Shown here: positions 1 through 64,000 of the stretch, piece after piece
Position numbering within the stretch: position 1 is the stretch's first letter
Layout of the letters: every line of letters starts with the position of its first letter
Notes under the pieces: generated by a model
Databases searched by the model: none
What the model was told of the DNA's origin: nothing
What the model saw: the letters and a program-made list of their open reading frames with translations, nothing else
Position numbers and translations under genes: made by a program
NCBI RefSeq assembly: GCF_900141705.1
Contig: NZ_FQYM01000009.1
Span: 1-64,000, forward strand
Direction of reading: 5' to 3'
DNA from: Fibrobacter sp. UWP2
GTDB taxonomy: Bacteria > Fibrobacterota > Fibrobacteria > Fibrobacterales > Fibrobacteraceae
Length of the DNA stretch: 64,000 nt

Positions 1-1269
1 CGCAAGCCTCCATGCGCCCGCGTCGCAAATGAGGCGGTCCTTGTCGTCATCGTTGTTGGGGACGCCCTTGGCGACAACAACGCCGTCGTTCGCCTTGGCG
101 CAGCTGTCCAGCTTGAATTCCGTCTGCCAGAACAGGGTCACGAACTTCTCGAACGCGGGCACGGAATCGGAAAGCTTCCAGGATTTCACGTTCGCGCGGA
201 AATCGGACAATCGGCCGTCGAGGTCCGCGTTCATCGCCCAGTCGGCGATGACCTTGCGCATGGACTCGTCGTCCCAGGTTCCGTCCTTCTCGAGGTTCGC
301 TGCGAAACCTGTGATGAAGTCGGAGAGCTGGCTCACCGAGCCGTCGCGCTGCATCATGATGGATACGGCGAGGAGCGCCGCGTCGGCTTCGCTGGTGCCC
401 GCGATGTTCAGGTCTTCCGAGCTCTTGAAGTCCTTGGAGTCGATGTGGAACGCCGCGAAGATTTCTTTTTGCGCCTGTTTTTTGGCGGAGGCGAATCGCT
501 TGCCCATGTTTTTCACCAGGTGGTACACGCGGTCGTACTCCAGGTGCGTGAGCAGGTTCAGGTTCGCCGAGGTGTGCGTCGTGAGGTCGGTCAATGCGTT
601 TAGCGTAATCTGCGACTCGGAGTTTTTGCCTGTGACTTCGTTGCGGTAGAAGCCCGTGGCGGTGAGGCTCACGTACTGCGACTTGAGCATGCCGCCGCGC
701 AGCTTGAACTCGCCGTCGTCGCTGCCGATCTTGCCCTCGTAGGTGATGTTGGATTGCGTGAGGGTGCGACCGTTTTCGAGGCCGCGCACCGAGACGGGAG
801 TCCCCTTGAGGAACGGTCCTTTTTGCGAGTAGCCTGTGATGCTGTCGAGCGAGGTCGCTACCGCTTCGGAGTCCGCAGCGGCGGTGTCCTTGAGGTCCTT
901 GCCGTTGGCTCCGTTCTTGCCGTCACTTCCGTCCTTGCCGTTTAGTACCACGCCGACGGAGTCGCCGTTGCACATAAGTTTCATTCCGCTACTGTCGGCG
1001 AGAGGTTCTGTATAGCATGTGCCTCCGCTGCCGACGATTGCCCACTCCTCCTCGGAGCAGACCCTGAGCTCGTTCTCGCTCTTGATCCAAACGTACGCCC
1101 CTTCATTGTCGGTGGTACATTCCGGGAGGCTGTCCAAATCGGCGACCAGGTCAAGGGAACCCCCTTCAACAATGTTGGTTGTTTCGTTTGTGTCGCCACA
1201 GGCGACAAGAAACGCGGTGATCGTTGAAAGGGCAGTCAACGATTTGCAGGCAAAAGAACAAGTCTTCAT
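1..1269 (-). CDS. Fibrobacter lipoprotein, C-terminal part beyond window edge
   Basis: An open frame with no stop runs from ATG at 1269 to the left edge (423 codons visible). The N-terminus is a lipoprotein signal: basic start, hydrophobic stretch, and a Leu-Val-Ala-Cys lipobox about residue 24. Next come a short Cys-containing segment and a small collagen-like run of Gly-Lys-Asp / Gly-Ala-Asn triplets near residues 113-125. After that lies a carboxypeptidase-regulatory-like or transthyretin-like segment (YSQKGPFLKGTPVSV) and a helical region. The last visible part has Cys residues with a C-D-x-G-x-W pattern (ICDAGAWR), typical of repeats in Fibrobacter surface lipoproteins. The antisense frames over this stretch are compositional shadows. 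I expect a cell-surface anchored protein; its substrate is unknown. Lipoprotein status is clear from the sequence, the family placement is inference. Confidence 0.8.
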   Translation of the reverse strand, partial: MKTCSFACKSLTALSTITAFLVACGDTNETTNIVEGGSLDLVADLDSLPECTTDNEGAYVWIKSENELRVCSEEEWAIVGSGGTCYTEPLADSSGMKLMCNGDSVGVVLNGKDGSDGKNGANGKDLKDTAAADSEAVATSLDSITGYSQKGPFLKGTPVSVRGLENGRTLTQSNITYEGKIGSDDGEFKLRGGMLKSQYVSLTATGFYRNEVTGKNSESQITLNALTDLTTHTSANLNLLTHLEYDRVYHLVKNMGKRFASAKKQAQKEIFAAFHIDSKDFKSSEDLNIAGTSEADAALLAVSIMMQRDGSVSQLSDFITGFAANLEKDGTWDDESMRKVIADWAMNADLDGRLSDFRANVKSWKLSDSVPAFEKFVTLFWQTEFKLDSCAKANDGVVVAKGVPNNDDDKDRLICDAGAWRLA

Positions 1270-1290
1270 GGTAGCCTCACAATGAATTTT

Positions 1291-2124
1291 TTAGTCTAGC
1301 ACGCAGCGGATGGAAAATGCACTGTATTCGGTGTCGTCTTCCATGGTCATGTAGTTGCCTTGATCGCTGTTGTTCGATAGCCAGTATGTTCCGTAAATGC
1401 TGTCTTTAATGGCCCACCAGTTGGCTTTCTCGTCAATTCCAAAGAATTCATATTCGCCTTCATCGTCACGAGCAGCTGATCCACTGGCGAGAGCGTTGAA
1501 ACCAAAACGGTCGCTGCCGGCCATACCATCCCAGCCGGTTTTGCTTTTTACCATGGTTCCAAAATTTGAACAGAAGTTTTCGGCATTGGCGTCAAATGAA
1601 CCGCCGCAGGCCATAAATGCGAGCGCGTCAAGATCGGTGTCGGTGGGCAAATGCGTTCCCTCGGGGCAAGCGCTGCTTAGAACGGCCTTGGTGCCAAGGT
1701 AAAGCGCCCCTAGTTTTTCGCAGTTGAAGTCTTTGTTGTCGTAGCATACGGACCCCTTGGCTGGCTGATAGCTCAAGTTACTGCCGAACCAGCAGGTGTT
1801 GGCGCCATCTTTGTTTGTCAGGGTGATGATGTCGTATACGGCATCATCTCTGGAGTCGGTAAATGTCTTGGGACACACCACCACCGAAGAGGAAGACTCC
1901 ACCGACGATGAGGATTCAGGCTTGGAATCCGCAGAGGGCATGATAACAACTAGGGTGTCCTTCCCGTGTTTTTCAGAAGAGGAGGATTCCTTGTCGGCTA
2001 CGGACGAAGAGGAGATTTCTTCGGCCTGGGTAATGGGAAGCAGGTCTTCGTCAAAGGTATCGTACAGAGTGCAGCCAGTAAACGAAAGGGCGAGCACAGC
2101 AAAAATGGATAATGTCTTTTTCAT
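1291..2124 (-). CDS. FISUMP-domain lipoprotein
   Basis: A 277-residue protein with a lipoprotein signal (MKKTLSIFAVLALSFTGC; Cys 18 as lipid anchor), then a Ser/Glu-rich linker with repeated SSSS runs typical of Fibrobacter surface lipoproteins. The rest matches the Fibrobacter succinogenes major paralogous (FISUMP) domain: a conserved CPEGTHLPTDTDLDAL segment, a G-W-D-G-M-A-G region, F-G-F-N-A-L, Y-W-L-S and a final S-I-R-C-V. The start is supported by a GGAGG-type ribosome site just upstream (about 2130-2135). It lies between two other exported proteins on the same strand, so the three may be co-transcribed. The function of FISUMP domains is unknown; a role at the outer surface is inferred from the anchor. 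Confidence 0.85.
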   Translation of the reverse strand: MKKTLSIFAVLALSFTGCTLYDTFDEDLLPITQAEEISSSSVADKESSSSEKHGKDTLVVIMPSADSKPESSSSVESSSSVVVCPKTFTDSRDDAVYDIITLTNKDGANTCWFGSNLSYQPAKGSVCYDNKDFNCEKLGALYLGTKAVLSSACPEGTHLPTDTDLDALAFMACGGSFDANAENFCSNFGTMVKSKTGWDGMAGSDRFGFNALASGSAARDDEGEYEFFGIDEKANWWAIKDSIYGTYWLSNNSDQGNYMTMEDDTEYSAFSIRCVLD

Positions 2125-2136
2125 TTCTATACCTCC

Positions 2137-3798
2137 TTACCATTCCACGCCAAGGCTTACGTAGGCTCCGTTACCCATATCGGTAATGAGTGCGTAGCCG
2201 ACTTCGATGTTGAATACCCAGAGCGAAACGAAAACGCCGCTCCTGAACTGCATCCACTGTTCCTCGTCGCTCTTGGCAATCGGGAAAATGGCGGTTTCGC
2301 GGAAGCCAAAGAACTTGTAGCCGAGTTCGACCTGGCCGAGCGGAGCTACGTAAACGCGTTCGAGTTCATCGCCAATGGCGAACCCGACCATGCCTCCGGC
2401 ACCGATGGCAAAGGAACCTTCGGCCTTTTCGCCGAAGTTCAACTTGACGCGCACGGCGGCGGCCACGTCGGGCAATATGAACATGTCCTTTTTCTTAAGC
2501 CCGTAACCCAGAGCGGCCTCGTTGTCGTAAATGGCGCCGACGCCTGTGATGGCGGCCCAAAGGGACGGGTGCACGCCGCGGCGCTTCTCGATTTCGGCGT
2601 CTTCGGCGGCCTTTTGTTCTTGGGCGGTCGTGGTCTCGGCTGCCTGCAGGGAGTCGGCGTCAAAGGCGGGGCCAAAGTCCACGCCCTCGGTATTGCCCTG
2701 GTTTTCCCAAATCCAGCGACCGTTCAGCTTTGCCGACTTTTGTGGGAATTCCACCGAGCCCTTGAATGCGGCCGGCGTGCCGTCAAACTTGGTGACGGAG
2801 GATTCGCCGTCGACCTTTACGGGGGAGCCCTTGGGGAAGGAAATGCGCAGGTGGCTCTGTGAAGCCGGACCCGGGTTGATGCGCGTGTGGAACAGCTTGA
2901 CGCCGTTCAGGTAGTAGGCGCTGCGCACGGGCTGCGTGTTGTCAAGGTAAAGCATGGGTGCGCCCGTGGTGTCCACCTTGTACACGGCACGGGAGCCTTC
3001 GTTAGACAAGTCTTCGTTGAGCTTGGCAACGCGTTCCAAGAAGAACGGGGCAAAGCCCTCGCCGTCTTGGCGCACCACCATCTCGCGGCAGGTCTCGCCC
3101 CACTTTTGGGCAATTTCAAAGGCGCGTTTTTGGTGGTTCGGCTCAAACGTCAGGTTGAAGTTGTAGTTCGCCTGGAATCCCTTGGTGAGCGGTTCCAGGA
3201 ACACGCCGCCGTCGAGGTTTACGTGCTGGTCTTTGGAGGTCGAGAGGCTGTAAAGAGCGTCGACGCAAGCGAAGATCTGTTTTTTGCGGTCTTCCAGGCC
3301 GCGGGCGGTCTCCATGTAGCCAAGGCGGACTTCACCGGTCACCTGCATGTAGCGGGCTTCGAATTCGGGGAGTTCTACGCGGTAGAAGTCCCAGCAGTCT
3401 TCGCCCATCACGTCGTTGATGCTAATGGCCGAGCAGTGGTCGTTCATCTTCGCGATTTTGTCGGCGTACTGGAGTAGGGAGTCCAGCTCTTCGTTGGCGC
3501 TGCCCAGACCTTGTTGCAACTTTTTCAATTCATCTTGGTGCTTGTGGAATATCGCGGGGTCCTGCACAAAGATCGAAGCGGATTGCGACGCCTCGTTTGC
3601 GGGAGCTTCTACCTTGGGAGTTTCAGCTACAGGGACGCTATCGGCTGCAGGTGCCGCGGGCGTTGCTGCAGTGTCGGCAGGTTGCGAGACTTCGGCTTTA
3701 GGCGTTTCTGTGGTGGGGAGTGCCGCGGGCTCCTGCGCAAAAGCAAAAGCCGTAATGGCTAGAGGGAGGACGAATTTTAGTTTGTTTTTCATAGGCAT
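2137..3798 (-). CDS. secreted protein with outer-membrane-barrel-like C-terminus
   Basis: 553 residues. A signal peptide ends near the FAFAQ segment (about residue 22) and is followed by a Pro/Ala/Thr-rich linker to about residue 75. A helical region follows (residues ~80-160), then a mixed domain, then a beta-rich last third (from ~420) with alternating aromatic and Gly residues. It ends in YVSLGVEW, the kind of aromatic-terminal strand used as an outer-membrane insertion signal. An ATG two codons downstream (3792) is an equally possible start; neither has a clear ribosome site. It precedes the FISUMP lipoprotein on the same strand with a 12-nt gap. I do not recognise a family. An envelope protein with a periplasmic N-terminal part and a C-terminal barrel or half-barrel is the best reading. 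Confidence 0.7.
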   Translation of the reverse strand: MPMKNKLKFVLPLAITAFAFAQEPAALPTTETPKAEVSQPADTAATPAAPAADSVPVAETPKVEAPANEASQSASIFVQDPAIFHKHQDELKKLQQGLGSANEELDSLLQYADKIAKMNDHCSAISINDVMGEDCWDFYRVELPEFEARYMQVTGEVRLGYMETARGLEDRKKQIFACVDALYSLSTSKDQHVNLDGGVFLEPLTKGFQANYNFNLTFEPNHQKRAFEIAQKWGETCREMVVRQDGEGFAPFFLERVAKLNEDLSNEGSRAVYKVDTTGAPMLYLDNTQPVRSAYYLNGVKLFHTRINPGPASQSHLRISFPKGSPVKVDGESSVTKFDGTPAAFKGSVEFPQKSAKLNGRWIWENQGNTEGVDFGPAFDADSLQAAETTTAQEQKAAEDAEIEKRRGVHPSLWAAITGVGAIYDNEAALGYGLKKKDMFILPDVAAAVRVKLNFGEKAEGSFAIGAGGMVGFAIGDELERVYVAPLGQVELGYKFFGFRETAIFPIAKSDEEQWMQFRSGVFVSLWVFNIEVGYALITDMGNGAYVSLGVEW

Positions 3799-3907
3799 AA
3801 CAACTTATTACGGAGCGTTCGCTCGCGTAATAAATTCTCACAAAAATGTTACACATAGAATGTAAGTTCTAAGTTTACATTCGTCAATAGGAGGTGATGT
3901 ACCTTAA

Positions 3908-3957
3908 AAGACCTTTTGCCCATTTTTAGGGACAAAAAAGCCCTTTTGGGAGGTCTT
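3908..3957 (-). terminator. possible compound terminator after polA
   Basis: On the minus strand just after the polA stop, AAGACC and GGTCTT form an outer stem enclosing two small CCC/GGG hairpins, the first followed by CTTTTTTG. The structure is imperfect. Confidence 0.35.
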
Positions 3958-3966
3958 GCTTAGCCT

Positions 3967-6837
3967 TTAATGCGCCTCGAGCCAGTTTTCACCGAAGCCC
4001 ACGCTCGCAACGAGCGGAACCTTCAGCTCCATGGCACCTTCCATTTCAGATTTCACCATCTGGGCCATCGCTTCCACCTGGTCGCGGGGGCATTCGAACA
4101 CGAGTTCGTCGTGCACCTGCAGCATCATGCGGAGCGGGAGTTTTTCTTCGTTGATTCTCTTCTGGATGCGTATCATCGCAATCTTGATGAGGTCGGCGGC
4201 GGAGCCTTGGACGGGAGTATTCACGGCCATGCGCTCGGCCATTTGCGATTCCATGCGGTCGCTGCTGTCGATACCTGCGATGTAGCGGCGGCGGCCCGAA
4301 AGCGTTTCCACATAGCCGTCGCGGTGGGCGGCCGCCTTGGTATCTTCAATAAACTGCTGTACACCCTGGTACATCCCGAAGTAACCGTCGATGAAATCCC
4401 TTGCCTGCGACATCGGGATTTTTAGGTCACGGGCGAGGCGGAAGGCCGTCATGCCGTAGAGCACGCCGAAATTCACCACCTTGGCATCGCGCCTCATGTC
4501 ACTCGTGACGGCGTCTAGGTCAACTCCGTAAATTGCGGCGGCTGTGCGGGCGTGGATGTCGATGCCTTCCTTGTAGCTTTCGATGAGCGCGGCATCGCCA
4601 CTCAGGTGTGCGAGCATTCTGAGTTCAATCTGCGAGTAGTCTACCGCAAGGATTACGTTGTCCTTGCTCTGCGGGATAAATGCTGCGCGAATCTTTTTAC
4701 CCAAGTCGCTACGCACGGGAATGTTCTGCAGGTTCGGATCGCGGCTCGAAAGGCGGCCTGTCGCGGTACCCCACTGGATAAAGCTCGTGTGGATGCGGCG
4801 CGTGTCCGGATTGATGAGCGTCGGGAGCACCGAGATGTAGGTGCTCTGCATCTTCTTGAGTTCGCGGTATTCTATGACGGAAAAAACAATCGGGTGCGGC
4901 GCGCGGAACGAAAGTTCTTCGAGAACGACGGCGTCGGTACTGCGCTTCTTGATTTCGGGGAGGCCGAGCGTATCGAAAAGCACATCGCCCAGCTGCTTTG
5001 GCGAGCCGATGTTGAACTCGACGCCCGCCATGTCGCAAATTTCCTTTTCCAGGTTTTCGATGCGGCGTGCAAGTTCCTGCTCCAGCGTCTTGAGGGCCGG
5101 AACATCAATCGCGACGCCCACGGATTCCATCTGGTACAGTACCTTCAGCAGCGGCATTTCCTGCTCGAAGAAATACTTCACGTAGTCGAGCTTTTCGAGT
5201 TCCTGCTTGAGCGGCTTCCAAAGGCGGAGCGTGTAGACTGCATCTTCGGCGCCGTATTCGGTGGCGTCCTTGATGGGCGTGCGGTTGAACGTAATCTGGT
5301 TCTTGCCACGTCCAATCAGGTTCTCGATGGGAATCATCTCGTGCTGCAGGCGCTGCATCACCTGGTTGTCGAGGCCGAGGCCCGATTGTCCCGGCGAAAG
5401 CATCCAGGCGGCAATCAGCGTGTCGATGATATTTGCGTTGTCGATGACGGCTTGCGGAATCTTGAAAGCGCGGGCGAGAACGTGCAGGTCGAATTTTGCG
5501 TTATGGAATACGAATGCTCGTTTTGAAGCCGCGCCCTCGGCGCCATCATTTTCAGCGACAGGTGCATTGTCGGCGAAAAATGTGCAGAACCACTCCTTCG
5601 CCTTGTTGAAGTCGAAGTTGCCGCCCTTGCCCGCGGGGAGCGGGAACCCGATTTCATCGGTGTGCGCAAGGGGAATGTAGTAGCCTTTCGCCACGTTGCC
5701 TTCGCTGTCGGCAGACGCAAGGCACATTCCCACGAGGCCGCACTGCATCGGGTCGAGGCCATCGGTTTCGGTGTCGATACCCACGGTGCTTGCGGCGGCA
5801 AATTCGGCCTTCATCTGCTCGAAAATTTCATCGGTGTCAACACAGATATAAGTCGGCGGGATATCGACCGGAAAATCGGCGCTTACTACGGTGTCTCCGT
5901 TCGCAGAGTCAGTGCTTCCCGTGCCATCAGAACCTTCGCGCACAAAGCCCGTCTTGCTGGGAATGCCTTCCAAAAGGCGGAGTAGACTGTTGATTTCGTG
6001 ATCCTTGAACATCTGCGCCAAGGTGTCTACGTGCAGGCCGTTGTATTCCAGCGTGTCGAGGTTGCCACTAAAGGCGCGCTTGGTCTGGAGAGTCACCAGT
6101 TCGCGGCTGAGAAATGCCTTTTCGCGGTTGTTTTCCAGATTGTCATGCAAACCCTTTTTAGTCACTTTATCCAGGTTTGCGTAAAGGTTGTCCATGTCGC
6201 CAAAGTCATTCAGCAACTGGATGGCGGTTTTCGGACCCACCTTCGGAACGCCGGGGACGTTGTCGCTTGCGTCACCCATGAGTGCCAAATAATCGCGAAT
6301 TTTTTCGGGCGGAAGTCCGTATTTTTCAAGAACCTGTTCCGGGCCAAAGTCAATGCCGTCGGCGCCTTTCGTCAAATGGAAAAGATGGATCTTGTCGGTT
6401 ACGATCTGCGACATGTCCTTGTCTTTACTTAAAATCACCACATGGTCAAAGCCTGCTTCGACCGCGGCCATGGCGGTACTTGCCATCACGTCGTCCGCTT
6501 CGTAACCCGGTTCCGACAAGAGCGGAATTCCGCTTGCTTCCAGACTTTCGCCGAGGAGCGGCATCTGAGCCGCCATTTCTTCGGGCATGGGCCCGCGATT
6601 GGCCTTGTAGTCGGGGTAAAGTTCGTGCCTGAAGGTCTTGGTGTGCGCCACGTCGCGTGCAATGGCGAAATGTGTCGGCTTGTGTTTGGCCAAAATGCGG
6701 AGTACGGCCCCCCAGTAGCCATGCATCATCGAAACCTCTTCGCCTTGGCTGTTTTTCAGCGGGTTCTGCGAATAGGCGTAAAACATGCGGAACGCAAGCG
6801 CGTAAGAGTCGAGCAAAAGTAGAGTCTTTTCAGGCAT
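3967..6837 (-). CDS. polA: DNA polymerase I
   Basis: 956 residues, close to the usual length for full three-domain Pol I. Residues 1 to about 290 are the 5' nuclease (flap endonuclease) domain, with D-x-x-x-x-x-F-R-M near the start, GYEADDV and GDASDNVPGVPKVGPKTA. Residues about 325-540 form a 3'-5' exonuclease domain with its acidic residues present: IDTET (Asp355, Glu357), HNAKFDL, and YGAEDAVYTL. Proofreading is therefore probably active, unlike in many Pol I enzymes. The polymerase domain follows, with motif A (VDYSQIELRMLAHLSGD), motif B (RRDAKVVNFGVLYGM) and motif C (QVHDELVFE). It acts in Okazaki-fragment maturation and excision repair. It stands alone on the minus strand, divergent from the SIMPL-domain gene. 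Confidence 0.98.
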   Translation of the reverse strand: MPEKTLLLLDSYALAFRMFYAYSQNPLKNSQGEEVSMMHGYWGAVLRILAKHKPTHFAIARDVAHTKTFRHELYPDYKANRGPMPEEMAAQMPLLGESLEASGIPLLSEPGYEADDVMASTAMAAVEAGFDHVVILSKDKDMSQIVTDKIHLFHLTKGADGIDFGPEQVLEKYGLPPEKIRDYLALMGDASDNVPGVPKVGPKTAIQLLNDFGDMDNLYANLDKVTKKGLHDNLENNREKAFLSRELVTLQTKRAFSGNLDTLEYNGLHVDTLAQMFKDHEINSLLRLLEGIPSKTGFVREGSDGTGSTDSANGDTVVSADFPVDIPPTYICVDTDEIFEQMKAEFAAASTVGIDTETDGLDPMQCGLVGMCLASADSEGNVAKGYYIPLAHTDEIGFPLPAGKGGNFDFNKAKEWFCTFFADNAPVAENDGAEGAASKRAFVFHNAKFDLHVLARAFKIPQAVIDNANIIDTLIAAWMLSPGQSGLGLDNQVMQRLQHEMIPIENLIGRGKNQITFNRTPIKDATEYGAEDAVYTLRLWKPLKQELEKLDYVKYFFEQEMPLLKVLYQMESVGVAIDVPALKTLEQELARRIENLEKEICDMAGVEFNIGSPKQLGDVLFDTLGLPEIKKRSTDAVVLEELSFRAPHPIVFSVIEYRELKKMQSTYISVLPTLINPDTRRIHTSFIQWGTATGRLSSRDPNLQNIPVRSDLGKKIRAAFIPQSKDNVILAVDYSQIELRMLAHLSGDAALIESYKEGIDIHARTAAAIYGVDLDAVTSDMRRDAKVVNFGVLYGMTAFRLARDLKIPMSQARDFIDGYFGMYQGVQQFIEDTKAAAHRDGYVETLSGRRRYIAGIDSSDRMESQMAERMAVNTPVQGSAADLIKIAMIRIQKRINEEKLPLRMMLQVHDELVFECPRDQVEAMAQMVKSEMEGAMELKVPLVASVGFGENWLEAH

Positions 6838-6890
6838 GCTTTGAATGTAGAAAATTTGTATATTGAATTAATGTAAAAAAGGAGTTGGAT

Positions 6891-7592
6891 ATGCAATCGA
6901 GAGTTAAAGAGGCAATCATTTTGGCGGTGGCCATTTTGTGCTTGGGTGTATTTTTCTATCGGGCCCAAATCGATGTCAAGGATCGCGACCGTGTGGTATT
7001 CGTGCGCGGACTTGCTGAACGCGAAGTTTCGGCTGATTTTGTGATTTGGCCGATTGTATACAAAGAGGTGGGCAACGATCTTGCCGAGCTTTCTGCAACA
7101 TTACAGTCCAAGTCGCAGATACTTGAAAAGTTCCTGCTCGAAAACGGCGTGAAAAAAGAAGATATCACTTACTCGACCCCGGCCATTGTCGATGCCGATG
7201 GCGAATTGTACAGCGGCGGCAAGCATGCCTATCGTTATGTCGCGACAGTTGTGGCAACGGTAGCCACGAACGATGTGGCTCTTGTTCGTAAGGTCATGGA
7301 GAAACAGAGCGAACTCCTGAAACATGGAATCGCCTTTAGCGGTAGCGATTACCAGTATCGCACCGTCTATAGCTTTAACGGTCTCAACGAAATCAAACCC
7401 GCCATGATTGACGAGGCTACTAAGAATGCAAGGAGTGCCGCCGAGAAGTTTGCGAAGGATTCCGATAGCAAACTCGGCAAAATCAAGACGGCCACGCAGG
7501 GTGTGTTCTCCATTGAAGACCGCGACGAAAATACGCCGTATATCAAGAAAGTGCGCGTCGTAACGAACGTGCAGTATTTCTTGGAAGATTAA
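6891..7592 (+). CDS. SIMPL domain (DUF541) envelope protein
   Basis: 233 residues from ATG 6891. GGAG at 6881-6884 gives proper spacing to this ATG, whereas a TTG six bases upstream would sit directly on the ribosome site. An N-terminal hydrophobic segment (AIILAVAILCLGVFFY) acts as an uncleaved anchor or signal. The rest fits the SIMPL/DUF541 family: VRGLAEREVSADFVIW, a central LLENGVKKEDITYSTPAI, and a late AEKFAKDSDSKLGKI motif. Members are periplasmic or membrane-anchored proteins of unclear biochemical role. The next gene begins 3 nt after its stop, so the two are probably one transcript. Confidence 0.85.
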   Translation: MQSRVKEAIILAVAILCLGVFFYRAQIDVKDRDRVVFVRGLAEREVSADFVIWPIVYKEVGNDLAELSATLQSKSQILEKFLLENGVKKEDITYSTPAIVDADGELYSGGKHAYRYVATVVATVATNDVALVRKVMEKQSELLKHGIAFSGSDYQYRTVYSFNGLNEIKPAMIDEATKNARSAAEKFAKDSDSKLGKIKTATQGVFSIEDRDENTPYIKKVRVVTNVQYFLED

Positions 7593-7595
7593 ACC

Positions 7596-8375
7596 ATGAA
7601 AAAGAATGCAAAAATTGTGCTGTTTGTGCTCGGCATGGCGATCCTTGCTGCCTGTGGAAGTGACGAATCCAGTAACCCCGAGCCTTTTTATTTGGAGAAA
7701 GTTCCTCCCTGTAGATCTAATTCCGAAGATAATTGTGAGTACGGATTGTTGACGGATGAACGTGATGGTCAAACATATAAAACAGTGAAAATCCGCGATC
7801 TTTGGTGGATGAAAGAAAATTTGAAATACCGTTATTTGCAACCTACTTCGTCTATGGATTCAAGTAGCTTTTGCTACAACGATACTCTTGAATATTGCGG
7901 AATAGATGGTCGTTTGTATTTATGGAGTGCCGCAATGGATAGCGCTGGCGTTTTTTCCGATAACGGCAAGGGATGTGGTTATGGTTCAGAGTGCAACCAT
8001 GCTGCTGTGGTTCGGGGTGTTTGCCCTGCGGGCTGGCATCTTCCGAGTGAAGAAGAGTGGAATAATCTTTTTCAAGCGGTTGGATATGGCAACTTTATCG
8101 GCGACAAACTAAAGACGACAACAGGTTGGTATAGTAATGGAACCGATGATTATTCGTTCTCTGTTGCTCCAGTTTCTCCGATGTATTATCATGATGGACA
8201 ATATGGATTCTTTCTCCGATGGGATACGTATACGGCATACTGGAGTACGGCATCAAGGGATGAATTCTATGCTGTTACAATGTACGTTACGAATGTAGAT
8301 TATTATGTGTATGTTGGTGATTACTATGATTTTGCAAAGATAAATGCATATCCTGTCCGCTGCGTGAAGGATTAG
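7596..8375 (+). CDS. FISUMP-domain lipoprotein
   Basis: 259 residues. The lipoprotein signal ends in Leu-Ala-Ala-Cys (residue about 20). The body is a complete FISUMP domain: DERDGQTYKTVKIRDLWWM near residue 50, WMKENL, LYLWSAAMD, VCPAGWHLPSEEEWNNLF, TTGWYSNGTDDYSFSVAP, YWSTAS and a terminal YPVRCV. This is a fuller copy of the domain than the one at 1291-2124. It has six or more Cys residues that could form disulfides outside the cytoplasm. Base composition is more AT-rich than the flavoprotein downstream, with many Tyr codons. It follows the SIMPL gene with a 3-nt gap. Function unknown; surface location inferred from the anchor. Confidence 0.88.
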   Translation: MKKNAKIVLFVLGMAILAACGSDESSNPEPFYLEKVPPCRSNSEDNCEYGLLTDERDGQTYKTVKIRDLWWMKENLKYRYLQPTSSMDSSSFCYNDTLEYCGIDGRLYLWSAAMDSAGVFSDNGKGCGYGSECNHAAVVRGVCPAGWHLPSEEEWNNLFQAVGYGNFIGDKLKTTTGWYSNGTDDYSFSVAPVSPMYYHDGQYGFFLRWDTYTAYWSTASRDEFYAVTMYVTNVDYYVYVGDYYDFAKINAYPVRCVKD

Positions 8376-8401
8376 TATATTTTCCTCAAAAAGGAGTCTC
8401 T

Positions 8402-9559
8402 ATGAAGAACTTTAGCGAAAACATCAAGTACATCGGTGTCGATGACCGCGACTTGGATTTGTTCGAAGGCCAGTACGTGGTGCCCGAGGGCATGGCCTAC
8501 AATTCGTATGTGATTATTGACGAAAAGATTGCCGTGACGGACACGGTCGATGCGCACAAGGTGGGCGAGTGGCTTGCCAATCTGGATGCCGCTCTCGCTG
8601 GCCGCAAGCCGGACTACCTGGTGATTCACCACTTGGAACCGGACCATGCCGGTGGCATTGCTGATTTTGTCGCGAAGTACCCGGAGGCGACGCTTGTGGC
8701 ATCTGCGAAGGCGTTTGCGCTGCTGCCGCAGTTCATGGCGCTCCCGGAATCGGTCAAGAAGCAGACCGTGAAGGAAGGCGATACGCTTGCGCTCGGTGCG
8801 CACACCTTGCAGTTTATCGGTGCTCCGATGGTGCACTGGCCCGAAGTGCTGTTCAGTTACGAACAGAGTGAAAAGGTCTTGTTCTCGGCCGATGCGTTCG
8901 GCAAGTTCGGCGTGTACGATGCCGACCCGGACGACTGGGCCTGCGAGGCCCGCCGCTACTACTTCAATATCGTGGGCAAGTACGGCAACCAGGTGCAGGC
9001 GGTGCTCAAGAAGGCTGCTGCACTCGACATCAAGACGATTTGCCCGCTGCATGGCCCGGTGCTCACCGAAAATCTGGGCTACTACATCGACAAGTACAAT
9101 ACCTGGAGCAGCTACGCTCCCGAAGACAAGGGCGTGCTTGTGGCGTATGCCTCTATTTACGGCGGAACCAAGAAGGCCGCGGAATTGCTCGGTGAAAAGC
9201 TCAAGGCCGCCGGTGTCGAGAAGGTGGTGGTTTCTGACCTTGCCCGCAGCGACATGGCCGAAGTCATTGAGGACGCCTTCCGCTACGATCGCATGGTGGT
9301 GGCTGCTCCTACATATGATGCGGGCCTCTTCCCGGTCATGGAAGATTTCCTCAATCACCTGAAGGCAAAGAACTATTCCAACCGCAAGGTGGGCATCGTG
9401 GAAAACGGCACGTGGGCTCCGATGGCCGCGAAGAAGATGACGGAAATCCTCGCCACGCTCAAGAACGTGACGCTTGCCGAAACGGTAGTGACGGTAAAAT
9501 CGACGCTCAGCGCCGAATCCGAAGCCGCGATGGACAAAATCGTTCAAGAACTTGTGTAA
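8402..9559 (+). CDS. FprA-type flavodiiron protein (A-type flavoprotein)
   Basis: 385 residues, the normal size for a class A flavodiiron protein. The N-terminal metallo-beta-lactamase-like domain carries the diiron ligands: H77-x-E79-x-D81-H82 in HHLEPDHAG, a later VHWPEVL histidine, SADAFG aspartate, and CPLHGPVL histidine. The C-terminal flavodoxin domain starts near residue 250 with YASIYGGTKKAAE (FMN phosphate loop) and has APTYDAGLFP. Members reduce oxygen to water (or nitric oxide to N2O) using electrons from rubredoxin or NADH:rubredoxin reductase, protecting strict anaerobes. Which substrate applies cannot be told from sequence. A ribosome site (AAGGAG) lies about 8 nt upstream of the ATG. 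Confidence 0.95.
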   Translation: MKNFSENIKYIGVDDRDLDLFEGQYVVPEGMAYNSYVIIDEKIAVTDTVDAHKVGEWLANLDAALAGRKPDYLVIHHLEPDHAGGIADFVAKYPEATLVASAKAFALLPQFMALPESVKKQTVKEGDTLALGAHTLQFIGAPMVHWPEVLFSYEQSEKVLFSADAFGKFGVYDADPDDWACEARRYYFNIVGKYGNQVQAVLKKAAALDIKTICPLHGPVLTENLGYYIDKYNTWSSYAPEDKGVLVAYASIYGGTKKAAELLGEKLKAAGVEKVVVSDLARSDMAEVIEDAFRYDRMVVAAPTYDAGLFPVMEDFLNHLKAKNYSNRKVGIVENGTWAPMAAKKMTEILATLKNVTLAETVVTVKSTLSAESEAAMDKIVQELV

Positions 9560-9565
9560 GAGAGT

Positions 9566-9609
9566 GTCATCCTGAGCGTAGCCCCTATGGGGCGAAGTCG
9601 AAGGATCTA
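9566..9609. repeat. extragenic palindromic repeat (ATCCTGAGCG...CGAAGGAT type)
   Basis: Outer arms ATCCT/AGGAT flank an inner perfect hairpin GCCCC-TAT-GGGGC. It fills the space between two convergent genes and runs into the stop codon of nnr. Elements of the form TCATCCTGAGCG...CGAAGGAT are widely scattered extragenic repeats in bacteria. It could also end transcription in both directions. Confidence 0.7.
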
Positions 9610-11376
9610 GCAACCAAAGGCTGCGGGCAACATTTCAATGACATCGCTCGGGAGCATGCTGAATGCTCCCATTTTTTTGCGGGCTATGCGGCCCGCTTTT
9701 TGATGCAACAATGCTCCGAGTACGGCGGCTTCGGGGGCGGCAAGGCCTTGCGCGAGTAGGGCCGTGATGATGCCCGTGAGAACGTCGCCGGAACCGCCTT
9801 TGGCGAGTCCGGAGTTATGTGCGGGAATCACGAATACGCGGCCGTCGGGAATGCCGACAAATGTCGGCGCGCCCTTCAGGAGAATGACCTTCTTTGTATT
9901 GCGGGCGATGTCGCGCACCAGTTTGGGGATGTCGATGTCGTTTGCCGGAAGGGCGCCGAAAAGCCTTTCGAATTCCCGACGGTGCGGCGTGAGGATTGCT
10001 TCGCTGGGAATGCCGAACAGGAATGACGATGCTCCCGAGGTGGGGCTTGCTGAAGTCTTGTTGAGCGTGGCGATGGCGTTCAGCGCGTCGGCGTCGATGA
10101 CCGCCGGGCACTTGATTTGCGGAAGTAGGTCGATGACGGCGTCGCGCGTGCATTCGGCGCACCCGATTCCGGGCCCGATGGCGAGCGCCTGGTTGTGCTT
10201 TGCCTTTTCAAGAATTTGCGGGATGTGCGCGGGCGAGAGGGCTGTGGCGCGGTCGTCGACCGTGTCGCCGTCTTGGCCGGCCATGTCTTGCAGGTTCACG
10301 AATACGGGTTCCGAGAGTTTCGCCTGCAGTACGGGCATTGTGGCGTCGGGGCTTGCGAGCGTCACGAGGCCGGCGCCGCTCCGGAGGGCGGCCTGCGTGC
10401 AGAGCGCGGCGGCTCCCGGCATATCGCCGGAGCCTGCGACAATCATGGCGCAGCCTTGCTTGCGCTTGTCACCCCAGTCGTCGCGCTCGGGCAGCATTTG
10501 CGGTATGAGCGTTTTGGTGGCGAGGAACGTGTTTTCGCTGAACTGGGCGACGATGCCTGCGGGGTAGCCGAGCGGCGCGACCGAGGCTTCCCCGAAAGCG
10601 GGACCGCCTTCGCGCGTGTAGGCGTCCAGCCGCGGGAACCCGAACAGGAGGGATTCAAGTGCGTGTATGCAGGGTTCCCGACGCCCATGTTCCGCGGAAT
10701 CGTAACCGGTGGGGGCGTCGGCCGCGACAACCGGGATGTTTGATGCGGCAATGTCGCGGACCGCGGCTGCGAACGTCTCCCGCAGTTCTCCGTGCGCTCC
10801 GTTCCCGAGCATGCAATCTACGGCCAGCGTGATGCCTGCGAATCTCGGCGCCCGCTGCGCAGTTTCAGCCTGCGTCGCGACTTCTGTCGGCGAATACATC
10901 GTTAAACGCCCGCCGGCCTGCGCAAAATCATCCAAAGCCATCTTGGCTTCGTTCTGGAACTTCTCGGCGGCGGCAAGCGAATACGTGGTGCAGGGGATTC
11001 CCGCTTCAATCAGCAGCTTCGCGAGCACGAGCCCGTCGCCCCCGTTGTTGCCTCCACCGACAAATACCGCCACAGACCGCGGCGCATTTCCAATCTGCGT
11101 TTCGGGCGCATCCCCGGTCCCGCAATAAGCATCCCCGCGACAAACGGCGTCGCGGTTCAAAACTTCAATCACCTTCTTGAACAGCGCGGCTCCCGCCTGT
11201 TTCATCAGTTCATAACCGGCCTCAATCGTCACGCGCGTCTCACCTTCAATTGGGGCGTCTGTCTGGCGAACGTCCTTGGCGAGCGCTTCCTTGGCCGCCT
11301 TGTCAAGTGCACGCATCCCCTCGGTCGAGAGGACGGGCATGAGTTCCGTAAAGCTGAACTGGTCGAGAAGTTTCAT
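9607..11376 (-). CDS. nnr: bifunctional NAD(P)H-hydrate epimerase / ADP-dependent dehydratase
   Basis: 589 residues, a fused Nnr protein. The N-terminal YjeF-type epimerase domain (about 1-270) has FVGGGNNGGDGLVLAKLL, a nucleotide-binding loop, and ADAPTGYDSAEHG. The C-terminal ribokinase-like dehydratase domain (about 300-589) has AGSGDMPGAAALCTQAALRS, GPGIGCAECT, VIDADALNAI, LTPHRREFERLFG and the active-site AKGGSGDVLTGI. Together they repair hydrated NAD(P)H: the epimerase interconverts R and S forms and the dehydratase restores NAD(P)H at the cost of ADP to AMP. The protein carries more inserts than E. coli Nnr. It is transcribed alone, convergent with the flavodiiron gene. Confidence 0.95.
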   Translation of the reverse strand: MKLLDQFSFTELMPVLSTEGMRALDKAAKEALAKDVRQTDAPIEGETRVTIEAGYELMKQAGAALFKKVIEVLNRDAVCRGDAYCGTGDAPETQIGNAPRSVAVFVGGGNNGGDGLVLAKLLIEAGIPCTTYSLAAAEKFQNEAKMALDDFAQAGGRLTMYSPTEVATQAETAQRAPRFAGITLAVDCMLGNGAHGELRETFAAAVRDIAASNIPVVAADAPTGYDSAEHGRREPCIHALESLLFGFPRLDAYTREGGPAFGEASVAPLGYPAGIVAQFSENTFLATKTLIPQMLPERDDWGDKRKQGCAMIVAGSGDMPGAAALCTQAALRSGAGLVTLASPDATMPVLQAKLSEPVFVNLQDMAGQDGDTVDDRATALSPAHIPQILEKAKHNQALAIGPGIGCAECTRDAVIDLLPQIKCPAVIDADALNAIATLNKTSASPTSGASSFLFGIPSEAILTPHRREFERLFGALPANDIDIPKLVRDIARNTKKVILLKGAPTFVGIPDGRVFVIPAHNSGLAKGGSGDVLTGIITALLAQGLAAPEAAVLGALLHQKAGRIARKKMGAFSMLPSDVIEMLPAAFGC

Positions 11377-11440
11377 ATTTTGAATATAAATTTATACCGC
11401 AGCCTTTGACAAGACCTCGATGGCGTATTCGCTCGGAAAA

Positions 11441-12376
11441 CTAGAACAAATCCAGTGAACTGTCCAGGTAAATCTCTTCGCGCACTTTGAGCTGGTGCTC
11501 GGGCTTGGTCATGTAGTAAAGCAGGAATTCCAGGATGATGGCGCTGCCGAGGCTACGCCCTTCGATTTTGAAGTGCCGGAATCCCGCTGGCGCGTACACA
11601 TTCTGGATGTCGTCTATCCCGATAAATCCCGGGTTCTTCATCGCGTCGGAGAAACGGTAGCCTCTCTGGGCGGTGGGCGAGATGCATTCATGGTCTGCAC
11701 AGTCTTCGCCGAGGCTCTTGCGGCTCACGTTCTCGTAGCAGGCCTTGCGGTCATGGCAACCGAACCAGCAGCATTCATTGCACAGAAACTCGACCTTCTG
11801 CTTTTGCGCATCCGTGAGCGCGTTCAGCTTTTCAAATTTCTTGTTGAGCCGAAAATCCGGAACAACGTAACGGAATTCATCGCGGTCCAGTTCGGCGACA
11901 AACTGCTCAAAGTCAGTAATCACCTTCGTGGTCGAAGAGACGAAATAAAACCCGGGATACTTTGCCTTGATGTAATTGAGTAGAAGGTCCGAGTGCACGA
12001 TGATGCCCGCGCAGTCCAAACCCGCATCGTTTCCAGCGCAGTCTGTACCCGAACCTTTTTTACTTGCGTTCTCGAACACCCTGCACAACTCGTTGCACCG
12101 CGCATCATCAAGGTGTTCTTCGCGAACTAGCGAATTGCTGAAGGTAAGCCGAGGTGAAATCCCGTATTCCTTCACGAGTGCAGCGACTTTCTCCGGCTCA
12201 GCCTCGCCGAATCCGACGCGCCCGCCACCCCAGATGCAATCGCTCGGCGCTCCGTAAATAGAGCCGATTTCGCACCAGTCGTAAAAGTATTCCCGATGTT
12301 CGCGCCATAGCGGCAAAAAAGCCTTGTACAGGTCGTAAAACTCGAACAGTCCAGGAAGGTGGAAAAAGATTTTCAT
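11441..12376 (-). CDS. U32-peptidase-like TIM-barrel protein with Cys cluster (tentative)
   Basis: 311 residues from ATG 12376; an upstream TTG (12385) lacks a ribosome site. The sequence MKIFFHLPGLFEFYDLY starts a possible beta/alpha barrel. Near the end it has RHFKIEGRS, resembling the KIEGR signature of U32-family proteins (UbiU/UbiV, TrhP and RlhA types). Between them is a Cys-rich stretch C-N-E-C-C-W-F-G-C-H-D-R-K-A-C, followed by two more Cys, that could hold an iron-sulfur cluster. U32-like proteins work in tRNA or rRNA hydroxylation or ubiquinone hydroxylation, and some have four Cys ligands. The spacing here differs, so I do not assign a substrate. A TATACT-like -10 sits only about 10 nt upstream of the ATG, so the message may be nearly leaderless. 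Confidence 0.6.
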   Translation of the reverse strand: MKIFFHLPGLFEFYDLYKAFLPLWREHREYFYDWCEIGSIYGAPSDCIWGGGRVGFGEAEPEKVAALVKEYGISPRLTFSNSLVREEHLDDARCNELCRVFENASKKGSGTDCAGNDAGLDCAGIIVHSDLLLNYIKAKYPGFYFVSSTTKVITDFEQFVAELDRDEFRYVVPDFRLNKKFEKLNALTDAQKQKVEFLCNECCWFGCHDRKACYENVSRKSLGEDCADHECISPTAQRGYRFSDAMKNPGFIGIDDIQNVYAPAGFRHFKIEGRSLGSAIILEFLLYYMTKPEHQLKVREEIYLDSSLDLF

Positions 12377-12406
12377 CTTGCCCAAAGTATAATATAATTG
12401 AAGGCG

Positions 12407-12437
12407 AAAAAAAGGAACCCTTGCGGGTTCCTTTTTT
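12407..12437. terminator. bidirectional intrinsic terminator
   Basis: A-run, GGAACCC, TTGC loop, GGGTTCC, T-run: a near perfect hairpin with poly-A and poly-T flanks. It lies downstream of the gpmI tail remnant on the minus strand and was probably that copy's original terminator. Confidence 0.88.
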
Positions 12438-12450
12438 AATTCTGGCTCAA

Positions 12451-12473
12451 GGTCCCTGAGCTTGTCGAAGGGT
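12451..12473. repeat. short extragenic repeat (GGTCCCTGAGC...GTCGAAGGG)
   Basis: GGTCCCTGAGCTTGTCGAAGGG matches a sequence type that recurs between genes in many bacterial genomes. Arms CCCT/AGGG. It abuts the gpmI tail remnant. Confidence 0.6.
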
Positions 12474-12508
12474 TACTTGATGATGAGCATGGAATCGTCC
12501 CACGCCTC
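12473..12508 (-). pseudogene. remnant of a second gpmI 3' end
   Basis: Read on the minus strand these 36 bases encode EAWDDSMLIIK and a TAA stop, exactly the last eleven residues and stop of the intact gpmI (12694-14328). By hand alignment 28 of 36 bases agree and all differences are synonymous (for example TCC against AGT for Ser, CTC against TTA for Leu). Homology stops upstream of the Glu codon. The intact gene ends 186 bases upstream in the direction of transcription and has its own terminator between. This is the tail of another gpmI copy, left by gene replacement or duplication followed by deletion. Confidence 0.8.
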
Positions 12509-12638
12509 TCGTGAGACTCCGCACCTATGGTGCGGGAGGAGGGTTTTATACCCTCCGTTCGTCGAACGAAATCGTTGTTATTAGAGATGCGCCAGCCTAT
12601 GGCTGCCGCAGCTCTTAACAAGGATTTGGAAGCGTGGC
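12509..12638. repeat. intergenic stretch with several small palindromes
   Basis: No gene is visible. The stretch holds CCGCACC-TAT-GGTGCGG (about 12520-12536), GGAGGGTTTTATACCCTCC, CGTTCGTCGAACG and AGCC-TAT-GGCT (about 12593-12603). The CC-TAT-GG core also occurs in the repeat at 9566-9609. I read it as accumulated extragenic repeats. Confidence 0.6.
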
Positions 12639-12668
12639 AAAAATGGACCCCTTACGGGGTCCATTTTT
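12639..12668. terminator. intrinsic terminator of gpmI
   Basis: AAAAATGGACCCC, TTAC loop, GGGGTCCATTTTT: a perfect 13-bp stem with A and T ends, 25 nt downstream of the gpmI stop on the minus strand. Confidence 0.92.
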
Positions 12669-12693
12669 AATTTTGTCTTATGTTAATCATCAA

Positions 12694-14328
12694 TTATTTG
12701 ATGATTAACATACTATCATCCCACGCTTCGTGCTTTTCGAGGCCGAGGAGGTTGGCCGTCGTAGCAGCGATGTTGGAAAGACCCCAGTCGCCTTCCTTGA
12801 GGCCGAGCTTGCCGCCCGTTACGTTATCGTAAAGGATGCAAGGAACCTTGTTGAGCGTGTGGCTCGTCTTGGCCTTGAACGTACCGTCCTTGTTGACCTT
12901 CGGCATGCCGGTCTTCTTGTCGATTTCGTACATTTCGTCGGCGTTACCGTGGTCTGCCGTGATGATGGCGACACCGCCGAGGGCGTCGATCACCGGGAGC
13001 AAGCGGGCGAGGCCGATGTCCACAGCTTCGATAGCCATGGTAGCGGCGCGGAAGGAACCAGTGTGGCCCACCATGTCTCCGTTCGGGAAGTTGCAGCGGA
13101 GCGTCTGGTACTTGCCGCTCTTCAAGGCTTCGATCATGGCGTCGGTGATTTCGGCGGCCTTCATCCACGGGCGCTGTTCGAACGGAACAACGTCAGATTC
13201 GATTTCCAGGTAGGTTTCGCCGTCGAACTTGCTGGAACGGTTACCGTTCCAGAAGTAGGTCACGTGGCCATACTTCTGCGTTTCGGAGCAAGCGAACTGC
13301 TTGACGCCCGTTTCAGCGAGCCATTCACCGCTGGTTTCCTTGATAGCCGGAGGCGGCACGAGGAAGCGGTTCGGGAGCTTGAGGTCGCCGTCGTACTGGA
13401 GCATGCCGGCGTAGCAGACCTTCGGGAAGCGCACTCGGTCAAATTCGCTGAAGGATTCTTCTTCGAAGGCGCGGGTGATTTCGATGGCGCGGTCGCCACG
13501 GAAGTTGAAGAACACTACGGAGTCGCCGTCGTTGATGGTACCGACCGGCTGGCCGTCCTTGGCAATCACGAACGGCGGGAGATCCTGGTCAATAGCCTTG
13601 GTTTCGCCACGGAGGGTTTCGATAGCCTGGGTGGCGTTGTCGAAGTAGCGGCCTTCGCCGAGCACGTGGGTCTTCCAGCCCAGTTCCACCATCTTCCAGT
13701 TAGCATTGTAACGGTCCATGGTAATCTGCATACGGCCACCGCCGCTAGCAATGCAAACGTCGAATTCCGGGCTGCGGAGTTCGTCGAGGAACTTTTCGAA
13801 CGGGCCAACGTAATCGAGAGCGGAAGTTTCCGGCACGTCACGACCGTCGAGGAGGATGTGCACGCGGACCTTCTTGAGCCCCTCCTTCTTGGCCTGGGCG
13901 ACCATGGCCTTCAGGTGAGAAATGTTGGAGTGGACGTTACCGTCGCTGAAGAGGCCGATGAAGTGAAGCACGGAACCGTGGTCACGCACGTTGGAGGCGA
14001 TTTCCTTCCAGGCGTCGCGGCCGAAGATGTCGCCGGAGACGATTGCGTCCTGCACGAGGGCTGCACCCTGGTTATAGACCTGGCCCGCACCGATGGCGTT
14101 GTGGCCCACTTCGGAGTTGCCCATGTCTTCGTTGGTCGGCATACCCACGGCGCGGCCGTGAGCCTTCAAAAGCACGTTCGGGTACATCTTGAAGAGGTTG
14201 TCGAGAGTCGGGGTGCGGGCAGCCTTGATGGCGTTGCCTTCGACCTTATCGGTGATGCCAAAACCGTCCATCACGATGGTGACGACGGGTCCCTTGATGC
14301 CGGGGAAATTGGAAAGCTTCTTGAGCAT
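12694..14328 (-). CDS. gpmI: 2,3-bisphosphoglycerate-independent phosphoglycerate mutase
   Basis: 544 residues, slightly longer than the usual 510-520. It interconverts 3- and 2-phosphoglycerate with a phosphoserine intermediate and two Mn ions. Visible motifs: VMDGFGITD (metal ligand Asp21), MGNSEVGHNAIGAGQ with the catalytic Ser72, HILLDGRDVPETSALDY, SGGGRMQITMDRYNANW, FFNFRGDRAIEITRAF, and the C-terminal metal-binding TADHGNADEMYE and SHTLNKVP. The ATG has a GGAG ribosome site nearby. It belongs to the same pathway as pgk at 51175 but is not linked to it. A degraded duplicate tail lies downstream. Confidence 0.97.
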   Translation of the reverse strand: MLKKLSNFPGIKGPVVTIVMDGFGITDKVEGNAIKAARTPTLDNLFKMYPNVLLKAHGRAVGMPTNEDMGNSEVGHNAIGAGQVYNQGAALVQDAIVSGDIFGRDAWKEIASNVRDHGSVLHFIGLFSDGNVHSNISHLKAMVAQAKKEGLKKVRVHILLDGRDVPETSALDYVGPFEKFLDELRSPEFDVCIASGGGRMQITMDRYNANWKMVELGWKTHVLGEGRYFDNATQAIETLRGETKAIDQDLPPFVIAKDGQPVGTINDGDSVVFFNFRGDRAIEITRAFEEESFSEFDRVRFPKVCYAGMLQYDGDLKLPNRFLVPPPAIKETSGEWLAETGVKQFACSETQKYGHVTYFWNGNRSSKFDGETYLEIESDVVPFEQRPWMKAAEITDAMIEALKSGKYQTLRCNFPNGDMVGHTGSFRAATMAIEAVDIGLARLLPVIDALGGVAIITADHGNADEMYEIDKKTGMPKVNKDGTFKAKTSHTLNKVPCILYDNVTGGKLGLKEGDWGLSNIAATTANLLGLEKHEAWDDSMLIIK

Positions 14329-14383
14329 GATTTACTCCGTTGAAAAATTTACGGGGTAAATATAAAAAATTGCCCTCCAACAA

Positions 14384-14413
14384 AAAAGAAACCCCCACGG
14401 AGGGAGCTTCTTT
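14384..14413 (-). terminator. intrinsic terminator after the lipoprotein gene
   Basis: On the minus strand AAAGAAGCTCCC and GGGGGTTTCTTT form an imperfect stem followed by a T-run, 20 nt after the lipoprotein stop. Confidence 0.6.
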
Positions 14414-14432
14414 AAAAGGCTTGGAATCTAGA

Positions 14433-15443
14433 TTACTTGTAGTAGGTGATTTTGATGGAACCCTTGGAGCCGCCTTCCGTCATCGGCTTGCCAGCCATGA
14501 ACGGGTATTGCTTACCATCGGCGGTCGTCACAATCACCCAGGTACCATTGGCGAGCTCGTCCTTGAACTGGCGGACAGATGCCTTGAAGTCTTCGAGGCA
14601 GAGCGGGACCTTGTCCGGGAGGAGACCGTTGGTCTGGGAGTAGTTGTCCTCAAAGAGGGTGACGCCTGCAGCAGGTGTTGCATAGGCTACGCCGTCTTCG
14701 AACGAGATGGTGATGTGCGGATTGTCGGCGAGGCCCGTCTCAAAGTTGAGAGCGTGCTGATCGCTGCCGAGGCTTGTAGAAAGCGTGATTTCGTGTGCGG
14801 TGACTTCGGTGCAAACAGCGGGTTCAGTGCTAGAAGAAGACGGCGGGAGGTCGGCTTCGCACTGGTTCTGTTCGCGAACAAAGGAACCGGAAGTGATTTC
14901 TTCGGGATCGTCGCCAAAGACGCTGGTGTAGATGACCGTTTTGACGTTGGGTTCCTGAGTGCTGCTGTAAACAACAATCTGCAGGTGGAAGTTGCCGCAA
15001 CCGTTCAGCTCGGCGGTTTCGAAGGTCTTGCCGCTAAGCGGGATCAACTCGGTGGGGAATACAACGCCGTCGAGAGGGACGGTGACGCTCTGGTTGATGG
15101 TCTTGTCGTCGACCACAAAGAAGCGGACGCTGTCGATCTTGGTTACAGCTTCGGGAGAGAACGACGGGTCGAGGGTGATGCCTTCCATGTTGAGCTGGAT
15201 AATGCCGCTAATCGAGACGGTGCTCGACTTGGGGAGGGCGCTGATAGACAGCGACGTGCCCACGCTCGAGAACATAATCGGGTTGATTGCAGACTGTTCC
15301 GGGAGGACCACCGGGTCACCCTGGGAAGGAACGGAGTTCGGCTGCGGATCGTCTGCGCTGCTGCTGGAATCGCCGCCACAGGCGATAAGACCAAAAGTGG
15401 ATGCGAAAACGGCAGAGCCAAGGAGAATCTTTTTGAAATTCAT
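14433..15443 (-). CDS. lipoprotein of unknown function
   Basis: 336 residues from ATG 15443, which has AGAGG about 8 nt upstream and opens a typical lipoprotein signal, MNFKKILLGSAVFASTFGLIAC. A longer upstream reading begins with low-quality sequence and no signal, so I reject it. After Cys 22 come Gly-Gly-Asp and a Ser run, then a beta-rich exported domain with two related halves divided by a Ser-rich linker near residue 205. No catalytic motif is recognised. It is downstream of recD2 on the same strand, with a 121-nt gap that is A/T-rich and may hold its promoter. Surface or periplasmic location follows from the lipobox; function unknown. Confidence 0.8.
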   Translation of the reverse strand: MNFKKILLGSAVFASTFGLIACGGDSSSSADDPQPNSVPSQGDPVVLPEQSAINPIMFSSVGTSLSISALPKSSTVSISGIIQLNMEGITLDPSFSPEAVTKIDSVRFFVVDDKTINQSVTVPLDGVVFPTELIPLSGKTFETAELNGCGNFHLQIVVYSSTQEPNVKTVIYTSVFGDDPEEITSGSFVREQNQCEADLPPSSSSTEPAVCTEVTAHEITLSTSLGSDQHALNFETGLADNPHITISFEDGVAYATPAAGVTLFEDNYSQTNGLLPDKVPLCLEDFKASVRQFKDELANGTWVIVTTADGKQYPFMAGKPMTEGGSKGSIKITYYK

Positions 15444-15564
15444 AAGTTTTACCTCTCTAATCTTTGCTCTTGAAAATACACAAAAAAGGGGCGGAGTGCA
15501 AACTAAAAAGAGTAAAAAAAAGCTACAAAATGGCTGAAAAACGAAAAATAGTGCGAAAAAACAC

Positions 15565-17706
15565 TTAAACCAGCCTTTCGTAAAGGCGGGTGAAGCGGCG
15601 GGCGTTCCTGCTGTTGCGGACGGCTTGTCCAAACGCCCCCGGGGCGCTTAGCACCCACACGTGCCCCTTGGCCCTGGTGACTGCCGTGTAGACGAGGTTC
15701 CTCTGCAGCATCACGTAGTGGCTGGCGTCCAAAATGACGACCACAGCGGGGTACTCGCTGCCCTGGCTCTTGTGGATGGTGCTCGCGTAGGCAAGCGTCA
15801 GTTCGTCCACTTCGTCGCCCTCGTACTCCACGGTCTTGTCGTCGTAAAAGACTGTGATTTTCTCGGAGTCCTTTGCGACCTTGAAAATGATGCCCACGTC
15901 GCCGTTGAACACGTTTTTCTCGTAGTTGTTGCGGACCTGCATCACGCGGTCGCCGTCGCTCCACGGGATGCCTCTCAGCTTGTGGCGCGCCTTGCCCGGA
16001 TTCAAGAGCTCTTGCAGGTAGTGGTTCAGTTCAAAGGTGCCGAGCGGCCCCTTGCGCATGGGCGTGAGGATTTGCAGGTCGGCCTTGGGGTCGATCTGGA
16101 TCTTGCTCCTGATGCCTGTGGCGAGGAGCCCGCGCAAAATTTCCTTGGCCTGTTCCGGCTCGTCGTAGGGCATAAAATGGAAGTTCGGGCCGTCAATGGG
16201 CGAGGGTGCAATACCCTGGTTGATTTTGGCGGCCTTGTCGGCGATGTCGTTCCCGCCCGATAGCCTAAAGATGTGCTGCAGGCGCGTCGTCGGCATTTGG
16301 GGGCAGCGGATGAGGTCGTTGAGCACGTTGCCGGGGCCCACGCTCGGGAGCTGGTCGGCGTCGCCCACGAGCACGATGCGCGTGCGGTAGGGAGTCGCGG
16401 CGAGGAGGGCGGCGCAAAGCCAGGTGTCCACCATGCTGAACTCGTCCACGATCAGGAGGTCGCAGGGGAGCTGGTTGTCGGCGTTCCTCGAGAACTTTCC
16501 GGTGCCGGGGTCCACCTCCAAAAGGCGGTGCAGCGTGCGCGCGGTAATGCCGCAGAGGTCGCCCATGCGCTTGGCGGCGCGTCCGGTGGGGGCGGCGAGG
16601 AACACGCTCTCGTCCATCTTTTGCGCGAGGTGCAAAATGCACTTGAGAATCGTCGTCTTGCCGGTACCCGGGCCGCCGGTGATAACGGAGATGCGGCTTT
16701 TGAGCGCCATTTGGATGGCGTTTCTTTGGATGGGGTCGAGGGTGATGTGATTCTCCCGTTCCCAGTTTCCCAGCTCTTTTTCAAAACCTTCGGTGGGGAG
16801 GGCGCTTGAACCGAGGCGCCTCAAAATGTTGTCGGCAATGTCTTGCTCGGCGCGGAACATCGCCGGCGAAAAGCAGTCGTCGTTGACGCGCTTGATGCGT
16901 CCCTGCCTGCAGACCTGTTCGAACTGCTCCAAAAGGCTGTTGAGGGTGTCCTCGTCCTCGGGCAAAATGCGCAGGTTGCGGATGGTCTTTTCGAGGAGCG
17001 TGTTCTTGGGCAGGTAAGTGTGGCCCTCGTTAAAGCTCGCTTGCTGCAGCACGTACAAAAGCGCCGCCTGCAGGCGGAGCGGGCTGTCTTTGGGGATGCC
17101 GACCTTGGCCGCGATCTCGTCGGCGAGCAAAAAACCGATGCCCCACACCTCTTCGCAGAGCAGGTAGGGGTTCTCTGTGACCGTCGCGATGGTCTCTTGC
17201 CCAAAGCGTTGCCACAGGCGCTTGGCGACGCTCCCCGTGATGTTGTGGCTGTACAAAAAGAGCATGGTTTCGCGGCTGTGGCGGTTCTCTTGCCAGCTCG
17301 CCAGGAACGCCTCTGCCTTTTTGGCGGTGATGCCCTTGATTTTTGCCTTGCGGAAAATTTCGGGATGGTTGTCGAGAATGTCGGTGGTATTTTCGCCGAG
17401 GGCGTTGACGATGTTCTCTGCCGTCTTTTTGCCAATCCCCTTGAAAAATCCGCTGGCCAGGTACTCGACGATGTTGTCTTGCGCGGGGGGTGCGACCTCG
17501 AACGCGCTACACTTGAACTGCTTGCCGTACTTGGGGTGCGTGCCCCACTCGCCCTGCATTTTCAGCTTTTCGCCGCTCCGTAAATCGGGAAAAGTCCCCG
17601 TCACCACGACGGGGGCTTTCAATCCATCTACGGTCACGCGAAAAACGGAGAAGCCGTTCTCGGGACTATGGAAGGTGACATTCTTGATGACTCCTTCGAG
17701 CTCCAT
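15565..17706 (-). CDS. recD2: RecD2-type ATP-dependent DNA helicase
   Basis: 713 residues. An N-terminal OB-like domain (MELEGVIKNVTFHSPENGFS) is typical of RecD2, followed by tandem helix-hairpin-helix motifs (GFFKGIGKKTAENIV, KIKGITAKKAEAFL; residues ~85-150). The superfamily 1 motor starts about residue 330: Walker A GGPGTGKTT, LAAPTGRAAKRM, Walker B IVDEFSMVDTW, LVGDADQLPSVGPG, and motifs V/VI near STIHKSQGSEYPAV and VYTAVTRAKGHVWVL. RecD2 is a 5'-3' helicase in bacteria lacking RecBCD, linked to repair and fork stability. It starts 3 nt after the cstA stop, so the two genes are likely co-transcribed although their roles differ. Confidence 0.95.
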   Translation of the reverse strand: MELEGVIKNVTFHSPENGFSVFRVTVDGLKAPVVVTGTFPDLRSGEKLKMQGEWGTHPKYGKQFKCSAFEVAPPAQDNIVEYLASGFFKGIGKKTAENIVNALGENTTDILDNHPEIFRKAKIKGITAKKAEAFLASWQENRHSRETMLFLYSHNITGSVAKRLWQRFGQETIATVTENPYLLCEEVWGIGFLLADEIAAKVGIPKDSPLRLQAALLYVLQQASFNEGHTYLPKNTLLEKTIRNLRILPEDEDTLNSLLEQFEQVCRQGRIKRVNDDCFSPAMFRAEQDIADNILRRLGSSALPTEGFEKELGNWERENHITLDPIQRNAIQMALKSRISVITGGPGTGKTTILKCILHLAQKMDESVFLAAPTGRAAKRMGDLCGITARTLHRLLEVDPGTGKFSRNADNQLPCDLLIVDEFSMVDTWLCAALLAATPYRTRIVLVGDADQLPSVGPGNVLNDLIRCPQMPTTRLQHIFRLSGGNDIADKAAKINQGIAPSPIDGPNFHFMPYDEPEQAKEILRGLLATGIRSKIQIDPKADLQILTPMRKGPLGTFELNHYLQELLNPGKARHKLRGIPWSDGDRVMQVRNNYEKNVFNGDVGIIFKVAKDSEKITVFYDDKTVEYEGDEVDELTLAYASTIHKSQGSEYPAVVVILDASHYVMLQRNLVYTAVTRAKGHVWVLSAPGAFGQAVRNSRNARRFTRLYERLV

Positions 17707-17709
17707 TCC

Positions 17710-19254
17710 TTATTTGTCGGTCGCCTTCGGGTTGAACTTGTTCTTTTTGTCGAGGGACTCGTCCCACTTGTCGGCATCAAAGTTCTCCCTTGTCGAGAGT
17801 GTTTTGCCGCGTTTGCAAAGGAGCGTCACAAGGCCCGTCGCCAAAATCACGGCGAGGGCGATGGCGGTATTGTAGTCGAGGCCAAAGCCGAGCGGGGCGC
17901 CCTTGAGGTTTGTGGGGCTCACCCAGAGGATGTAGGCAAAGCAAATGAATGACATGAACCAGCAGGGGCAAAGCGTAATCCAGAAGTTCTTCTTTTTACT
18001 CCTCAGGTACACGGTCGCCACGCAGAGGCTGCAAACCGCCATGAGCTGGTTGCTCCAGCTAAAGTAGTTCCATAAAATGTTGAAGCCTTGCGGGTTCAGG
18101 TTGCTCCAGAAGATGATGGCGAGGCAGATGGCGAACATGGGCACGGTGAGGAGCAGACGGTTCTTGGCCTTGGCCTGGTCAATGCCCGTGAGTTCCGCAA
18201 TCGTGAGGCGGAGGCTCCTCAGGCTCGTGTCGCCGCTCGTGATCGCGAGGATGATGACGCCCACCACCACGAGGATGGAAATCGGGGTGAAGGGGATCAC
18301 TGTCGAAACGAGTACGCTCAACACCTTCACGCCACCGGCGCTCATGAGCTGCGGCTGCATGTGGTAAATGAACATACCGCCGGCTGCCCAGATCATGCCG
18401 ATGAGGCCTTCGATAATCATCATGCCGTAGAATGTCTGGCGACCGGTCTTCTCGGTCACCTCGGTGCGGGCGACAAGCGGGCTCTGGGTGCTATGGAAAC
18501 CGCTGATGATGCCACAGGCGATGGTCACAAAGAGCATGGGAATAACGGGCTGGTGGCCCGGATGCTGCACAAAGTTCGAGCCGAAGTCGCTCAGGCTGAT
18601 TTCATCGAGCACGTTTAGATGCGGGGCGATGCCGATCATGATGCCGAGCGAAGCCAATATCAGAAGTCCGCCAAAGATCGGGTAAATGCGGCCGATGACT
18701 TTGTCGATAGGGCAGAAGGTGCTAATGAAGTAATAGGCGAAAATCACGCCGACCGCAATCCAAAAGAGCGTGGGCGAAACTGCCGAGCCCACAAGGATCG
18801 GGGTGTTGACAAGCTGTGCCGGCGTGTTGGTGAACACGGCGCCCACGAGGATGAGCGCGACCGAGATAAGGGTCATCACGACCTTCGAGGGCCCCTTGCC
18901 CAGGAATTTGCGCGAAAGGGCGGGCACGTTGTAGCCGTTGTTGCGCATGCTGACCATGCCAGAGAAGTAGTCGTGCACGGCTCCGCCAAGCACGTTCCCG
19001 AGCGGAAGAATAATGAACACGATGGCGCCGAACTTGATGCCGAGAATCACGCCGATCACAGGACCGATTCCCGCGATGTTCAAGAGCTGGATGAGCATGT
19101 TCTTCCAGTGCTTCATCGGGACGCGGTCGACGCCGTCCGGGATGGCGAGCGCAGGCGGTTTGCGGTCGTCGGGGCCGAAGACTTTTTCAACGAACTTTCC
19201 GTAGGTGAAGTATCCTCCAACGAGGATGGCGATACCAATTAAGAATGTAATCAT
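17710..19254 (-). CDS. cstA: CstA-family carbon starvation / pyruvate-peptide transporter
   Basis: 514 residues with about thirteen hydrophobic segments, an integral inner-membrane protein. Family signatures include PMKHWKNMLIQLLNIAGIGPVIG near residue 48, PLGNVLGGAVHDYFSGM, and FHSTQSPLVARTE in the middle. Members take up pyruvate or peptides, often under carbon limitation. It is shorter than E. coli CstA (about 700 residues) and resembles the compact form common in anaerobes. The C-terminus is basic and cytoplasmic. It leads directly into recD2. Substrate is not determinable here. Confidence 0.92.
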   Translation of the reverse strand: MITFLIGIAILVGGYFTYGKFVEKVFGPDDRKPPALAIPDGVDRVPMKHWKNMLIQLLNIAGIGPVIGVILGIKFGAIVFIILPLGNVLGGAVHDYFSGMVSMRNNGYNVPALSRKFLGKGPSKVVMTLISVALILVGAVFTNTPAQLVNTPILVGSAVSPTLFWIAVGVIFAYYFISTFCPIDKVIGRIYPIFGGLLILASLGIMIGIAPHLNVLDEISLSDFGSNFVQHPGHQPVIPMLFVTIACGIISGFHSTQSPLVARTEVTEKTGRQTFYGMMIIEGLIGMIWAAGGMFIYHMQPQLMSAGGVKVLSVLVSTVIPFTPISILVVVGVIILAITSGDTSLRSLRLTIAELTGIDQAKAKNRLLLTVPMFAICLAIIFWSNLNPQGFNILWNYFSWSNQLMAVCSLCVATVYLRSKKKNFWITLCPCWFMSFICFAYILWVSPTNLKGAPLGFGLDYNTAIALAVILATGLVTLLCKRGKTLSTRENFDADKWDESLDKKNKFNPKATDK

Positions 19255-19282
19255 GTTGTTTGCCTTCTTTTTGTGTTAAAAC

Positions 19283-20434
19283 TTATTCTTCTGCGGAGTC
19301 TCCTTCGTCCGTAGTGCTTGCGCTGTCGTTTTCGGCGCTTTCGTCGGCAGCTTCGCCAGCGGTTTTGTTGGTGTTGTCGTTTTTGCTGTCGTCGGTATTT
19401 TTGCTTTTGACGGGATCGTCTTCGCCAAACTGCTGCCTAAAGTAAAGGATGTTCGTGGTGAAGCTCGACTTGCCTGCGTAATCGAAGCCGACGACCGGGT
19501 GGAACGAGGTGCCCAGCTGGAAGGCGACGGCAATGCCGAATTTGAAGCCGTTATTGCCCTTGACCGAGATGTTCGGGTTGATGGTCTGCCCGTAGTAGCC
19601 CACGGGTTGGTTGTTCTCCTTGGTTTGGCAGGTCAGCTTGCCGCTCGATTCCATGTTGGCGTACTGGTAGCCGAGCGTGAGCATGGCTTCCACGAACTTG
19701 ACCGGCTTGTAGCCAATGACGGCGTCGAAGGTGAGGGCGGTAATGTCGAGGTCCAGCGAACCGTCGTAGTCTTCGGGCTGGTAGCTGATGCTGCTGGTGT
19801 TGTAGCCGAACACGAGGCTCACGTCAAGACCTTGCGCGGCGGGGGGCAACTTGTCGCGGAACAGGTGCCCAAAGCTGTATTGCAGGCCAAAGCCAAACAG
19901 GTTGAACCCTTGCAATTCGCTAATGGAGGGGAGCATCATAAAGCGGAGCACGGCACGGGCGTGGTAAAAGCTTGCGCCAAGCTGCAGGTAGGGGTAGGTG
20001 AAAAAGCCGAGCCCGTTCAGGGTCTCGTTGCCGTAAATGGTCCAGTCGGTCGCGGCGCTGTCCGGGTCGCCGTGGGTGCCAAAGATGGTCGGAACCTGTT
20101 CCGGGTCCCCGAATTCATCAACCTCGGTAAACTTTTGGTCGTCGCTTCCAATGGGGATAAGCGAAATGGGAAGCCCCGCTTCAAAGGTGAAACTTTGCGG
20201 GACGCTCGCGCTCACGTACCAGTTGCTGTTCAAAACATTGCCCAGGTTGTCGATGATGGGCTTTACGTAACCGGGACGGTTAAAGAATCGAGCGACACTC
20301 GGGTCTGGGTTAGCGCGGTCCTCAAAGGCGGCGAGAGACTCGTAAATGGAGGCCCAGCCCTTGTCGTCCATGGCGCAAACGGAGGCAACTGCCCCCAGGA
20401 TAATCAGGATTGTCTTTTTGGCAGTCTTTTTCAT
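19283..20434 (-). CDS. outer-membrane-type protein with acidic C-terminal tail
   Basis: 383 residues. A signal peptide (MKKTAKKTILIILGAVASVCA) precedes a mature domain with many short amphipathic beta segments and aromatic/Gly alternation (for example YLQLGASFYHARAVLRF, FGLQYSFGHLF). This is a barrel-like pattern similar to Bacteroidetes/Fibrobacter outer-membrane proteins; it may belong to the DUF6588 group, which I cannot confirm. The last 45 residues are low complexity, rich in Asp, Glu, Ser, Asn and Thr, and lack an aromatic C-terminal residue. That tail probably lies outside the barrel. It lies upstream of cstA on the same strand with a 28-nt gap. Confidence 0.65.
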   Translation of the reverse strand: MKKTAKKTILIILGAVASVCAMDDKGWASIYESLAAFEDRANPDPSVARFFNRPGYVKPIIDNLGNVLNSNWYVSASVPQSFTFEAGLPISLIPIGSDDQKFTEVDEFGDPEQVPTIFGTHGDPDSAATDWTIYGNETLNGLGFFTYPYLQLGASFYHARAVLRFMMLPSISELQGFNLFGFGLQYSFGHLFRDKLPPAAQGLDVSLVFGYNTSSISYQPEDYDGSLDLDITALTFDAVIGYKPVKFVEAMLTLGYQYANMESSGKLTCQTKENNQPVGYYGQTINPNISVKGNNGFKFGIAVAFQLGTSFHPVVGFDYAGKSSFTTNILYFRQQFGEDDPVKSKNTDDSKNDNTNKTAGEAADESAENDSASTTDEGDSAEE

Positions 20435-20474
20435 GCCGCCAAAGATAGCTAAAAATGGGGTTCTTGACCGAGGG

Positions 20475-21143
20475 CTAGAACTGGTATTGGAGTCCCACGG
20501 AGACCATTACGTAGGTCTGCCACAGGTAGGGATCCAGGTCCAGCGTCCCGGTGGCCTTGGAGTTGACCGCCTTGAACCAGTTCTCGTAAATCTTGATGGC
20601 CGGGACCATCGAGAAATTGTCGGTAATGTAGTAATGGATGTTTGTGATGAATGCGAATCCGGAGCCCATCAGCTCGGAATTCTGGATTTTGCCGCCAATG
20701 TAGGCGGAATTCTCGGTCTTGAGGTTTGTGTAAGAGTAGCCAATGCCCGCGCCAATCTGGAAGAAGTCGGGCCAAAAGAAGTTGTACATGAATTCAAAAC
20801 CGAAACGCCAATAGGTGTATTTCTCGGTGACTTCGGGGTTGTCGATGAGTTCGTTGGAGGAGTTCCAATACTGGAAGTCTATATCTAGCGAAAAACAGCG
20901 GATGTTGACGCCCAAGGTGATGTCGGGCATGGGCATGATCTCGATAGCGGGGGTGTAGATAATGGATTTTGCCCCTGTGGAATCGGTGACAGAAATCGCC
21001 CTTTCGTTGACGTCACCCCTAGTGGCGACCGCGCCGAATCCTAAGTTGATATAGTAGGATCGTGGCCAGTAGCCTTCATCCTCGTCGGCGTGGGATATTG
21101 TGAATGCGCACAGGAGTGCGGCGATCGTCAACAAACGTTTCAT
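20475..21143 (-). CDS. small outer-membrane beta-barrel protein
   Basis: 222 residues. A signal peptide cleaves near FTISHA-DED (about residue 19). The mature part is almost all beta strand with alternating aromatics (YYINLGFGAVATRGDV, WRFGFEFMYNFFW, IGAGIGYSYTNLKTE) and ends in VSVGLQYQF, a classic aromatic-terminal insertion signal. Size suggests an eight- to ten-stranded barrel like OmpW or OmpX types, but no family is assigned. The ATG has AGGA upstream. It has the same orientation as the previous gene. Confidence 0.75.
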   Translation of the reverse strand: MKRLLTIAALLCAFTISHADEDEGYWPRSYYINLGFGAVATRGDVNERAISVTDSTGAKSIIYTPAIEIMPMPDITLGVNIRCFSLDIDFQYWNSSNELIDNPEVTEKYTYWRFGFEFMYNFFWPDFFQIGAGIGYSYTNLKTENSAYIGGKIQNSELMGSGFAFITNIHYYITDNFSMVPAIKIYENWFKAVNSKATGTLDLDPYLWQTYVMVSVGLQYQF

Positions 21144-21230
21144 AACAGTCCTTGTCCCAAACCGTCCCGTTTCCTAACCCGTTATGCCCTTTTTTGAGGG
21201 CAAACCAATAATAGTAAATTTACAAAAACA

Positions 21231-22247
21231 TTAAAGGGCGGAGTAGTGGAACATGGCGTCAATGCATTTTTTTGCGGCGACGCGCACATTTTCTTCCAGA
21301 TTCACGTGTTCCGCTTTTTCGGGGTGGCGGAGTGTCTCGAGGATGTTCTCGAGCGAGTTGCTCTTCATGTACTTGCACATGCTGCAGCTGCCGATGAACT
21401 CTTTGTCGGGGAACTCGTAGTGCATGCGGGCGTTGAGGCCGCATTCGGTGAGGAGCAAGAACGGCGTGCCGCTCGGCTGTTCCTTGATGTAGGTGACCAT
21501 CTGGCCGGTGCTGCCCACATAGTCGCTCAAAAGGGCGACTCCCGGGTGGCATTCGGGGTGGCTCACCACTTTGAGGCCCGGGTTCTGCGAGCGGAAGAAG
21601 TTGATGAGTTCGGGGTCGTACGTTTCGTGCACGTAGCAGCAGCCTGTGTGGAGTACGATTTTCTTTTTGATGCCCTGGCGGATGAGTTCCTTCTGCAGGT
21701 TCTCGCCCATCAGGCGGTCGGGAACGAACACGATCTTGTCGTTCTCGAGGGACTTCACAATCTTGAGGACGTTGCCGCTGGTGACGCAAACGTCGCAGGC
21801 CGCCTTCACGTCGGCGGTGGTGTTGATGTAGCACACGAACGTGTGGTCGGGGTACTTTTTGCGGAGCGCCTGCACCTCTTCGCCGGTAATGGAGTCGGCG
21901 AGGCTGCAGCCGGTGAGCGGCCCTGGGATGAGCACGTCCTTGGTGGAGTTCAAGATCTTTGCGGTTTCGCCCATGAAACGCACCGCCGAGAACACGATGG
22001 TCTTTGCCTTGACCGTTGTGGCGTCCTGGCTCAGCTTGAAGCTGTCGCCCGTGTAGTCGGCGACGCCCAGCACTATTTCGGGGGCCACGTAGCTGTGCGC
22101 AAGGATCACGGCGTCGCGTTCCTTTTTGAGCTCGTTGATCTCGTTGATGGTCGAGATCATCTGCTCGCACTTTTCCATGGTGTAGGTGCAAAGGACTGCA
22201 CCCGGGTGGATTTTGTTCAGACGGTTGTAAAGCTCTTCTGCGGTCAT
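21231..22247 (-). CDS. nadA: quinolinate synthase A
   Basis: 338 residues from ATG 22247; an in-frame ATG at 22289 would overlap the upstream gene and add a non-family segment. NadA condenses iminoaspartate with dihydroxyacetone phosphate to quinolinate in de novo NAD synthesis using a [4Fe-4S] cluster. Seen: AVILAHSYVAPEI, GDSFKLSQDA, the cluster Cys segments PLTGCSLADS, HTGCCYVHE and GSCSMCKYMKSN, plus HPECHPGV and GSTGQMVTYI. The partner enzymes nadB and nadC are not in this window. It is the last gene of a run of minus-strand genes, 26 nt after the metallophosphoesterase. Confidence 0.96.
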   Translation of the reverse strand: MTAEELYNRLNKIHPGAVLCTYTMEKCEQMISTINEINELKKERDAVILAHSYVAPEIVLGVADYTGDSFKLSQDATTVKAKTIVFSAVRFMGETAKILNSTKDVLIPGPLTGCSLADSITGEEVQALRKKYPDHTFVCYINTTADVKAACDVCVTSGNVLKIVKSLENDKIVFVPDRLMGENLQKELIRQGIKKKIVLHTGCCYVHETYDPELINFFRSQNPGLKVVSHPECHPGVALLSDYVGSTGQMVTYIKEQPSGTPFLLLTECGLNARMHYEFPDKEFIGSCSMCKYMKSNSLENILETLRHPEKAEHVNLEENVRVAAKKCIDAMFHYSAL

Positions 22248-22273
22248 GCCGCCAAATTTAGCAAATGGGGACG

Positions 22274-23101
22274 TCAATAGCCAGCCCATTCTGCCGAAAT
22301 AGACGGGCTCGCCTTGCGAATCGCTTCGTCCTCGGGCGTGTTTTTTGCCGGGGCGATTTCGCCCGCGGCGATTTTCGCCTTGATTTCGTCAAAAGTACGG
22401 GGAGGCACCGAAGAGGGGGTGTTGTCGCCCAGCACCTTGCAGGGGGCGGCCTCCGATTCTTTCGCCTTGTCCTTGACGGGCGTGTATTCGCGAGCGGCGG
22501 GAATCTTGTAGAACTTGTCCTCTTCGGGGCACCATGCTGTAAGGCTCTTGCCGTAAACACACCCCGAGTCGAGACCGATGAATCCAGGGACGTGTACAAA
22601 GCCCTGCTTGGCCCAGTGCCCAAAAATCACGAGCTTGTCCCATTGGACCTGCTCGTACCAGGGCTTGTCATTCCAGTAACGGATCGAGAGCAACACTTCG
22701 GGGTTCATGTCCTCGAGGTGGGATTTGCCCGGTTCAAGGCCCGCGTGCACCAGCAGGGCGTGTGGCGTGTCGCGCCATAGCGGCCACGTTTTGACGGTGT
22801 CGCGGATGTAGGTCCACTCTTCGAGCGAAAGCGCCTTGAAACGCTTGCGCTGTTTTTCGGTCCAGTACGACTCGGGCGTTTGCATCATGCGGATGAGGTG
22901 CTCTTCGTGGTTGCCGCGTACGGTCAAAATGCCGCAGTCCTCCACAATCTTCATCGCCCGCATCATGTCGGGACCCTTGTTGATGATGTCGCCCGTTTGG
23001 TAAAGCGTGTCGCTTCCGCGAACATAGCCGAATGCGTCCAGAATTTTTTCAAGTTCGTCGGCGCAACCGTGCACGTCACCTATGTAAAGAGTCCTAGACA
23101 T
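22274..23101 (-). CDS. calcineurin-like metallophosphoesterase (PPP/ApaH-like)
   Basis: 275 residues from ATG 23101, which directly precedes SRTLYIGDVHG; longer readings add an unrelated N-terminus. The binuclear metal site is visible: GDVHG (residue ~8), TGDIINKGP, and VRGNHEEHLIRMM, with a late LLVHAGLEPG and IFGHWAKQG histidine. This set is typical of PPP-superfamily phosphatases, including symmetric diadenosine tetraphosphatase and bacterial Ser/Thr phosphatases. The last 70 residues are a Lys/Glu/Ala-rich extension. Substrate unknown. The gene lies between rluB and nadA; the 103-nt gap before it may hold a promoter. Confidence 0.88.
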   Translation of the reverse strand: MSRTLYIGDVHGCADELEKILDAFGYVRGSDTLYQTGDIINKGPDMMRAMKIVEDCGILTVRGNHEEHLIRMMQTPESYWTEKQRKRFKALSLEEWTYIRDTVKTWPLWRDTPHALLVHAGLEPGKSHLEDMNPEVLLSIRYWNDKPWYEQVQWDKLVIFGHWAKQGFVHVPGFIGLDSGCVYGKSLTAWCPEEDKFYKIPAAREYTPVKDKAKESEAAPCKVLGDNTPSSVPPRTFDEIKAKIAAGEIAPAKNTPEDEAIRKASPSISAEWAGY

Positions 23102-23204
23102 AATTGATAATGGGTGATTGATGATGTGAAATCTTCTATCTCTAAGTTCTGCCAACTGAACTGTTTCATACAAGCATCTATCTCTCGTCTGAAGGCGCAG
23201 CCGC

Positions 23205-23933
23205 CTATAGGTGTACTGCTTGGCGCAATTTGTTCATCTCGTCGGCGGTGAGTTCGCGGAATTCGCCGGCGGGCAGGTCGCCCAGCTGAATATGGCAGTA
23301 GCTCACGCGTTTGAGGTCACGGATCTCGTAACCCACGGCGCGCATCATGCGGCGGATTTCGCGGTTTTTGCCCTCAATGAGCCAGAGTTCCGCGTAGTCC
23401 TTTTCAAGGTACACGTCTGTCGCAAAGGCGATTTCTTCTTCGGCGTTCGGGTCTTCGGGGTCGCGGATGTCCACGCCGTTGACCAGCTTTTGCGCGGCTG
23501 ATTCCGAAAGTGGACGTGTGGTCCATACAAAGTAGCTGCGAGGGATTTCGTAGCTCGGGTGAGTCAAGCGGTGCAGCAGTTCGCCGTCGTCGGTGAACAG
23601 CAATAGACCGCGGCTCTGCAGGTCGAGCCTTCCCACGTACTTGAACGTTTGGTATCCCGGCGGCAGGTAGTCGTAAACGGTGCGGCGGCCTTGCGGGTCG
23701 TCCTTGGTGCAAACGCAGCCTGCCGGCTTGTGGAATAAAATAGCCTTCGTTTTTTTTGGGAGCGTCGCGCGCTTGCCATCGACCAGCACCTCGTCCTCGT
23801 TTTCGTCCACCTGGTGACCGAGGTCGCTGATGGTCACTCCGTTGACCTGCACGCGGCCTTCGGCCACGAGCCCGTCGGCGGCGCGGCGACTGGCGAGCCC
23901 GCTGAGCGAGATAAACTTGTTGATGCGCATCAT
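23205..23933 (-). CDS. rluB: RsuA/RluB-family rRNA pseudouridine synthase
   Basis: 242 residues from ATG 23933, whose first bases overlap the stop of the upstream activator gene (ATGA), implying translational coupling. The N-terminal S4 RNA-binding domain (MMRINKFISLSGLASRRAAD, residues ~1-60) is followed by the catalytic domain with FHKPAGCVCT and YVGRLDLQSRGLLLFTDDGEL, where the Asp of GRLD is catalytic. WLIEGKNREIRRMMRAVGYE is the third family motif. Family members make pseudouridine at position 2605 of 23S rRNA (RluB) or 516 of 16S rRNA (RsuA); RluB is a preference, not a proof. Coupling to a regulator gene is unusual. Confidence 0.88.
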   Translation of the reverse strand: MMRINKFISLSGLASRRAADGLVAEGRVQVNGVTISDLGHQVDENEDEVLVDGKRATLPKKTKAILFHKPAGCVCTKDDPQGRRTVYDYLPPGYQTFKYVGRLDLQSRGLLLFTDDGELLHRLTHPSYEIPRSYFVWTTRPLSESAAQKLVNGVDIRDPEDPNAEEEIAFATDVYLEKDYAELWLIEGKNREIRRMMRAVGYEIRDLKRVSYCHIQLGDLPAGEFRELTADEMNKLRQAVHL

Positions 23934-25423
23934 GTTTCGGTACTGTCCATTTCGATTTTGAGCGCCTTCACCTTGCGCCACAACGTGGATCGGCTAATGC
24001 CCAGCTTTTCGCAAATCTCCGCCTGGTTCCCCTTGCACACCGAGAGCGCATGCAAAATGTGACGACGCTCCATCTCTTCGAGCGAAATGATTTCGTCCTC
24101 GGATTCCTGCGGGGCGCTTTTGCCGGCGGGGCGGGCGAGGGCGTTGTTGCGGGAATTGCCTGCGGTGGGTTCGGCGGTGTGGTTCTCAATGGCTTGGACC
24201 GGCTCCACGACGATTTCGCCGTCAATAGCGTCGCTCTTCATGTGCGGGATGGCGAACTGCTTTTCGCGCGCCTCTGCCTGTACTTCTTCGGGCAGGTCCT
24301 CCAGGCGGATGACGCCGTTCTCGGAGAGCACAATCGCGTGCTCCACGATGTTCTCGAGTTCGCGGATGTTGCCTGGGTAGGGGTATTTGGTCAGCGCGTA
24401 CTGCGCTGCCGGTTCCAGGTCCAGAATCTCCTTGTTGTGCGTTTCTTTGTACTTCAAAATAAAGTAGCGGATGAGCGTCGGGATGACCGGCTTGCGTTCA
24501 CGCAGGGGAGGGAGCTGCAGGTGGAATGTGTTCAGACGGTAGTAAAGGTCTTCGCGAAAATCGCCTTGCAGCATGGCCTGCTGCAGGTCGCGGTTGGTCG
24601 CGGCAATCACGCGCACGTCCAGGTAGCGGGCCTCGTTTTCGCCTACGCGGCGAATCTCGTGGCTCTGCAAAAAACGCAGCAACTTCACTTGGGTCGCCGC
24701 CGAGAGCTCACCGACTTCGTCGAGGAACAGTGTGCCGCCGTTCGCCGATTCAAACAAGCCCTTCTTGTCCATGGTAGATCCGGTGTAGGAGCCTTTTTTT
24801 GCTCCAAAGAGTTCGCTCTCGACCAGGTTCTCGGGAATCGCGCCGCAGTTGACTGCCACAAAAGGTTCGTTCGCACGCTTGCTAAAGCGGTGGACTACGT
24901 TCGCCAAGAATTCCTTGCCACTACCCGATTCGCCGGTGATGAGCACGGTACTCGTGGTGGGGGCAATCTTGTAGACCGTCTTTAAAATCTTGCGCATCTC
25001 GGGCGTGTCGCCCAGGAGGCTGTCGAGCACCTGCGATTCCATCAGTTGGTGCGTGCTCTTGTTCTGCTGCTGGGTCTGGATCTTTTTGGCTGTGTCCTCG
25101 AGCTGCTTGAGCGAAACCGGCTTCATCAAAAAGCTGTTGGCGCCGCGGTTGATGGCGCTGGTGGCGCCGGGCCAGTTTTTGCTGTCGCAAAGCACAAAAA
25201 TCTCGATGCCGTGATTTTTCTCTTTGAGGTAGCTTACCATGTCCATGTTTTCGAGAGTCAAAAACGGAACTTCGATAAACGCGAGGTCTATCGCTTCGTT
25301 TTTAATTAAAGGCATGAGCGCGTCACTGTCGGAACACACCAACAACTCGGTGTCGGGCATGAGCCAGGAACGCTGGATGTCGCTGATAAAGGTTTTATCC
25401 AAATCGGCGATCAAGATTTTCAT
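23930..25423 (-). CDS. sigma-54-type AAA+ activator with degenerate receiver domain
   Basis: 497 residues from ATG 25423, 10 nt after the CheY-like gene. Residues 1-115 form a receiver-like fold (MKILIADLDKTF) with conserved Lys101-Pro102. At the usual phospho-Asp place there is Glu51 (DLAFIEVPF), so it cannot be phosphorylated there. The AAA+ domain follows: Walker A GESGSGKE (164-171), VNCGAIPENLVESELFG, Walker B GGTLFLDEVGEL, and DLYYRLNTFHLQLPPLRER. The sigma-54 contact loop is GSYTGS (211-216) instead of GAFTGA. The C-terminal Fis-like helix-turn-helix is ILHALSVCKGNQAEICEKLG and beyond. It is an NtrC-family regulator; partner sigma factor use is uncertain given the altered loop. Its operon includes a kinase and a separate intact receiver. 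Confidence 0.92.
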   Translation of the reverse strand: MKILIADLDKTFISDIQRSWLMPDTELLVCSDSDALMPLIKNEAIDLAFIEVPFLTLENMDMVSYLKEKNHGIEIFVLCDSKNWPGATSAINRGANSFLMKPVSLKQLEDTAKKIQTQQQNKSTHQLMESQVLDSLLGDTPEMRKILKTVYKIAPTTSTVLITGESGSGKEFLANVVHRFSKRANEPFVAVNCGAIPENLVESELFGAKKGSYTGSTMDKKGLFESANGGTLFLDEVGELSAATQVKLLRFLQSHEIRRVGENEARYLDVRVIAATNRDLQQAMLQGDFREDLYYRLNTFHLQLPPLRERKPVIPTLIRYFILKYKETHNKEILDLEPAAQYALTKYPYPGNIRELENIVEHAIVLSENGVIRLEDLPEEVQAEAREKQFAIPHMKSDAIDGEIVVEPVQAIENHTAEPTAGNSRNNALARPAGKSAPQESEDEIISLEEMERRHILHALSVCKGNQAEICEKLGISRSTLWRKVKALKIEMDSTET

Positions 25424-25433
25424 AGATTCTCGA

Positions 25434-25808
25434 TTACTGGTGGTTCTGAATGATTTCCTCGACCTTGGCTCTGATTGCCTGCAGGTCCACGGGCTTGTTG
25501 AATGTGGCAGCCACGTCAAAGTGTTGTGCTGTCACCAGGTAGTCTTCGGCTGCGGTGCGTCCGCCACCGCTCACGGCGATGACGCGGTCGCTCATTCCCA
25601 TACGGCGGAGATCCAAAATCACTTCGTAGCCATCCACATCCGGCATAATGATGTCGGTGATAATGACGTCGAACTTCTTGTTTTGGTACAGGGTCTTGGC
25701 TTCCTTGCCGTTCGAAGCAGTTTCCACCTCGTAGCCCTTGATTTCCATGGCCGATTTCAACATGAGGTTGAATTGTTCGTCATCATCAATAATAAGAATG
25801 GTGGACAT
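25434..25808 (-). CDS. single-domain response regulator (CheY-like)
   Basis: 124 residues from ATG 25808, which has GGAG at correct spacing; a GTG two codons upstream is less likely. The complete receiver fold has the acidic pocket IIDDDEQ, phospho-acceptor Asp in VIITDIIMPDVDGYEV, the Ser switch in IAVSGGG and the Lys in FNKPVDL. No output domain. It sits between the kinase (21-nt gap) and the sigma-54-type activator (10-nt gap), so it is the likely phosphate receiver of this system and may pass the signal by protein contact. Its target is not visible. Confidence 0.93.
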   Translation of the reverse strand: MSTILIIDDDEQFNLMLKSAMEIKGYEVETASNGKEAKTLYQNKKFDVIITDIIMPDVDGYEVILDLRRMGMSDRVIAVSGGGRTAAEDYLVTAQHFDVAATFNKPVDLQAIRAKVEEIIQNHQ

Positions 25809-25829
25809 GATCACTCCTTCCTTTTATCG

Positions 25830-28181
25830 TTAAATTTCTTTGTACAACTTCCAATATAGATTAAATTTCGTGCCTTCGCCAATGGTTGTCTGTATTGTGA
25901 AATAGGCATTGCCCTCTTTTAACAGGCGTAAGGCGCTCGAAAGCCCCAATCCCAGGCCTTCGCCAGGGGCTTTGGTGGTAAAAAACGGGGCAAAAATGCG
26001 TTCCAGCGTGCCTGAGTCCATTCCGGTACCGGTGTCCGAGACCGATATCTTGACGTAATCCCCGGTCGGGATGGGGGGCGCGTGCGGTGACACAATCTGC
26101 TGCAACAGGGATTCCTTGGTGACCGAGAATCCGAGGGTGCCGCCCGTTTCCTTCATGGCGTAAACGGCGTTGTTCGAGAGGTTGCTCAAAATGCGTTCCA
26201 TGGAAGGCGCCTGCGCCTTGACCTTGATGGAGTCGTCCAACTGCTCGGCGGTAATTTTGATGTTCGGCGGCAAGGTGATGATGAGTTTGTTGATGACATC
26301 GCGCACAATGTCGGTGGGCGGGAATACAGTGTCTTCGATCTTGCTCTCGGTTTTGCCTCGCACGGTATCGAGCAGCACGTTCAGCGATTCCTTGCCTCGT
26401 TTCGCCGCCTTTGTGGCTTCAAGAACAAAGTTGTTGGCGCTGTCGAGCTGGGCCTTGACTTTTTTGTCGGAGGCGTTGCTGCTGACCGTCCCCAAAATTT
26501 CGTGGGCGAGCTCGCAAAATCCGATTTGAGAACCGAGGATGTTGTTGTAGTCGTGGGCGAATGCGCCGCAAGCCGTACCCAAGTCCTCAAGGCGCGAATG
26601 GATGATCTTTTGTTCGCGCAGTATGTTGCGCTCGCGCTCTAGGCGTTTTTCTTCGGAAAGGTCGATTTTTAGCCCAATGACCTTGTACGGCGGTCTGTTG
26701 GTAATGATGGGGATAAAGTGGTTCTGGTAGGTGTAAACCGCTTTCTCGTTTTTGAGGTCCATCGAGGCCTGTTCTTCGGTAATCACGTTGTGGTTGGCGT
26801 CCTCGTAGCTCGTGAACACGCTGTTGATGCCATTGTCGCGAGCCTTTTGCTCGTAGGGCGAAATACTGTCGATGGGGTCGGTCGTCTTGTTCAGGTTGCC
26901 GCGCACGGCAATGTCTTGCTGGTTTTGCGTTTGGTAAACGCCGTTCTCGTTCTTGGACCAGAACTGGAAGGGCAGTGCGTTGATGAGGGTGACGTTGACG
27001 TTCTCGGTTTCCTTGGATTTTTTTTCGGAGATGTCCAACCGGTCCTGGTAACGGATAAGGTCCTGCTTGTACTCGGCGAACTGGCGGTTGAGCGTCTTGA
27101 TACGTTGCTGGTAAAAGAGCAGGTTCGTCTGGTCGCTCAGCAAAAGCGCGTTCAGCGTGGTTGTCATGGACTGGTGGATCCCAAAGAGCCCCACGTTGAA
27201 GGTGTGGAGTTCATCCTTGATTTGAACCTTGACGTTTTCGTAGTAGGCTTCCTGAAAAACGTCAATGCCCGGGAGCAGGTCCTGGACTTTGATTTTTTTG
27301 AATTCGGCTTCGGAACACTGGAAAAGCTGCTGTGCGGCGGGGTTGGCGTAGACGACATCCCCTTTGGAACTAAAGTACAGAACGCCGTCGCTTAAACGGA
27401 GCAATAATGAATTCAGGAACCAGTTGGAACTTTTGTTCTTGAACGAGATGGAGGTAAAATATTGCCCGTCGATAATGGCGATGAACAGGGCGCAGTACTG
27501 GAACCACTGTAAAAAAGTGACTTCCCCTCCGTCCATTTTAAAGTTGTATGCCAGCGGGAGCACAAAGTCGAATGTGATTGGCAGAATGATAAAAAACGTG
27601 AATGCCGCCAGCATGTAGGTGCCAATTTGCGAGAGCGACAAGTCGCTCGACAGGATGGTCTTTTGAATCAAAACGTAACCGGCAGAGACCAAGGGGGTCA
27701 TTACAAATATGGCAAAGACGATGGAGAAAGCGACGAATACAGGGCGGTTCTCTAGCCCGTTAATGGGCAGGCTGAAAAGGGTCGCCATTTTTTCGGGAAT
27801 GGTGCAAAACAGTACGGTCAGAGTAATAACCGAGAGACCGCCCAGTATGTTCATGACAGTCCAAACGTGGGTGTGCCTGATTTTAAAATTGAGTTCCCCC
27901 ACGCGGTAGGCGGCGTTGCCCAACTGCACCCAGGCGAGCGCCTGGATGCCGAAAATGACTTGCCTAAAAATGGTATGCTCGTAGCCGCTGCAAAACAGGT
28001 TTCCAATAATGTTGGCGTTGTTCCAAACGCACAAAATGACTGCATATTGGTAAACCGGTCTTGGCAGCTGCCGGCTCCTTATTTTTTGGCCAATGCTAAA
28101 GGGGAAAAATACGGCAATGACCAATGCAACACAGGAGAGGACCAGTGTTACAGGGGAGCTGGAGAATAAAACTTCGTGCAT
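25830..28181 (-). CDS. membrane sensor histidine kinase
   Basis: 783 residues. The N-terminal ~255 residues have about seven hydrophobic helices (7TM-type sensor). A PAS-like segment follows at ~265-370 (DGVLYFSSKGDVVYANPAAQQLF), then a coiled coil (~370-410) and a second PAS-like segment with a C-terminal LKIDLSEEKRLERERNIL. The dimerisation/phosphotransfer box is GAFAHDYNNILGS with His543, of the HD-x-NN type seen in NtrB-like kinases. The ATP-binding domain has N-box ERILSNLSNNAVYAM, DTGTGMD and GEGLGLGLS. It begins 17 nt after the GH9 cellulase stop with no terminator between. It likely phosphorylates the CheY-like protein next to it. Ligand unknown. Confidence 0.94.
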   Translation of the reverse strand: MHEVLFSSSPVTLVLSCVALVIAVFFPFSIGQKIRSRQLPRPVYQYAVILCVWNNANIIGNLFCSGYEHTIFRQVIFGIQALAWVQLGNAAYRVGELNFKIRHTHVWTVMNILGGLSVITLTVLFCTIPEKMATLFSLPINGLENRPVFVAFSIVFAIFVMTPLVSAGYVLIQKTILSSDLSLSQIGTYMLAAFTFFIILPITFDFVLPLAYNFKMDGGEVTFLQWFQYCALFIAIIDGQYFTSISFKNKSSNWFLNSLLLRLSDGVLYFSSKGDVVYANPAAQQLFQCSEAEFKKIKVQDLLPGIDVFQEAYYENVKVQIKDELHTFNVGLFGIHQSMTTTLNALLLSDQTNLLFYQQRIKTLNRQFAEYKQDLIRYQDRLDISEKKSKETENVNVTLINALPFQFWSKNENGVYQTQNQQDIAVRGNLNKTTDPIDSISPYEQKARDNGINSVFTSYEDANHNVITEEQASMDLKNEKAVYTYQNHFIPIITNRPPYKVIGLKIDLSEEKRLERERNILREQKIIHSRLEDLGTACGAFAHDYNNILGSQIGFCELAHEILGTVSSNASDKKVKAQLDSANNFVLEATKAAKRGKESLNVLLDTVRGKTESKIEDTVFPPTDIVRDVINKLIITLPPNIKITAEQLDDSIKVKAQAPSMERILSNLSNNAVYAMKETGGTLGFSVTKESLLQQIVSPHAPPIPTGDYVKISVSDTGTGMDSGTLERIFAPFFTTKAPGEGLGLGLSSALRLLKEGNAYFTIQTTIGEGTKFNLYWKLYKEI

Positions 28182-28198
28182 ACCGATAAAAGTAACTC

Positions 28199-31100
28199 TT
28201 ATTTAATGCGTTTTATACCAAAGGTCCTGGTCTTGTCGTAAGAATCCTTGGCGCTAAAGCGCTCCTGGGTCTTGGCGTCCTTGGTGGTGCTCGGTATAAA
28301 CTTGGTCTTGAGTTCAGCCTTGTAAATGTAGGCGCCGGTGCCCACGGCCTTCCCGTCCTTGGAGCGAACGCCCGTATTTTGGGTGTTCGTCCATTCCACA
28401 TACAAGGTGACCTTGTTGTTGTCGGAGAGGTAGGCTTCTGGAGTCACATCATAGTTGCCCGAAATACGGTTCACGAAGGTGCCCAGGTTGGTATAGATGG
28501 GCATGTCGTACTTGATTTGCAGGGACTTCCAGGCGGCGGGCTCGTTCTTGGCGGCTCCACGGGGGACGGTGAGGTCGAACACCCAAACGGCGCCGGTAAG
28601 CGGTGCAACCGTGGTGTCTATGCCCTTTTGCAGAACAAGCCCGGTCTTGGTGTCGATCAGGTCCAGCTTGCCGGAGGCCTGGTTCTTGATGAAAAGGCGC
28701 ATGGTCGGGTCCTTGTCGGTCGCCGTGGCAATGGAAGAATTGATATTGGAAACGGCGCTCTTCACGTACACGTTGAACGTGATTTCGGGAGTGCCCTCGC
28801 TACCGATGGTGACCCACGGGTTGTTGGTGGCGGGCGAGTTCCCGCTCATATCCGCAAAGGCGCTCTGCGCTTTGGGGGCAAAGCGGGCACGGTCGCCTTC
28901 CATAATGAATTCGCTCGAGGTGTCAATGGCGTTGAGCGTCATGCTCTTTTGCACCCAGCGGTAAACATTGTCTTTGTTGACGGCGAGGTCGTCGCGCTCG
29001 CGCAAAAAGAGTGTCCGCATAGAGTCGATGGTCTGCACCGGCTCGCTTATGAACAAGGTCAGGTTGTTGAGACCGGTATTTTGCAGCGAGGCCGAGACAA
29101 ACACAGGACCCACATGGTCTTCGGCGTAAATGGAGTTGCTCTCGTAGGCGGCTCCGGCACCCAGGTGTTGCACGGCCAGGCCGGCACCCACAAGTGCTTT
29201 CCCGTTGACTTCGCCGTCGTACGGACCGTTGGTGTTGCCCAAAGCGAAGGGCTTTGCCAAGGTGAGGTGCAACGATTTTGCGTCGGCGCTGAACTGGAGC
29301 GCCGACTTTTCGACGGCAAGGGTCTCGGGGGTGGCGCTGCCGAATATGAGAGTCAGGGAATCGGGCATGTGCTTGGCGTCAACCGCCTGCATAAATTCCA
29401 CTTCGGCGTATTCGGCAATGCCGTCTTCGTCCTTGTCGTCGATCAGGGCCGAGACCATGGGAATCGGGCGGATCTTCAGCAGCACGGTGACTTGCTTGGG
29501 CGTGCAGGAACCAAGCTCGTTGCCCGCCAAGTCTCTGATGGGAGTTGTCGGGATTAGTTCCACAGTCATGCCTTCGGTAATCAGCGAGCCTCCGCCGGCA
29601 TCGAACGCAATCTCGAATTCCCAAATGTTCAGGGAGTCGTTGTAGAGCCTTACGTTTTTCACCGTGGGGGCGATCTCGGCGGAGTTCACCTTGAGAGGCC
29701 ATTCGGCTGGTGTCTTGATGGGCTCGCTAAACTGGATGTAAACGAAGTCGCTCGTGGCGTCGTTCAAACGCTCCAGTACTGAGACCGAGACCAGGTTGGG
29801 CGGCATGCCGTCTTGGTAAAAGTCCTCTGCCGTCTTGACCCCTTCCTGAGTGTTGCTGATGAGCGAGATGAATCCAACGGGGTTCGTGTTGATGGTCGTG
29901 TCGTTGATGCCTGCGCCAACAACCAGTTGTTTGCCGTTTTGGGCAATTACATTGGTCGAGGAGAGCGTGTCCCCGCGGTAAACGAACTTGATTGCGTTGA
30001 AACTCTGTCCTTCGGTGGCGACGTACTCGTTCGAAAGCGTAATGTCAAAGGCGTCGGGGATGTCGTCGCAGTCGGTGTCGACCATCTTGGCTACGTCAAT
30101 GATGGGCCAGGGCGGCAATTCTTCGATAATGAGGACTGCCGTAGCCGGGCTGTACGTGTACTTGGCGGTGTTGTTGCCAAGCGCCTTGAGGATGGTTGTG
30201 GTCGCCGTCTCGGAACTCACGTAGAACACGCCTTCACCGTTGATGATGTCGATCTTTTCGACAGGGTCGGCAGACGTGGGCGAGGTGAAGAACTTGGCGT
30301 ATCCCGATTCAGAGGTGACCAGGACGGTCAGCGGATCTGTGTCGAGCAGAGCCATGTTGCTGTCGAGCAACTGCACGTGGACCTCGACCATCTTGCCGGT
30401 GTAGAACTTGACGGTGTCGACGGTGAACCTGAGGTGGCGCTGTTCCGGTGGCGTGGTGATGGTGTCAACCTCGACGTTGGTGCGGACTACGGCGCAGGCG
30501 CAGTCGTACTTGTTTGTGGAACTCATGTTTGCGGCGTGGTTGTGCCAGCTGACCCATTCGTAGTAGTTGTTGCCGTATTGCGCCTTGTAGGGGAAGTTGA
30601 ACGAGAGGGAGTCTTTGCGAGGCGCCGAGGGGAATTCAACGAAATCAATAATCGACAGTGCGTTCATTTCAAAGTCATCTAGGAATCCTGTCGGCGAAAC
30701 ACGGCTGCCGCCAATATAGGTTATGTTGCTGTCGGTAGTTTCTAATGAACTGTGCGGGGTTACAAACGGGCTTGTAAAGTTGAGGCTCACTGTACGCGGC
30801 ATTTGCGGGCCGGTTTCGGGCGTGTAGTCGGGGCCATAGCCGTAAATGTGCTTGCCGTGGTAGTAAACCACTACATACGGGTCTCTTGTAAAGGCGGGGA
30901 CCCTTTCGCCCTTTGAGTTGACTTCAATTAGGGTGGTCTCGGAATTGCTGAAGTACGGGGCCTGGGTCAGGTCAATACCTTCAAATTGCTCCGGGTCGTC
31001 TTCGGCATTATGCGCAACAAGGGACCATCCCTCGGTAAAGTCCTTGAAGGTTCCTGTCATAAACTTGAGTTGGAACAGCATTTGCCCAGAGACCTTTAGG

Positions 31101-33994
31101 GTATCCCCTATGGTAATGGGTATGTAATACTGGTCTTTTTCCAAGGTGGGCGACCCGAATGAGATGCTTTTTATTGAGGTCATCGTTCCTTCGCCGCCCC
31201 AGTTTTGGGTGAGGGGTGCCCACGAAATGGGTTGGAAGGTTGAACTCTTGCCAAGGTAGAGGCGAATCTCGAAATCGTGGAACGCCATCGTGTCGTTGTT
31301 GGCGATAGAAACAATGAACTCGTGGCAGTCCTTCCAATCGGTACATTCTGCTTGGTAAGAAGTGGGCTTTATATAAATGTCCAAGTCGGCGTAGGTGGAG
31401 TATTGTTCCGTGGTAAAGCTGTAGTAGTTTCCACCGTTGTTGTCTGTGGTTGCTCCCGAGGATACGCTAAAGTAGTAGGTGGTGCCTGCGCTCAAGTTTG
31501 TAAGCAGGACTTCGTGGAAAAGGACTGCGCCGCCCTCGGCGGGTTGCGATTCGGTAAGATTCGAGCTGCTGGTCCCGTAGTTCACGATTCCGTTCAGTCG
31601 GTCGCTGCTCCACCAGTAAATCTTGGCGCTGCGGTTGTCCACCTGGCAAATGGTGACGCCGCTGATGGTGGTGTTGAGCGGGGTCATGGTGAACTGGTAC
31701 CATTGACCGTGATTGTCGTCGGTGCCAATGTTGTGCTTGACGTCCATGCCCTCCAAGAAGAAGTAATAGGTTTGGTTGGGTTCGAGCCCGTCAATGGTCA
31801 ACGCACCGCCCTTGCTGGCCGTGGTCTGCGTGACGGATTTTGCAGTGCTGGCGTCGGGTGTGGTGTTGTAGAACACCGTGGTGAGGGCGACTTCGTTGGC
31901 GTCCCAGCTAATGGTGGCCGAGGTATTAGAAATGGGAACTCCGGCAACATTGCTGTACAGGGGCCCTTCGGCATCTTCGGGCAGTGTCTCTGCTAGGCTT
32001 TGGGCTGGGATCAAAAGCTGTGCCGAAAAGTCAATGCACGTTTCGGTAACTGTCCAAAATTCCCAATAATCTTGCAATACGGCGTCGGGGAAGGTGCCGC
32101 CCATCAAGGCGCCCAGTGGGCAGGTGTACTTATAGGGCATGCCGCCAGCATTGTATCCGTCGGGGTTGGCGGCACGGTTGTGCGGGTGGTTCAAGTTTTT
32201 GTCGCCGGCACCCATCAAGAACGAAACGTCCCACGGGTTCGCGCCAAGGCTATAATAAATGTTGTCGAGGGCAAGCTGCTTGTATACATCCTTTTCTTGA
32301 CCGGTGGTGATTTCAGAAAGCATAAAGATGGCGTTTGCCGCGCCCAGATTGTAGCGGTTCAATCCCCAGCCGCTGCTGGTCCATATCAGGTTGTAAGGAG
32401 GGACCGCCTTGACCGCTCCGAAACGGTTTGTAAATCGCGGAGTGCCTTCAGAGCCATCGTCGGTCAAACGACGGAGGCTGTTGGTGGACCGCTGTATTAA
32501 TGTATCCCTTTCCAGTTCTCCAACGCCGTAGCTAGCCGCGGTTTCCTGGTCCTTCAAAATGAGTTTGACAAAAGAGAACAAAACGTGGGCGTGGATGTTT
32601 TCGTAGTCCGTCATCCAGCCGCCAGGGTAAAATCCGCTTGTGAGGCCAAGGTAGCCGCCCTTGAAGTAGGGACCTGCGTCGTCGGGCTCGTTGTTGTAAC
32701 CGTAATTGGTGGAATTGTCGTTGATTGTCAAATCTTTGTACAGGTCGTTTTGGTAGGTGGGGTCGGCGGTGGCGTACCAAAGCGCCAAGGCGGCTGCGGC
32801 CGCATTGTCGGTTCTGTTGGTTATGTTGGAGCTTCCGGTATAGAACCCCTTCAACTTGCCGGTTACATTTAGGTAGGATTTTTTGACCACATTTGCGTAG
32901 ATGTCTTTTGCTGCTTCCAAAAGGGAGTCTGCATAAACCGGGTCAAAAACATACCAGGCGGCAGCCACTTCGGCGAGGACAGCGGCATACATGCCCGAAA
33001 CGTTGCCGGCAGAGTCTGCCACATCGCGGTCGGGCCCTCCCTTGGAATGGGGCTGGGCATCCTGCTTTTCGGGCACGTCCCAGTATTCATGGTCCACCTG
33101 GTCTACGCCAACCGAGTGGTACATGTCGCCCTTGGCAATCAACCCGTCTGCTTTAGACGCCTTGTACAATTTGAAGATAAAGTCTGCGCCAATCTTGGCT
33201 TCGTAAAGCAGGTCAGGGATGCCGTCCGTGATGGCTGTGTCGGCGTAGGAGTTGCCGTAACGGTCCTCTGCCTTGTCTTGGTAAACCAGGTATGTGGTAA
33301 TCAAAACGTAGGCTGCAAAGCCCAGGGTCTCTGAAACTTTAAAGTGGTCTCCGCAGTCGTGCCAGCCACCGGTAAGGTCGTGGCCTATTTTAGAGCCGTC
33401 CTTCAAGTGGCAGGCGGCATGTGTGTGTGATTTTGTATTTCCGCAGCGTTGTGAGCCAAAGAATTGTAGGGAGTATTCCAAAACCGAGTTGAAAATGGAC
33501 GGGTGAACGTGGAATGTGGCGGAGGTGTCTCCTCCGCAAACCACAAAGTATTCGCCTATGGTCGCCAGTTCGCTAAAATCTGCTTTGTATAGGGCCTCGG
33601 TGCCTGCGACAGCGGTTGCGGAGTCTGCCAGGCTGAATGAATACAAGGTGTTGTCGTTTCCCGCTTTAAGGACTCCCGCCACCCAAAAGTTGGGCTTTGG
33701 CGCATTGGCGTCGGCTAAGGTGAGATTTTTTGCAGAAATTACGTCTTTTTTTGTATTCGCGTCAACGACCTTGAACGTTTGTGCCGAGGGGTCCGCCACA
33801 TAGGCATACTTGTTGTCTTGTGGGCGGAAGCCACTTTGGTTAACACGAATTACGCGACGATTGAAAACGTTCATCGAGTCGAGGTACCTGCGTTCGTGAA
33901 CCTTGTCGGTACGGTCGATATTGGGCAACTCCGCCATCGCCTGGTTGGCGAGGCTCAAACCCAAAAGGAATATTCCGGCTAATATCTTTTTCAT
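28199..33994 (-). CDS. giant secreted GH9 cellulase with long Ig-like tail
   Basis: 1931 residues. Signal peptide ends near NQAMA (residue 21). An N-terminal Ig-like domain (RVNQSGFRPQDNKYAYV, ~45-170) precedes the GH9 catalytic domain (~180-680) with DLTGGWHDCGDHFKVS (catalytic base Asp residues), HPHNRAANPDG, and TETCIDFSAQLL with the putative acid Glu. Then come two fibronectin-III-like domains (~690-880) and a beta-rich module (~885-1110) shared with the next gene, perhaps carbohydrate-binding. Further Ig-like units follow, with DTDCDDIPDAFD and DDKDEDGIAEYAE calcium-type motifs. The C-terminal module contains GTGAYIYKAEL and ends FGIKRIK. GH9 enzymes cut beta-1,4-glucan with inversion. 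It probably acts at the cell surface or outside, and lies 5 nt from its paralogue. Confidence 0.94.
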   Translation of the reverse strand: MKKILAGIFLLGLSLANQAMAELPNIDRTDKVHERRYLDSMNVFNRRVIRVNQSGFRPQDNKYAYVADPSAQTFKVVDANTKKDVISAKNLTLADANAPKPNFWVAGVLKAGNDNTLYSFSLADSATAVAGTEALYKADFSELATIGEYFVVCGGDTSATFHVHPSIFNSVLEYSLQFFGSQRCGNTKSHTHAACHLKDGSKIGHDLTGGWHDCGDHFKVSETLGFAAYVLITTYLVYQDKAEDRYGNSYADTAITDGIPDLLYEAKIGADFIFKLYKASKADGLIAKGDMYHSVGVDQVDHEYWDVPEKQDAQPHSKGGPDRDVADSAGNVSGMYAAVLAEVAAAWYVFDPVYADSLLEAAKDIYANVVKKSYLNVTGKLKGFYTGSSNITNRTDNAAAAALALWYATADPTYQNDLYKDLTINDNSTNYGYNNEPDDAGPYFKGGYLGLTSGFYPGGWMTDYENIHAHVLFSFVKLILKDQETAASYGVGELERDTLIQRSTNSLRRLTDDGSEGTPRFTNRFGAVKAVPPYNLIWTSSGWGLNRYNLGAANAIFMLSEITTGQEKDVYKQLALDNIYYSLGANPWDVSFLMGAGDKNLNHPHNRAANPDGYNAGGMPYKYTCPLGALMGGTFPDAVLQDYWEFWTVTETCIDFSAQLLIPAQSLAETLPEDAEGPLYSNVAGVPISNTSATISWDANEVALTTVFYNTTPDASTAKSVTQTTASKGGALTIDGLEPNQTYYFFLEGMDVKHNIGTDDNHGQWYQFTMTPLNTTISGVTICQVDNRSAKIYWWSSDRLNGIVNYGTSSSNLTESQPAEGGAVLFHEVLLTNLSAGTTYYFSVSSGATTDNNGGNYYSFTTEQYSTYADLDIYIKPTSYQAECTDWKDCHEFIVSIANNDTMAFHDFEIRLYLGKSSTFQPISWAPLTQNWGGEGTMTSIKSISFGSPTLEKDQYYIPITIGDTLKVSGQMLFQLKFMTGTFKDFTEGWSLVAHNAEDDPEQFEGIDLTQAPYFSNSETTLIEVNSKGERVPAFTRDPYVVVYYHGKHIYGYGPDYTPETGPQMPRTVSLNFTSPFVTPHSSLETTDSNITYIGGSRVSPTGFLDDFEMNALSIIDFVEFPSAPRKDSLSFNFPYKAQYGNNYYEWVSWHNHAANMSSTNKYDCACAVVRTNVEVDTITTPPEQRHLRFTVDTVKFYTGKMVEVHVQLLDSNMALLDTDPLTVLVTSESGYAKFFTSPTSADPVEKIDIINGEGVFYVSSETATTTILKALGNNTAKYTYSPATAVLIIEELPPWPIIDVAKMVDTDCDDIPDAFDITLSNEYVATEGQSFNAIKFVYRGDTLSSTNVIAQNGKQLVVGAGINDTTINTNPVGFISLISNTQEGVKTAEDFYQDGMPPNLVSVSVLERLNDATSDFVYIQFSEPIKTPAEWPLKVNSAEIAPTVKNVRLYNDSLNIWEFEIAFDAGGGSLITEGMTVELIPTTPIRDLAGNELGSCTPKQVTVLLKIRPIPMVSALIDDKDEDGIAEYAEVEFMQAVDAKHMPDSLTLIFGSATPETLAVEKSALQFSADAKSLHLTLAKPFALGNTNGPYDGEVNGKALVGAGLAVQHLGAGAAYESNSIYAEDHVGPVFVSASLQNTGLNNLTLFISEPVQTIDSMRTLFLRERDDLAVNKDNVYRWVQKSMTLNAIDTSSEFIMEGDRARFAPKAQSAFADMSGNSPATNNPWVTIGSEGTPEITFNVYVKSAVSNINSSIATATDKDPTMRLFIKNQASGKLDLIDTKTGLVLQKGIDTTVAPLTGAVWVFDLTVPRGAAKNEPAAWKSLQIKYDMPIYTNLGTFVNRISGNYDVTPEAYLSDNNKVTLYVEWTNTQNTGVRSKDGKAVGTGAYIYKAELKTKFIPSTTKDAKTQERFSAKDSYDKTRTFGIKRIK

Positions 33995-33999
33995 TCTAT

Positions 34000-36900
34000 T
34001 TACTTCTTTTTAGCGCGTTTGAAACCAAATGCCTTTGTGGTATCGTCAGAACTTGAACTCTTTTGCTGAGTTTTGGTGTTTGTTTCTTTTGCCTTGAAGG
34101 TGAACTTGGCGATGTATGCGCCAGTTCCGATTTTTTTGCCCTTGCTCGAAATGGGAGCTTCTCCATTGTGGGCGAGCCATTCCAAGTTCATGCGAATCAC
34201 GCCGTCGTCCGAAATGACTTTGCGAACGGTTTCTCCGTTGATGGTTATGGTTTCGCTGTTGATGAATTGCCCCATGTTGTCGAACACTTCAATGCTGAAT
34301 TTTACATCAATGAGATTGACAAGGGCGACCTCCCCTCCGAGGGTGTCCAATATAAGCGCCGACGGTAAAGTGATTTCAATGCCGAATACAGGACCTGCGT
34401 GCAGATAGCTATTGTCTGCAGCGTTAGTTGTAGCCATCAAGATGTTATTCATGATGTTGGTGAAGTATTCCTTGCCTTCTTTGAGTACCGTAATGCGGAA
34501 AGCTTCATCCTGGGCGGGCGGGAACGCGCTGTAGGAGAATTCGTTGCCGTTTGCCTTGGTGACTCCGTTAGCAAGCGTTACTTCGAACTTGATATTGCCC
34601 GCTGCGCCAGTGACCATCCTCCACGGATTTTTGTCGGTGGGACTGTTGCCGGCAACGTCTTTGTAACGGCTGAGGTTCATCAGAGGAACAAGCCTAATGG
34701 AATCGCCTGCATGGATGGCATCATCGGCGTCAGTCATGTAGGTGTATGTCTGTTTGGAACCATTCATCCTTACTACTTTGGAACTACGGAGGTATACGCC
34801 CGCGGTGGAACCACGTTTGCGCTCAATGTATTCCAGTGCATCGGAAGAGTCCGCGACCAGAGGCTCAGAAGCTATCACAGTAAGGGTGGTGAAACTGCCG
34901 CTGGAATCGGCCTTGGCTGTTACCAGAATTGGCGGACACTTGTCAAATAGTGTTGCTGTATTGTCGTCAAAGAATCCGCCCAAAGGTCCTTTGCGAGGCA
35001 ATAAGGTGCCGTTGCCACCTTGTGCGCCATATGTTGTGTTGGCGTACACGCCTTCGGGGATAGGAATCCTAATGACCGTTGCTGTGGACTGTACCGTGTC
35101 ATACCCGATGGTGACAATCTCCGGGATGAAGGTGGAATCTATAGTTGTCGTACAGTTGGTCTTGTCTTCTTTGGTGGTTATTGTCATAGAAAGAGTGTCG
35201 ATGTGGTCTACCACGTCGGTCTCCAACCCGGTGATAGAATCAATGACGTAGACTTTCCTGGTGTTGTAAACGGTATCTTCCTTTGTGGCGCAAGTCGTGC
35301 TAGACCTTGTGCTCCAAGTGCCGTTAGCGGAATCCAACTGCGTAATGGGCTTTGCCGTTTTTTCGCCATAAATGGTGTCAAGTGCCCAGCCGTTGGTGGG
35401 CATGGCAAAGGCGTGGTACACGGAAGGGCTACCCCAATAGACGTCAATTGTATCCACCATGTCTTTGTCGCGGAGCGTCTTGGTGAACTCAATGTAAATT
35501 ATGTCGGGGTTGCCGTCGCCCTCCTTGTCTTCGATGTAGGCGTACTTGACAGGGATAGGACGGATGGATTCAATGATGGTTACCGGGCCATTGCATGTCG
35601 AAAGCGGGTTTGCGGCCATATCACTAATAGAAATCCCTTCTGCGATTTCGGCCTTGTAATCTTGCTTTACAATGACTCCGTCGGTATTGCCTTCAATAAC
35701 GTACTGCCATGTTTTTCCGTTATCCGAGGTGGTAGCCTTAATTACCGAGATGGAAGTTTGGTTCACTTCGGCGCCGTTATTGACAACGCGAAGAATCCAA
35801 GAGTTTTTGGACGGAATATTCACCGGTTCCGAGAAGGCTATTTTCAAGGTGTCTTGAACACGGGCGTGATTCTCGTTTTCAAGGATTGCCACCGAGGTGA
35901 GCTTGGGGGCGATTCCGTCAGAAATATTTGCGGTCGCCGTCTTGACGATATTGTTCTCGGTCATGTAAATGGTGGCCTTACCCACAGGTGCGGTGGTTTC
36001 GGGGACCAAGGACTCGTCTATGGCGATGACCGCCTCGGAACCAGATACGGTCTGGGTAGGCTTGAGCATAAAGCTGACAGAGTCGCTGTTGACCGGGTTT
36101 TCCATTTCAACAAGGACGCTGTCCAGCTTCAGCAAGGAACCGTCAAACTGGCTTCCACTGAAGGTCAGTGTCAGCTGGTCCGCCTTGGAATTGCAGTTCT
36201 CGTCTTGCATCATGACGGTTTGCGGAATCGGAGTGGTCGGGTTCGCGTAGAAGTACTGCGAAGTCGAGTCTTCGTCATCGTCGGCGTCAATGTAAATGAC
36301 GTTGATGGTGTCACCGCCAACGAGGGCCACATTGGGGAGCACGGCGTTGGAGTTGTTCACAGCCGAGAACCAATCGCTTTCGAAGTAGCCGAGGGCTTCG
36401 TCGGTGCGCTTCAGGGTAACAGACGTTGCTTCGCCGGTTCTAGAGTTGTGCAGCGTGACAGAGACGGTTTCGTGCTTGTTGTTGTCCTTGTCGCTCACGA
36501 AGATCTTGAACTTCATGGGGTCTTCGGTAACAGGGCTCGAAACGGAGTTCCCGTCTTCACGGAGCAGTTGCAGCTTGCCGGCAGTACGGTCGCCCTTGCT
36601 AAACTGTACATAGTAGTTTCTGTTCACAAAGGCGCAACCGCCAAATTCCTGGCAAGACTCGCATTCGGGGTTTGGCCCTGCAAACACGGTGATGTCGACC
36701 TTGTTTGTGCCTATGGTCATTTTTACCGGGATGTTGAGCAGGTAGCGTCCTGTGGACGGGTCGTAGACTGCCGCAGTTTCTCGTTGAGCCTTGGAGAGGG
36801 CGACGCCGTTTACCCAGATGTCGGTGATGTAGCCGCTCTCGGTGACAACGGCGGTGCCGGTCGCATACAGGGTGCTCTTACTGGAGTCAATCTGAACGTA

Positions 36901-39900
36901 TGAACCATTTGAAAGGTTAAAAGGAGGGTCGTAGGAAACAGTGAGTTTGTAGTCGGCACGCTTGGTTGCCATTTCGCTGTACGAGGGGCTGAAGCCCGAG
37001 ATGAATTCATCCTTGCGGTAGACTGCAATGTAAGGATTTACTGGTGCATGTTCCTTGTCGCCTTGGTCCTTCTCCCATTCGGGCATGCCGTCGTAATCGG
37101 CGCCGTCGATTTCCCTTTTGTGCGGCGCCCAGCTCCAGTGACCGCCTGCGGCTGAGAAACGGATTTTCCCCGGTTGACGAAGGGTCTCACAACCGCCGTT
37201 TTGGTAAATGCCCGAAGAGAACCCGAGGTCAATGCGCATACGTGATGCAGACTTGATTTCGGTGCCGCCTAGCGGTATGGGGAAGTACCAGCCGTAGGTG
37301 CCTGTTGCCGCATCGTAGGTGTCATCGAGCCTGATAGGCACGGAATGACGGAGGTTGTAACGAATCATTTCATCGGCGGAGGAACCGTCGGTGGTCAAGC
37401 AAGGCTTGTTGAAGCCTGCTTCGTCGTAAGCCTGGCAAATGTCTTCGTCAATGAGCAGGGGGCAGGTTCCCGGTTGGTTGTTCTCGCCAGGTGTGGCCTC
37501 AATCTCATCGGGGCGTGCTGTTACGTAGAGGCGAAGTTCCAAGCTGTCAAAGGCTCGTTCTTCGTTATTGACAAGGTTCAGGTTCATGAAGTCGAGCCCG
37601 GTGAACTCGTACTGGTAGGCGGTAACGTCAAAATTGAAACGCGTGACAGGTGTCGTGAACTTGAGCGGAGCGCCCTTGTCGTTGATGCAGCTCCGGCTTC
37701 CGTTACTTTCGACACAATAATAGTAGGTCGTTTTTTCTTTGAGGCCACCAATCTTTACGTAGTGGAAGTTGGTGGGGATTCCCGAGACATCGGCGTTGAT
37801 GTCGCCCGTATTCCACTGCATTTTGTCGTAGCTGGTGAGGGTCGTGTCCCAATACATTTTGGATTCGTACTGGCCATTGGGAGTGTACCACATGATTTCG
37901 GCGCTGTCGGAGCTCAGGTTGCAAACTTTAATGTTCTGGATGTCGGCATCGCCTGGCGGGCTAACGAGCGTCGTAAACGAATAAGGGGTTGAGGTACTGT
38001 CGACAAGCCACTTGGTGGTGTAGGCCTCGCTGCGGCTGTTTATGGCAACGACCTTGAAAAAGTATGAAGTCCCGTTTTGGAGCCCGGTAAGATGAATCTC
38101 GTGAGACATTCCCGGCACAGTGTCTTTGACGGGGATGTTGAAGGGGCCGGTTTCGTTTGTGCTGTAGAGGATCATCGCAGTGCCGCGGATGTCCTGGGTG
38201 ATTTTAACGATGGCGGAATCGTAGCCCACATAGCGGATTTCAACGCCAATGTCCTTGGGGGCACGGTTCCGGTCCTCCTCTTTGATGACCATCGTCGCTG
38301 CGGCAAGGAACATGGATGTTGCGTCAATACAAGTCTCTTCCTTAAAATGGTCCTTCCAGCTATATGCCATGCCAGGAATCCAGGCGTTCCCTTCTTTGGG
38401 TGCAGGAGCACCAATGAGGGCGCCTACAGGGGGGGTATATTTGTAGGTGGCGCCGGGTATGTTTTTGCCTTCGGGGTTTGCTGCGCGGTGGTGGGGGTGG
38501 GCGTCGTTTTTGTCGCCAACGCCAATCAAGAACGAAATGTCCCACGGGTTTACGCCGAACAGGTAGTTCAACTGGTTAATGCCCAACTGCTTCATGGCGG
38601 CGGAGTTCCAGGTTTGCACGCCCTTTTGAGGCAGGCGGACGCCCTCTAGGTCTTTGGTCACGTCGACGTAGGCGAAAAGGTCAAAAATATTACCCGCTTG
38701 GTAACGGTTGTAAATCCATTCCATTTGGTATTGCATTTGGTACCACAGGTCTGTCGCTGTCACGATGGCCGTTCCGTTGTCGGGGTGCGGGATGGTGATG
38801 CCGTTTGACCCGGAGGAGGACCTTGCGGAGATATTGTTTGCGAGTGTGTAGGCGATGTTCTCGGCGTAAAAAAGTCGGTCGTCGTGTGAAATTCCAAAGG
38901 AAGCCGCGGTACTATCGTCTTTTAAAAGCAGCTTGTAGAATGAGTAAAGGGCAAAGGTCTCGACATCGGCCCAAGATGTGTTGGAGGACTTTTTCATGCC
39001 GTTGGGGGACGCGGCAAACCACCCGCCCCGGAAGTGGGCTACACCAACATTGTCGTCGTTGCGAAGGGTTTGGTCCTCGGCGGCGTCGTTCAAGTATTTC
39101 ATGCCGGAATCGGGGTAGGTTCCATAATGGAGGGCGACTGCCGCGATACTGATGTCGTCCAGATATGAGTTGCCGCCGTTATAGGCTGCGCTAGACCATG
39201 TGCCGGGTTCGGTATTGTGTACAAAAGGCTTTCCACCACCGTAGGTGGGGTTGCCGAGGGCCAGGTTCTTGGCAAAGTCGTACATGGCGACCGCGACCAT
39301 TTTGCAGGAATCGGCGAAGGCCTTGTCGTAGCGGGCGTAGTCACGTCCCAAAATGGCGAGGCCCGCTGCAATTTCGCTAGAAACATTGGCGCCCAATTCG
39401 CCCAGGCGGACGTCTCTTTCGCTGGGACCGCCGCTGCCTTTGCGTGTTGCGGGAATGGCATCCTGGATTTCGGGCCTGGCCCACCAGCCGTGGTCGGCGC
39501 CAAAGTTACCAATAGAAACGGGCATGTTGTCGATGACGCCATTGGCTACGCGATAGGCCCTTAAAAAGAAATCGGCGCCGTGCTTGGCTTCACGAAGAAT
39601 GTCGGGAATATCGTCAATATTGACAGTCTCGCCATGGTTGTAGGCGTAGTTGTTGTCATCGCGGTCTGCGTTGCCAGCTGCAGTCGTGGTTAACACCATA
39701 AAAGAGAGACCTTGGGTGTAAGACTCCTTCAGGTGGTCTCCGCAGTCATACCAGCCGCCTTGCAGGTCGCCCTCTTTCACGGTAATACCGGCCGTGGAGC
39801 CTCCCGAGCCGCTATTTACGAGAGTGCCTCCGCCATCCTTGGTGTGGCTCGGCTTGTGGAACCAGGACTCCGAGTTGCCGCTACGGTTGATGCCAAAAAA

Positions 39901-40584
39901 CTTTAACAGGGCGTCGCGAATCATGGAGTAAACTCGCTCGCTGATGATGAAGGTCGAGGAATATTGGTTGAGAACCTTAATGCGGTATCGGGTATTGTGG
40001 GCCAGGTTTTCTGCAAGCTGGGATAGGTTGCCAATGCAAACTTTGCCGGAGGGGCCCTCTGTCTCGGTGTTGTAGCGAACCTGGTCATTGGTCGCTGCAT
40101 CGGTGGATGCTATTATTTCCCAGGACGATGACGTTGATAAACCAGAGGGCGTGAAAGTCCCTCCGGTTGCGACTTCGTTGCCGTCTAGGTCCACGATGGA
40201 GAAATTCTCGGTACAGTTCCCGCTAGAAACATAGTAGAACTGCATTTCGGGGTCGTCGGGAAGATAGCCCGCTTGGTTCACACGGATACGTCCGATGCGC
40301 ATGTTCATTGCGTCTATAAAAGCCTGGTTCAGCGTATCGGGAATAAAGGCGTTTGGCTTAAAGTCCTGGGGTACGGAACCTACCTTTGGAACGGTATTGT
40401 GCTTGGAGGGGTTCGGAACAAAATGACTAAAGCTCTGCACGGTTCCGCCGTCGTCGACGGAAGCGGTATCCCATTTCATAGGCCAAACAGGGCGGATGAG
40501 ATCATAGGGCGTCGGTTGTTCTTGATCGGCGGCAAAGGCGCATGACACAAAAAAGGCGAAAAGCAATAAAACAAAAGCCGGCAT
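34000..40584 (-). CDS. giant secreted GH9 cellulase, paralogue of the neighbour
   Basis: 2194 residues. ATG 40584 has AGGAGG at proper spacing; the signal peptide ends near SCAFA (residue 18). An extra ~75-residue segment precedes the Ig-like domain (RVNQAGYLPDDPEMQFYYV, from ~98). The GH9 domain (~240-790) has DLQGGWYDCGDHLKES, HPHHRAANPEG and EETCIDATSMFL. Next are two Fn3-like units (~800-1000), the shared beta-rich module (~1010-1270), several Ig-like units with PVNSDSV, FSEPV and IRPIPVKYAYIEDKEGDG motifs, and a C-terminal module with GKKIGTGAYIAKFTFKAK that ends FGFKRAKKK. Its order of domains equals that of the 1931-residue neighbour, so the pair arose by duplication. A sigma-70-like promoter lies upstream at 40625-40653. 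Confidence 0.94.
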   Translation of the reverse strand: MPAFVLLLFAFFVSCAFAADQEQPTPYDLIRPVWPMKWDTASVDDGGTVQSFSHFVPNPSKHNTVPKVGSVPQDFKPNAFIPDTLNQAFIDAMNMRIGRIRVNQAGYLPDDPEMQFYYVSSGNCTENFSIVDLDGNEVATGGTFTPSGLSTSSSWEIIASTDAATNDQVRYNTETEGPSGKVCIGNLSQLAENLAHNTRYRIKVLNQYSSTFIISERVYSMIRDALLKFFGINRSGNSESWFHKPSHTKDGGGTLVNSGSGGSTAGITVKEGDLQGGWYDCGDHLKESYTQGLSFMVLTTTAAGNADRDDNNYAYNHGETVNIDDIPDILREAKHGADFFLRAYRVANGVIDNMPVSIGNFGADHGWWARPEIQDAIPATRKGSGGPSERDVRLGELGANVSSEIAAGLAILGRDYARYDKAFADSCKMVAVAMYDFAKNLALGNPTYGGGKPFVHNTEPGTWSSAAYNGGNSYLDDISIAAVALHYGTYPDSGMKYLNDAAEDQTLRNDDNVGVAHFRGGWFAASPNGMKKSSNTSWADVETFALYSFYKLLLKDDSTAASFGISHDDRLFYAENIAYTLANNISARSSSGSNGITIPHPDNGTAIVTATDLWYQMQYQMEWIYNRYQAGNIFDLFAYVDVTKDLEGVRLPQKGVQTWNSAAMKQLGINQLNYLFGVNPWDISFLIGVGDKNDAHPHHRAANPEGKNIPGATYKYTPPVGALIGAPAPKEGNAWIPGMAYSWKDHFKEETCIDATSMFLAAATMVIKEEDRNRAPKDIGVEIRYVGYDSAIVKITQDIRGTAMILYSTNETGPFNIPVKDTVPGMSHEIHLTGLQNGTSYFFKVVAINSRSEAYTTKWLVDSTSTPYSFTTLVSPPGDADIQNIKVCNLSSDSAEIMWYTPNGQYESKMYWDTTLTSYDKMQWNTGDINADVSGIPTNFHYVKIGGLKEKTTYYYCVESNGSRSCINDKGAPLKFTTPVTRFNFDVTAYQYEFTGLDFMNLNLVNNEERAFDSLELRLYVTARPDEIEATPGENNQPGTCPLLIDEDICQAYDEAGFNKPCLTTDGSSADEMIRYNLRHSVPIRLDDTYDAATGTYGWYFPIPLGGTEIKSASRMRIDLGFSSGIYQNGGCETLRQPGKIRFSAAGGHWSWAPHKREIDGADYDGMPEWEKDQGDKEHAPVNPYIAVYRKDEFISGFSPSYSEMATKRADYKLTVSYDPPFNLSNGSYVQIDSSKSTLYATGTAVVTESGYITDIWVNGVALSKAQRETAAVYDPSTGRYLLNIPVKMTIGTNKVDITVFAGPNPECESCQEFGGCAFVNRNYYVQFSKGDRTAGKLQLLREDGNSVSSPVTEDPMKFKIFVSDKDNNKHETVSVTLHNSRTGEATSVTLKRTDEALGYFESDWFSAVNNSNAVLPNVALVGGDTINVIYIDADDDEDSTSQYFYANPTTPIPQTVMMQDENCNSKADQLTLTFSGSQFDGSLLKLDSVLVEMENPVNSDSVSFMLKPTQTVSGSEAVIAIDESLVPETTAPVGKATIYMTENNIVKTATANISDGIAPKLTSVAILENENHARVQDTLKIAFSEPVNIPSKNSWILRVVNNGAEVNQTSISVIKATTSDNGKTWQYVIEGNTDGVIVKQDYKAEIAEGISISDMAANPLSTCNGPVTIIESIRPIPVKYAYIEDKEGDGNPDIIYIEFTKTLRDKDMVDTIDVYWGSPSVYHAFAMPTNGWALDTIYGEKTAKPITQLDSANGTWSTRSSTTCATKEDTVYNTRKVYVIDSITGLETDVVDHIDTLSMTITTKEDKTNCTTTIDSTFIPEIVTIGYDTVQSTATVIRIPIPEGVYANTTYGAQGGNGTLLPRKGPLGGFFDDNTATLFDKCPPILVTAKADSSGSFTTLTVIASEPLVADSSDALEYIERKRGSTAGVYLRSSKVVRMNGSKQTYTYMTDADDAIHAGDSIRLVPLMNLSRYKDVAGNSPTDKNPWRMVTGAAGNIKFEVTLANGVTKANGNEFSYSAFPPAQDEAFRITVLKEGKEYFTNIMNNILMATTNAADNSYLHAGPVFGIEITLPSALILDTLGGEVALVNLIDVKFSIEVFDNMGQFINSETITINGETVRKVISDDGVIRMNLEWLAHNGEAPISSKGKKIGTGAYIAKFTFKAKETNTKTQQKSSSSDDTTKAFGFKRAKKK

Positions 40585-40596
40585 GAAGCCTCCTTT

Positions 40597-40625
40597 TCAT
40601 AACATTGATCCCAATCACATTATGA
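40597..40625. promoter_or_regulatory. imperfect dyad near the cellulase promoter
   Basis: TCATAA...TTATGA outer arms with TGAT...ATCA inner arms, offset by one base. It overlaps the -10 and start region of the predicted cellulase promoter, where a repressor site could lie. Prediction only. Confidence 0.35.
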
Positions 40626-40653
40626 AAATAGGCTTTTTAGCTGCTTTTGTCAA
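40625..40653 (-). promoter_or_regulatory. sigma-70-like promoter for the GH9 pair
   Basis: On the minus strand TTGACA (40653-40648), a 17-nt spacer, and TATTTT (40630-40625). The -35 is consensus and the -10 is fair. The predicted start is about 30 nt before the GH9 ATG, leaving room for the AGGAGG ribosome site. Confidence 0.6.
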
Positions 40654-40670
40654 AAACGAAAGAAAAAAAA

Positions 40671-40697
40671 ACGGACTAATACGGACTAAAAACGACT
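40671..40697. repeat. short direct repeats ACGGACTAA between divergent genes
   Basis: ACGGACTAAT, ACGGACTAAA and AACGACTC follow head to tail at a 10-11 bp period, one DNA turn. They sit about 50-80 bp upstream of the predicted cellulase start and just before the lipoprotein gene. The arrangement suits cooperative binding of an activator. Confidence 0.5.
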
Positions 40698-40718
40698 CTT
40701 TTTTTTATATTCATTCCT

Positions 40719-41882
40719 ATGAGAGTGTTTAAAAAAAGTTTTTTGTTAAAAAGTGCTGTTTTAATGGGGTTTTGTACCGGTTTTTATGCCTGTGGGTCGG
40801 ACTCCCCTTCGGAGTCTTCTCCGGGTGATTCCCCGATTGCAGAACAGCCGGTCAGTTCCGCAGACGTCCTTGTAGAGGGATCTTCGGAGTCTATTCCGTC
40901 ATCGGCCGAACCAGGAACAAATGCGTCGTCCGCCACTGGAGATGTCGGCAAGTCCTCTGCATTGACGCCTAAAAGCTCCTCGTCCACTCAAAAACCCGCA
41001 GTTTCGTCGTCTTCCAAAAAGACTGAAACCGTGAGTTCCGAGGAAATTTTGAACGAACCCACCAATTTGGTTAATGGAAAATGCGGCCCGCAAAGTCCGA
41101 TTGTCGAGCGCGACAGCATGGCCTCATGGGTTTTCACGCGTTCCTCGGGCGACGTATTTGACCAAATCTTGGCTCCATTCGTGTGGACGTTTGATGACGG
41201 CAAGTCGTTGCAAGGAAACGGGTTAAGCACTGTGAATCTACGTTATTCTAAATCGGGAGTCGTAACAGCGCAGCTTTCTGTAGATGGCAACGCCATTACC
41301 TGTAGTCCGCTGCAAGTCCAGGGCGAGCCGATTACTATTTCGTCTTGCAAGGCCGACAAGGCTGCCGCCAAGCCGGGTGATGTTATTACCTGGAATGTGG
41401 TCGCAGAGTCCAAATCTCCAATTATTTCGTATGATTGGTCCACTGATTTTGAAGGAGTCTCCATTACAGGTACTGGAGCCTCCGCTTCACTTACGGCGAC
41501 TAGTGCCATGCATAAGAAAAAGGTGGCTTCAAAAGTCGTCGTGACCAATGAAGATAAAACAGTGCAAACTTACGCATGTGAAGGAGTCGGTGTAGTTGAT
41601 CCGGACCAAGTCGATATTGTTTTATCCAAATCGGCTTCCGATTCTTCCAAGGCATTCCCGACAGCGCAAACAGTTGTAGTTCAATACCCCTCTGATGCCG
41701 TGAATTGCCAAATGATTTGCGGTGCCCAGTCTGATGGAGTTCTTCTGGATATAGACGGCGAAGAATACACGATAGATTATTCCTTGAACATTAGCCCGAA
41801 GGGTTGCAAAGATGGTGCTGCCGCCGGCACAAAAATGTCGGTGACCGCTTCTATGCGGGTGCTGTGCTATGTCGCGTACTAG
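40719..41882 (+). CDS. lipoprotein of unknown function
   Basis: 387 residues. Lipoprotein signal with FYAC lipobox (Cys 25), then a Ser/Pro/Glu-rich linker to about residue 110, typical of surface lipoproteins here. Two PKD- or Ig-like beta domains follow (VWTFDDGKSLQGNGLS near residue 155; YDWSTDFEGVSITG near residue 240), each with a single conserved Cys pair pattern, then a C-terminal beta region with several Cys. No enzyme motif. It diverges from the GH9 pair and shares the 134-nt intergenic region with repeats; joint regulation is possible. No clear ribosome site precedes the ATG. Confidence 0.85.
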   Translation: MRVFKKSFLLKSAVLMGFCTGFYACGSDSPSESSPGDSPIAEQPVSSADVLVEGSSESIPSSAEPGTNASSATGDVGKSSALTPKSSSSTQKPAVSSSSKKTETVSSEEILNEPTNLVNGKCGPQSPIVERDSMASWVFTRSSGDVFDQILAPFVWTFDDGKSLQGNGLSTVNLRYSKSGVVTAQLSVDGNAITCSPLQVQGEPITISSCKADKAAAKPGDVITWNVVAESKSPIISYDWSTDFEGVSITGTGASASLTATSAMHKKKVASKVVVTNEDKTVQTYACEGVGVVDPDQVDIVLSKSASDSSKAFPTAQTVVVQYPSDAVNCQMICGAQSDGVLLDIDGEEYTIDYSLNISPKGCKDGAAAGTKMSVTASMRVLCYVAY

Positions 41883-41918
41883 CGGCGCTGCATGAGTAAA
41901 ATCCGTTACGCTGATTTG

Positions 41919-41957
41919 AAAAAAGCCCGGCTGCGGTCGGGCTTTTTTGTTTTTTTC
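41919..41957 (+). terminator. intrinsic terminator after the lipoprotein gene
   Basis: AAAAAAGCCCGGC, TGCG loop, GTCGGGCTTTTTTG: strong stem with a T-run, 40 nt after the stop. Confidence 0.9.
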
Positions 41958-42017
41958 GAAAGCAAAAAAGATGTAAATTTTTGGTTGCAATTTATGAAAA
42001 CGTAAGAAAAAAAATTT

Positions 42018-42891
42018 TTGTTCTTGAACGGACAGCAATATGTAATCGAAGAAGGCAAGGTCGTTATTGTGGACGAGTCTACGGGTCGTAAAATGCCCAT
42101 GCGTTCGTGGAATGGCGGCTTGCATCAAATGATAGAGATTAAGGAGGGGCTCGAGGTGTCTGGGCTCAAGGAAACCGAAGCCCGCATGAGTTTCCAGCGG
42201 TTCTTCCGCCTGTACAGGAATTATATACGGAGCCCCTGTGGTGTGCATTCCCAACCATCGCAAGTGCTTGCGCAAGGTCGGCGTGCTCAAGGCGTATTCC
42301 ACCAAGAAGGCAAAACGGGACGCCATTGTCCGCGAAGTCGTCCGTTACCACAAAATGGGGCGCCCAGTGCTGATTGGAACCAAGAATATTGACGAGAGTG
42401 AAATTCTTGGGGAACGTATAACGGAGCTTGGTCTCAGCTGTCGGATCATTAACGCCGTGCGCAGTGAAGAGGAGGCCGCCATTATTGCCGAGGCGGGCAA
42501 ATTGGATGCTGTCACGGTGGCGACGAATATGGCTGGCCGCGGGACCGATATTAAGATTGATGAAAAAGTGCGAAAGTTGGGTGGGTTGCATGTTATAGCC
42601 ACCGAGTGCAACCCTTCATCCAGAATAGACCGTCAGCTCTTTGGGCGCGCGGCGCGCCAAGGGGACCCTGGCAGCGCGAGCCATTACGCCTGCTTTGAAG
42701 ACGATGTGCTCAAACGCAATTTGCCACCTACGTTGATGCCTATGTTGCGGCACTTGGGCGTACTTTCGACGTTGGTTGTAAAATGGGCTCAGTTTATCGC
42801 CGGTCGAAAAGCGTACCAGAGTCGCCTTGCGGTTATGCGAACCGACAATTGGCTCGAAGAATCGCTTGGCTTTAGCTCCGGCGATATTTGA
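42018..42891 (+). pseudogene. SecA-paralogue pseudogene
   Basis: Two frames encode parts of a SecA-like ATPase. Frame one (from 42018) reads YVIEEGKVVIVDESTGRKMP, then SWNGGLHQMIEIKEGLEV and MSFQRFFRLYR, then leaves homology. Frame two picks up at about 42215-42240 with IIYGAPVVCIPNHR, then VLIGTKNIDESEILGERI, VTVATNMAGRGTDIKI, GGLHVIATE and RIDRQLFGRAARQGDPGS, and ends at 42891. The first ~350 residues (Walker A half) are absent and ~25 residues with the MTGTA motif are deleted at the frame change. The end without a Zn tail resembles accessory SecA-like paralogues, so the 3' end may be intact. It cannot make a working ATPase. It is not the housekeeping secA. Confidence 0.88.
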
Positions 42892-42920
42892 TTTGCTTGG
42901 ACCTAAGTTTGTTTCAATGC

Positions 42921-42953
42921 AAAAAAAGACCCGGCCTTGCGGTCGGGTCTTTA
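42921..42953. terminator. bidirectional intrinsic terminator
   Basis: AAAGACCCGGCC, TTGC loop, GGTCGGGTCTTT with A- and T-rich flanks, between the SecA pseudogene and the convergent Ala/Pro-repeat gene. Confidence 0.88.
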
Positions 42954-42977
42954 AACTTGTTCGGCGCTAGCCTAGAA

Positions 42978-43649
42978 TCAGTCCCCAGTGAAGATGATCA
43001 CGAGAACGGAGGCCACGAAAGCGGCAGACACGATCAGGAATTCCCACGGGTTTTCCATGATGGTGGAGCTGGCGGTTGCACCCTGGGATTCGCCTTCGGC
43101 CTTGGCGGTCTCGGCGGCTTCAGCCTTGGCAGCTTCTTCGGCGGCCTTCTTGTCAGCTTCGGCCTTGGCGAGGGCGGCGCTGTCTACCGGGGCTTCTTCC
43201 TTCTTTTCGAGGACTTCGGCGGCGGCAGCGGTGTCGGCCTTGGCGGTGTCAGCAGCGGCGGCTACCGGGGCAGCGGAGTCGGCCGGGGCGGCAGCGGCTT
43301 CAGCGGGCTTGGCGGAGTCGGCCGGTGCAGCAGCGGCTTCGGCAGGAGCGGCAGCCGGGGCGGCTTCTTCAGCCTTCTTGGCGGTGTCGGCCGGGGCGGC
43401 AGCAGGAGCAGCAGCGGCTTCGGCAGGAGCGGCGGCAGGAGCAGCAGCCGGAGCGGCGGCAGGAGCAGCAGCCGGGGCAGCGGCAGGAGCAGCGGCAGGA
43501 GCAGCAGCCGGAGCAGCGGCAGGGGCGGCAGCCGGAGCGGCTTCGGTCTTGGCCGGGGCAGCCTTGGCGGCAGGTGCGGCCTTAGCAGCCGGAGCGGCGA
43601 AGGCAACAGCAGCGGCAACGACTGTTGCCATTAAAATCTTCTTCATCAT
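42978..43649 (-). CDS. exported Ala/Pro-repeat protein with C-terminal membrane anchor
   Basis: 223 residues, about half alanine. A signal peptide (KKILMATVVAAAVAFA) is followed by a 4-residue repeat (Pro-Ala-Ala-Ala) iterated about ten times at residues 37-76, then Ala/Glu/Lys/Asp-rich segments and a predicted coiled helix. It ends with a hydrophobic helix WEFLIVSAAFVASVLVIIF and GD. The opposite strand and other frames also stay open over the repeat because of composition. It could be a periplasmic spacer anchored to a membrane. AGAGGA precedes the double ATG. The function is not known. Confidence 0.75.
   Translation of the reverse strand: MMKKILMATVVAAAVAFAAPAAKAAPAAKAAPAKTEAAPAAAPAAAPAAAPAAAPAAAPAAAPAAAPAAAPAAAPAEAAAAPAAAPADTAKKAEEAAPAAAPAEAAAAPADSAKPAEAAAAPADSAAPVAAAADTAKADTAAAAEVLEKKEEAPVDSAALAKAEADKKAAEEAAKAEAAETAKAEGESQGATASSTIMENPWEFLIVSAAFVASVLVIIFTGD
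43422..43541 (-). repeat. 12-bp coding tandem repeat (Pro-Ala-Ala-Ala)
   Basis: About ten iterations of a GC-rich 12-base unit inside the preceding gene, with small third-position variation. Such arrays can change copy number. Confidence 0.75.
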
Positions 43650-43897
43650 AGTACATTCCTCTTTGATGGTTTGTTAAAAATCACCTTAAAGATAACACTT
43701 CGGGGGGCGGTTCGGTTAAAAAAATTTAAAAAAAGTGAAAAAAAAGCCCTTGATTCTAAAAAAAATGCCTTAAATCGCTTTTTTTGGGCGCATCGTCATA
43801 AAAAATTTTTTTGATATGCTGTTCTTTGATAAAAAACAGGGTGTGGTTCTTTTTTATATCTTTCCCCCTGTAACGACAAACCAAAAAGGCAAATGTT

Positions 43898-45535
43898 ATG
43901 GCATTCAAATACGAAGCGACCGTTCAGCACGGCGAAGACAAAACTGAATATGTGAACCTCGGCAAGGAAGGCGTTTCCGTCGCCGAGTTCGAAGGCAAGA
44001 AGATTCTCAAGGTCGAGAAGGCTGCCCTCACGAAAATCGCCCAGGCGGCTTTCGAAGAGGTGGAATTCTGCCTGCGCCCGGCCCACACGGCCAAGGTCGC
44101 AAAGATTTTGCAGGACCCGGAAGCTTCGGACAACGACAAGTTTGTCGCCCTCACCATGCTCAAGAACGCCTGCGTTGCCGCCAAGGGCATCCTCCCGTTC
44201 TGCCAGGACACCGGTACGGCAATCTGCGTTGCCCACAAGGGCCAGCAGGTGTGGACGGGCTTCGACGACGCCGAAGCGATTTCCGAAGGTATCTACAACG
44301 CCTACACCACCAAGAACCTGCGCTACAGCCAGATTGCACCGCTCACGATGTACGAAGAAAAGAACACCGGTTGCAACCTGCCTGCCCAGATCGACATCCA
44401 CGCCGAAGAAGGCGCCGAGATGAAGTTCCTCTTTGTGGCGAAGGGCGGTGGCTCTGCCAACAAGACTTACTACTGGCCCATGACCAAGGCGCTCCTCAAC
44501 CCGAAGTCCTTGGAAAAGTTCCTCGCCGAAAAGGTGAAGACCTTGGGTACTGCGGCATGCCCTCCGTACCACCTCGCGATTGTGATTGGCGGAACCTCTG
44601 CCGAAATGAACACGCACATGGTGAAGCTCGCTAGCTGCGGCTATCTCGACGATATTCCGACCAGCGGTTCCGAAGGCGGCCGTATTTTCCGCGACCTCGA
44701 AATGGAAGAAAAGGTTCTGCACATTTGCCAGAAGACGGGCATTGGCGCCCAGTTCGGCGGCAAGTACCTGGTGCACGACGTGCGCGTGATTCGCGCTCCG
44801 CGCCACGCTGCAAGTTGCCCGGTTTCTATCGGCGTGAGCTGCTCTGCCGACCGCAACATCAAGGCAAAGATTGACGAGAACGGTCTCTGGCTCGAAAAGA
44901 TGGAACACCATCCGGAAAACTACATTCCGGCAGGCAACGCCGTGAACCTCGCTCCGGCAGTTGAAATCGACCTTGACCGCCCGATGAAGGAAGTGCTCGC
45001 CGACCTCACCAAGTATCCGGTGAAGACCCGCCTCAGCCTCAAGGGCACGATGATTGTGGCCCGCGACATGGCTCACGCGAAGATTGCCGAAATCTTCGAC
45101 AAGCAGGAACGCGGCGAAGAACTCACCGACGAAGAAAAGACCGTGCTCAAGGTCGTGTCTGACCACCCGATTTACTACGCCGGCCCGGCCAAGACTCCGG
45201 CTGGCATGCCGACGGGTAGCTTCGGCCCGACGACGGCTAACCGCATGGACCCGTACGTGATGCGCTTCCAGAGCAAGGGTGCCTCGATGATCATGGTTGC
45301 GAAGGGCAACCGCAGCCAGGACGTGACCGACGCCTGCAAGAAGTACGGCGGATTCTTCCTCGGCTCCATCGGCGGTCCGGCAGCCATCCTCGCCGAACAG
45401 AACATCCTTTCGAACGACATCGTGGCTTTCCCGGAACTCGGCATGGAAGCCATCCGCAAGATCACCATCAAGGACTTCCCCGCCTTCATCCTCGTGGATG
45501 ACAAAGGCAATAACTTCTTCGAAGGCCTAATCTAG
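43898..45535 (+). CDS. fumA: class I (iron-sulfur) fumarate hydratase
   Basis: 545 residues, the single-chain class I fumarase length. It converts fumarate to malate, here likely in the reductive branch towards succinate that Fibrobacter ferments to. The N-terminal alpha-type domain (~1-320) has [61 protein letters not shown] and [16 protein letters not shown]; Cys in [14 protein letters not shown] and NTGCN are the likely [4Fe-4S] ligands. The C-terminal beta-type domain (~380-545) has [19 protein letters not shown] and RMDPYV. No ribosome site is strong. It is convergent with rluE, 3 nt apart. Confidence 0.96.
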
Positions 45536-45538
45536 TAA

Positions 45539-46090
45539 TTAAATTACTTTATCAGTAACAATTTTCCATTCCCCTGGTTGCAAGTCACCCAGGGGAATTT
45601 TTCCTATCTGCACTCGAATTAGGCGCAGCGTCGGGAAACCCACTGCTGCCGTCATGTGGCGGACCTGTCGGTTTTTACCCTCGATGAGGGTGAGGCGTAC
45701 CCAGCTGGTGGGAATGTTCGCGCGGAAGCGGACGGGCGGAACCCTTTCCCAAATCCAGTCTGGGGCTTCAACAATTTCTGTTTTGCAGGGCTTAGTGTGA
45801 TAGCCTTTGATGTCTACACCTTTAGCGAGCTTGCGAACGGCCTCTTCGGTAATTTGTCCATCTACCTGTGCCAAGTAAGTACGCGGGTGTTCAAACTTGG
45901 GATCGAGCAATTTCTTGATGAGTTTCCCGTTGTCTGTAAGCAGCAAGGCGCCTTCGCTGTCATGGTCCAAACGGCCTGCCGCGTATACGCCCGCAGGGAA
46001 GCCGAAGCTGTCGAGCGCCGGGTGTCCCGATTCGGGCGTAAACTGGCTCAGTACGCCAAACGGCTTGTTGAAGAGAATGACGGTAGACAT
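45539..46090 (-). CDS. rluE: RluE-like rRNA pseudouridine synthase
   Basis: 183 residues, catalytic domain only, without the S4 domain of RsuA/RluB. Motifs: VILFNKPFGVLSQF, AAGRLDHDSEGALLLTDNG with the catalytic Asp, and LIEGKNRQVRHMTAAVGFPTLRL. This short form matches RluE, which modifies position 2457 of 23S rRNA. A second member of the superfamily with an S4 domain lies at 23205-23933. Target assignment follows length and similarity only. Confidence 0.85.
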   Translation of the reverse strand: MSTVILFNKPFGVLSQFTPESGHPALDSFGFPAGVYAAGRLDHDSEGALLLTDNGKLIKKLLDPKFEHPRTYLAQVDGQITEEAVRKLAKGVDIKGYHTKPCKTEIVEAPDWIWERVPPVRFRANIPTSWVRLTLIEGKNRQVRHMTAAVGFPTLRLIRVQIGKIPLGDLQPGEWKIVTDKVI

Positions 46091-46136
46091 GGAATTTCCT
46101 TGTTCTTAATAGTAAAAAAAATTATAGATTAAAAAC

Positions 46137-46892
46137 ATGATAGACATTTACGAATTATCAAAGAATCCTTTAGTATTCCAGAAACCACGTACCATCACGT
46201 CGGCGTACATTGACGTTTCGGGCAAGATGGGCATCGCCCAGACGGTGCTCATGGTTCAGGACAACTTTACCGAGAATTTTGGCGCCATCAAGCAAGACAA
46301 CTTTTTTGTGAAGGAGAAGGGCGGCTACTGGGCCATTTCAAAGGCGAAGTTCAAGTTCTTTGAACGTCCGTACTGGAGCGAGAAGGTGGTGACGACCTCC
46401 TTCCCGGCGAATAACTCGCTTATCCGTACCGACGAGAATACGGCAATCACCACGCCCGAGGGCGAGCCCATCATCTTGGCGGTGCAGGAGGCTTGCTGCC
46501 TTGACCTGGAACGCCACCGCCCCATGAAACTCAGTGCGGTGGACTTCCCGACGGAGGGGTTCCCCGAGGCGTTCATGGACGGCAAGTTCACCAAGTTCGA
46601 CGTGCCGCCCGAAGGCTATGCCGAGGTTTACCGCCAGCGCGTGCTCCCGCAGCACATCGACATGTCGCACCACATGAACAACATCGAATACATCAAGCTC
46701 GCGTTGAACGTGTTTAGCGCCAGCGATTTGGAAGTGTGCCTGCCGTCGATGCTCGAGGTGCATTTCCTTGGCGAGACCCGCGAAGGCCAGGAAGTCACCA
46801 TCTTCCGTGCCGACAACAAGGGCGCGACTTACATGAAGATCGAGGACGACACGGGCCGCGTCGTTTTCGAGATGAAAATCAAGATGAAGTAG
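46137..46892 (+). CDS. acyl-ACP thioesterase
   Basis: 251 residues with two hot-dog halves, the FatA-type bacterial acyl-ACP thioesterase. The second half has IDMSHHMNNIEYIKLALNVF, matching the D-x-N-x-H-x-N-N-x-x-Y catalytic region (here Ser for the first Asn), and the first half has the substrate-binding ASKAKF/FFERPYWSEKV segment. It releases fatty acids from acyl carrier protein. The end is 1 nt from the stop of the convergent CBM9-like gene. It opens with ATG; no clear ribosome site. Confidence 0.85.
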   Translation: MIDIYELSKNPLVFQKPRTITSAYIDVSGKMGIAQTVLMVQDNFTENFGAIKQDNFFVKEKGGYWAISKAKFKFFERPYWSEKVVTTSFPANNSLIRTDENTAITTPEGEPIILAVQEACCLDLERHRPMKLSAVDFPTEGFPEAFMDGKFTKFDVPPEGYAEVYRQRVLPQHIDMSHHMNNIEYIKLALNVFSASDLEVCLPSMLEVHFLGETREGQEVTIFRADNKGATYMKIEDDTGRVVFEMKIKMK

Positions 46893-46893
46893 C

Positions 46894-47445
46894 CTAAATC
46901 AGGATATCGAAGAATTCAGGCCGGTGAAAATCCGGCTTTTCTGTTTCTATCGTGAAGGCGCTCAGGTAGTGGGGCGTCTTTGTTTTGTCGCCGCACTTGT
47001 AGAGATTCCCTCGGATTTGTACACCCTCGAACGAGTTCATCCCGAACAAACTTGCGGGGATGGAAAGTTTCATCCCCCAACTGATAAAGTCTCCGACGAC
47101 GCTGGCGAGCTGTTTTTCCCGTACGACCCTCGAAAGGTCGGTGGTCTCCAACAGGGTGCGGTTCTCGCGCCCGGTACCCCGTGCCGCCAACAAAAATCCC
47201 CGGCTGGTCACCTCGAAGTTGAAGTACTCGGCGGGGTTCGTGGGGTTTTGCAAAAACACCTCGACGCAGGAGTCTTCCCAGCTGCGGCCGGAGTCTTCCA
47301 TGACCTCGGCGCGGAAGCAGTCCAGCGGCTCCTCGACGGTAAAGGACACTTCAAAAAAGTCGTTGTTGACGGAGGTCTCCGCCAAGACGGTGGGGAGCGC
47401 GATTCCCTGGTTCTTTTCCCAGTTCATGTTCGGTTTTAAAAGCAT
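46894..47445 (-). CDS. CBM9-like domain protein
   Basis: 183 residues from ATG 47445 (AGGG about 7 nt upstream); an earlier ATG adds 24 unrelated residues. The sequence WEDSCVEVFLQN near residue 60, with the preceding beta segments and a late FEGVQIRGNLYKCGD, resembles the family 9-like carbohydrate-binding modules found as free-standing proteins. No signal peptide is present, so it may be cytoplasmic, unlike usual polysaccharide-binding modules. No catalytic residues are seen. Substrate and role unknown. Confidence 0.7.
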   Translation of the reverse strand: MLLKPNMNWEKNQGIALPTVLAETSVNNDFFEVSFTVEEPLDCFRAEVMEDSGRSWEDSCVEVFLQNPTNPAEYFNFEVTSRGFLLAARGTGRENRTLLETTDLSRVVREKQLASVVGDFISWGMKLSIPASLFGMNSFEGVQIRGNLYKCGDKTKTPHYLSAFTIETEKPDFHRPEFFDILI

Positions 47446-47656
47446 AGCCCTAATATAAAAGAATATGTGTCCGTTAAAAAAGTGCCCGAACACTTGTGGA
47501 CACTTTTTAGACAGCAAGCAATGGGGACAAAACTGCAGAATTTGTTTAAAATAGGCGTTTCCGCTTTTGGCACGGCTTTTGCAAATACAAAGTGCCGAAG
47601 GTTACAGAGCCAATGTTTGGACTCGCCTGGGTAATAACAATAATATAGGAGGCCTT

Positions 47657-47995
47657 ATGGCTGAAACGAATGCAACAGAAACTAAAGTTGAACCCGAAAA
47701 GGCGAAGTCTTCCGCCTTTGATTGCCTTGCCGTGACGCAGGTCAGCGTGTGGCCTTTCAAGGAGGGCCCGAACCTGGGGCACATGAAGGGCATTGCCCAG
47801 ATTGTGCTGAACGACCAGATGGTCATTCGCGGGCTCCGCGTGATGGACGGCCAGAACGGTTTGTTTGTGGGCTACCCGAACGACCCGTTCTACAAGGGCG
47901 AAGATTTCCGCAGTCTTTGTAACCCGATTACGCGCCAGCTGAAGGAACACATCGAGAACTGCGTGCTCGAGAAGTTCCAGGCGGCGGTCGCCTAG
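47657..47995 (+). CDS. spoVG: SpoVG family protein
   Basis: 112 residues from ATG 47657, preceded by AGGAGG at 47648-47653. The SpoVG core is visible: SVWPFKEGPN (first beta strand), GIAQIVLNDQMVIRGLRVMD, and FVGYPNDPFYKGEDFRSLCN with following ITRQLKEHIENCVLEKF. A 20-residue Glu/Lys/Ala-rich N-terminal extension is present. SpoVG binds nucleic acid and regulates septation, virulence and metabolism in Firmicutes and spirochaetes; its role here is not known. The ComM gene follows at 10 nt, so the two are probably co-transcribed. Confidence 0.9.
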   Translation: MAETNATETKVEPEKAKSSAFDCLAVTQVSVWPFKEGPNLGHMKGIAQIVLNDQMVIRGLRVMDGQNGLFVGYPNDPFYKGEDFRSLCNPITRQLKEHIENCVLEKFQAAVA

Positions 47996-48005
47996 CGGGT
48001 CCACC

Positions 48006-49529
48006 TTGTTCAAGCGAATCCGTTCTTACTGTTTGTTCGGCATCAAGGCTGTGCCTGTGAGTGTTGAGGTGGATGCAGCCCAGGGCCTGCCCGGGTTCAC
48101 CTTGGTAGGCCTCCCCGATAGTGCCGTGAGGGAGTCCCGCGAGCGAGTCGTCTCGGCCATACGCTCGGTGGGGAAGGTGGTGACGGGTTTCCGTACGACG
48201 GTGAACCTTTCGCCCGCGGATTTGCGCAAGGAGGGGAGTGCTTTGGACCTTCCACTGGCTGTTGGGTTGCTGGTCGCGACAGGTGAGGTTTCCTTTCCTC
48301 ACCTGGACCGGTATGTCTTTGTTGGCGAACTCTCGTTGGACGGCTTGATGAAGCCTGTGCGAGGGGTGCTGTCCATGGCGATGAGCTTGCTCAAGGACGG
48401 GAGCGTCTTGGTGATTCCGCGAGAGAATTGCCAGGAGGCTTCGCTGGTGGAAGGTCTCCGTTTTATTTGTGCCGATACTTTGAAGGAGTGCGTCGAAGTT
48501 TTGGAAAGCGGCGGGGATTCTGCCATCCAGGTGGCGTCGGGAATCAAGCGTGATTCAGCGGCTGCGGTATACGACGTCCCCGATTTTAAGAACGTCATTG
48601 GGATGGAAGGCGTAAAAAGAGCTTTAGAAGTGGCGGCTGCCGGCGCCCACAACTTCCTCCTCGTTGGCTCCCCGGGCGCTGGCAAGACGCTCTGCGCGCG
48701 CTGCCTGCCGGGGATCCTCCCCGACATGACGGACGAGGAAATCTTGGAGACGACGCGTATCCATTCGTGCGCGAGGCGGGCGGGCGATTCTGCCGTATTT
48801 CGCCCCGTGTTGGTTCGCCCGTTCCGGTCGCCGCACCATTCTGCGTCCATGGTGTCGCTGGTGGGCGGCGGCTCTCGCCTCGCTCCCGGCGAGGCGAGTC
48901 TCGCGCACAACGGCGTGCTGTTCCTGGACGAGCTCCCTGAGTTCAACCGGTGCGTGCTCGAGGCGTTGCGCGAACCCATGGAGGACGGCTCCGTTTCGGT
49001 GAGCCGTGCGAGCGGGACTGTGGTGTGGCCGGCGCGCTTTATGATGGGTGCCGCCATGAACCCTTGCCCCTGCGGTTTTGCGATGGACCCCAAGCGGGTC
49101 TGCACCTGCTTGCCCGACGCCCGCAAGCGCTACCGCGAAAAAATATCGGGGCCGCTCCTTGACCGCATCGACATCCAGGTGAGCGTGCCCCCGGTCGACG
49201 CCAGCCTGTTTGTGGGCCGCAAGGAGAACGAGTCCTCGGCGGCCATCCGCAAGCGGGTGTGCGCCGCGCGCGAACTCCAGCGCCGTCGTTTTGCGGACCT
49301 GCCCTTCAAGTCGAATGCCGAGATGACGTCGGAGTGGGCGCGCAAGGCTGCCGCCATGGATGCTCCCACGGAACGGTTTGCTGTATCCGCTGCCGATAAA
49401 ATGAACCTGAGCGCCCGCGGCTATTACCGCCTGCTCAAGGTGGCAAGGACCGTCGCCGACTTGCGGAATGCCGTTAACGTCGAAATAACGGACCTCTCCG
49501 AGGCTATCCGTTACAGGACGTATTCTTGA
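48006..49529 (+). CDS. comM: ComM/YifB-family AAA ATPase
   Basis: 507 residues starting at TTG 48006 (no ATG or GTG is in frame before the family's conserved start, LFKRIRSYCLFGIKAVPVSV). An N-terminal Lon-like domain (GLPGFTLVGLPDSAVRESRERV) is followed by the AAA domain with Walker A LVGSPGAGKTLCARCLPG, GGGSRLAPGEASLAHNGVLFLDELPEF, ADMTDEEIL-type helices, and GAAMNPCPCGF with paired Cys. ComM is a branch-migration helicase that helps integrate transformed DNA in naturally competent bacteria; homologues also occur in non-competent ones. It follows spoVG closely. Start choice is fairly sure, role in competence here is inference. Confidence 0.93.
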   Translation: MFKRIRSYCLFGIKAVPVSVEVDAAQGLPGFTLVGLPDSAVRESRERVVSAIRSVGKVVTGFRTTVNLSPADLRKEGSALDLPLAVGLLVATGEVSFPHLDRYVFVGELSLDGLMKPVRGVLSMAMSLLKDGSVLVIPRENCQEASLVEGLRFICADTLKECVEVLESGGDSAIQVASGIKRDSAAAVYDVPDFKNVIGMEGVKRALEVAAAGAHNFLLVGSPGAGKTLCARCLPGILPDMTDEEILETTRIHSCARRAGDSAVFRPVLVRPFRSPHHSASMVSLVGGGSRLAPGEASLAHNGVLFLDELPEFNRCVLEALREPMEDGSVSVSRASGTVVWPARFMMGAAMNPCPCGFAMDPKRVCTCLPDARKRYREKISGPLLDRIDIQVSVPPVDASLFVGRKENESSAAIRKRVCAARELQRRRFADLPFKSNAEMTSEWARKAAAMDAPTERFAVSAADKMNLSARGYYRLLKVARTVADLRNAVNVEITDLSEAIRYRTYS

Positions 49530-49557
49530 TGGGTGAGAGCGTTACGCCCCGGCTACG

Positions 49558-49923
49558 TTACCGTTTAATACGGATGGAAGATTCAGCCCCGGCGCAGTTG
49601 GGTATTGCCTGGGGCTTGCGCACCGTGACCTCGGCCATGAGCGCCTTGGGGTAGTTGTTTAGAATGTGCTTTGCTGTCTCGAAAACGAGAGTCTCTTCGA
49701 GCTGGAACTGCGAGTGGCGGATGAACCCCTGGAGGTCCTCCGCTAACTGGGCATAGTCTATGGAGTGGGCCAGGTCCTCGTTACGGGCGGCCTGTGCAAA
49801 ATCCAACCAGAGGGCGACGTTCAAAACAATCGGCTGTTCCTTTTCCCTTTCGTAGGGGAGGGTGCCGATGATGCAGTTGAACTGCAGGTCCTTGATGCAG
49901 ATTTTGCCGGCTTCGATTACCAT
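49558..49923 (-). CDS. folB: dihydroneopterin aldolase-like protein
   Basis: 121 residues from ATG 49923, normal FolB size; a longer reading adds 17 non-family residues. CIIGTLPYEREKEQPIVLNV is the family's first motif (glycine-tyrosine and Glu of the active site), YAQLAEDLQGFI carries the central Tyr, and KALMAEVTVRKPQAIPN the late Lys-Pro. It cleaves dihydroneopterin in folate synthesis. The ATG overlaps the stop of the upstream membrane protein by 7 nt, indicating translational coupling. No other folate genes are in the window. Confidence 0.87.
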   Translation of the reverse strand: MVIEAGKICIKDLQFNCIIGTLPYEREKEQPIVLNVALWLDFAQAARNEDLAHSIDYAQLAEDLQGFIRHSQFQLEETLVFETAKHILNNYPKALMAEVTVRKPQAIPNCAGAESSIRIKR

Positions 49924-50981
49924 ACAAAGAGGACGATGGCGGCGGTCAGGGTCACACCCGTCACGCCGAACCAAATGTTACGCGCCGTGGCGTGGGAATC
50001 CTGGGTCTTTTTGTTGGTGTCCATGCGCTTTTCGAGGGTCTTCAACGAGTAGTTGGAACCGCCGGTCAGGTTGTAGTAGCTCATGGCAGCTACGCAGGAA
50101 CTGACTGATTCTGGGGCGTTGTCGGAACAGGCTTGAAGAATTTTGCCGTAAAGCTGGTCGTGGACATCGTCGAGTTCGTCGTAGGCGTCGCCGGCCTTGT
50201 TGGCTTCCATGTGTTCGAGAATGCCGAGCACGGCGCTGGTAGCGGCGATGGCAGAGAGGGCGACTGCGCTCCAGAAGCGGACTTCGTCGGCGATACCGAA
50301 ACGGTCGGTAGCGTTTTCGCTGGCGTCATAAGCGGCGTCGTCGGCGGAGTTGTCGCGTTCGTCGGCTTCGGCATTCGTCTTGTCGAGGTTGCCTGCGACA
50401 TCATAATCTTCGTCTTCTTCTTCGTCTTCGCAGTCCGGATCGTACTCGTCGCATTCTTCCTCGGCGGCGGGGGCGGCTGCGGCAACGGGGGCGGCCTCTT
50501 CGGCAACCGGGGCGTCGCCCTTCAGTTCAACGGCGTCGCCCGCGACAAATGCGATGGCGCTGGATTGATTTGGGATATAGACGGACTTGCCGTCAAAGTA
50601 CACTTTTTCGAAGTCCTCGCCGGCGTCCATGCCGCGGCGCTTGTAAAGCTTTGCCTTGACGATGTCGTCATAGGAGGCTCCGTCGGGAACGGAGAGGGCG
50701 GTCATGGAGCTGAGGTCGCCTGCGCCACCCTGGTATAGCTGGTAGGCTGTTTCGGATTCACCGAACGGGTCCTCGAATTTTTGACGCACAACCAGGCGTC
50801 CCTCTTGCAGGGAGGAGACTTCGTTTACCGGAGCGACCTTGAGTTCGCCGCCGAATTCGGCAGTAATGTATTCGTCGGGGGTGCCGACGTCCTGTGCGGT
50901 AAATTCGTCAATATCATAGGGGCCAGCAAAGGCTGCGGCCGCGGAGAGGCAGATTGCCATAAAAATGCTACGATTCATCAT
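49917..50981 (-). CDS. exported acidic protein with two membrane helices
   Basis: 354 residues. A signal peptide (MMNRSIFMAICLSAAAAFA) is followed by a predicted globular domain (~20-150), a highly acidic Ala/Glu/Asp linker with EECDEYDPDCEDEEEDEDYD around residues 175-195, then WSAVALSAIAATSAVLGIL (~240-258) and IWFGVTGVTLTAAIVLFVW at the C-terminus. The last ~45 residues before the second helix are polar. This resembles many Fibrobacter envelope proteins without assigned function. It precedes folB, overlapping it; the reason for the coupling is not visible. Confidence 0.75.
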   Translation of the reverse strand: MMNRSIFMAICLSAAAAFAGPYDIDEFTAQDVGTPDEYITAEFGGELKVAPVNEVSSLQEGRLVVRQKFEDPFGESETAYQLYQGGAGDLSSMTALSVPDGASYDDIVKAKLYKRRGMDAGEDFEKVYFDGKSVYIPNQSSAIAFVAGDAVELKGDAPVAEEAAPVAAAAPAAEEECDEYDPDCEDEEEDEDYDVAGNLDKTNAEADERDNSADDAAYDASENATDRFGIADEVRFWSAVALSAIAATSAVLGILEHMEANKAGDAYDELDDVHDQLYGKILQACSDNAPESVSSCVAAMSYYNLTGGSNYSLKTLEKRMDTNKKTQDSHATARNIWFGVTGVTLTAAIVLFVW

Positions 50982-51174
50982 ATTACTCCAAAAGGACTAA
51001 TTTTCTAGGAAATATATAAAAAAAAAGCCAAATGTTTAAAAAAATAAGGATTTTGAGTGTTTTCATCGCCTGTTTTTGATGAAGGTCAACCATAATTACA
51101 TATTTAAGGTGTTTTTCTTGTAAAAATTTCTACTTTTTAGCCCGTAAATTTTAACCCTAAAAGAGGAATCCATA

Positions 51175-52431
51175 ATGGCAAAGCTCTCTATCGAAGATCT
51201 CGAACTCGCCGGCAAGCGCGTGTTCATCCGTGTTGACTTCAACGTTCCGCAGGACAAGGTGACTGGCGAAATCACCAACACCAAGCGTATCGAAGCCGCC
51301 CTCCCGACCATCCAGTACGCTCTCGATCACGGTGCAGCAGTCGTGCTCGCTTCCCACCTCGGCCGTCCGAATGGCGAAAAGAACATGAAGTACACGCTCG
51401 CTCCGGTTGCCAAGAAGCTCGAAGAACTCATCAAGAAGCCGGTGAAGTTCCTCTCCGACTGCGTGGGTCCGGAAGTCGAAGCCGCCTGCGCCGCTATCAA
51501 GCCGGGTGAAATCATCCTCCTCGAAAACCTCCGCTTCCACATCGAAGAAGAAGGCAAGCGCAAGATCAAGAACGCCGATGGCACCGAAACCAAGGAAAAG
51601 GCCGACAAGGAAGCCGTCAAGGCCTTCCGTGCAAGCCTCACCAAGCTCGCTGACGTTTATGTGAACGACGCTTTCGGTACCGCTCACCGCGACCACTCCT
51701 CCATGACTGGTGTTGAACTTCCGCAGCGTGCCGCCGGTTTCCTCATGAACAAGGAACTCAAGGCATTCGACCAGGTGCTCAACAATCCTCCGCGTCCGTT
51801 CCTCGCCATCCTCGGCGGTGCCAAGGTCGCCGACAAGATCCAGCTCATCAACAACCTCCTCGACAAGGCCGACAAGATCATCATCGGCGGTGGCATGGCT
51901 TTCACCTTCAAGAAGGTTTTGAACAACATCGAAATCGGTTCTTCTCTGTTTGACGAAGAAGGCGCCAAGCTCGTTCCGGATCTGATGGCCAAGGCCAAGG
52001 CTGCCGGCAAGGAAATCATCCTCCCGGTCGACTACATCGCTGCCGACAAGTTCGCTGCCGACGCTGCCACGAAGGCTGTCTCTGACGCCGAAGGCATTCC
52101 GGCTGGCTGGATGGGCCTCGATGTGGGCGCTGAATCCACCAAGCTCTTCGTGAACGCTATCAAGTCCGCCAAGACCATCGTCTGGAACGGCCCTGCAGGC
52201 GTGTTCGAATTCGAAGCCTTCGAAAAGGCTACCAAGGCTATGGCCGACGCTATCGTCGAAGCTACCGCTGCCGGCGCAATCACCGTGATCGGTGGTGGCG
52301 ATACCGCTACGGCTGCCAAGAAGTACGGTGCCGACAAGAAGGTGACCCACACCTCTACGGGTGGTGGCGCTTCCCTCGAACTTCTTGAGGGAAAAACCTT
52401 GCCTGGTGTAGCAGTGCTTACTGACAAGTAA
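51175..52431 (+). CDS. pgk: phosphoglycerate kinase
   Basis: 418 residues. It transfers phosphate between 1,3-bisphosphoglycerate and ADP in glycolysis. Motifs: [20 protein letters not shown] (substrate binding), [55 protein letters not shown] and [13 protein letters not shown]. The ribosome site AGAGGA lies 7 nt upstream of the ATG. Codon choice is strongly biased (CTC, AAG, GGC), as expected for a highly expressed gene. It is followed by a strong terminator. Confidence 0.98.
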
Positions 52432-52456
52432 TTCAAAAACAAATTTTGAATTTTAT

Positions 52457-52489
52457 AAAGACTCTGCATTTTCGCAGGGTCTTTTTTTT
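52457..52489 (+). terminator. intrinsic terminator of pgk
   Basis: AAAGACTCTGC, ATTTTC loop, GCAGGGTCTTT then a T-run, about 25 nt after the pgk stop. Confidence 0.88.
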
Positions 52490-52527
52490 ATATTGTGCGA
52501 TTGAATCATCCATCCTTCGGAGGAAAT

Positions 52528-52881
52528 ATGTCCATCGCCGAGTTAGCAAAAACATTCCATGCAGACAAGCGCGGTAACTGCGCGATGTCGGTAGCTTATG
52601 GCTATGCGCGGGCTCACGGCAAGTCGGACGAGGAGTCGGTGGCTTATGCGGCGCCTTTCAAGGGGCTTTCGGGTGGCCGCGCTCCGGACGGACTTTGCGG
52701 GGCGCTTCACATGGCGAAGCTTTTGCAGCCGGACCATGCCGATGCCATTGAGCAGTTCTTCCGTGAAGGAGCCAAGGGCGTCGCCCGCTGCAAGGAAATC
52801 CGCCCGACGGCGGTTATCCCCTGCAACCGCTGCGTGGCTTTGGCGGGCGAGGCGCTCGACTTTTTGGAGCAGGACGCGTAG
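52528..52881 (+). CDS. small Cys-containing protein, C_GCAxxG_C_C-like (tentative)
   Basis: 117 residues from ATG 52528, with GGAGG 6-8 nt upstream. It contains GNCAMSVAYGYARAHG near residue 17, GGRAPDGLCGALHMAKLL in the middle, and CNRCVALAGEALDFL near the end. The spacing resembles C_GCAxxG_C_C family proteins, which are thought to be redox-active and often selenium- or sulfur-linked. Here LCGALHMA lacks the second Cys of that signature. No signal peptide. I give this as a resemblance, not a firm family call. Confidence 0.55.
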   Translation: MSIAELAKTFHADKRGNCAMSVAYGYARAHGKSDEESVAYAAPFKGLSGGRAPDGLCGALHMAKLLQPDHADAIEQFFREGAKGVARCKEIRPTAVIPCNRCVALAGEALDFLEQDA

Positions 52882-52904
52882 TTTTTTGCTAGATTTCAAA
52901 ACAA

Positions 52905-53462
52905 ATGAAACCGGTTGTTTTTTTATTTGCCCTTTTGACAACGCTCGCCTTTGCGCATGCCGCCGAGGCTGGCGCGGCCATGGTCCCCTTTGTTGTTCCC
53001 GATTCCTCTGCCGAACAGATTACGGTCCCTTTTGCTGCCCAGGCTTCTACAGCTTCGGCGGATTCTATGGTGACCGAACCTGCTGAACCTGCGATGGCGC
53101 CGGATTCGGCGGTGGTTCAACCGGCCGACCCCGACAGCCTCAAGTATTACGAGGTCGAGGCGTTCAAGTACCGCCAGGAACAAAAGCACAAGCACGCGGT
53201 CTCGAAAGTGCTTACCTGGGTCGCCGTGGGTGTGGGCGTTGCGGGAATGGGGACTCTCGCTGCCGGGTTCATGCTCGAGGACGAGGACCAGGGCAAAATT
53301 TGCCGCGGTGTTGGCGGCGGCATTCTTTTGGGTGCCCTTGTGACCATGGGCTTCTCGTTCGGTTTTGACCTCTCTGCCGAGGGCTTAAGGGTCAAGGCGC
53401 ACTATTATGACCAAAAGCTGGCTGACTACAAGCGCCGTCACTCGGCTTTGAATCCAGAATAA
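52905..53462 (+). CDS. exported protein with two hydrophobic segments
   Basis: 185 residues. A signal peptide (VVFLFALLTTLAFAHA) precedes a Pro/Ala/Ser-rich linker to about residue 85. Two glycine-rich hydrophobic segments (VLTWVAVGVGVAGMGTLAAGF, VGGGILLGALVTMGFSFGF) span residues ~105-160, separated by a short acidic loop with Cys. The end is basic. No known domain. It starts 23 nt after the preceding gene and could be cotranscribed with it. Confidence 0.7.
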   Translation: MKPVVFLFALLTTLAFAHAAEAGAAMVPFVVPDSSAEQITVPFAAQASTASADSMVTEPAEPAMAPDSAVVQPADPDSLKYYEVEAFKYRQEQKHKHAVSKVLTWVAVGVGVAGMGTLAAGFMLEDEDQGKICRGVGGGILLGALVTMGFSFGFDLSAEGLRVKAHYYDQKLADYKRRHSALNPE

Positions 53463-53511
53463 CTATCTTTGCCCCAGTGTTTGGATGTGCATGGCTAACA
53501 AAAGGAGACTT

Positions 53512-54747
53512 ATGAAAAGCCGTCTTTGTGCGATTGCCTTATTTGCTGGGGTGAATTTGCTTTTGGGTTGCGGGGAAGATAGCTCCGCGACAAGTTCTAA
53601 CGAAACCGCGCAAACAGGAACCCCAGCCGCCGCCGATACGGCGACGACCCCGGTCGATGTGGACGACCCGCAGCAGGTGCTGCAACCTTGTGATGTGGAA
53701 GGCCAGTTTATTTGGGAAGTGGCGGGCAAATCTTATTTTGAGTGCGAAAACGGCTTTTTTGCCCGCAAAGAGGTGCTCCCGCACACGCCGGGCTTTAACC
53801 CGTGCCAGTTCAACATGGGGGCCGCCTGGCAGGCCGCCCACGAAGAAGAGGAAACCTATGACGGCCTCGACTACATTGCAGTGTGGCTCGGCGACAATGA
53901 CTGGTACAATGAGTTTGAAAAGCGCATGGTCGAGATGTGCGTGAAGGTGCATGCAACGCCCATGATTTACGCCTACGTGATTGCGGAGTTTGGCAAGGAC
54001 AATGGTCTTGTGGACTGCGACATGATTGACGAGGAACACCCGAACAGCCTTTGCACCCACGGGGCGAACATCATCCGCGAGTTCTTCTTTGATTCCATTT
54101 TGACGCGTTATGCGACGTACGCCTCCGGTATGAGGGAACAACTGTCGGTTTTCCTGGACCAGAATCCCGATACCTACGAGACGATTTGGCTTATTGAGCC
54201 GGACTTTTACCAGTATTCCGAGACGGGGTCCAGGCAGCGCTCGCTTGCCGACTCCGGCAAGGCGCAGATTGGCGGTGGCATCCCCGATGCCGAGATGGGG
54301 CTTTACTTTGCGCAGATCGTGGGGACGATCAAGCAGTACTTGCCTGCCGCCAAGATTGCCATCGACATTTCGCCCTGGATTTCGGACTGGCCCGAAACGA
54401 GCCAGTCCGCTTGGTACTCCAACTTTGACATGAGCCTTGTGGACTACGCCAGCACCTCGGGCGGCGGGACCGCGGCGAACAATGCGAAAATTCGTGCGGG
54501 CAACAAGGCTACCTGGCAAGAGATTTATGCGGTCACGGGCAAGCCAATCCTTGCCGACGCCGGCTACGACAAGGGCGGTCAGGGCACCGGTCACTCCAAG
54601 ATTTGGGACATGGTGGCGAACTTGAATGCCCGCATTGCCGATAACGTAGTTGGCGTGATGCAGATGGACGCCTCGCTCGACTACCCGGCGGTTGCCGATA
54701 CCATCAGACCGCAACTCAAAGTGAACTACCCGTGGTGCGTGCAATAA
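53512..54747 (+). CDS. lipoprotein with TIM-barrel glycosidase-like domain
   Basis: 411 residues from ATG 53512 (AAGGAG upstream); the upstream ATG at 53485 adds a non-signal segment. Lipobox LLLGC, Thr/Ala-rich linker, then a short Cys-rich segment (residues ~50-70) and a predicted beta/alpha barrel with strands ending in acidic or aromatic residues: YIAVWLGDNDWY, TPMIYAYVIAEFGKD, TIWLIEPDFYQYSETG, KIAIDISPWISDW, KPILADAGYDKGGQ, and VVGVMQMDASLDYPA. Glu/Asp placement, with EPD in the middle, looks like a glycoside hydrolase active site but I cannot name a family. Surface-anchored polysaccharide processing is plausible. It stands alone before hisH. Confidence 0.72.
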   Translation: MKSRLCAIALFAGVNLLLGCGEDSSATSSNETAQTGTPAAADTATTPVDVDDPQQVLQPCDVEGQFIWEVAGKSYFECENGFFARKEVLPHTPGFNPCQFNMGAAWQAAHEEEETYDGLDYIAVWLGDNDWYNEFEKRMVEMCVKVHATPMIYAYVIAEFGKDNGLVDCDMIDEEHPNSLCTHGANIIREFFFDSILTRYATYASGMREQLSVFLDQNPDTYETIWLIEPDFYQYSETGSRQRSLADSGKAQIGGGIPDAEMGLYFAQIVGTIKQYLPAAKIAIDISPWISDWPETSQSAWYSNFDMSLVDYASTSGGGTAANNAKIRAGNKATWQEIYAVTGKPILADAGYDKGGQGTGHSKIWDMVANLNARIADNVVGVMQMDASLDYPAVADTIRPQLKVNYPWCVQ

Positions 54748-54784
54748 AAAAAGCTATCTTTTACGCCGTAAAGTAGAGGTTCCT

Positions 54785-55399
54785 ATGTCTATAACGGTCG
54801 TGGATTACAAAGCTGGCAACTTGACTTCGGTGATGAACGCGCTTAGGCACATTGGTGTGGACGCCAAGGTGAGCGACGACGCCGAGGAGATTGCCAAGGC
54901 CACTCGCCTGATATTCCCGGGTGTGGGTGCCGCCGCATCGGCCATGGAGACTCTTACCCGCACGGGCATCGGCGAAGCCATTAGGATGGTGGTCAAGGCG
55001 GGGAACCCGGTGCTTGGCATTTGCATTGGTTGCCAGATCATTTTGGAAGAGAGCGAAGAGGATGGAGGTGTCAAAACCCTCGGGCTTTTGCCTGGCAAGG
55101 CGGTCCGCTTCAAGGACGAGCCCGGCCTCAAGATCCCGCACATGGGCTGGAATCAGGTGAATTTCACTCGCGAGCACCCGATTATGAAGGGGATCCGCAG
55201 TGGCTGCGACTTCTATTATGTGCACTCGTATTTCCCGCAGGTCCCAGCGGAGTACAGTTTTGCCGAGACGACCTACGGCACACAGACTTTTTCGGGGCTC
55301 ATTGGCAATGGCAACCTAGTGGCAAGCCAGTTCCACCAAGAAAAAAGTGGCGAAGTGGGTCTTGCCATGCTCAAAAACTTCTGCGAATGGAAGGTGTAG
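54785..55399 (+). CDS. hisH: imidazole glycerol phosphate synthase, glutamine amidotransferase subunit
   Basis: 204 residues, normal HisH size. It supplies ammonia from glutamine to HisF in histidine synthesis. The triad is present: Cys80 in LGICIGCQI, His184 and Glu186 in ASQFHQEKSG. GNLTSVMNALRHIG, LIFPGVGAA and PHMGWNQV are family motifs. The usual GICLGMQ is here GICIGCQ, with an extra Cys. No hisA, hisF or other histidine genes lie in the window, so it is separated from its partners at least locally. Ribosome site GAGG upstream. Confidence 0.95.
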   Translation: MSITVVDYKAGNLTSVMNALRHIGVDAKVSDDAEEIAKATRLIFPGVGAAASAMETLTRTGIGEAIRMVVKAGNPVLGICIGCQIILEESEEDGGVKTLGLLPGKAVRFKDEPGLKIPHMGWNQVNFTREHPIMKGIRSGCDFYYVHSYFPQVPAEYSFAETTYGTQTFSGLIGNGNLVASQFHQEKSGEVGLAMLKNFCEWKV

Positions 55400-55500
55400 C
55401 CGCCCAGGGGGACTTCACTTGGCCCGGAAAAATGATTATATTAGGTTTTAACTAACACTCGGCCTACTGGTGTTGACCACGGCCATAACAAAGGAATAAT

Positions 55501-56373
55501 ATGAAACTCAAAAAAGTTCTCATGGCTTGTGCTGCCGCTTGTGCTTTTGCCGCTCCTGCTATGGCAGAAGGAGGCATGTTCGAGGGCGCTCTTCCCGAAA
55601 ACTGGACTGCCGACGTGGTTGCCGCTGTCAAGTACAACTACTACAACTTCCACAACTGGCAGCAAGACGGTACGTCGAACTCCATGTGGCTCGTGACCTA
55701 CCATGCCGACGTTCAGGGCAAGTGGAAAATCGCCAACTGGCGTAACCTCGTCGACATCGAGCTCGGTCAAACGTGGACCGAGGGCTTTGGCACCCGCAAG
55801 TCCGCCGACAAGCTCTTCTGGGAGTCCATGCTCGACTTCAACATGACCGAACAGGTCAAACCCTACATTGGCAACCGCTTTGAAACCCAGATAATGAAGG
55901 GTTACGCTTATAGCGAAGACGAAAACGGCGACGAAGTCAAGACGGCTATTTCTAGCTTTATGGATCCGGCTTACGAAACGCAGGTTGCCGGTATCGCCTA
56001 CATCCCGAACGACAACTTCTCCCAGCGTATCGGTTTTGCAAACCGTATGACCATTTCTAATGGCTACGGCTTTGCCGACGACCCGGATACCGAGAAGTTC
56101 GAAAAGTTCAAGGACGAACCGGGTTTGGAATCCATCACCGAAGTCAAGTACGCATTCTCTGACGTTGTCAACTTCCACAGCCGCTTGTGGGCGTTTGTGA
56201 ATTTCGAAGGTACCGACGAAATCGACGGCAAGTGGGAGAACCTCCTCTCGGTGCAGCTGATGCCCTTCATTGAGCTCCAGGTTGGCTTCGACATGGCCTA
56301 CGACAAGGATTTGGACGAGGATGCCCAGTACAAGAACATGGTGCTCTTTGGTCTGACCTGGCGCTGGTTCTAA
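55501..56373 (+). CDS. DUF3078-like outer-membrane protein
   Basis: 290 residues. Signal peptide (MKLKKVLMACAAACAFAAPAMA), then a beta-rich mature part. NFHNWQQDGTSNSMWLV near the start matches the N-W-x-x-G-x-x-N-S feature of the DUF3078 family, and the protein ends in MVLFGLTWRWF, an aromatic-terminal insertion signal. Family members occur in Bacteroidetes and relatives and are of unknown role. Codon use is biased towards high-expression codons. A 96-bp tandem repeat begins 5 nt after the stop. Confidence 0.8.
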   Translation: MKLKKVLMACAAACAFAAPAMAEGGMFEGALPENWTADVVAAVKYNYYNFHNWQQDGTSNSMWLVTYHADVQGKWKIANWRNLVDIELGQTWTEGFGTRKSADKLFWESMLDFNMTEQVKPYIGNRFETQIMKGYAYSEDENGDEVKTAISSFMDPAYETQVAGIAYIPNDNFSQRIGFANRMTISNGYGFADDPDTEKFEKFKDEPGLESITEVKYAFSDVVNFHSRLWAFVNFEGTDEIDGKWENLLSVQLMPFIELQVGFDMAYDKDLDEDAQYKNMVLFGLTWRWF

Positions 56374-56377
56374 TGAG

Positions 56378-56577
56378 ACCGCTCGTTCGACGTCTCTGGC
56401 GTAGAACCTTCGGATACTCACTCGCTCTCGTCTCCATCGCCGATTAATATCGGCGATTACGGCTCACGGGGATACCGCTCGTTCGACGTCTCTGGCGTAG
56501 AACCTTCGGATACTCACTCGCTCTCGTCTCCATCGCCGATTAATATCGGCGATTACGGCTCACGGGGAGACCGCTCG
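56378..56577. repeat. 96-bp tandem repeat with internal palindromes
   Basis: Two identical 96-base units (56378-56473 and 56474-56569) and the first eight bases of a third. Each holds ATCGCCGAT-TAAT-ATCGGCGAT (a 9-bp stem), GTTC...GAAC arms and several CTCG/GAGAC elements that can fold into a long hairpin. The unit does not code. It fills the space up to a terminator; the closest analogues are extragenic palindromic repeats. Confidence 0.85.
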
Positions 56578-56603
56578 CGTCTTTACGTCGATAAACAATT
56601 TAG

Positions 56604-56630
56604 TCCCTGCCTTCGGGCGGGGATTTTTTT
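56604..56630 (+). terminator. intrinsic terminator after the repeat block
   Basis: TCCCTGCC, TTCG loop, GGCGGGGA then seven Ts. It would end transcripts that pass the DUF3078-like gene and the repeats. Confidence 0.85.
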
Positions 56631-56664
56631 GTATGCGGTCGTACCGGACGTGCTAGTTTGTCTG

Positions 56665-57282
56665 TTATCGGTCGATGCTGAGAAGGTCTTCCAACCAGGC
56701 GTCGCGCTGCTTGCGGAGCTTTTCGAGGGCGTCGTCCTCGGCGCCGCTCTCGTTGCATGCCTTGGCGAGTTCGCGGTAGCTTTCGAGAAGCTTGTTTGCT
56801 TTGGGGTAGGCGGGAGTAAGCGCGGTCAGCGCCTCTTCGATGGCCTTGTCGGAGTAGAGCCTCGAGATGCCCTCCAGGGAGCGCTCCACGTAGGTCCGTT
56901 GGTCCCCGTTTTTAAAGGCGGTCTCGGCCTCGGCGAATTCCATGGGCTTTAGCTGGTCAATGTAGGCGCAAGCCTGCACGTAGAGGGCGTCGCATTCCAC
57001 GTAGTTCGCCATCGTCTTGGCCAGGTCCAGTTGTTTTTTGATGAACGGGCGGTACCCGTCGGCGTCAAAGGGGAGGCCCTGCCCGTCGCAGAATTCCTTG
57101 AGATTTTGCAGGTTCAGCTCCGCAGGGCTGTTCAGCAGGCACTCCTTGAGTACCGCCATTTTGTCTTTGGCGGGGAGCCTTTGGAACGATTCCGTTTTGG
57201 CGCTGTTTGCCTTGATGTGGAGCCAAAACACCCTCAAAAGAATCAGGGCTATGGCGATAGTGAACAATAGTGACCAATTCAT
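56665..57282 (-). CDS. membrane-anchored helical protein of unknown function
   Basis: 205 residues. An N-terminal hydrophobic helix (WSLLFTIAIALILLRVFW, residues 3-20) is followed by an all-helical soluble part with repeated Ala/Leu/Glu heptad-like spacing and no known motif. Four Cys are scattered. The topology suggests an inner-membrane anchor with the body in the cytoplasm or periplasm. It is convergent with the repeat/terminator block and divergent from the fibro-slime gene. Confidence 0.7.
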   Translation of the reverse strand: MNWSLLFTIAIALILLRVFWLHIKANSAKTESFQRLPAKDKMAVLKECLLNSPAELNLQNLKEFCDGQGLPFDADGYRPFIKKQLDLAKTMANYVECDALYVQACAYIDQLKPMEFAEAETAFKNGDQRTYVERSLEGISRLYSDKAIEEALTALTPAYPKANKLLESYRELAKACNESGAEDDALEKLRKQRDAWLEDLLSIDR

Positions 57283-57414
57283 GGTTCAAATTTACCCAAA
57301 ACTTCATGTTTTATGTCACGGAAAACGCGCAAAACCCCTTTTTACATAGTTTTTTCAAAAAAATAAGAACTTAAAATGCCGATTTTGGTTTATATTTAAG
57401 GGGTATATTTGGAT

Positions 57415-57429
57415 CCTATATAATATAGG
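57415..57429. promoter_or_regulatory. palindrome with TATAAT upstream of the fibro-slime gene
   Basis: CCTATAT-A-ATATAGG, 15 bases, containing a consensus TATAAT (57419-57424). It lies 16-30 nt before the ATG. It may be the -10 region, giving a short leader, or an operator overlapping it. Only sequence pattern supports this. Confidence 0.35.
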
Positions 57430-57444
57430 TGGAGATTGGATTAT

Positions 57445-60165
57445 ATGAAAATCGAAAAGACTCTATTGATGGCCGGATTGGCTTTCGGTGTAACGAATGT
57501 TTTTGCTAAGTCCACTGTGGATTGTACAAGTCCGCAAGACAAGGGAAAACAGTGTGCCGAACTGGACATCGTGGTCCGCGACTTCCAGGTGATTCACCCT
57601 GACTTTGAAAACTTTTACGAAGAAGCTTCGGTAAACCTCAACGCTTCTTGGACGTCGCCGGGCTATAGGGACGACACAACCTGGATGCAGAAGCGTGCCG
57701 ACGCCGCATGGGGCTGCGCCAACGCCGACCCCGGTAATGGTCGCGACAACTCCGCTTTGGGTATTTACATTGGTACGGACGCTTACCCGATTGCCATGAA
57801 CCCGGGTATCCCGTCGCAGTTGCCCACTTACCTGCAGACCAAGCTTTCTGCGACCGGCCAAAAGGCCTTTTATGGTGAGTTCGACTGCGGGGGCAAAAAG
57901 CAGAGAGGCTACGAACACGAAATGACCTCTTGCAGCAAGGACTGGTCGAAGCCGGTGCTCGTGACCCCGGGCATGGTCAACCAGTACTTGACTTTTAAAC
58001 CCGAACTTGGCGACGACATGATGTACGAGCCGGTCATTAGCCGTGCCCGTATGGCGTGCGACAACCAGTACTTTGACCAGTGGTACGCCGACTACGATGC
58101 CGCGGGCAACAGCCTCCAGCAGTCCAACATCAATACGCGTATGAACACGGTTCTCCAGTTGCCGTTGGTCGCTGGCACCAAGAACACCTTTGAAATCGAC
58201 TACAACTGGAACAACGGTGGTTACTTCCCGCTCGATGTCGTCGATGCCAACAACAACTGGGTGGCCCAGTTTACCGGCGGCCAGTGCGCCTTTAGCACCC
58301 CCTGCCAGTTCGGTCCGCAGTCCCTCTCCATTTTCTGCCCGCCGTATCAGTACCTGTGGGCGGGCTCTCAAAAAGACTACATGGGTACCTCCACGGCTCA
58401 GCTGTGCTCCGATTGGAAGGCCAATGGCGGTCCTAAGACCCCGATGGCAGCCTCTATTGCTGCGGGTGCAAACGGAACTGTTGGTTCCCGCCATCTCCGC
58501 AACTACAACTTCACCATGATGGGCTATGCCAAGTTCAAGTACAACAAGGGCGGCAAGGAAGTCTTTGAATTTACCGGTGACGACGACATGTGGATCTTTG
58601 TGGACGGCGTCCTTGTGGTGGACCTGGGTGGTACGCACTTGGCTGCTTCGGGTAAGGCCGACATGGACTACCTTTCGTCTTGGTCCCACGGATGCCTGCC
58701 GGGTCAGCCTCTTGCCGACCAGACGGGTGAAAACCAGAACTGCGACCGTGACCCCGCCGATGGCCAGTGGAAGAACGGCTCTTGGCACCATTTGCACTTC
58801 TTCTACGCAGACCGCCAGACCGATGGTTCTAACATGAAGATTCACTCGACGCTTTCGGAGCTTGCCAAGTCCCGTTATGGCCAGCCGGCTGTGGGCGAAG
58901 CCGTGGTGAAGGTGGATGATGACGGTAAGGTGACGAACAGCATATTCTTGAACACTACCTTGAATCCTACAACTGTTGAAGCGCTCCGTAATTCTGCTGC
59001 TACTCAAACTCCTGCGATGGTCATTGTCCGCGAAGTGACTGACCCCAACACGGGCAAAAAAACTCAAGTGGTCTATGGCTATATTCCCTCGACCTTTAGC
59101 GATGGTGTCGACAAGGGTGCCGATGGTGTTCTTTACCAGTTCGATGGCCAGCTGGTCGCCATGAATGCCGACGGCTCCTACACCCCAGTGGATGGCGGTT
59201 TGTTGGGCGGTGACTTGATTGCCTTTAACGTGGCTGGTACCACCGAAGGCCTGGATGAGTCCAACGATGACGGCGCCATTCCGACTGAAGTCTGGAATCA
59301 GTTGATGGCTTGGAGTAGCAAGATGACTTACAACGTCACTTCTTCGACCGGTAAAGCTGTGGAAGGCTTCGACCCGCTCGAAGACTGGGCTAGCATTGAG
59401 TATACGGCTGTTGCCGTTGTGGAACTTATTCCCGATGGTCCGGGCATTTCCCGTCCCGATTTCTCAGAACAGTCTGAAAAGTTGACGAATGCTGCTGGCA
59501 GTGACGGCCTTAAGGAAGACCAGACTGCTGACTTGGTCCTGGTCTCGATTCCGGCAGTTCCTGGTCAGAACCCGTTGACCTGGGCTGTGGACAATGCCGA
59601 TGAAATGATGAAGTCCGGTCAGAACGGTGGCTTGCCGACGTCGGTCAAGACGAAGGCTGGTGAAGTTCCTGTGACAGCAAGCAATGTGGCTGGTTTGAAC
59701 GCTGGCTCGGGGACTACATTGTGCTACAACGACGGTGCCGGCAAGAAGGGCAGCGCCAGCAGCGAAAGCTGCACGAGCTTCTCCTTTGCTACGTCTCAGC
59801 CGTTCCGCGTGAATATCCGCGTGTTCGACCATTTGGGCAATTTCGTGAACCAGTTCAACAAGTCTGTGACCGACGAAGACTTCTCAAAGGCTTTGGGAAC
59901 GGGTGTTAAGGTTGCTGGTTGCGATGATGCTCACCCGCTTTATGGTGGTACGGGCGCCATGCTTGCCAACATCAAGGTGTACCCTGTTTCCCAGGATGGC
60001 CGCCAGTTGGCAACTGGTCCGTACATTTACCAGGTCACTGTCGTGATGGAAAAGTACGAGTACTGCTACATGGCTAAAGGCACCTCTCCGACCATCATGA
60101 ACATGCCGTTCATGCGTTCGACCGAGACTTATCGCCGCGGTTACCGTCGCGCCAAGGCAAAGTAA
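57445..60165 (+). CDS. fibro-slime domain secreted protein
   Basis: 906 residues from ATG 57445, with GGAG 10 nt upstream; a TTG nine bases earlier touches that site and is rejected. Signal peptide ends near TNVFA (residue 21). The fibro-slime domain (PA14-like) covers residues ~60-480, with YAKFKYNKGGKEVFEFTG then DDDMWIFVDGVLVVDLGGTH as the hallmark calcium-type loop and HHLHFFYADRQTDGSN. The C-terminal 130 residues form an FlgD/Ig-like module (NIRVFDHLGNFVNQFN ... LATGPYIYQVTV) that ends RRGYRRAKAK, related to the ends of the two GH9 proteins. Fibro-slime proteins of Fibrobacter are surface proteins linked to adhesion to cellulose. Its expression looks high by codon use. Confidence 0.93.
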   Translation: MKIEKTLLMAGLAFGVTNVFAKSTVDCTSPQDKGKQCAELDIVVRDFQVIHPDFENFYEEASVNLNASWTSPGYRDDTTWMQKRADAAWGCANADPGNGRDNSALGIYIGTDAYPIAMNPGIPSQLPTYLQTKLSATGQKAFYGEFDCGGKKQRGYEHEMTSCSKDWSKPVLVTPGMVNQYLTFKPELGDDMMYEPVISRARMACDNQYFDQWYADYDAAGNSLQQSNINTRMNTVLQLPLVAGTKNTFEIDYNWNNGGYFPLDVVDANNNWVAQFTGGQCAFSTPCQFGPQSLSIFCPPYQYLWAGSQKDYMGTSTAQLCSDWKANGGPKTPMAASIAAGANGTVGSRHLRNYNFTMMGYAKFKYNKGGKEVFEFTGDDDMWIFVDGVLVVDLGGTHLAASGKADMDYLSSWSHGCLPGQPLADQTGENQNCDRDPADGQWKNGSWHHLHFFYADRQTDGSNMKIHSTLSELAKSRYGQPAVGEAVVKVDDDGKVTNSIFLNTTLNPTTVEALRNSAATQTPAMVIVREVTDPNTGKKTQVVYGYIPSTFSDGVDKGADGVLYQFDGQLVAMNADGSYTPVDGGLLGGDLIAFNVAGTTEGLDESNDDGAIPTEVWNQLMAWSSKMTYNVTSSTGKAVEGFDPLEDWASIEYTAVAVVELIPDGPGISRPDFSEQSEKLTNAAGSDGLKEDQTADLVLVSIPAVPGQNPLTWAVDNADEMMKSGQNGGLPTSVKTKAGEVPVTASNVAGLNAGSGTTLCYNDGAGKKGSASSESCTSFSFATSQPFRVNIRVFDHLGNFVNQFNKSVTDEDFSKALGTGVKVAGCDDAHPLYGGTGAMLANIKVYPVSQDGRQLATGPYIYQVTVVMEKYEYCYMAKGTSPTIMNMPFMRSTETYRRGYRRAKAK

Positions 60166-60184
60166 TCCTAGAATTGAAGAATTT

Positions 60185-60215
60185 AAAAAAGGGCTGCGCA
60201 AGCGGCCCTTTTTTT
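60185..60215. terminator. bidirectional intrinsic terminator
   Basis: AAAAAAGGGCTGC, GCAA loop, GCGGCCCTTTTTT (one mismatch), located between the fibro-slime gene and the convergent tRNA modification gene. Confidence 0.9.
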
Positions 60216-60216
60216 A

Positions 60217-61521
60217 TTAGAGTGCAGAGGCGGTGAGCGCGAAGGGCTCGGCGCCCTCAATGCGGACTTGCAGCCTTTGACCCGCGGGGAATTCGCCCGC
60301 GAGGGCAACGGGACGGTAGGCGGTGTTCCGGGCGATGGTGGTGCCAGGCCGGTGGCCGCACTTTTCGGTGACTACGGTACACTGGCTACCGACCCACTTT
60401 CGATTGTTTTCGAGGGCAATTTGCTGGAAGGCTTCGAACAGCCGTGCAGAACGCTCGTGCTTGAGCGCATCGGGGATTTGCCCGTCGAGTTTTGCGGCGG
60501 GTGTTCCCGGACGCGCGACAAAGCGGGTGATGTTGCAGACGGTCGGGCGCGTTTCTTTGAGCAATTGCAAAGTTTCTTCGAAGTCCTCGGGGGTCTCGCC
60601 GGGGTGGCCCACAATGAGGTCGGTGCTGAGCGTGAACAGCGGGAACCGCTTGGCAAAGGATTCCGCCAGTTGCCGGTAGTCGGCAACGCTGTGCCTCCGG
60701 TTCATGAGTTTTAGAACGCGGTCGCTCCCGCTTTGCACGGGCAGGTGGATGAACTGGTACACCCGTTCGTCGGTAAAGCAGTCAAGGAGCGCTTCTTGGT
60801 AGCCCAAAACGTGCCGCGGGTTCCCCATGCCGAGCCGCAGTTTGTAATTGCCTGGGACGTGCACCAAAATGTTTTGCACGAGCTCGGCGAGGTTGGTGCC
60901 GAAGTCGAATCCGTAGCAGGCGCAGTCCTGCCCGCTGAGCTGGATTTCGAGGCAACCGTCGCCAACGAGCTTTTGAACCTGCTCCACGATGGCGCCAGCT
61001 TCAAAACTTTTGAGCTTGCCTTTGACAAGGTGCGTGCTGCAAAAGGCGCAGGCATCCAGGCAGCCTTCCTCGATGTTCACGATGCCCACGTACGGCGATT
61101 CGCGCAGCACGCGCGCGGGTCGCGGTCCCGTGGAGAGCACTTTTGCAGGTTGCCGCAATTCAATTTCGTGCAGGCTTGTGAACTGGATGCCGCTCCAAAC
61201 GCGGGTCGCCTCGGCTACAAAGTCCTTGGGGGCGCAGCCCGTGATGTAGACGGCGGCCTGTGGAAAACTTTCGTGGACGGAACGTAAGAGTTTGATGGCG
61301 CCCGCGTTCCCCTTGACCGTACACACGTTCAAGTAAAAGGTCGTTTTAGACAGGGGGCGTAAACCGGAAGGAGCCTCCATAGCCCTGTCCGGTATTTCAA
61401 AGAGGATCTCGGCATTGGGGTGTTGCGCCTGCAAAGCCCTCGCGATTTTTTCGCCGTCACCAAAGTTCGCGGCACAGCCCTGGCTCAAAACGTAGATTTG
61501 CTGGGGGGTGGCGCCGTTCAT
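60217..61521 (-). CDS. mtaB: MiaB-superfamily methylthiotransferase, archaeal/CDKAL1-like type
   Basis: 434 residues. Three domains: N-terminal (Cys in SQGCAANFGDGE, LNVCTVKG, ITGCAPKD for a [4Fe-4S] cluster), radical-SAM with EEGCLDACAFCSTHLVKGKL (CxxxCxxC), and C-terminal TRAM-type RNA-binding (GSQCTVVTEKCGHRPGTT ... GQRLQVRI). It adds a methylthio group to t6A37 in tRNA if it is of MtaB type. LSGQDCACYGFDFGTNLAEL and LRLGMGNPRHVLGY resemble the archaeal and eukaryotic (CDKAL1) branch more than bacterial MtaB. The start overlaps the stop of the SpoIID-like gene by 4 nt. Confidence 0.85.
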   Translation of the reverse strand: MNGATPQQIYVLSQGCAANFGDGEKIARALQAQHPNAEILFEIPDRAMEAPSGLRPLSKTTFYLNVCTVKGNAGAIKLLRSVHESFPQAAVYITGCAPKDFVAEATRVWSGIQFTSLHEIELRQPAKVLSTGPRPARVLRESPYVGIVNIEEGCLDACAFCSTHLVKGKLKSFEAGAIVEQVQKLVGDGCLEIQLSGQDCACYGFDFGTNLAELVQNILVHVPGNYKLRLGMGNPRHVLGYQEALLDCFTDERVYQFIHLPVQSGSDRVLKLMNRRHSVADYRQLAESFAKRFPLFTLSTDLIVGHPGETPEDFEETLQLLKETRPTVCNITRFVARPGTPAAKLDGQIPDALKHERSARLFEAFQQIALENNRKWVGSQCTVVTEKCGHRPGTTIARNTAYRPVALAGEFPAGQRLQVRIEGAEPFALTASAL

Positions 61522-62876
61522 TTTTCAAAGCGCTCCAGCGTGATTCCCGGGTAGTAGTGCGTGAGGATCTCGGCGAAGTTCTGGCCTGCGGCGGCACGGG
61601 CGCGCACGCCCATTTGGCAGAGCCCGACGCCGTGACCGAAGCCTTTGCCGCGAATGATCCAACCGCCTTCGTCGTGGCCAATGCGGAAAAAACTGGAGGG
61701 GAGGATGCTGCCGTTCTTTTTGAACAGCCAGCGGACCTTGTCGCCTACGACTTGGTACGTTCCTTTGTCTGTAGTGACTTCGAGGGTCAATATGCGACCG
61801 CTCTTGAGCGTATCCAAGATGGAGATGCTTTGGACTTCGTTAAAGTTTGTGATGGAGGCCTTGGTTTCCTTGGCGTTTTGCTTGAACAGGCTCGCGGTTT
61901 CTTTGTCGCTGAATTTGCGTTCCCAGTTGGTGTAGCTGGACTCGTTGCACCAGGGGGTACCATCGGGGCGGAGGTCCGGTTTGCTTTGCAGGTAGGGGAG
62001 GTCGTCACGGCCCCAGGTGGCGAGAGTCTCGGTTTCGCCTCCGCAGGTGGAGTGGTAGTAGGCGATAATGAATTCGCCACCGTAGGTCATCACGATGCCC
62101 GCGGTCTCTTTGACTGCCTTGTCGGTGAGCGGGGTTGCGCTGTGGAGTCCTTTGTAGACCTGGTCCTTGGTGTCGGCATAAATGTCGAACCCCACGGATT
62201 CGCGGCTGCCAAAGTGCTTGTAGGCGTAGGTGCGCGCGGCTATGGCCTGCGCCTCGAGGGCGCTAAAGCGGCTGCTGTCGAGCTTGCCGATTTCGTAGGG
62301 GATGACGCCGCGCAGGTATTGCTCTACCGGGACAATGTTGATGGCGGTGAGGACGTTGCCCTTGGCGAGAATCTTGAAGTCGCCCGGGAAGCAGGAGGTG
62401 TTCAGTGTCTTTTTGTCGGGGGCGATGTTCGTGCAACGCCCGCTTTGCTTGAACTGGTAGCTGCTCTCGGTTTTGGGCTTGTCTTTGCCCTTTGAAACCT
62501 TGAGCTTGCTGGCGCTTGCACTAATGTGGATTTCGTTGCCGTCAAGCTTCACAAAGAGTTCCTTGACGTCGGTGTAGACTCCCACGCGTACCGGGCGGTT
62601 CAGGGCGGACGGTATTTTTTTTGCGACGATTTCGGCTGGGCGTGCCGCTTGGATGGAGCCTTGCCTTGTGCTGGGGGCGTCCGAGACGCTCGAGGCTTCT
62701 ATTGGCGCAAAGTTCACCGGGGCAGCGGGTTCTTCGGTTTGGGCGCTGCTGGAGGACGGGATCGTGTCTACGGGCTGGACGCTCTCGATTTCGTCGGGCA
62801 ACTCAAAATCGTCGGCAGCGCACAGTGCCGTTGACGAAATCATTGCGATTGAAACTATGCTCCGGAGCGTAAACAC
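61518..62876 (-). CDS. exported SpoIID/LytB-domain protein
   Basis: 452 residues. Signal peptide at the N-terminus, Ser/Pro-rich linker to about residue 95, then a SpoIID/LytB core: VVPVEQYLRGVIPYEIG, ALEAQAIAARTYAYKHFG, VYKGL, IIAYYHSTCGGETETLATWG, and a C-terminal GFGHGVGLCQMGVRARAAAGQNFAEILTHYYPG. The family includes amidase enhancers and lytic transglycosylases that act on peptidoglycan, but those in Gram-negatives lacking sporulation are less clear. The catalytic Glu in the first motif is present. It is translationally coupled to mtaB and follows def. Confidence 0.88.
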   Translation of the reverse strand: MFTLRSIVSIAMISSTALCAADDFELPDEIESVQPVDTIPSSSSAQTEEPAAPVNFAPIEASSVSDAPSTRQGSIQAARPAEIVAKKIPSALNRPVRVGVYTDVKELFVKLDGNEIHISASASKLKVSKGKDKPKTESSYQFKQSGRCTNIAPDKKTLNTSCFPGDFKILAKGNVLTAINIVPVEQYLRGVIPYEIGKLDSSRFSALEAQAIAARTYAYKHFGSRESVGFDIYADTKDQVYKGLHSATPLTDKAVKETAGIVMTYGGEFIIAYYHSTCGGETETLATWGRDDLPYLQSKPDLRPDGTPWCNESSYTNWERKFSDKETASLFKQNAKETKASITNFNEVQSISILDTLKSGRILTLEVTTDKGTYQVVGDKVRWLFKKNGSILPSSFFRIGHDEGGWIIRGKGFGHGVGLCQMGVRARAAAGQNFAEILTHYYPGITLERFEK

Positions 62877-62895
62877 CCAAGACTCCGGCTAAGAG

Positions 62896-63435
62896 CTATT
62901 TCTTCTTCAGCTTGGCCTGCGTTTCCTTGGCCATTTTGCGAAGTTTGGACTGGTTCAGGGTCCGGTCCGCCGTCGAAATCTTGTCGACAAACAGGTCCCC
63001 GTTCAGGTGGTCCGTTTCGTGCTGGATGCAGCGGGCAAAGAGCCCTTCGCAGTTATGGATTTCTTGCGGCTCGCCGTTGATGTCGAAGAATCGCACGCAC
63101 ACCTTGTCGGGGCGCACCACGTTGCAGAAAATGTCCGGAAGCGACAGGCAGCCTTCGTCGTAGTCGGTGGGCTTGGCGTCCTCTTCGGGTTCCCACTCCG
63201 GGTTGAACATGATGTATGGCTTTGGATCCTCTTCGCCGGGGATTGCGGTGTCGATCACCACAAGGCGGATGTTTTTGCCGATTTGCGGGGCGGCGAGACC
63301 GCAGCCCGGAGCGTCGTACATGGTCTCGAGCATGTCTTGCGCGAGCTGACGGAGCTCGGGGGTAATCTCGGTGATGGGCTCGCACTTTTTGCGGAGCACC
63401 GGGTCGCCGTAAATACGGATGGGGAGAATCGCCAT
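62896..63435 (-). CDS. def: peptide deformylase
   Basis: 179 residues. It removes the formyl group from nascent proteins. All three motifs are present: GCGLAAPQIG (motif 1; G-x-G-L-A-A-P-Q), EGCLSLPD (motif 2 with the metal Cys), and QHETDHLNGDLF (motif 3 HExxH, here HETDH). A Lys-rich tail closes it. It lies 17 nt after yajC and 19 nt before the SpoIID-like gene, in one operon. Confidence 0.97.
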   Translation of the reverse strand: MAILPIRIYGDPVLRKKCEPITEITPELRQLAQDMLETMYDAPGCGLAAPQIGKNIRLVVIDTAIPGEEDPKPYIMFNPEWEPEEDAKPTDYDEGCLSLPDIFCNVVRPDKVCVRFFDINGEPQEIHNCEGLFARCIQHETDHLNGDLFVDKISTADRTLNQSKLRKMAKETQAKLKKK

Positions 63436-63452
63436 GGTCTACCTTGTACCGA

Positions 63453-63821
63453 TTACTTCTTTTCTTCGGGTTTGGCTTCGACGTTCAGCACGCGGAGGAT
63501 GGCGGACTTGTCGAATTCAATGAGCGTGGTGGAGGCGGTACGAACGGTGACGTTGTTGGTGCCTTCTTCGAGGTTCGTCACGACGCCCACGATGCCTGCG
63601 GTGGTCATGACGCGGTCACCCTTCTTGAGGGCCTTGCGCATGGCGTCCATCTGCTTCATCTCTTTGTTCTTGGGGCGAATAAAGAAGAGCCACATCACAA
63701 CAAAGAGGAGGATGAGCGGCATAAAGCTGGCGAGGGCGCTGGGCTGTTCGGCCTGCGCGGCGTCCTGGGCAAAAACGGAGGCTGCGGTGGCAAGGGTAAC
63801 GAGGAGGGTCTTGATCTGCAT
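63453..63821 (-). CDS. yajC: preprotein translocase subunit YajC
   Basis: 122 residues from ATG 63821; upstream ATG adds 13 unrelated residues. It has a signal-like start (MQIKTLLVTLATAASVFAQ) and a second membrane helix (SFMPLILLFVVMWLFFIRP), longer than the usual single-helix YajC. The YajC core follows: RPKNKEMKQMDAMRKALKKGD and DRVMTTAGIVGVVTN. YajC works with SecDF in protein export. The operon order is edge gene, yajC, def, spoIID-like, mtaB; secDF is not visible. Confidence 0.93.
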   Translation of the reverse strand: MQIKTLLVTLATAASVFAQDAAQAEQPSALASFMPLILLFVVMWLFFIRPKNKEMKQMDAMRKALKKGDRVMTTAGIVGVVTNLEEGTNNVTVRTASTTLIEFDKSAILRVLNVEAKPEEKK

Positions 63822-63875
63822 AAATAACCTTTTGAATAAGGGTTGTGAATTTTCAAGCAATAAAATAGAAAATTG

Positions 63876-64000
63876 CTACACCAGTTTTTTATCGAGGAGC
63901 GGGAAAATGCGGTTGAGTTCCAGCAGGTCGAGAATTTTGTCGAAGTCGGCATAGAAAAAGTCGATGTTCTCGAGCGGGGCGTGGATGTCGAACGTGCTAG
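63876..64000 (-). CDS. C-terminal end of a gene cut by the window edge
   Basis: On the minus strand the last 41 codons of an open frame end at TAG (63878-63876): ...FDIHAPLENIDFFYADFDK and ILDLLELNRIFPLL, then a short basic end. The residue pattern is normal coding, and it lies 54 nt upstream of yajC in the same direction. I cannot identify the product from this fragment. Confidence 0.65.
   Translation of the reverse strand, partial: STFDIHAPLENIDFFYADFDKILDLLELNRIFPLLDKKLV

Follow-up and report, generated by a model that had tools for sequence, protein, structure and literature searches.

A Fibrobacter barrel lipoprotein of a probably undescribed family with apparent remote kinship to GH6 cellulases

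The protein encoded at 53512–54747 (+) of the window, by which we mean the whole 64,000-nucleotide stretch of Fibrobacter sp. UWP2 contig NZ_FQYM01000009.1 analysed here, is best explained as a glycoside hydrolase that is exported and anchored in the outer membrane; it would belong to an undescribed family of common ancestry with the GH6 cellulases and act on beta-1,4-glucan as an inverting enzyme, a reading to which we assign a probability of about 0.6. A lipobox signal, a barrel fold, conserved carboxylates at strands 4, 5 and 7 together with a DC segment after strand 3, and a remote similarity to GH6 were all computed directly.

Gene, protein layout and predicted fold

The span marked by the original prediction coincides exactly with the coding sequence including its stop: the open reading frame, whose call is supported by relatives, runs from the ATG at 53512 to the stop codon at 54745–54747 and specifies 411 residues. 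A Shine-Dalgarno-like AGGAG (53503–53507, +) sits four bases upstream of this ATG and thereby makes a start at the second in-frame ATG further upstream, at 53485, less likely. With its open reading frame, its AGGAG, its lipobox and its relatives across the phylum, the gene is real, and the overlapping antisense open reading frame of 401 codons (53539–54744, −) is taken as its shadow.

The sequence of residues 1–20 (53512–53571, +) constitutes a lipoprotein signal peptide with the lipobox LLLGC and the modifiable position at Cys20, bearing out the earlier description of the product as a lipoprotein; in alignment A1, every one of the 11 lipoprotein-type rows has the lipobox Cys. A variable linker and a small two-Cys segment follow (residues 21–85, 53572–53766, +; delimited from the sequence and A1). 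Residues 58–85 (53683–53766, +) contain two Cys, one Trp and one Tyr, vary in their presence among close relatives and may be a separate mini-module of the lipoprotein-type members. The remainder of the protein, residues 86–411 (53767–54744, +), is modelled by AlphaFold2 as an eight-stranded (beta/alpha)8 barrel.

The AlphaFold2 model, computed from 19 sequences, has a pLDDT of 89.7 and a pTM of 0.91 and shows eight strands alternating with helices, and a second model, that of the relative L048 from a Polyangiaceae metagenome-assembled genome, again shows eight strands (pLDDT 82.2). The TIM barrel proposed earlier from the letters is therefore present in both models, and the motifs that had been quoted for an alternating strand-helix pattern do lie at strand ends, WLIEPDFYQY at strand 4, IAIDISPW at strand 5 and ILADAGYDKGG at strand 7. 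The Foldseek matches listed for the two models are mostly TIM-barrel glycoside hydrolases with a few others, for example xenobiotic reductases, and the VIA-align matches listed for both are glycosidases; the fold search suggested by the original prediction thus returned a barrel and no confident match to a non-enzymatic family. VIA-align Z scores of 14.7–16.3 (rmsd 3.4–4.5 over 226–266 residues) are tied over GH35, GH26, GH53, GH5 and GH164, so the fold indicates a glycosidase-like barrel and does not choose its family.

GH6 enters the fold comparison through the relative. Among the 50 Foldseek matches listed for the L048 model, six represent T. fusca Cel6A, either as the enzyme itself or as an engineered scaffold derived from it; these six have E-values of 1.5e-5 to 1.5e-4 and identities of 14–18%, compared with 7–17% for the other listed matches, and their TMq is 0.40–0.43 versus 0.48–0.59 for GH26. 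No GH6 chain is found among the 50 Foldseek matches listed for the window protein's own model or among its listed VIA-align matches, nor among the VIA-align matches listed for the L048 model.

Sequence searches assign the domain to no catalogued family. The window protein has no match in Pfam, NCBIfam yields nothing for the domain and one chance-level match to the signal region, and single-sequence and profile searches of PDB sequences give no credible match, in keeping with the earlier statement that the barrel was not assignable. Viral contigs, considered as a source of relatives, gave 42 pattern matches, none of them a relative. PF01341, the Pfam family of GH6, was searched in the window protein and five distant relatives and gave no match with an E-value of 10 or less, a search in which the HMMER filters drop most weak matches. 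A literature search, in scope mostly titles and abstract openings, returned no description that we recognised as this barrel family. As judged from Pfam, NCBIfam and PDB sequences, the barrel domain most likely constitutes an undescribed family, although it may coincide with a family already listed in CAZy.

Profile similarity to GH6 and the candidate active site

The original prediction spoke of a glycosidase that could not be placed; this holds for Pfam, NCBIfam and the PDB, yet profile comparison gives the family a remote place next to GH6. GH6 enzymes carry, in order, W-x-GD, DC, EPD, D-x-x-x-W and an Asp before a Gly-rich turn, and the profile comparison was undertaken because the motif order in the family alignment matched this one. 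The family was represented by 57 domains including that of the window protein, obtained from 77 by removing those of fewer than 230 model positions and merging identical ones, a set without the fragments and unfetched matches of the family and phylum searches. A maximum-likelihood tree of these domains places the window protein in a 24-row clade (support 100/99), all from its own family in taxonomy and all short open frames of 379–538 residues (the lipoprotein clade); domain identity is 58–78% to the 23 other rows of the clade and 23–48% to the 33 wider relatives. The GH6 set comprised 16 proteins, six scoring over the PF01341 cut-off in the phylum that holds L048 and ten encoded on plasmids of Streptomyces, Kineococcus and other bacteria; the plasmid genes were found through similarity to one PF01341 protein, represent 10 of 13 such matches (H7, H8 and H10 omitted) and are annotated as GH6 in six cases. 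Decoys came from the window's relatives as a chosen part of the available loci, namely 15 of 20 for GH26, 12 of 20 for GH10, 10 of 11 for GH53 and 12 of 25 for GH5.

Aligned by hhalign with the first six GH6 proteins, the 57 domains gave a probability of 76, and with all 16 a probability of 83.6 and a score of 48.7. The latter alignment spans 184 columns and is collinear between strands 2 and 7; it brings W-x-GD, the DC segment, EPD, D..SxW and the strand-7 Asp into register. The decoy probabilities were 1.15 (GH53), 0.29 (GH26), 0.18 (GH5) and 0.17 (GH10). Compared with the real score of 48.7, 299 column shuffles averaged 14.9 (sd 2.7) and reached at most 28.9, and 55 reversed and rotated versions reached at most 17.0; the hhalign E-values are those of a single pair and not database-wide. 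Probabilities were 88.7 for seven Myxococcota-side domains, 86.0 for 28 domains outside the set of the window's family and 86.5 for the 33 domains without the lipoprotein clade. The 24-row lipoprotein clade alone reached only 0.49 against GH6, and the smaller alignments A3 (19 rows) and A4 (six rows) only 3.5 with the register unchanged, indicating that the link between GH6 and the window protein runs via its more diverse relatives. HMM-to-sequence searches discriminate GH6 poorly: the GH6 HMM scores family members at up to 10.8 bits (over 5 bits on ten), the GH53 HMM at up to 8.3 bits (over 5 bits on four), and in the reverse direction the family HMM scores a GH5 protein highest, at 7.6 bits. 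At the level of profiles, the family looks distantly related to the GH6 cellulases.

The query residue is kept in at least 95% of the 57 sequences at 25 of the 326 domain positions, and 11 of these 25 fall within the 64 strand C-end positions (hypergeometric P 0.003, with windows chosen by the analysts). D168-C169 (54013–54018, +) aligns with the GH6 RDC segment, the site of the proposed base (Asp79 in T. fusca Cel6A, Asp175 in T. reesei). D168 is present in 56 of 57 rows and C169 in 51, and the family differs from GH6 in having extra residues ahead of DC and in not keeping the preceding PxR. C169 and C181 are missing together from exactly the same six of 57 rows, suggesting a disulphide between them, a further difference from GH6. 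At the end of strand 4, E229-P230-D231 (54196–54204, +) is in register with GH6 EPD by hhalign, also in the A3/A4 comparison, and D231, kept in 55 of 57 rows, is on this alignment a candidate general acid, the counterpart of Asp117 in T. fusca Cel6A. The original prediction had singled out the Glu of this motif as the residue to mutate; if the kinship with GH6 is right, the likely acid is the Asp, D231, and not E229.

Strand 5 ends in D285-x-S-x-W289 (54364–54378, +), aligned with GH6 DAGHSxW, with D285 in all 57 rows and W289 in 55; the GH of GH6 DAGHxxW is replaced by SP, so that the family reads SPW where GH6 has GHS. Strand 6 ends in T315-S-G-G318 (54454–54465, +), with G317 invariant (57/57). 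At the end of strand 7, D349-x-G-Y-x-x-G-x (54556–54579, +) aligns with GH6 DTSRNGxG, the family having GYxxGG in place of TSRNG. D349 is found in 55 of 57 rows as aligned, and one of the two exceptions, L105, is probably a register shift.

The GH6 residues were numbered by a phmmer alignment of the GH6 locus L107 with 1TML, in which D162, D200 and D239 correspond to T. fusca Asp79, Asp117 and Asp156 as counted by hand. Asp156 and Asp265 of T. fusca Cel6A matter as well, and the last residue of the C-terminal GH6 motif KxxGExD aligns with Asp265. Under one and the same strict pattern, this motif occurs in none of the 57 family domains and in 10 of the 16 GH6 rows. According to PMC5968413, T. 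fusca Cel6A uses Asp117 as its acid, with Asp79 as the proposed base; for T. reesei GH6, PMC6091422 names D221 as the acid equivalent and D175 as the base equivalent acting via a bridging water.

Compared with GH6 (PF01341; T. fusca Cel6A/1TML, mgCel6A/6FAO and T. reesei Cel6A), the family thus shows the same hhalign motif order, with its motifs at modelled strands 2, 3, 4, 5 and 7, whereas its eight strands, a count predicted in two models, contrast with the seven of the GH6 barrel (PMC5968413). We do not file the family as GH6 because it has neither a PF01341 match nor KxxGExD, and the eight modelled strands bear on a third criterion; it probably works like GH6.

We infer enzymatic activity, its stereochemistry, the substrate and surface exposure. 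The lipoprotein would sit at the cell surface, anchored in the outer membrane, and would hydrolyse a beta-1,4-linked glucan, either cellulose or a similar beta-glucan, in one inverting step. The general acid would be D231 of EPD; D168 of the DC segment would accept the proton of the attacking water through a chain of waters, the route proposed for GH6, and D285, D349, Y155, Y235 and W289 would bind the sugar where it is cleaved. A bolder version, in which the family founds a clan together with GH6, combining a complete eight-stranded barrel with GH6 inverting machinery, and represents a hidden cellulase type in Fibrobacteraceae, is put forward only tentatively; under it, some members could even be processive, provided that the cleft is roofed by the long loops that follow strands 3 and 4. 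If the family is indeed GH6-like, GH6 would gain a full-barrel relative that shows which residues of its debated base mechanism are common.

The same barrel could in principle belong to a divergent retaining glycosidase of clan GH-A (GH26, GH53, GH5 or GH35 type), with E229 as acid/base, D349 as nucleophile and the GH6 likeness as convergence. Clan GH-A enzymes have their catalytic Glu residues at strands 4 and 7, the former usually in Asn-Glu. The family shares with GH26, GH53, GH5, GH35 and GH164 the eight-stranded barrel, carboxylates where strands 4 and 7 end, including the Glu at strand 4, and the top geometric scores, chains of these families being among those in the VIA-align range; GH53 is moreover the top-scoring decoy. 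However, strand 7 carries Asp rather than Glu (55/57 rows), strand 4 of the window protein ends in Ile-Glu-Pro-Asp with no NE motif, geometry ranks many families about equally, and the profile comparison, which covered GH5, GH10, GH26 and GH53, does not exceed 1.8% and shows no similarity to these four. We regard this explanation as unlikely. We did not adopt clan GH-A on the strength of fold scores, because Z is tied over five families and strand 7 carries the wrong residue.

Loss of activity is another matter that the conserved residues address. The protein might be a barrel that has retained its substrate cleft but no longer hydrolyses, serving at the surface as a lipoprotein that binds polysaccharide, and such a role would suit a lipoprotein without a CBM match or carbohydrate-active neighbours among the genes scanned. 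Elsewhere in the wider family the putative catalytic residues have indeed been lost: two proteins of a single genome, L098 and L100, have DRN for EPD. The window protein itself, however, retains all putative catalytic residues, D231 is kept in 55 of 57 domains, and the strongly conserved positions are enriched at strand C-ends, so that a purely binding role strikes us as quite improbable, and the inverting hydrolase related to GH6 remains our preferred reading.

L098 (532–2508, −) and L100 (426–2450, −) are paralogues on one contig of the Fibrobacterota genome G168; L100 also has E at the D168 position. Judged from these substitutions, the two are possibly inactive, glycan-binding versions.

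Relatives, distribution and fibre digestion

A six-frame search locates the domain in 40 of the 111 genomes that represent the window's family (18 of the 56 most complete) and does not find it in the other 71; it occurs in 57 of 167 genomes of the window's phylum and in 6 of 377 genomes of the phylum that holds L048. A scan of named genomes gave 18 loci, 16 from Fibrobacter/Fibrobacteraceae, one from Polyangiaceae and one from Fibrobacteres.

PF01341 detects GH6 in the phylum of genome G167 (5 of 140 genomes). In all 111 genomes of the window's family it is silent, a silence shared by the 14 control genomes and consistent with PMC6291624, which states that GH6, GH7 and GH48 exocellulases are lacking in F. 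succinogenes and in the Fibrobacter genomes that it covers. Cellulose digestion without such exocellulases in this group has been called distinctive. Fibrobacter is described as fundamentally important for fibre digestion in herbivore hosts (PMC6291624). If our preferred reading is true, a GH6-like family missed by standard profiles would be a testable candidate for part of this exocellulase gap in 40 of the 111 genomes; it cannot explain cellulose digestion in the 71 relatives in which it was not found.

Beyond the lipoprotein clade, a second clade of nine rows from the same taxonomic family has the domain near the front of proteins of 627–2084 residues, unless a contig end cuts the frame. 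Uncharacterised modular Fibrobacterota proteins, with the domain near the N-terminus of open frames of up to 2084 residues, carry the same domain at about 31–48% identity; those inspected have no lipobox, and some add repeat domains, CBMs or a C-terminal sorting domain. Pfam scans of 14 relatives give five with a CBM above cut-off, namely CBM_4_9 in L079, L083 and L087, CBM_6 in L082 and CBM_2 in L105, and CBM_4_9 falls below the cut-off in two more, L095 and L084. In L079, a T9SS sorting domain additionally scores above the NCBIfam cut-off, and the carriage of CBM2 by some relatives resembles mgCel6A of GH6. These CBMs join the listed fold matches in upholding the glycosidase-like character first read from the sequence. 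The window protein itself has no CBM match and no sorting domain in Pfam and NCBIfam.

In three loci, L077 (577–6828, −), L092 (847–5985, −) and L093 (1180–5730, −), the barrel lies near the front of frames of 1517–2084 residues with long Ser-rich linkers and repeated segments. The similar protein L076 has no Pfam match.

Genomic neighbourhood and substrate

Pfam detects no carbohydrate-active family in the seven neighbouring genes scanned, which encode phosphoglycerate kinase, a 128-residue protein (C_GCAxxG_C_C below cut-off), a 185-residue protein, a class-I glutamine amidotransferase, which we take to be HisH-like, a DUF3078 protein, a 205-residue protein and a fibro-slime/PA14 protein. 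Across the lipoprotein-type loci, the HisH-like gene lies directly downstream in 11 of 15, and the phosphoglycerate kinase gene lies upstream in 5 of 15, several others being cut by a contig end. These counts point to a conserved chromosomal place, unlike that of a polysaccharide-utilisation locus.

The neighbourhood bears on what the enzyme would cut. A GH6-related hydrolase might act on another substrate; mixed-linkage glucan, glucomannan, xyloglucan and glycans of bacterial cell surfaces are examples. This view overlaps with our preferred one except in the substrate. The place outside a polysaccharide-utilisation locus, next to the HisH-like gene, would fit a housekeeping role, KxxGExD of GH6 is not found in any of the 57 domains, and a GH6 enzyme with glucomannanase side activity is on record (PMC5968413). 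Conversely, relatives carry CBM_2, CBM_6 and CBM_4_9, and a nearby HisH-like gene says little on substrate. We consider a different substrate possible, though on balance doubtful, and retain beta-1,4-glucan as the preferred substrate.

The phosphoglycerate kinase gene is followed by a hairpin that resembles a terminator, with 11 pairs and a T run (52457–52484, +). Between 53462 and 54785 no + strand terminator-like hairpin is listed, which would allow cotranscription of the gene with its neighbours.

The 185-residue protein directly upstream (52905–53462, +) shows hydrophobic stretches by eye, has no Pfam or NCBIfam match and occurs upstream in 4 of the 18 named loci. A 290-residue protein (55501–56373, +) has DUF3078 and DUF481 matches over cut-off and is probably an outer-membrane barrel. 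The fibro-slime protein, of 909 residues (57436–60165, +), matches TIGR02148 and PA14, both over cut-off; fibro-slime is a Fibrobacter protein type said to bind cellulose (PMC6291624).
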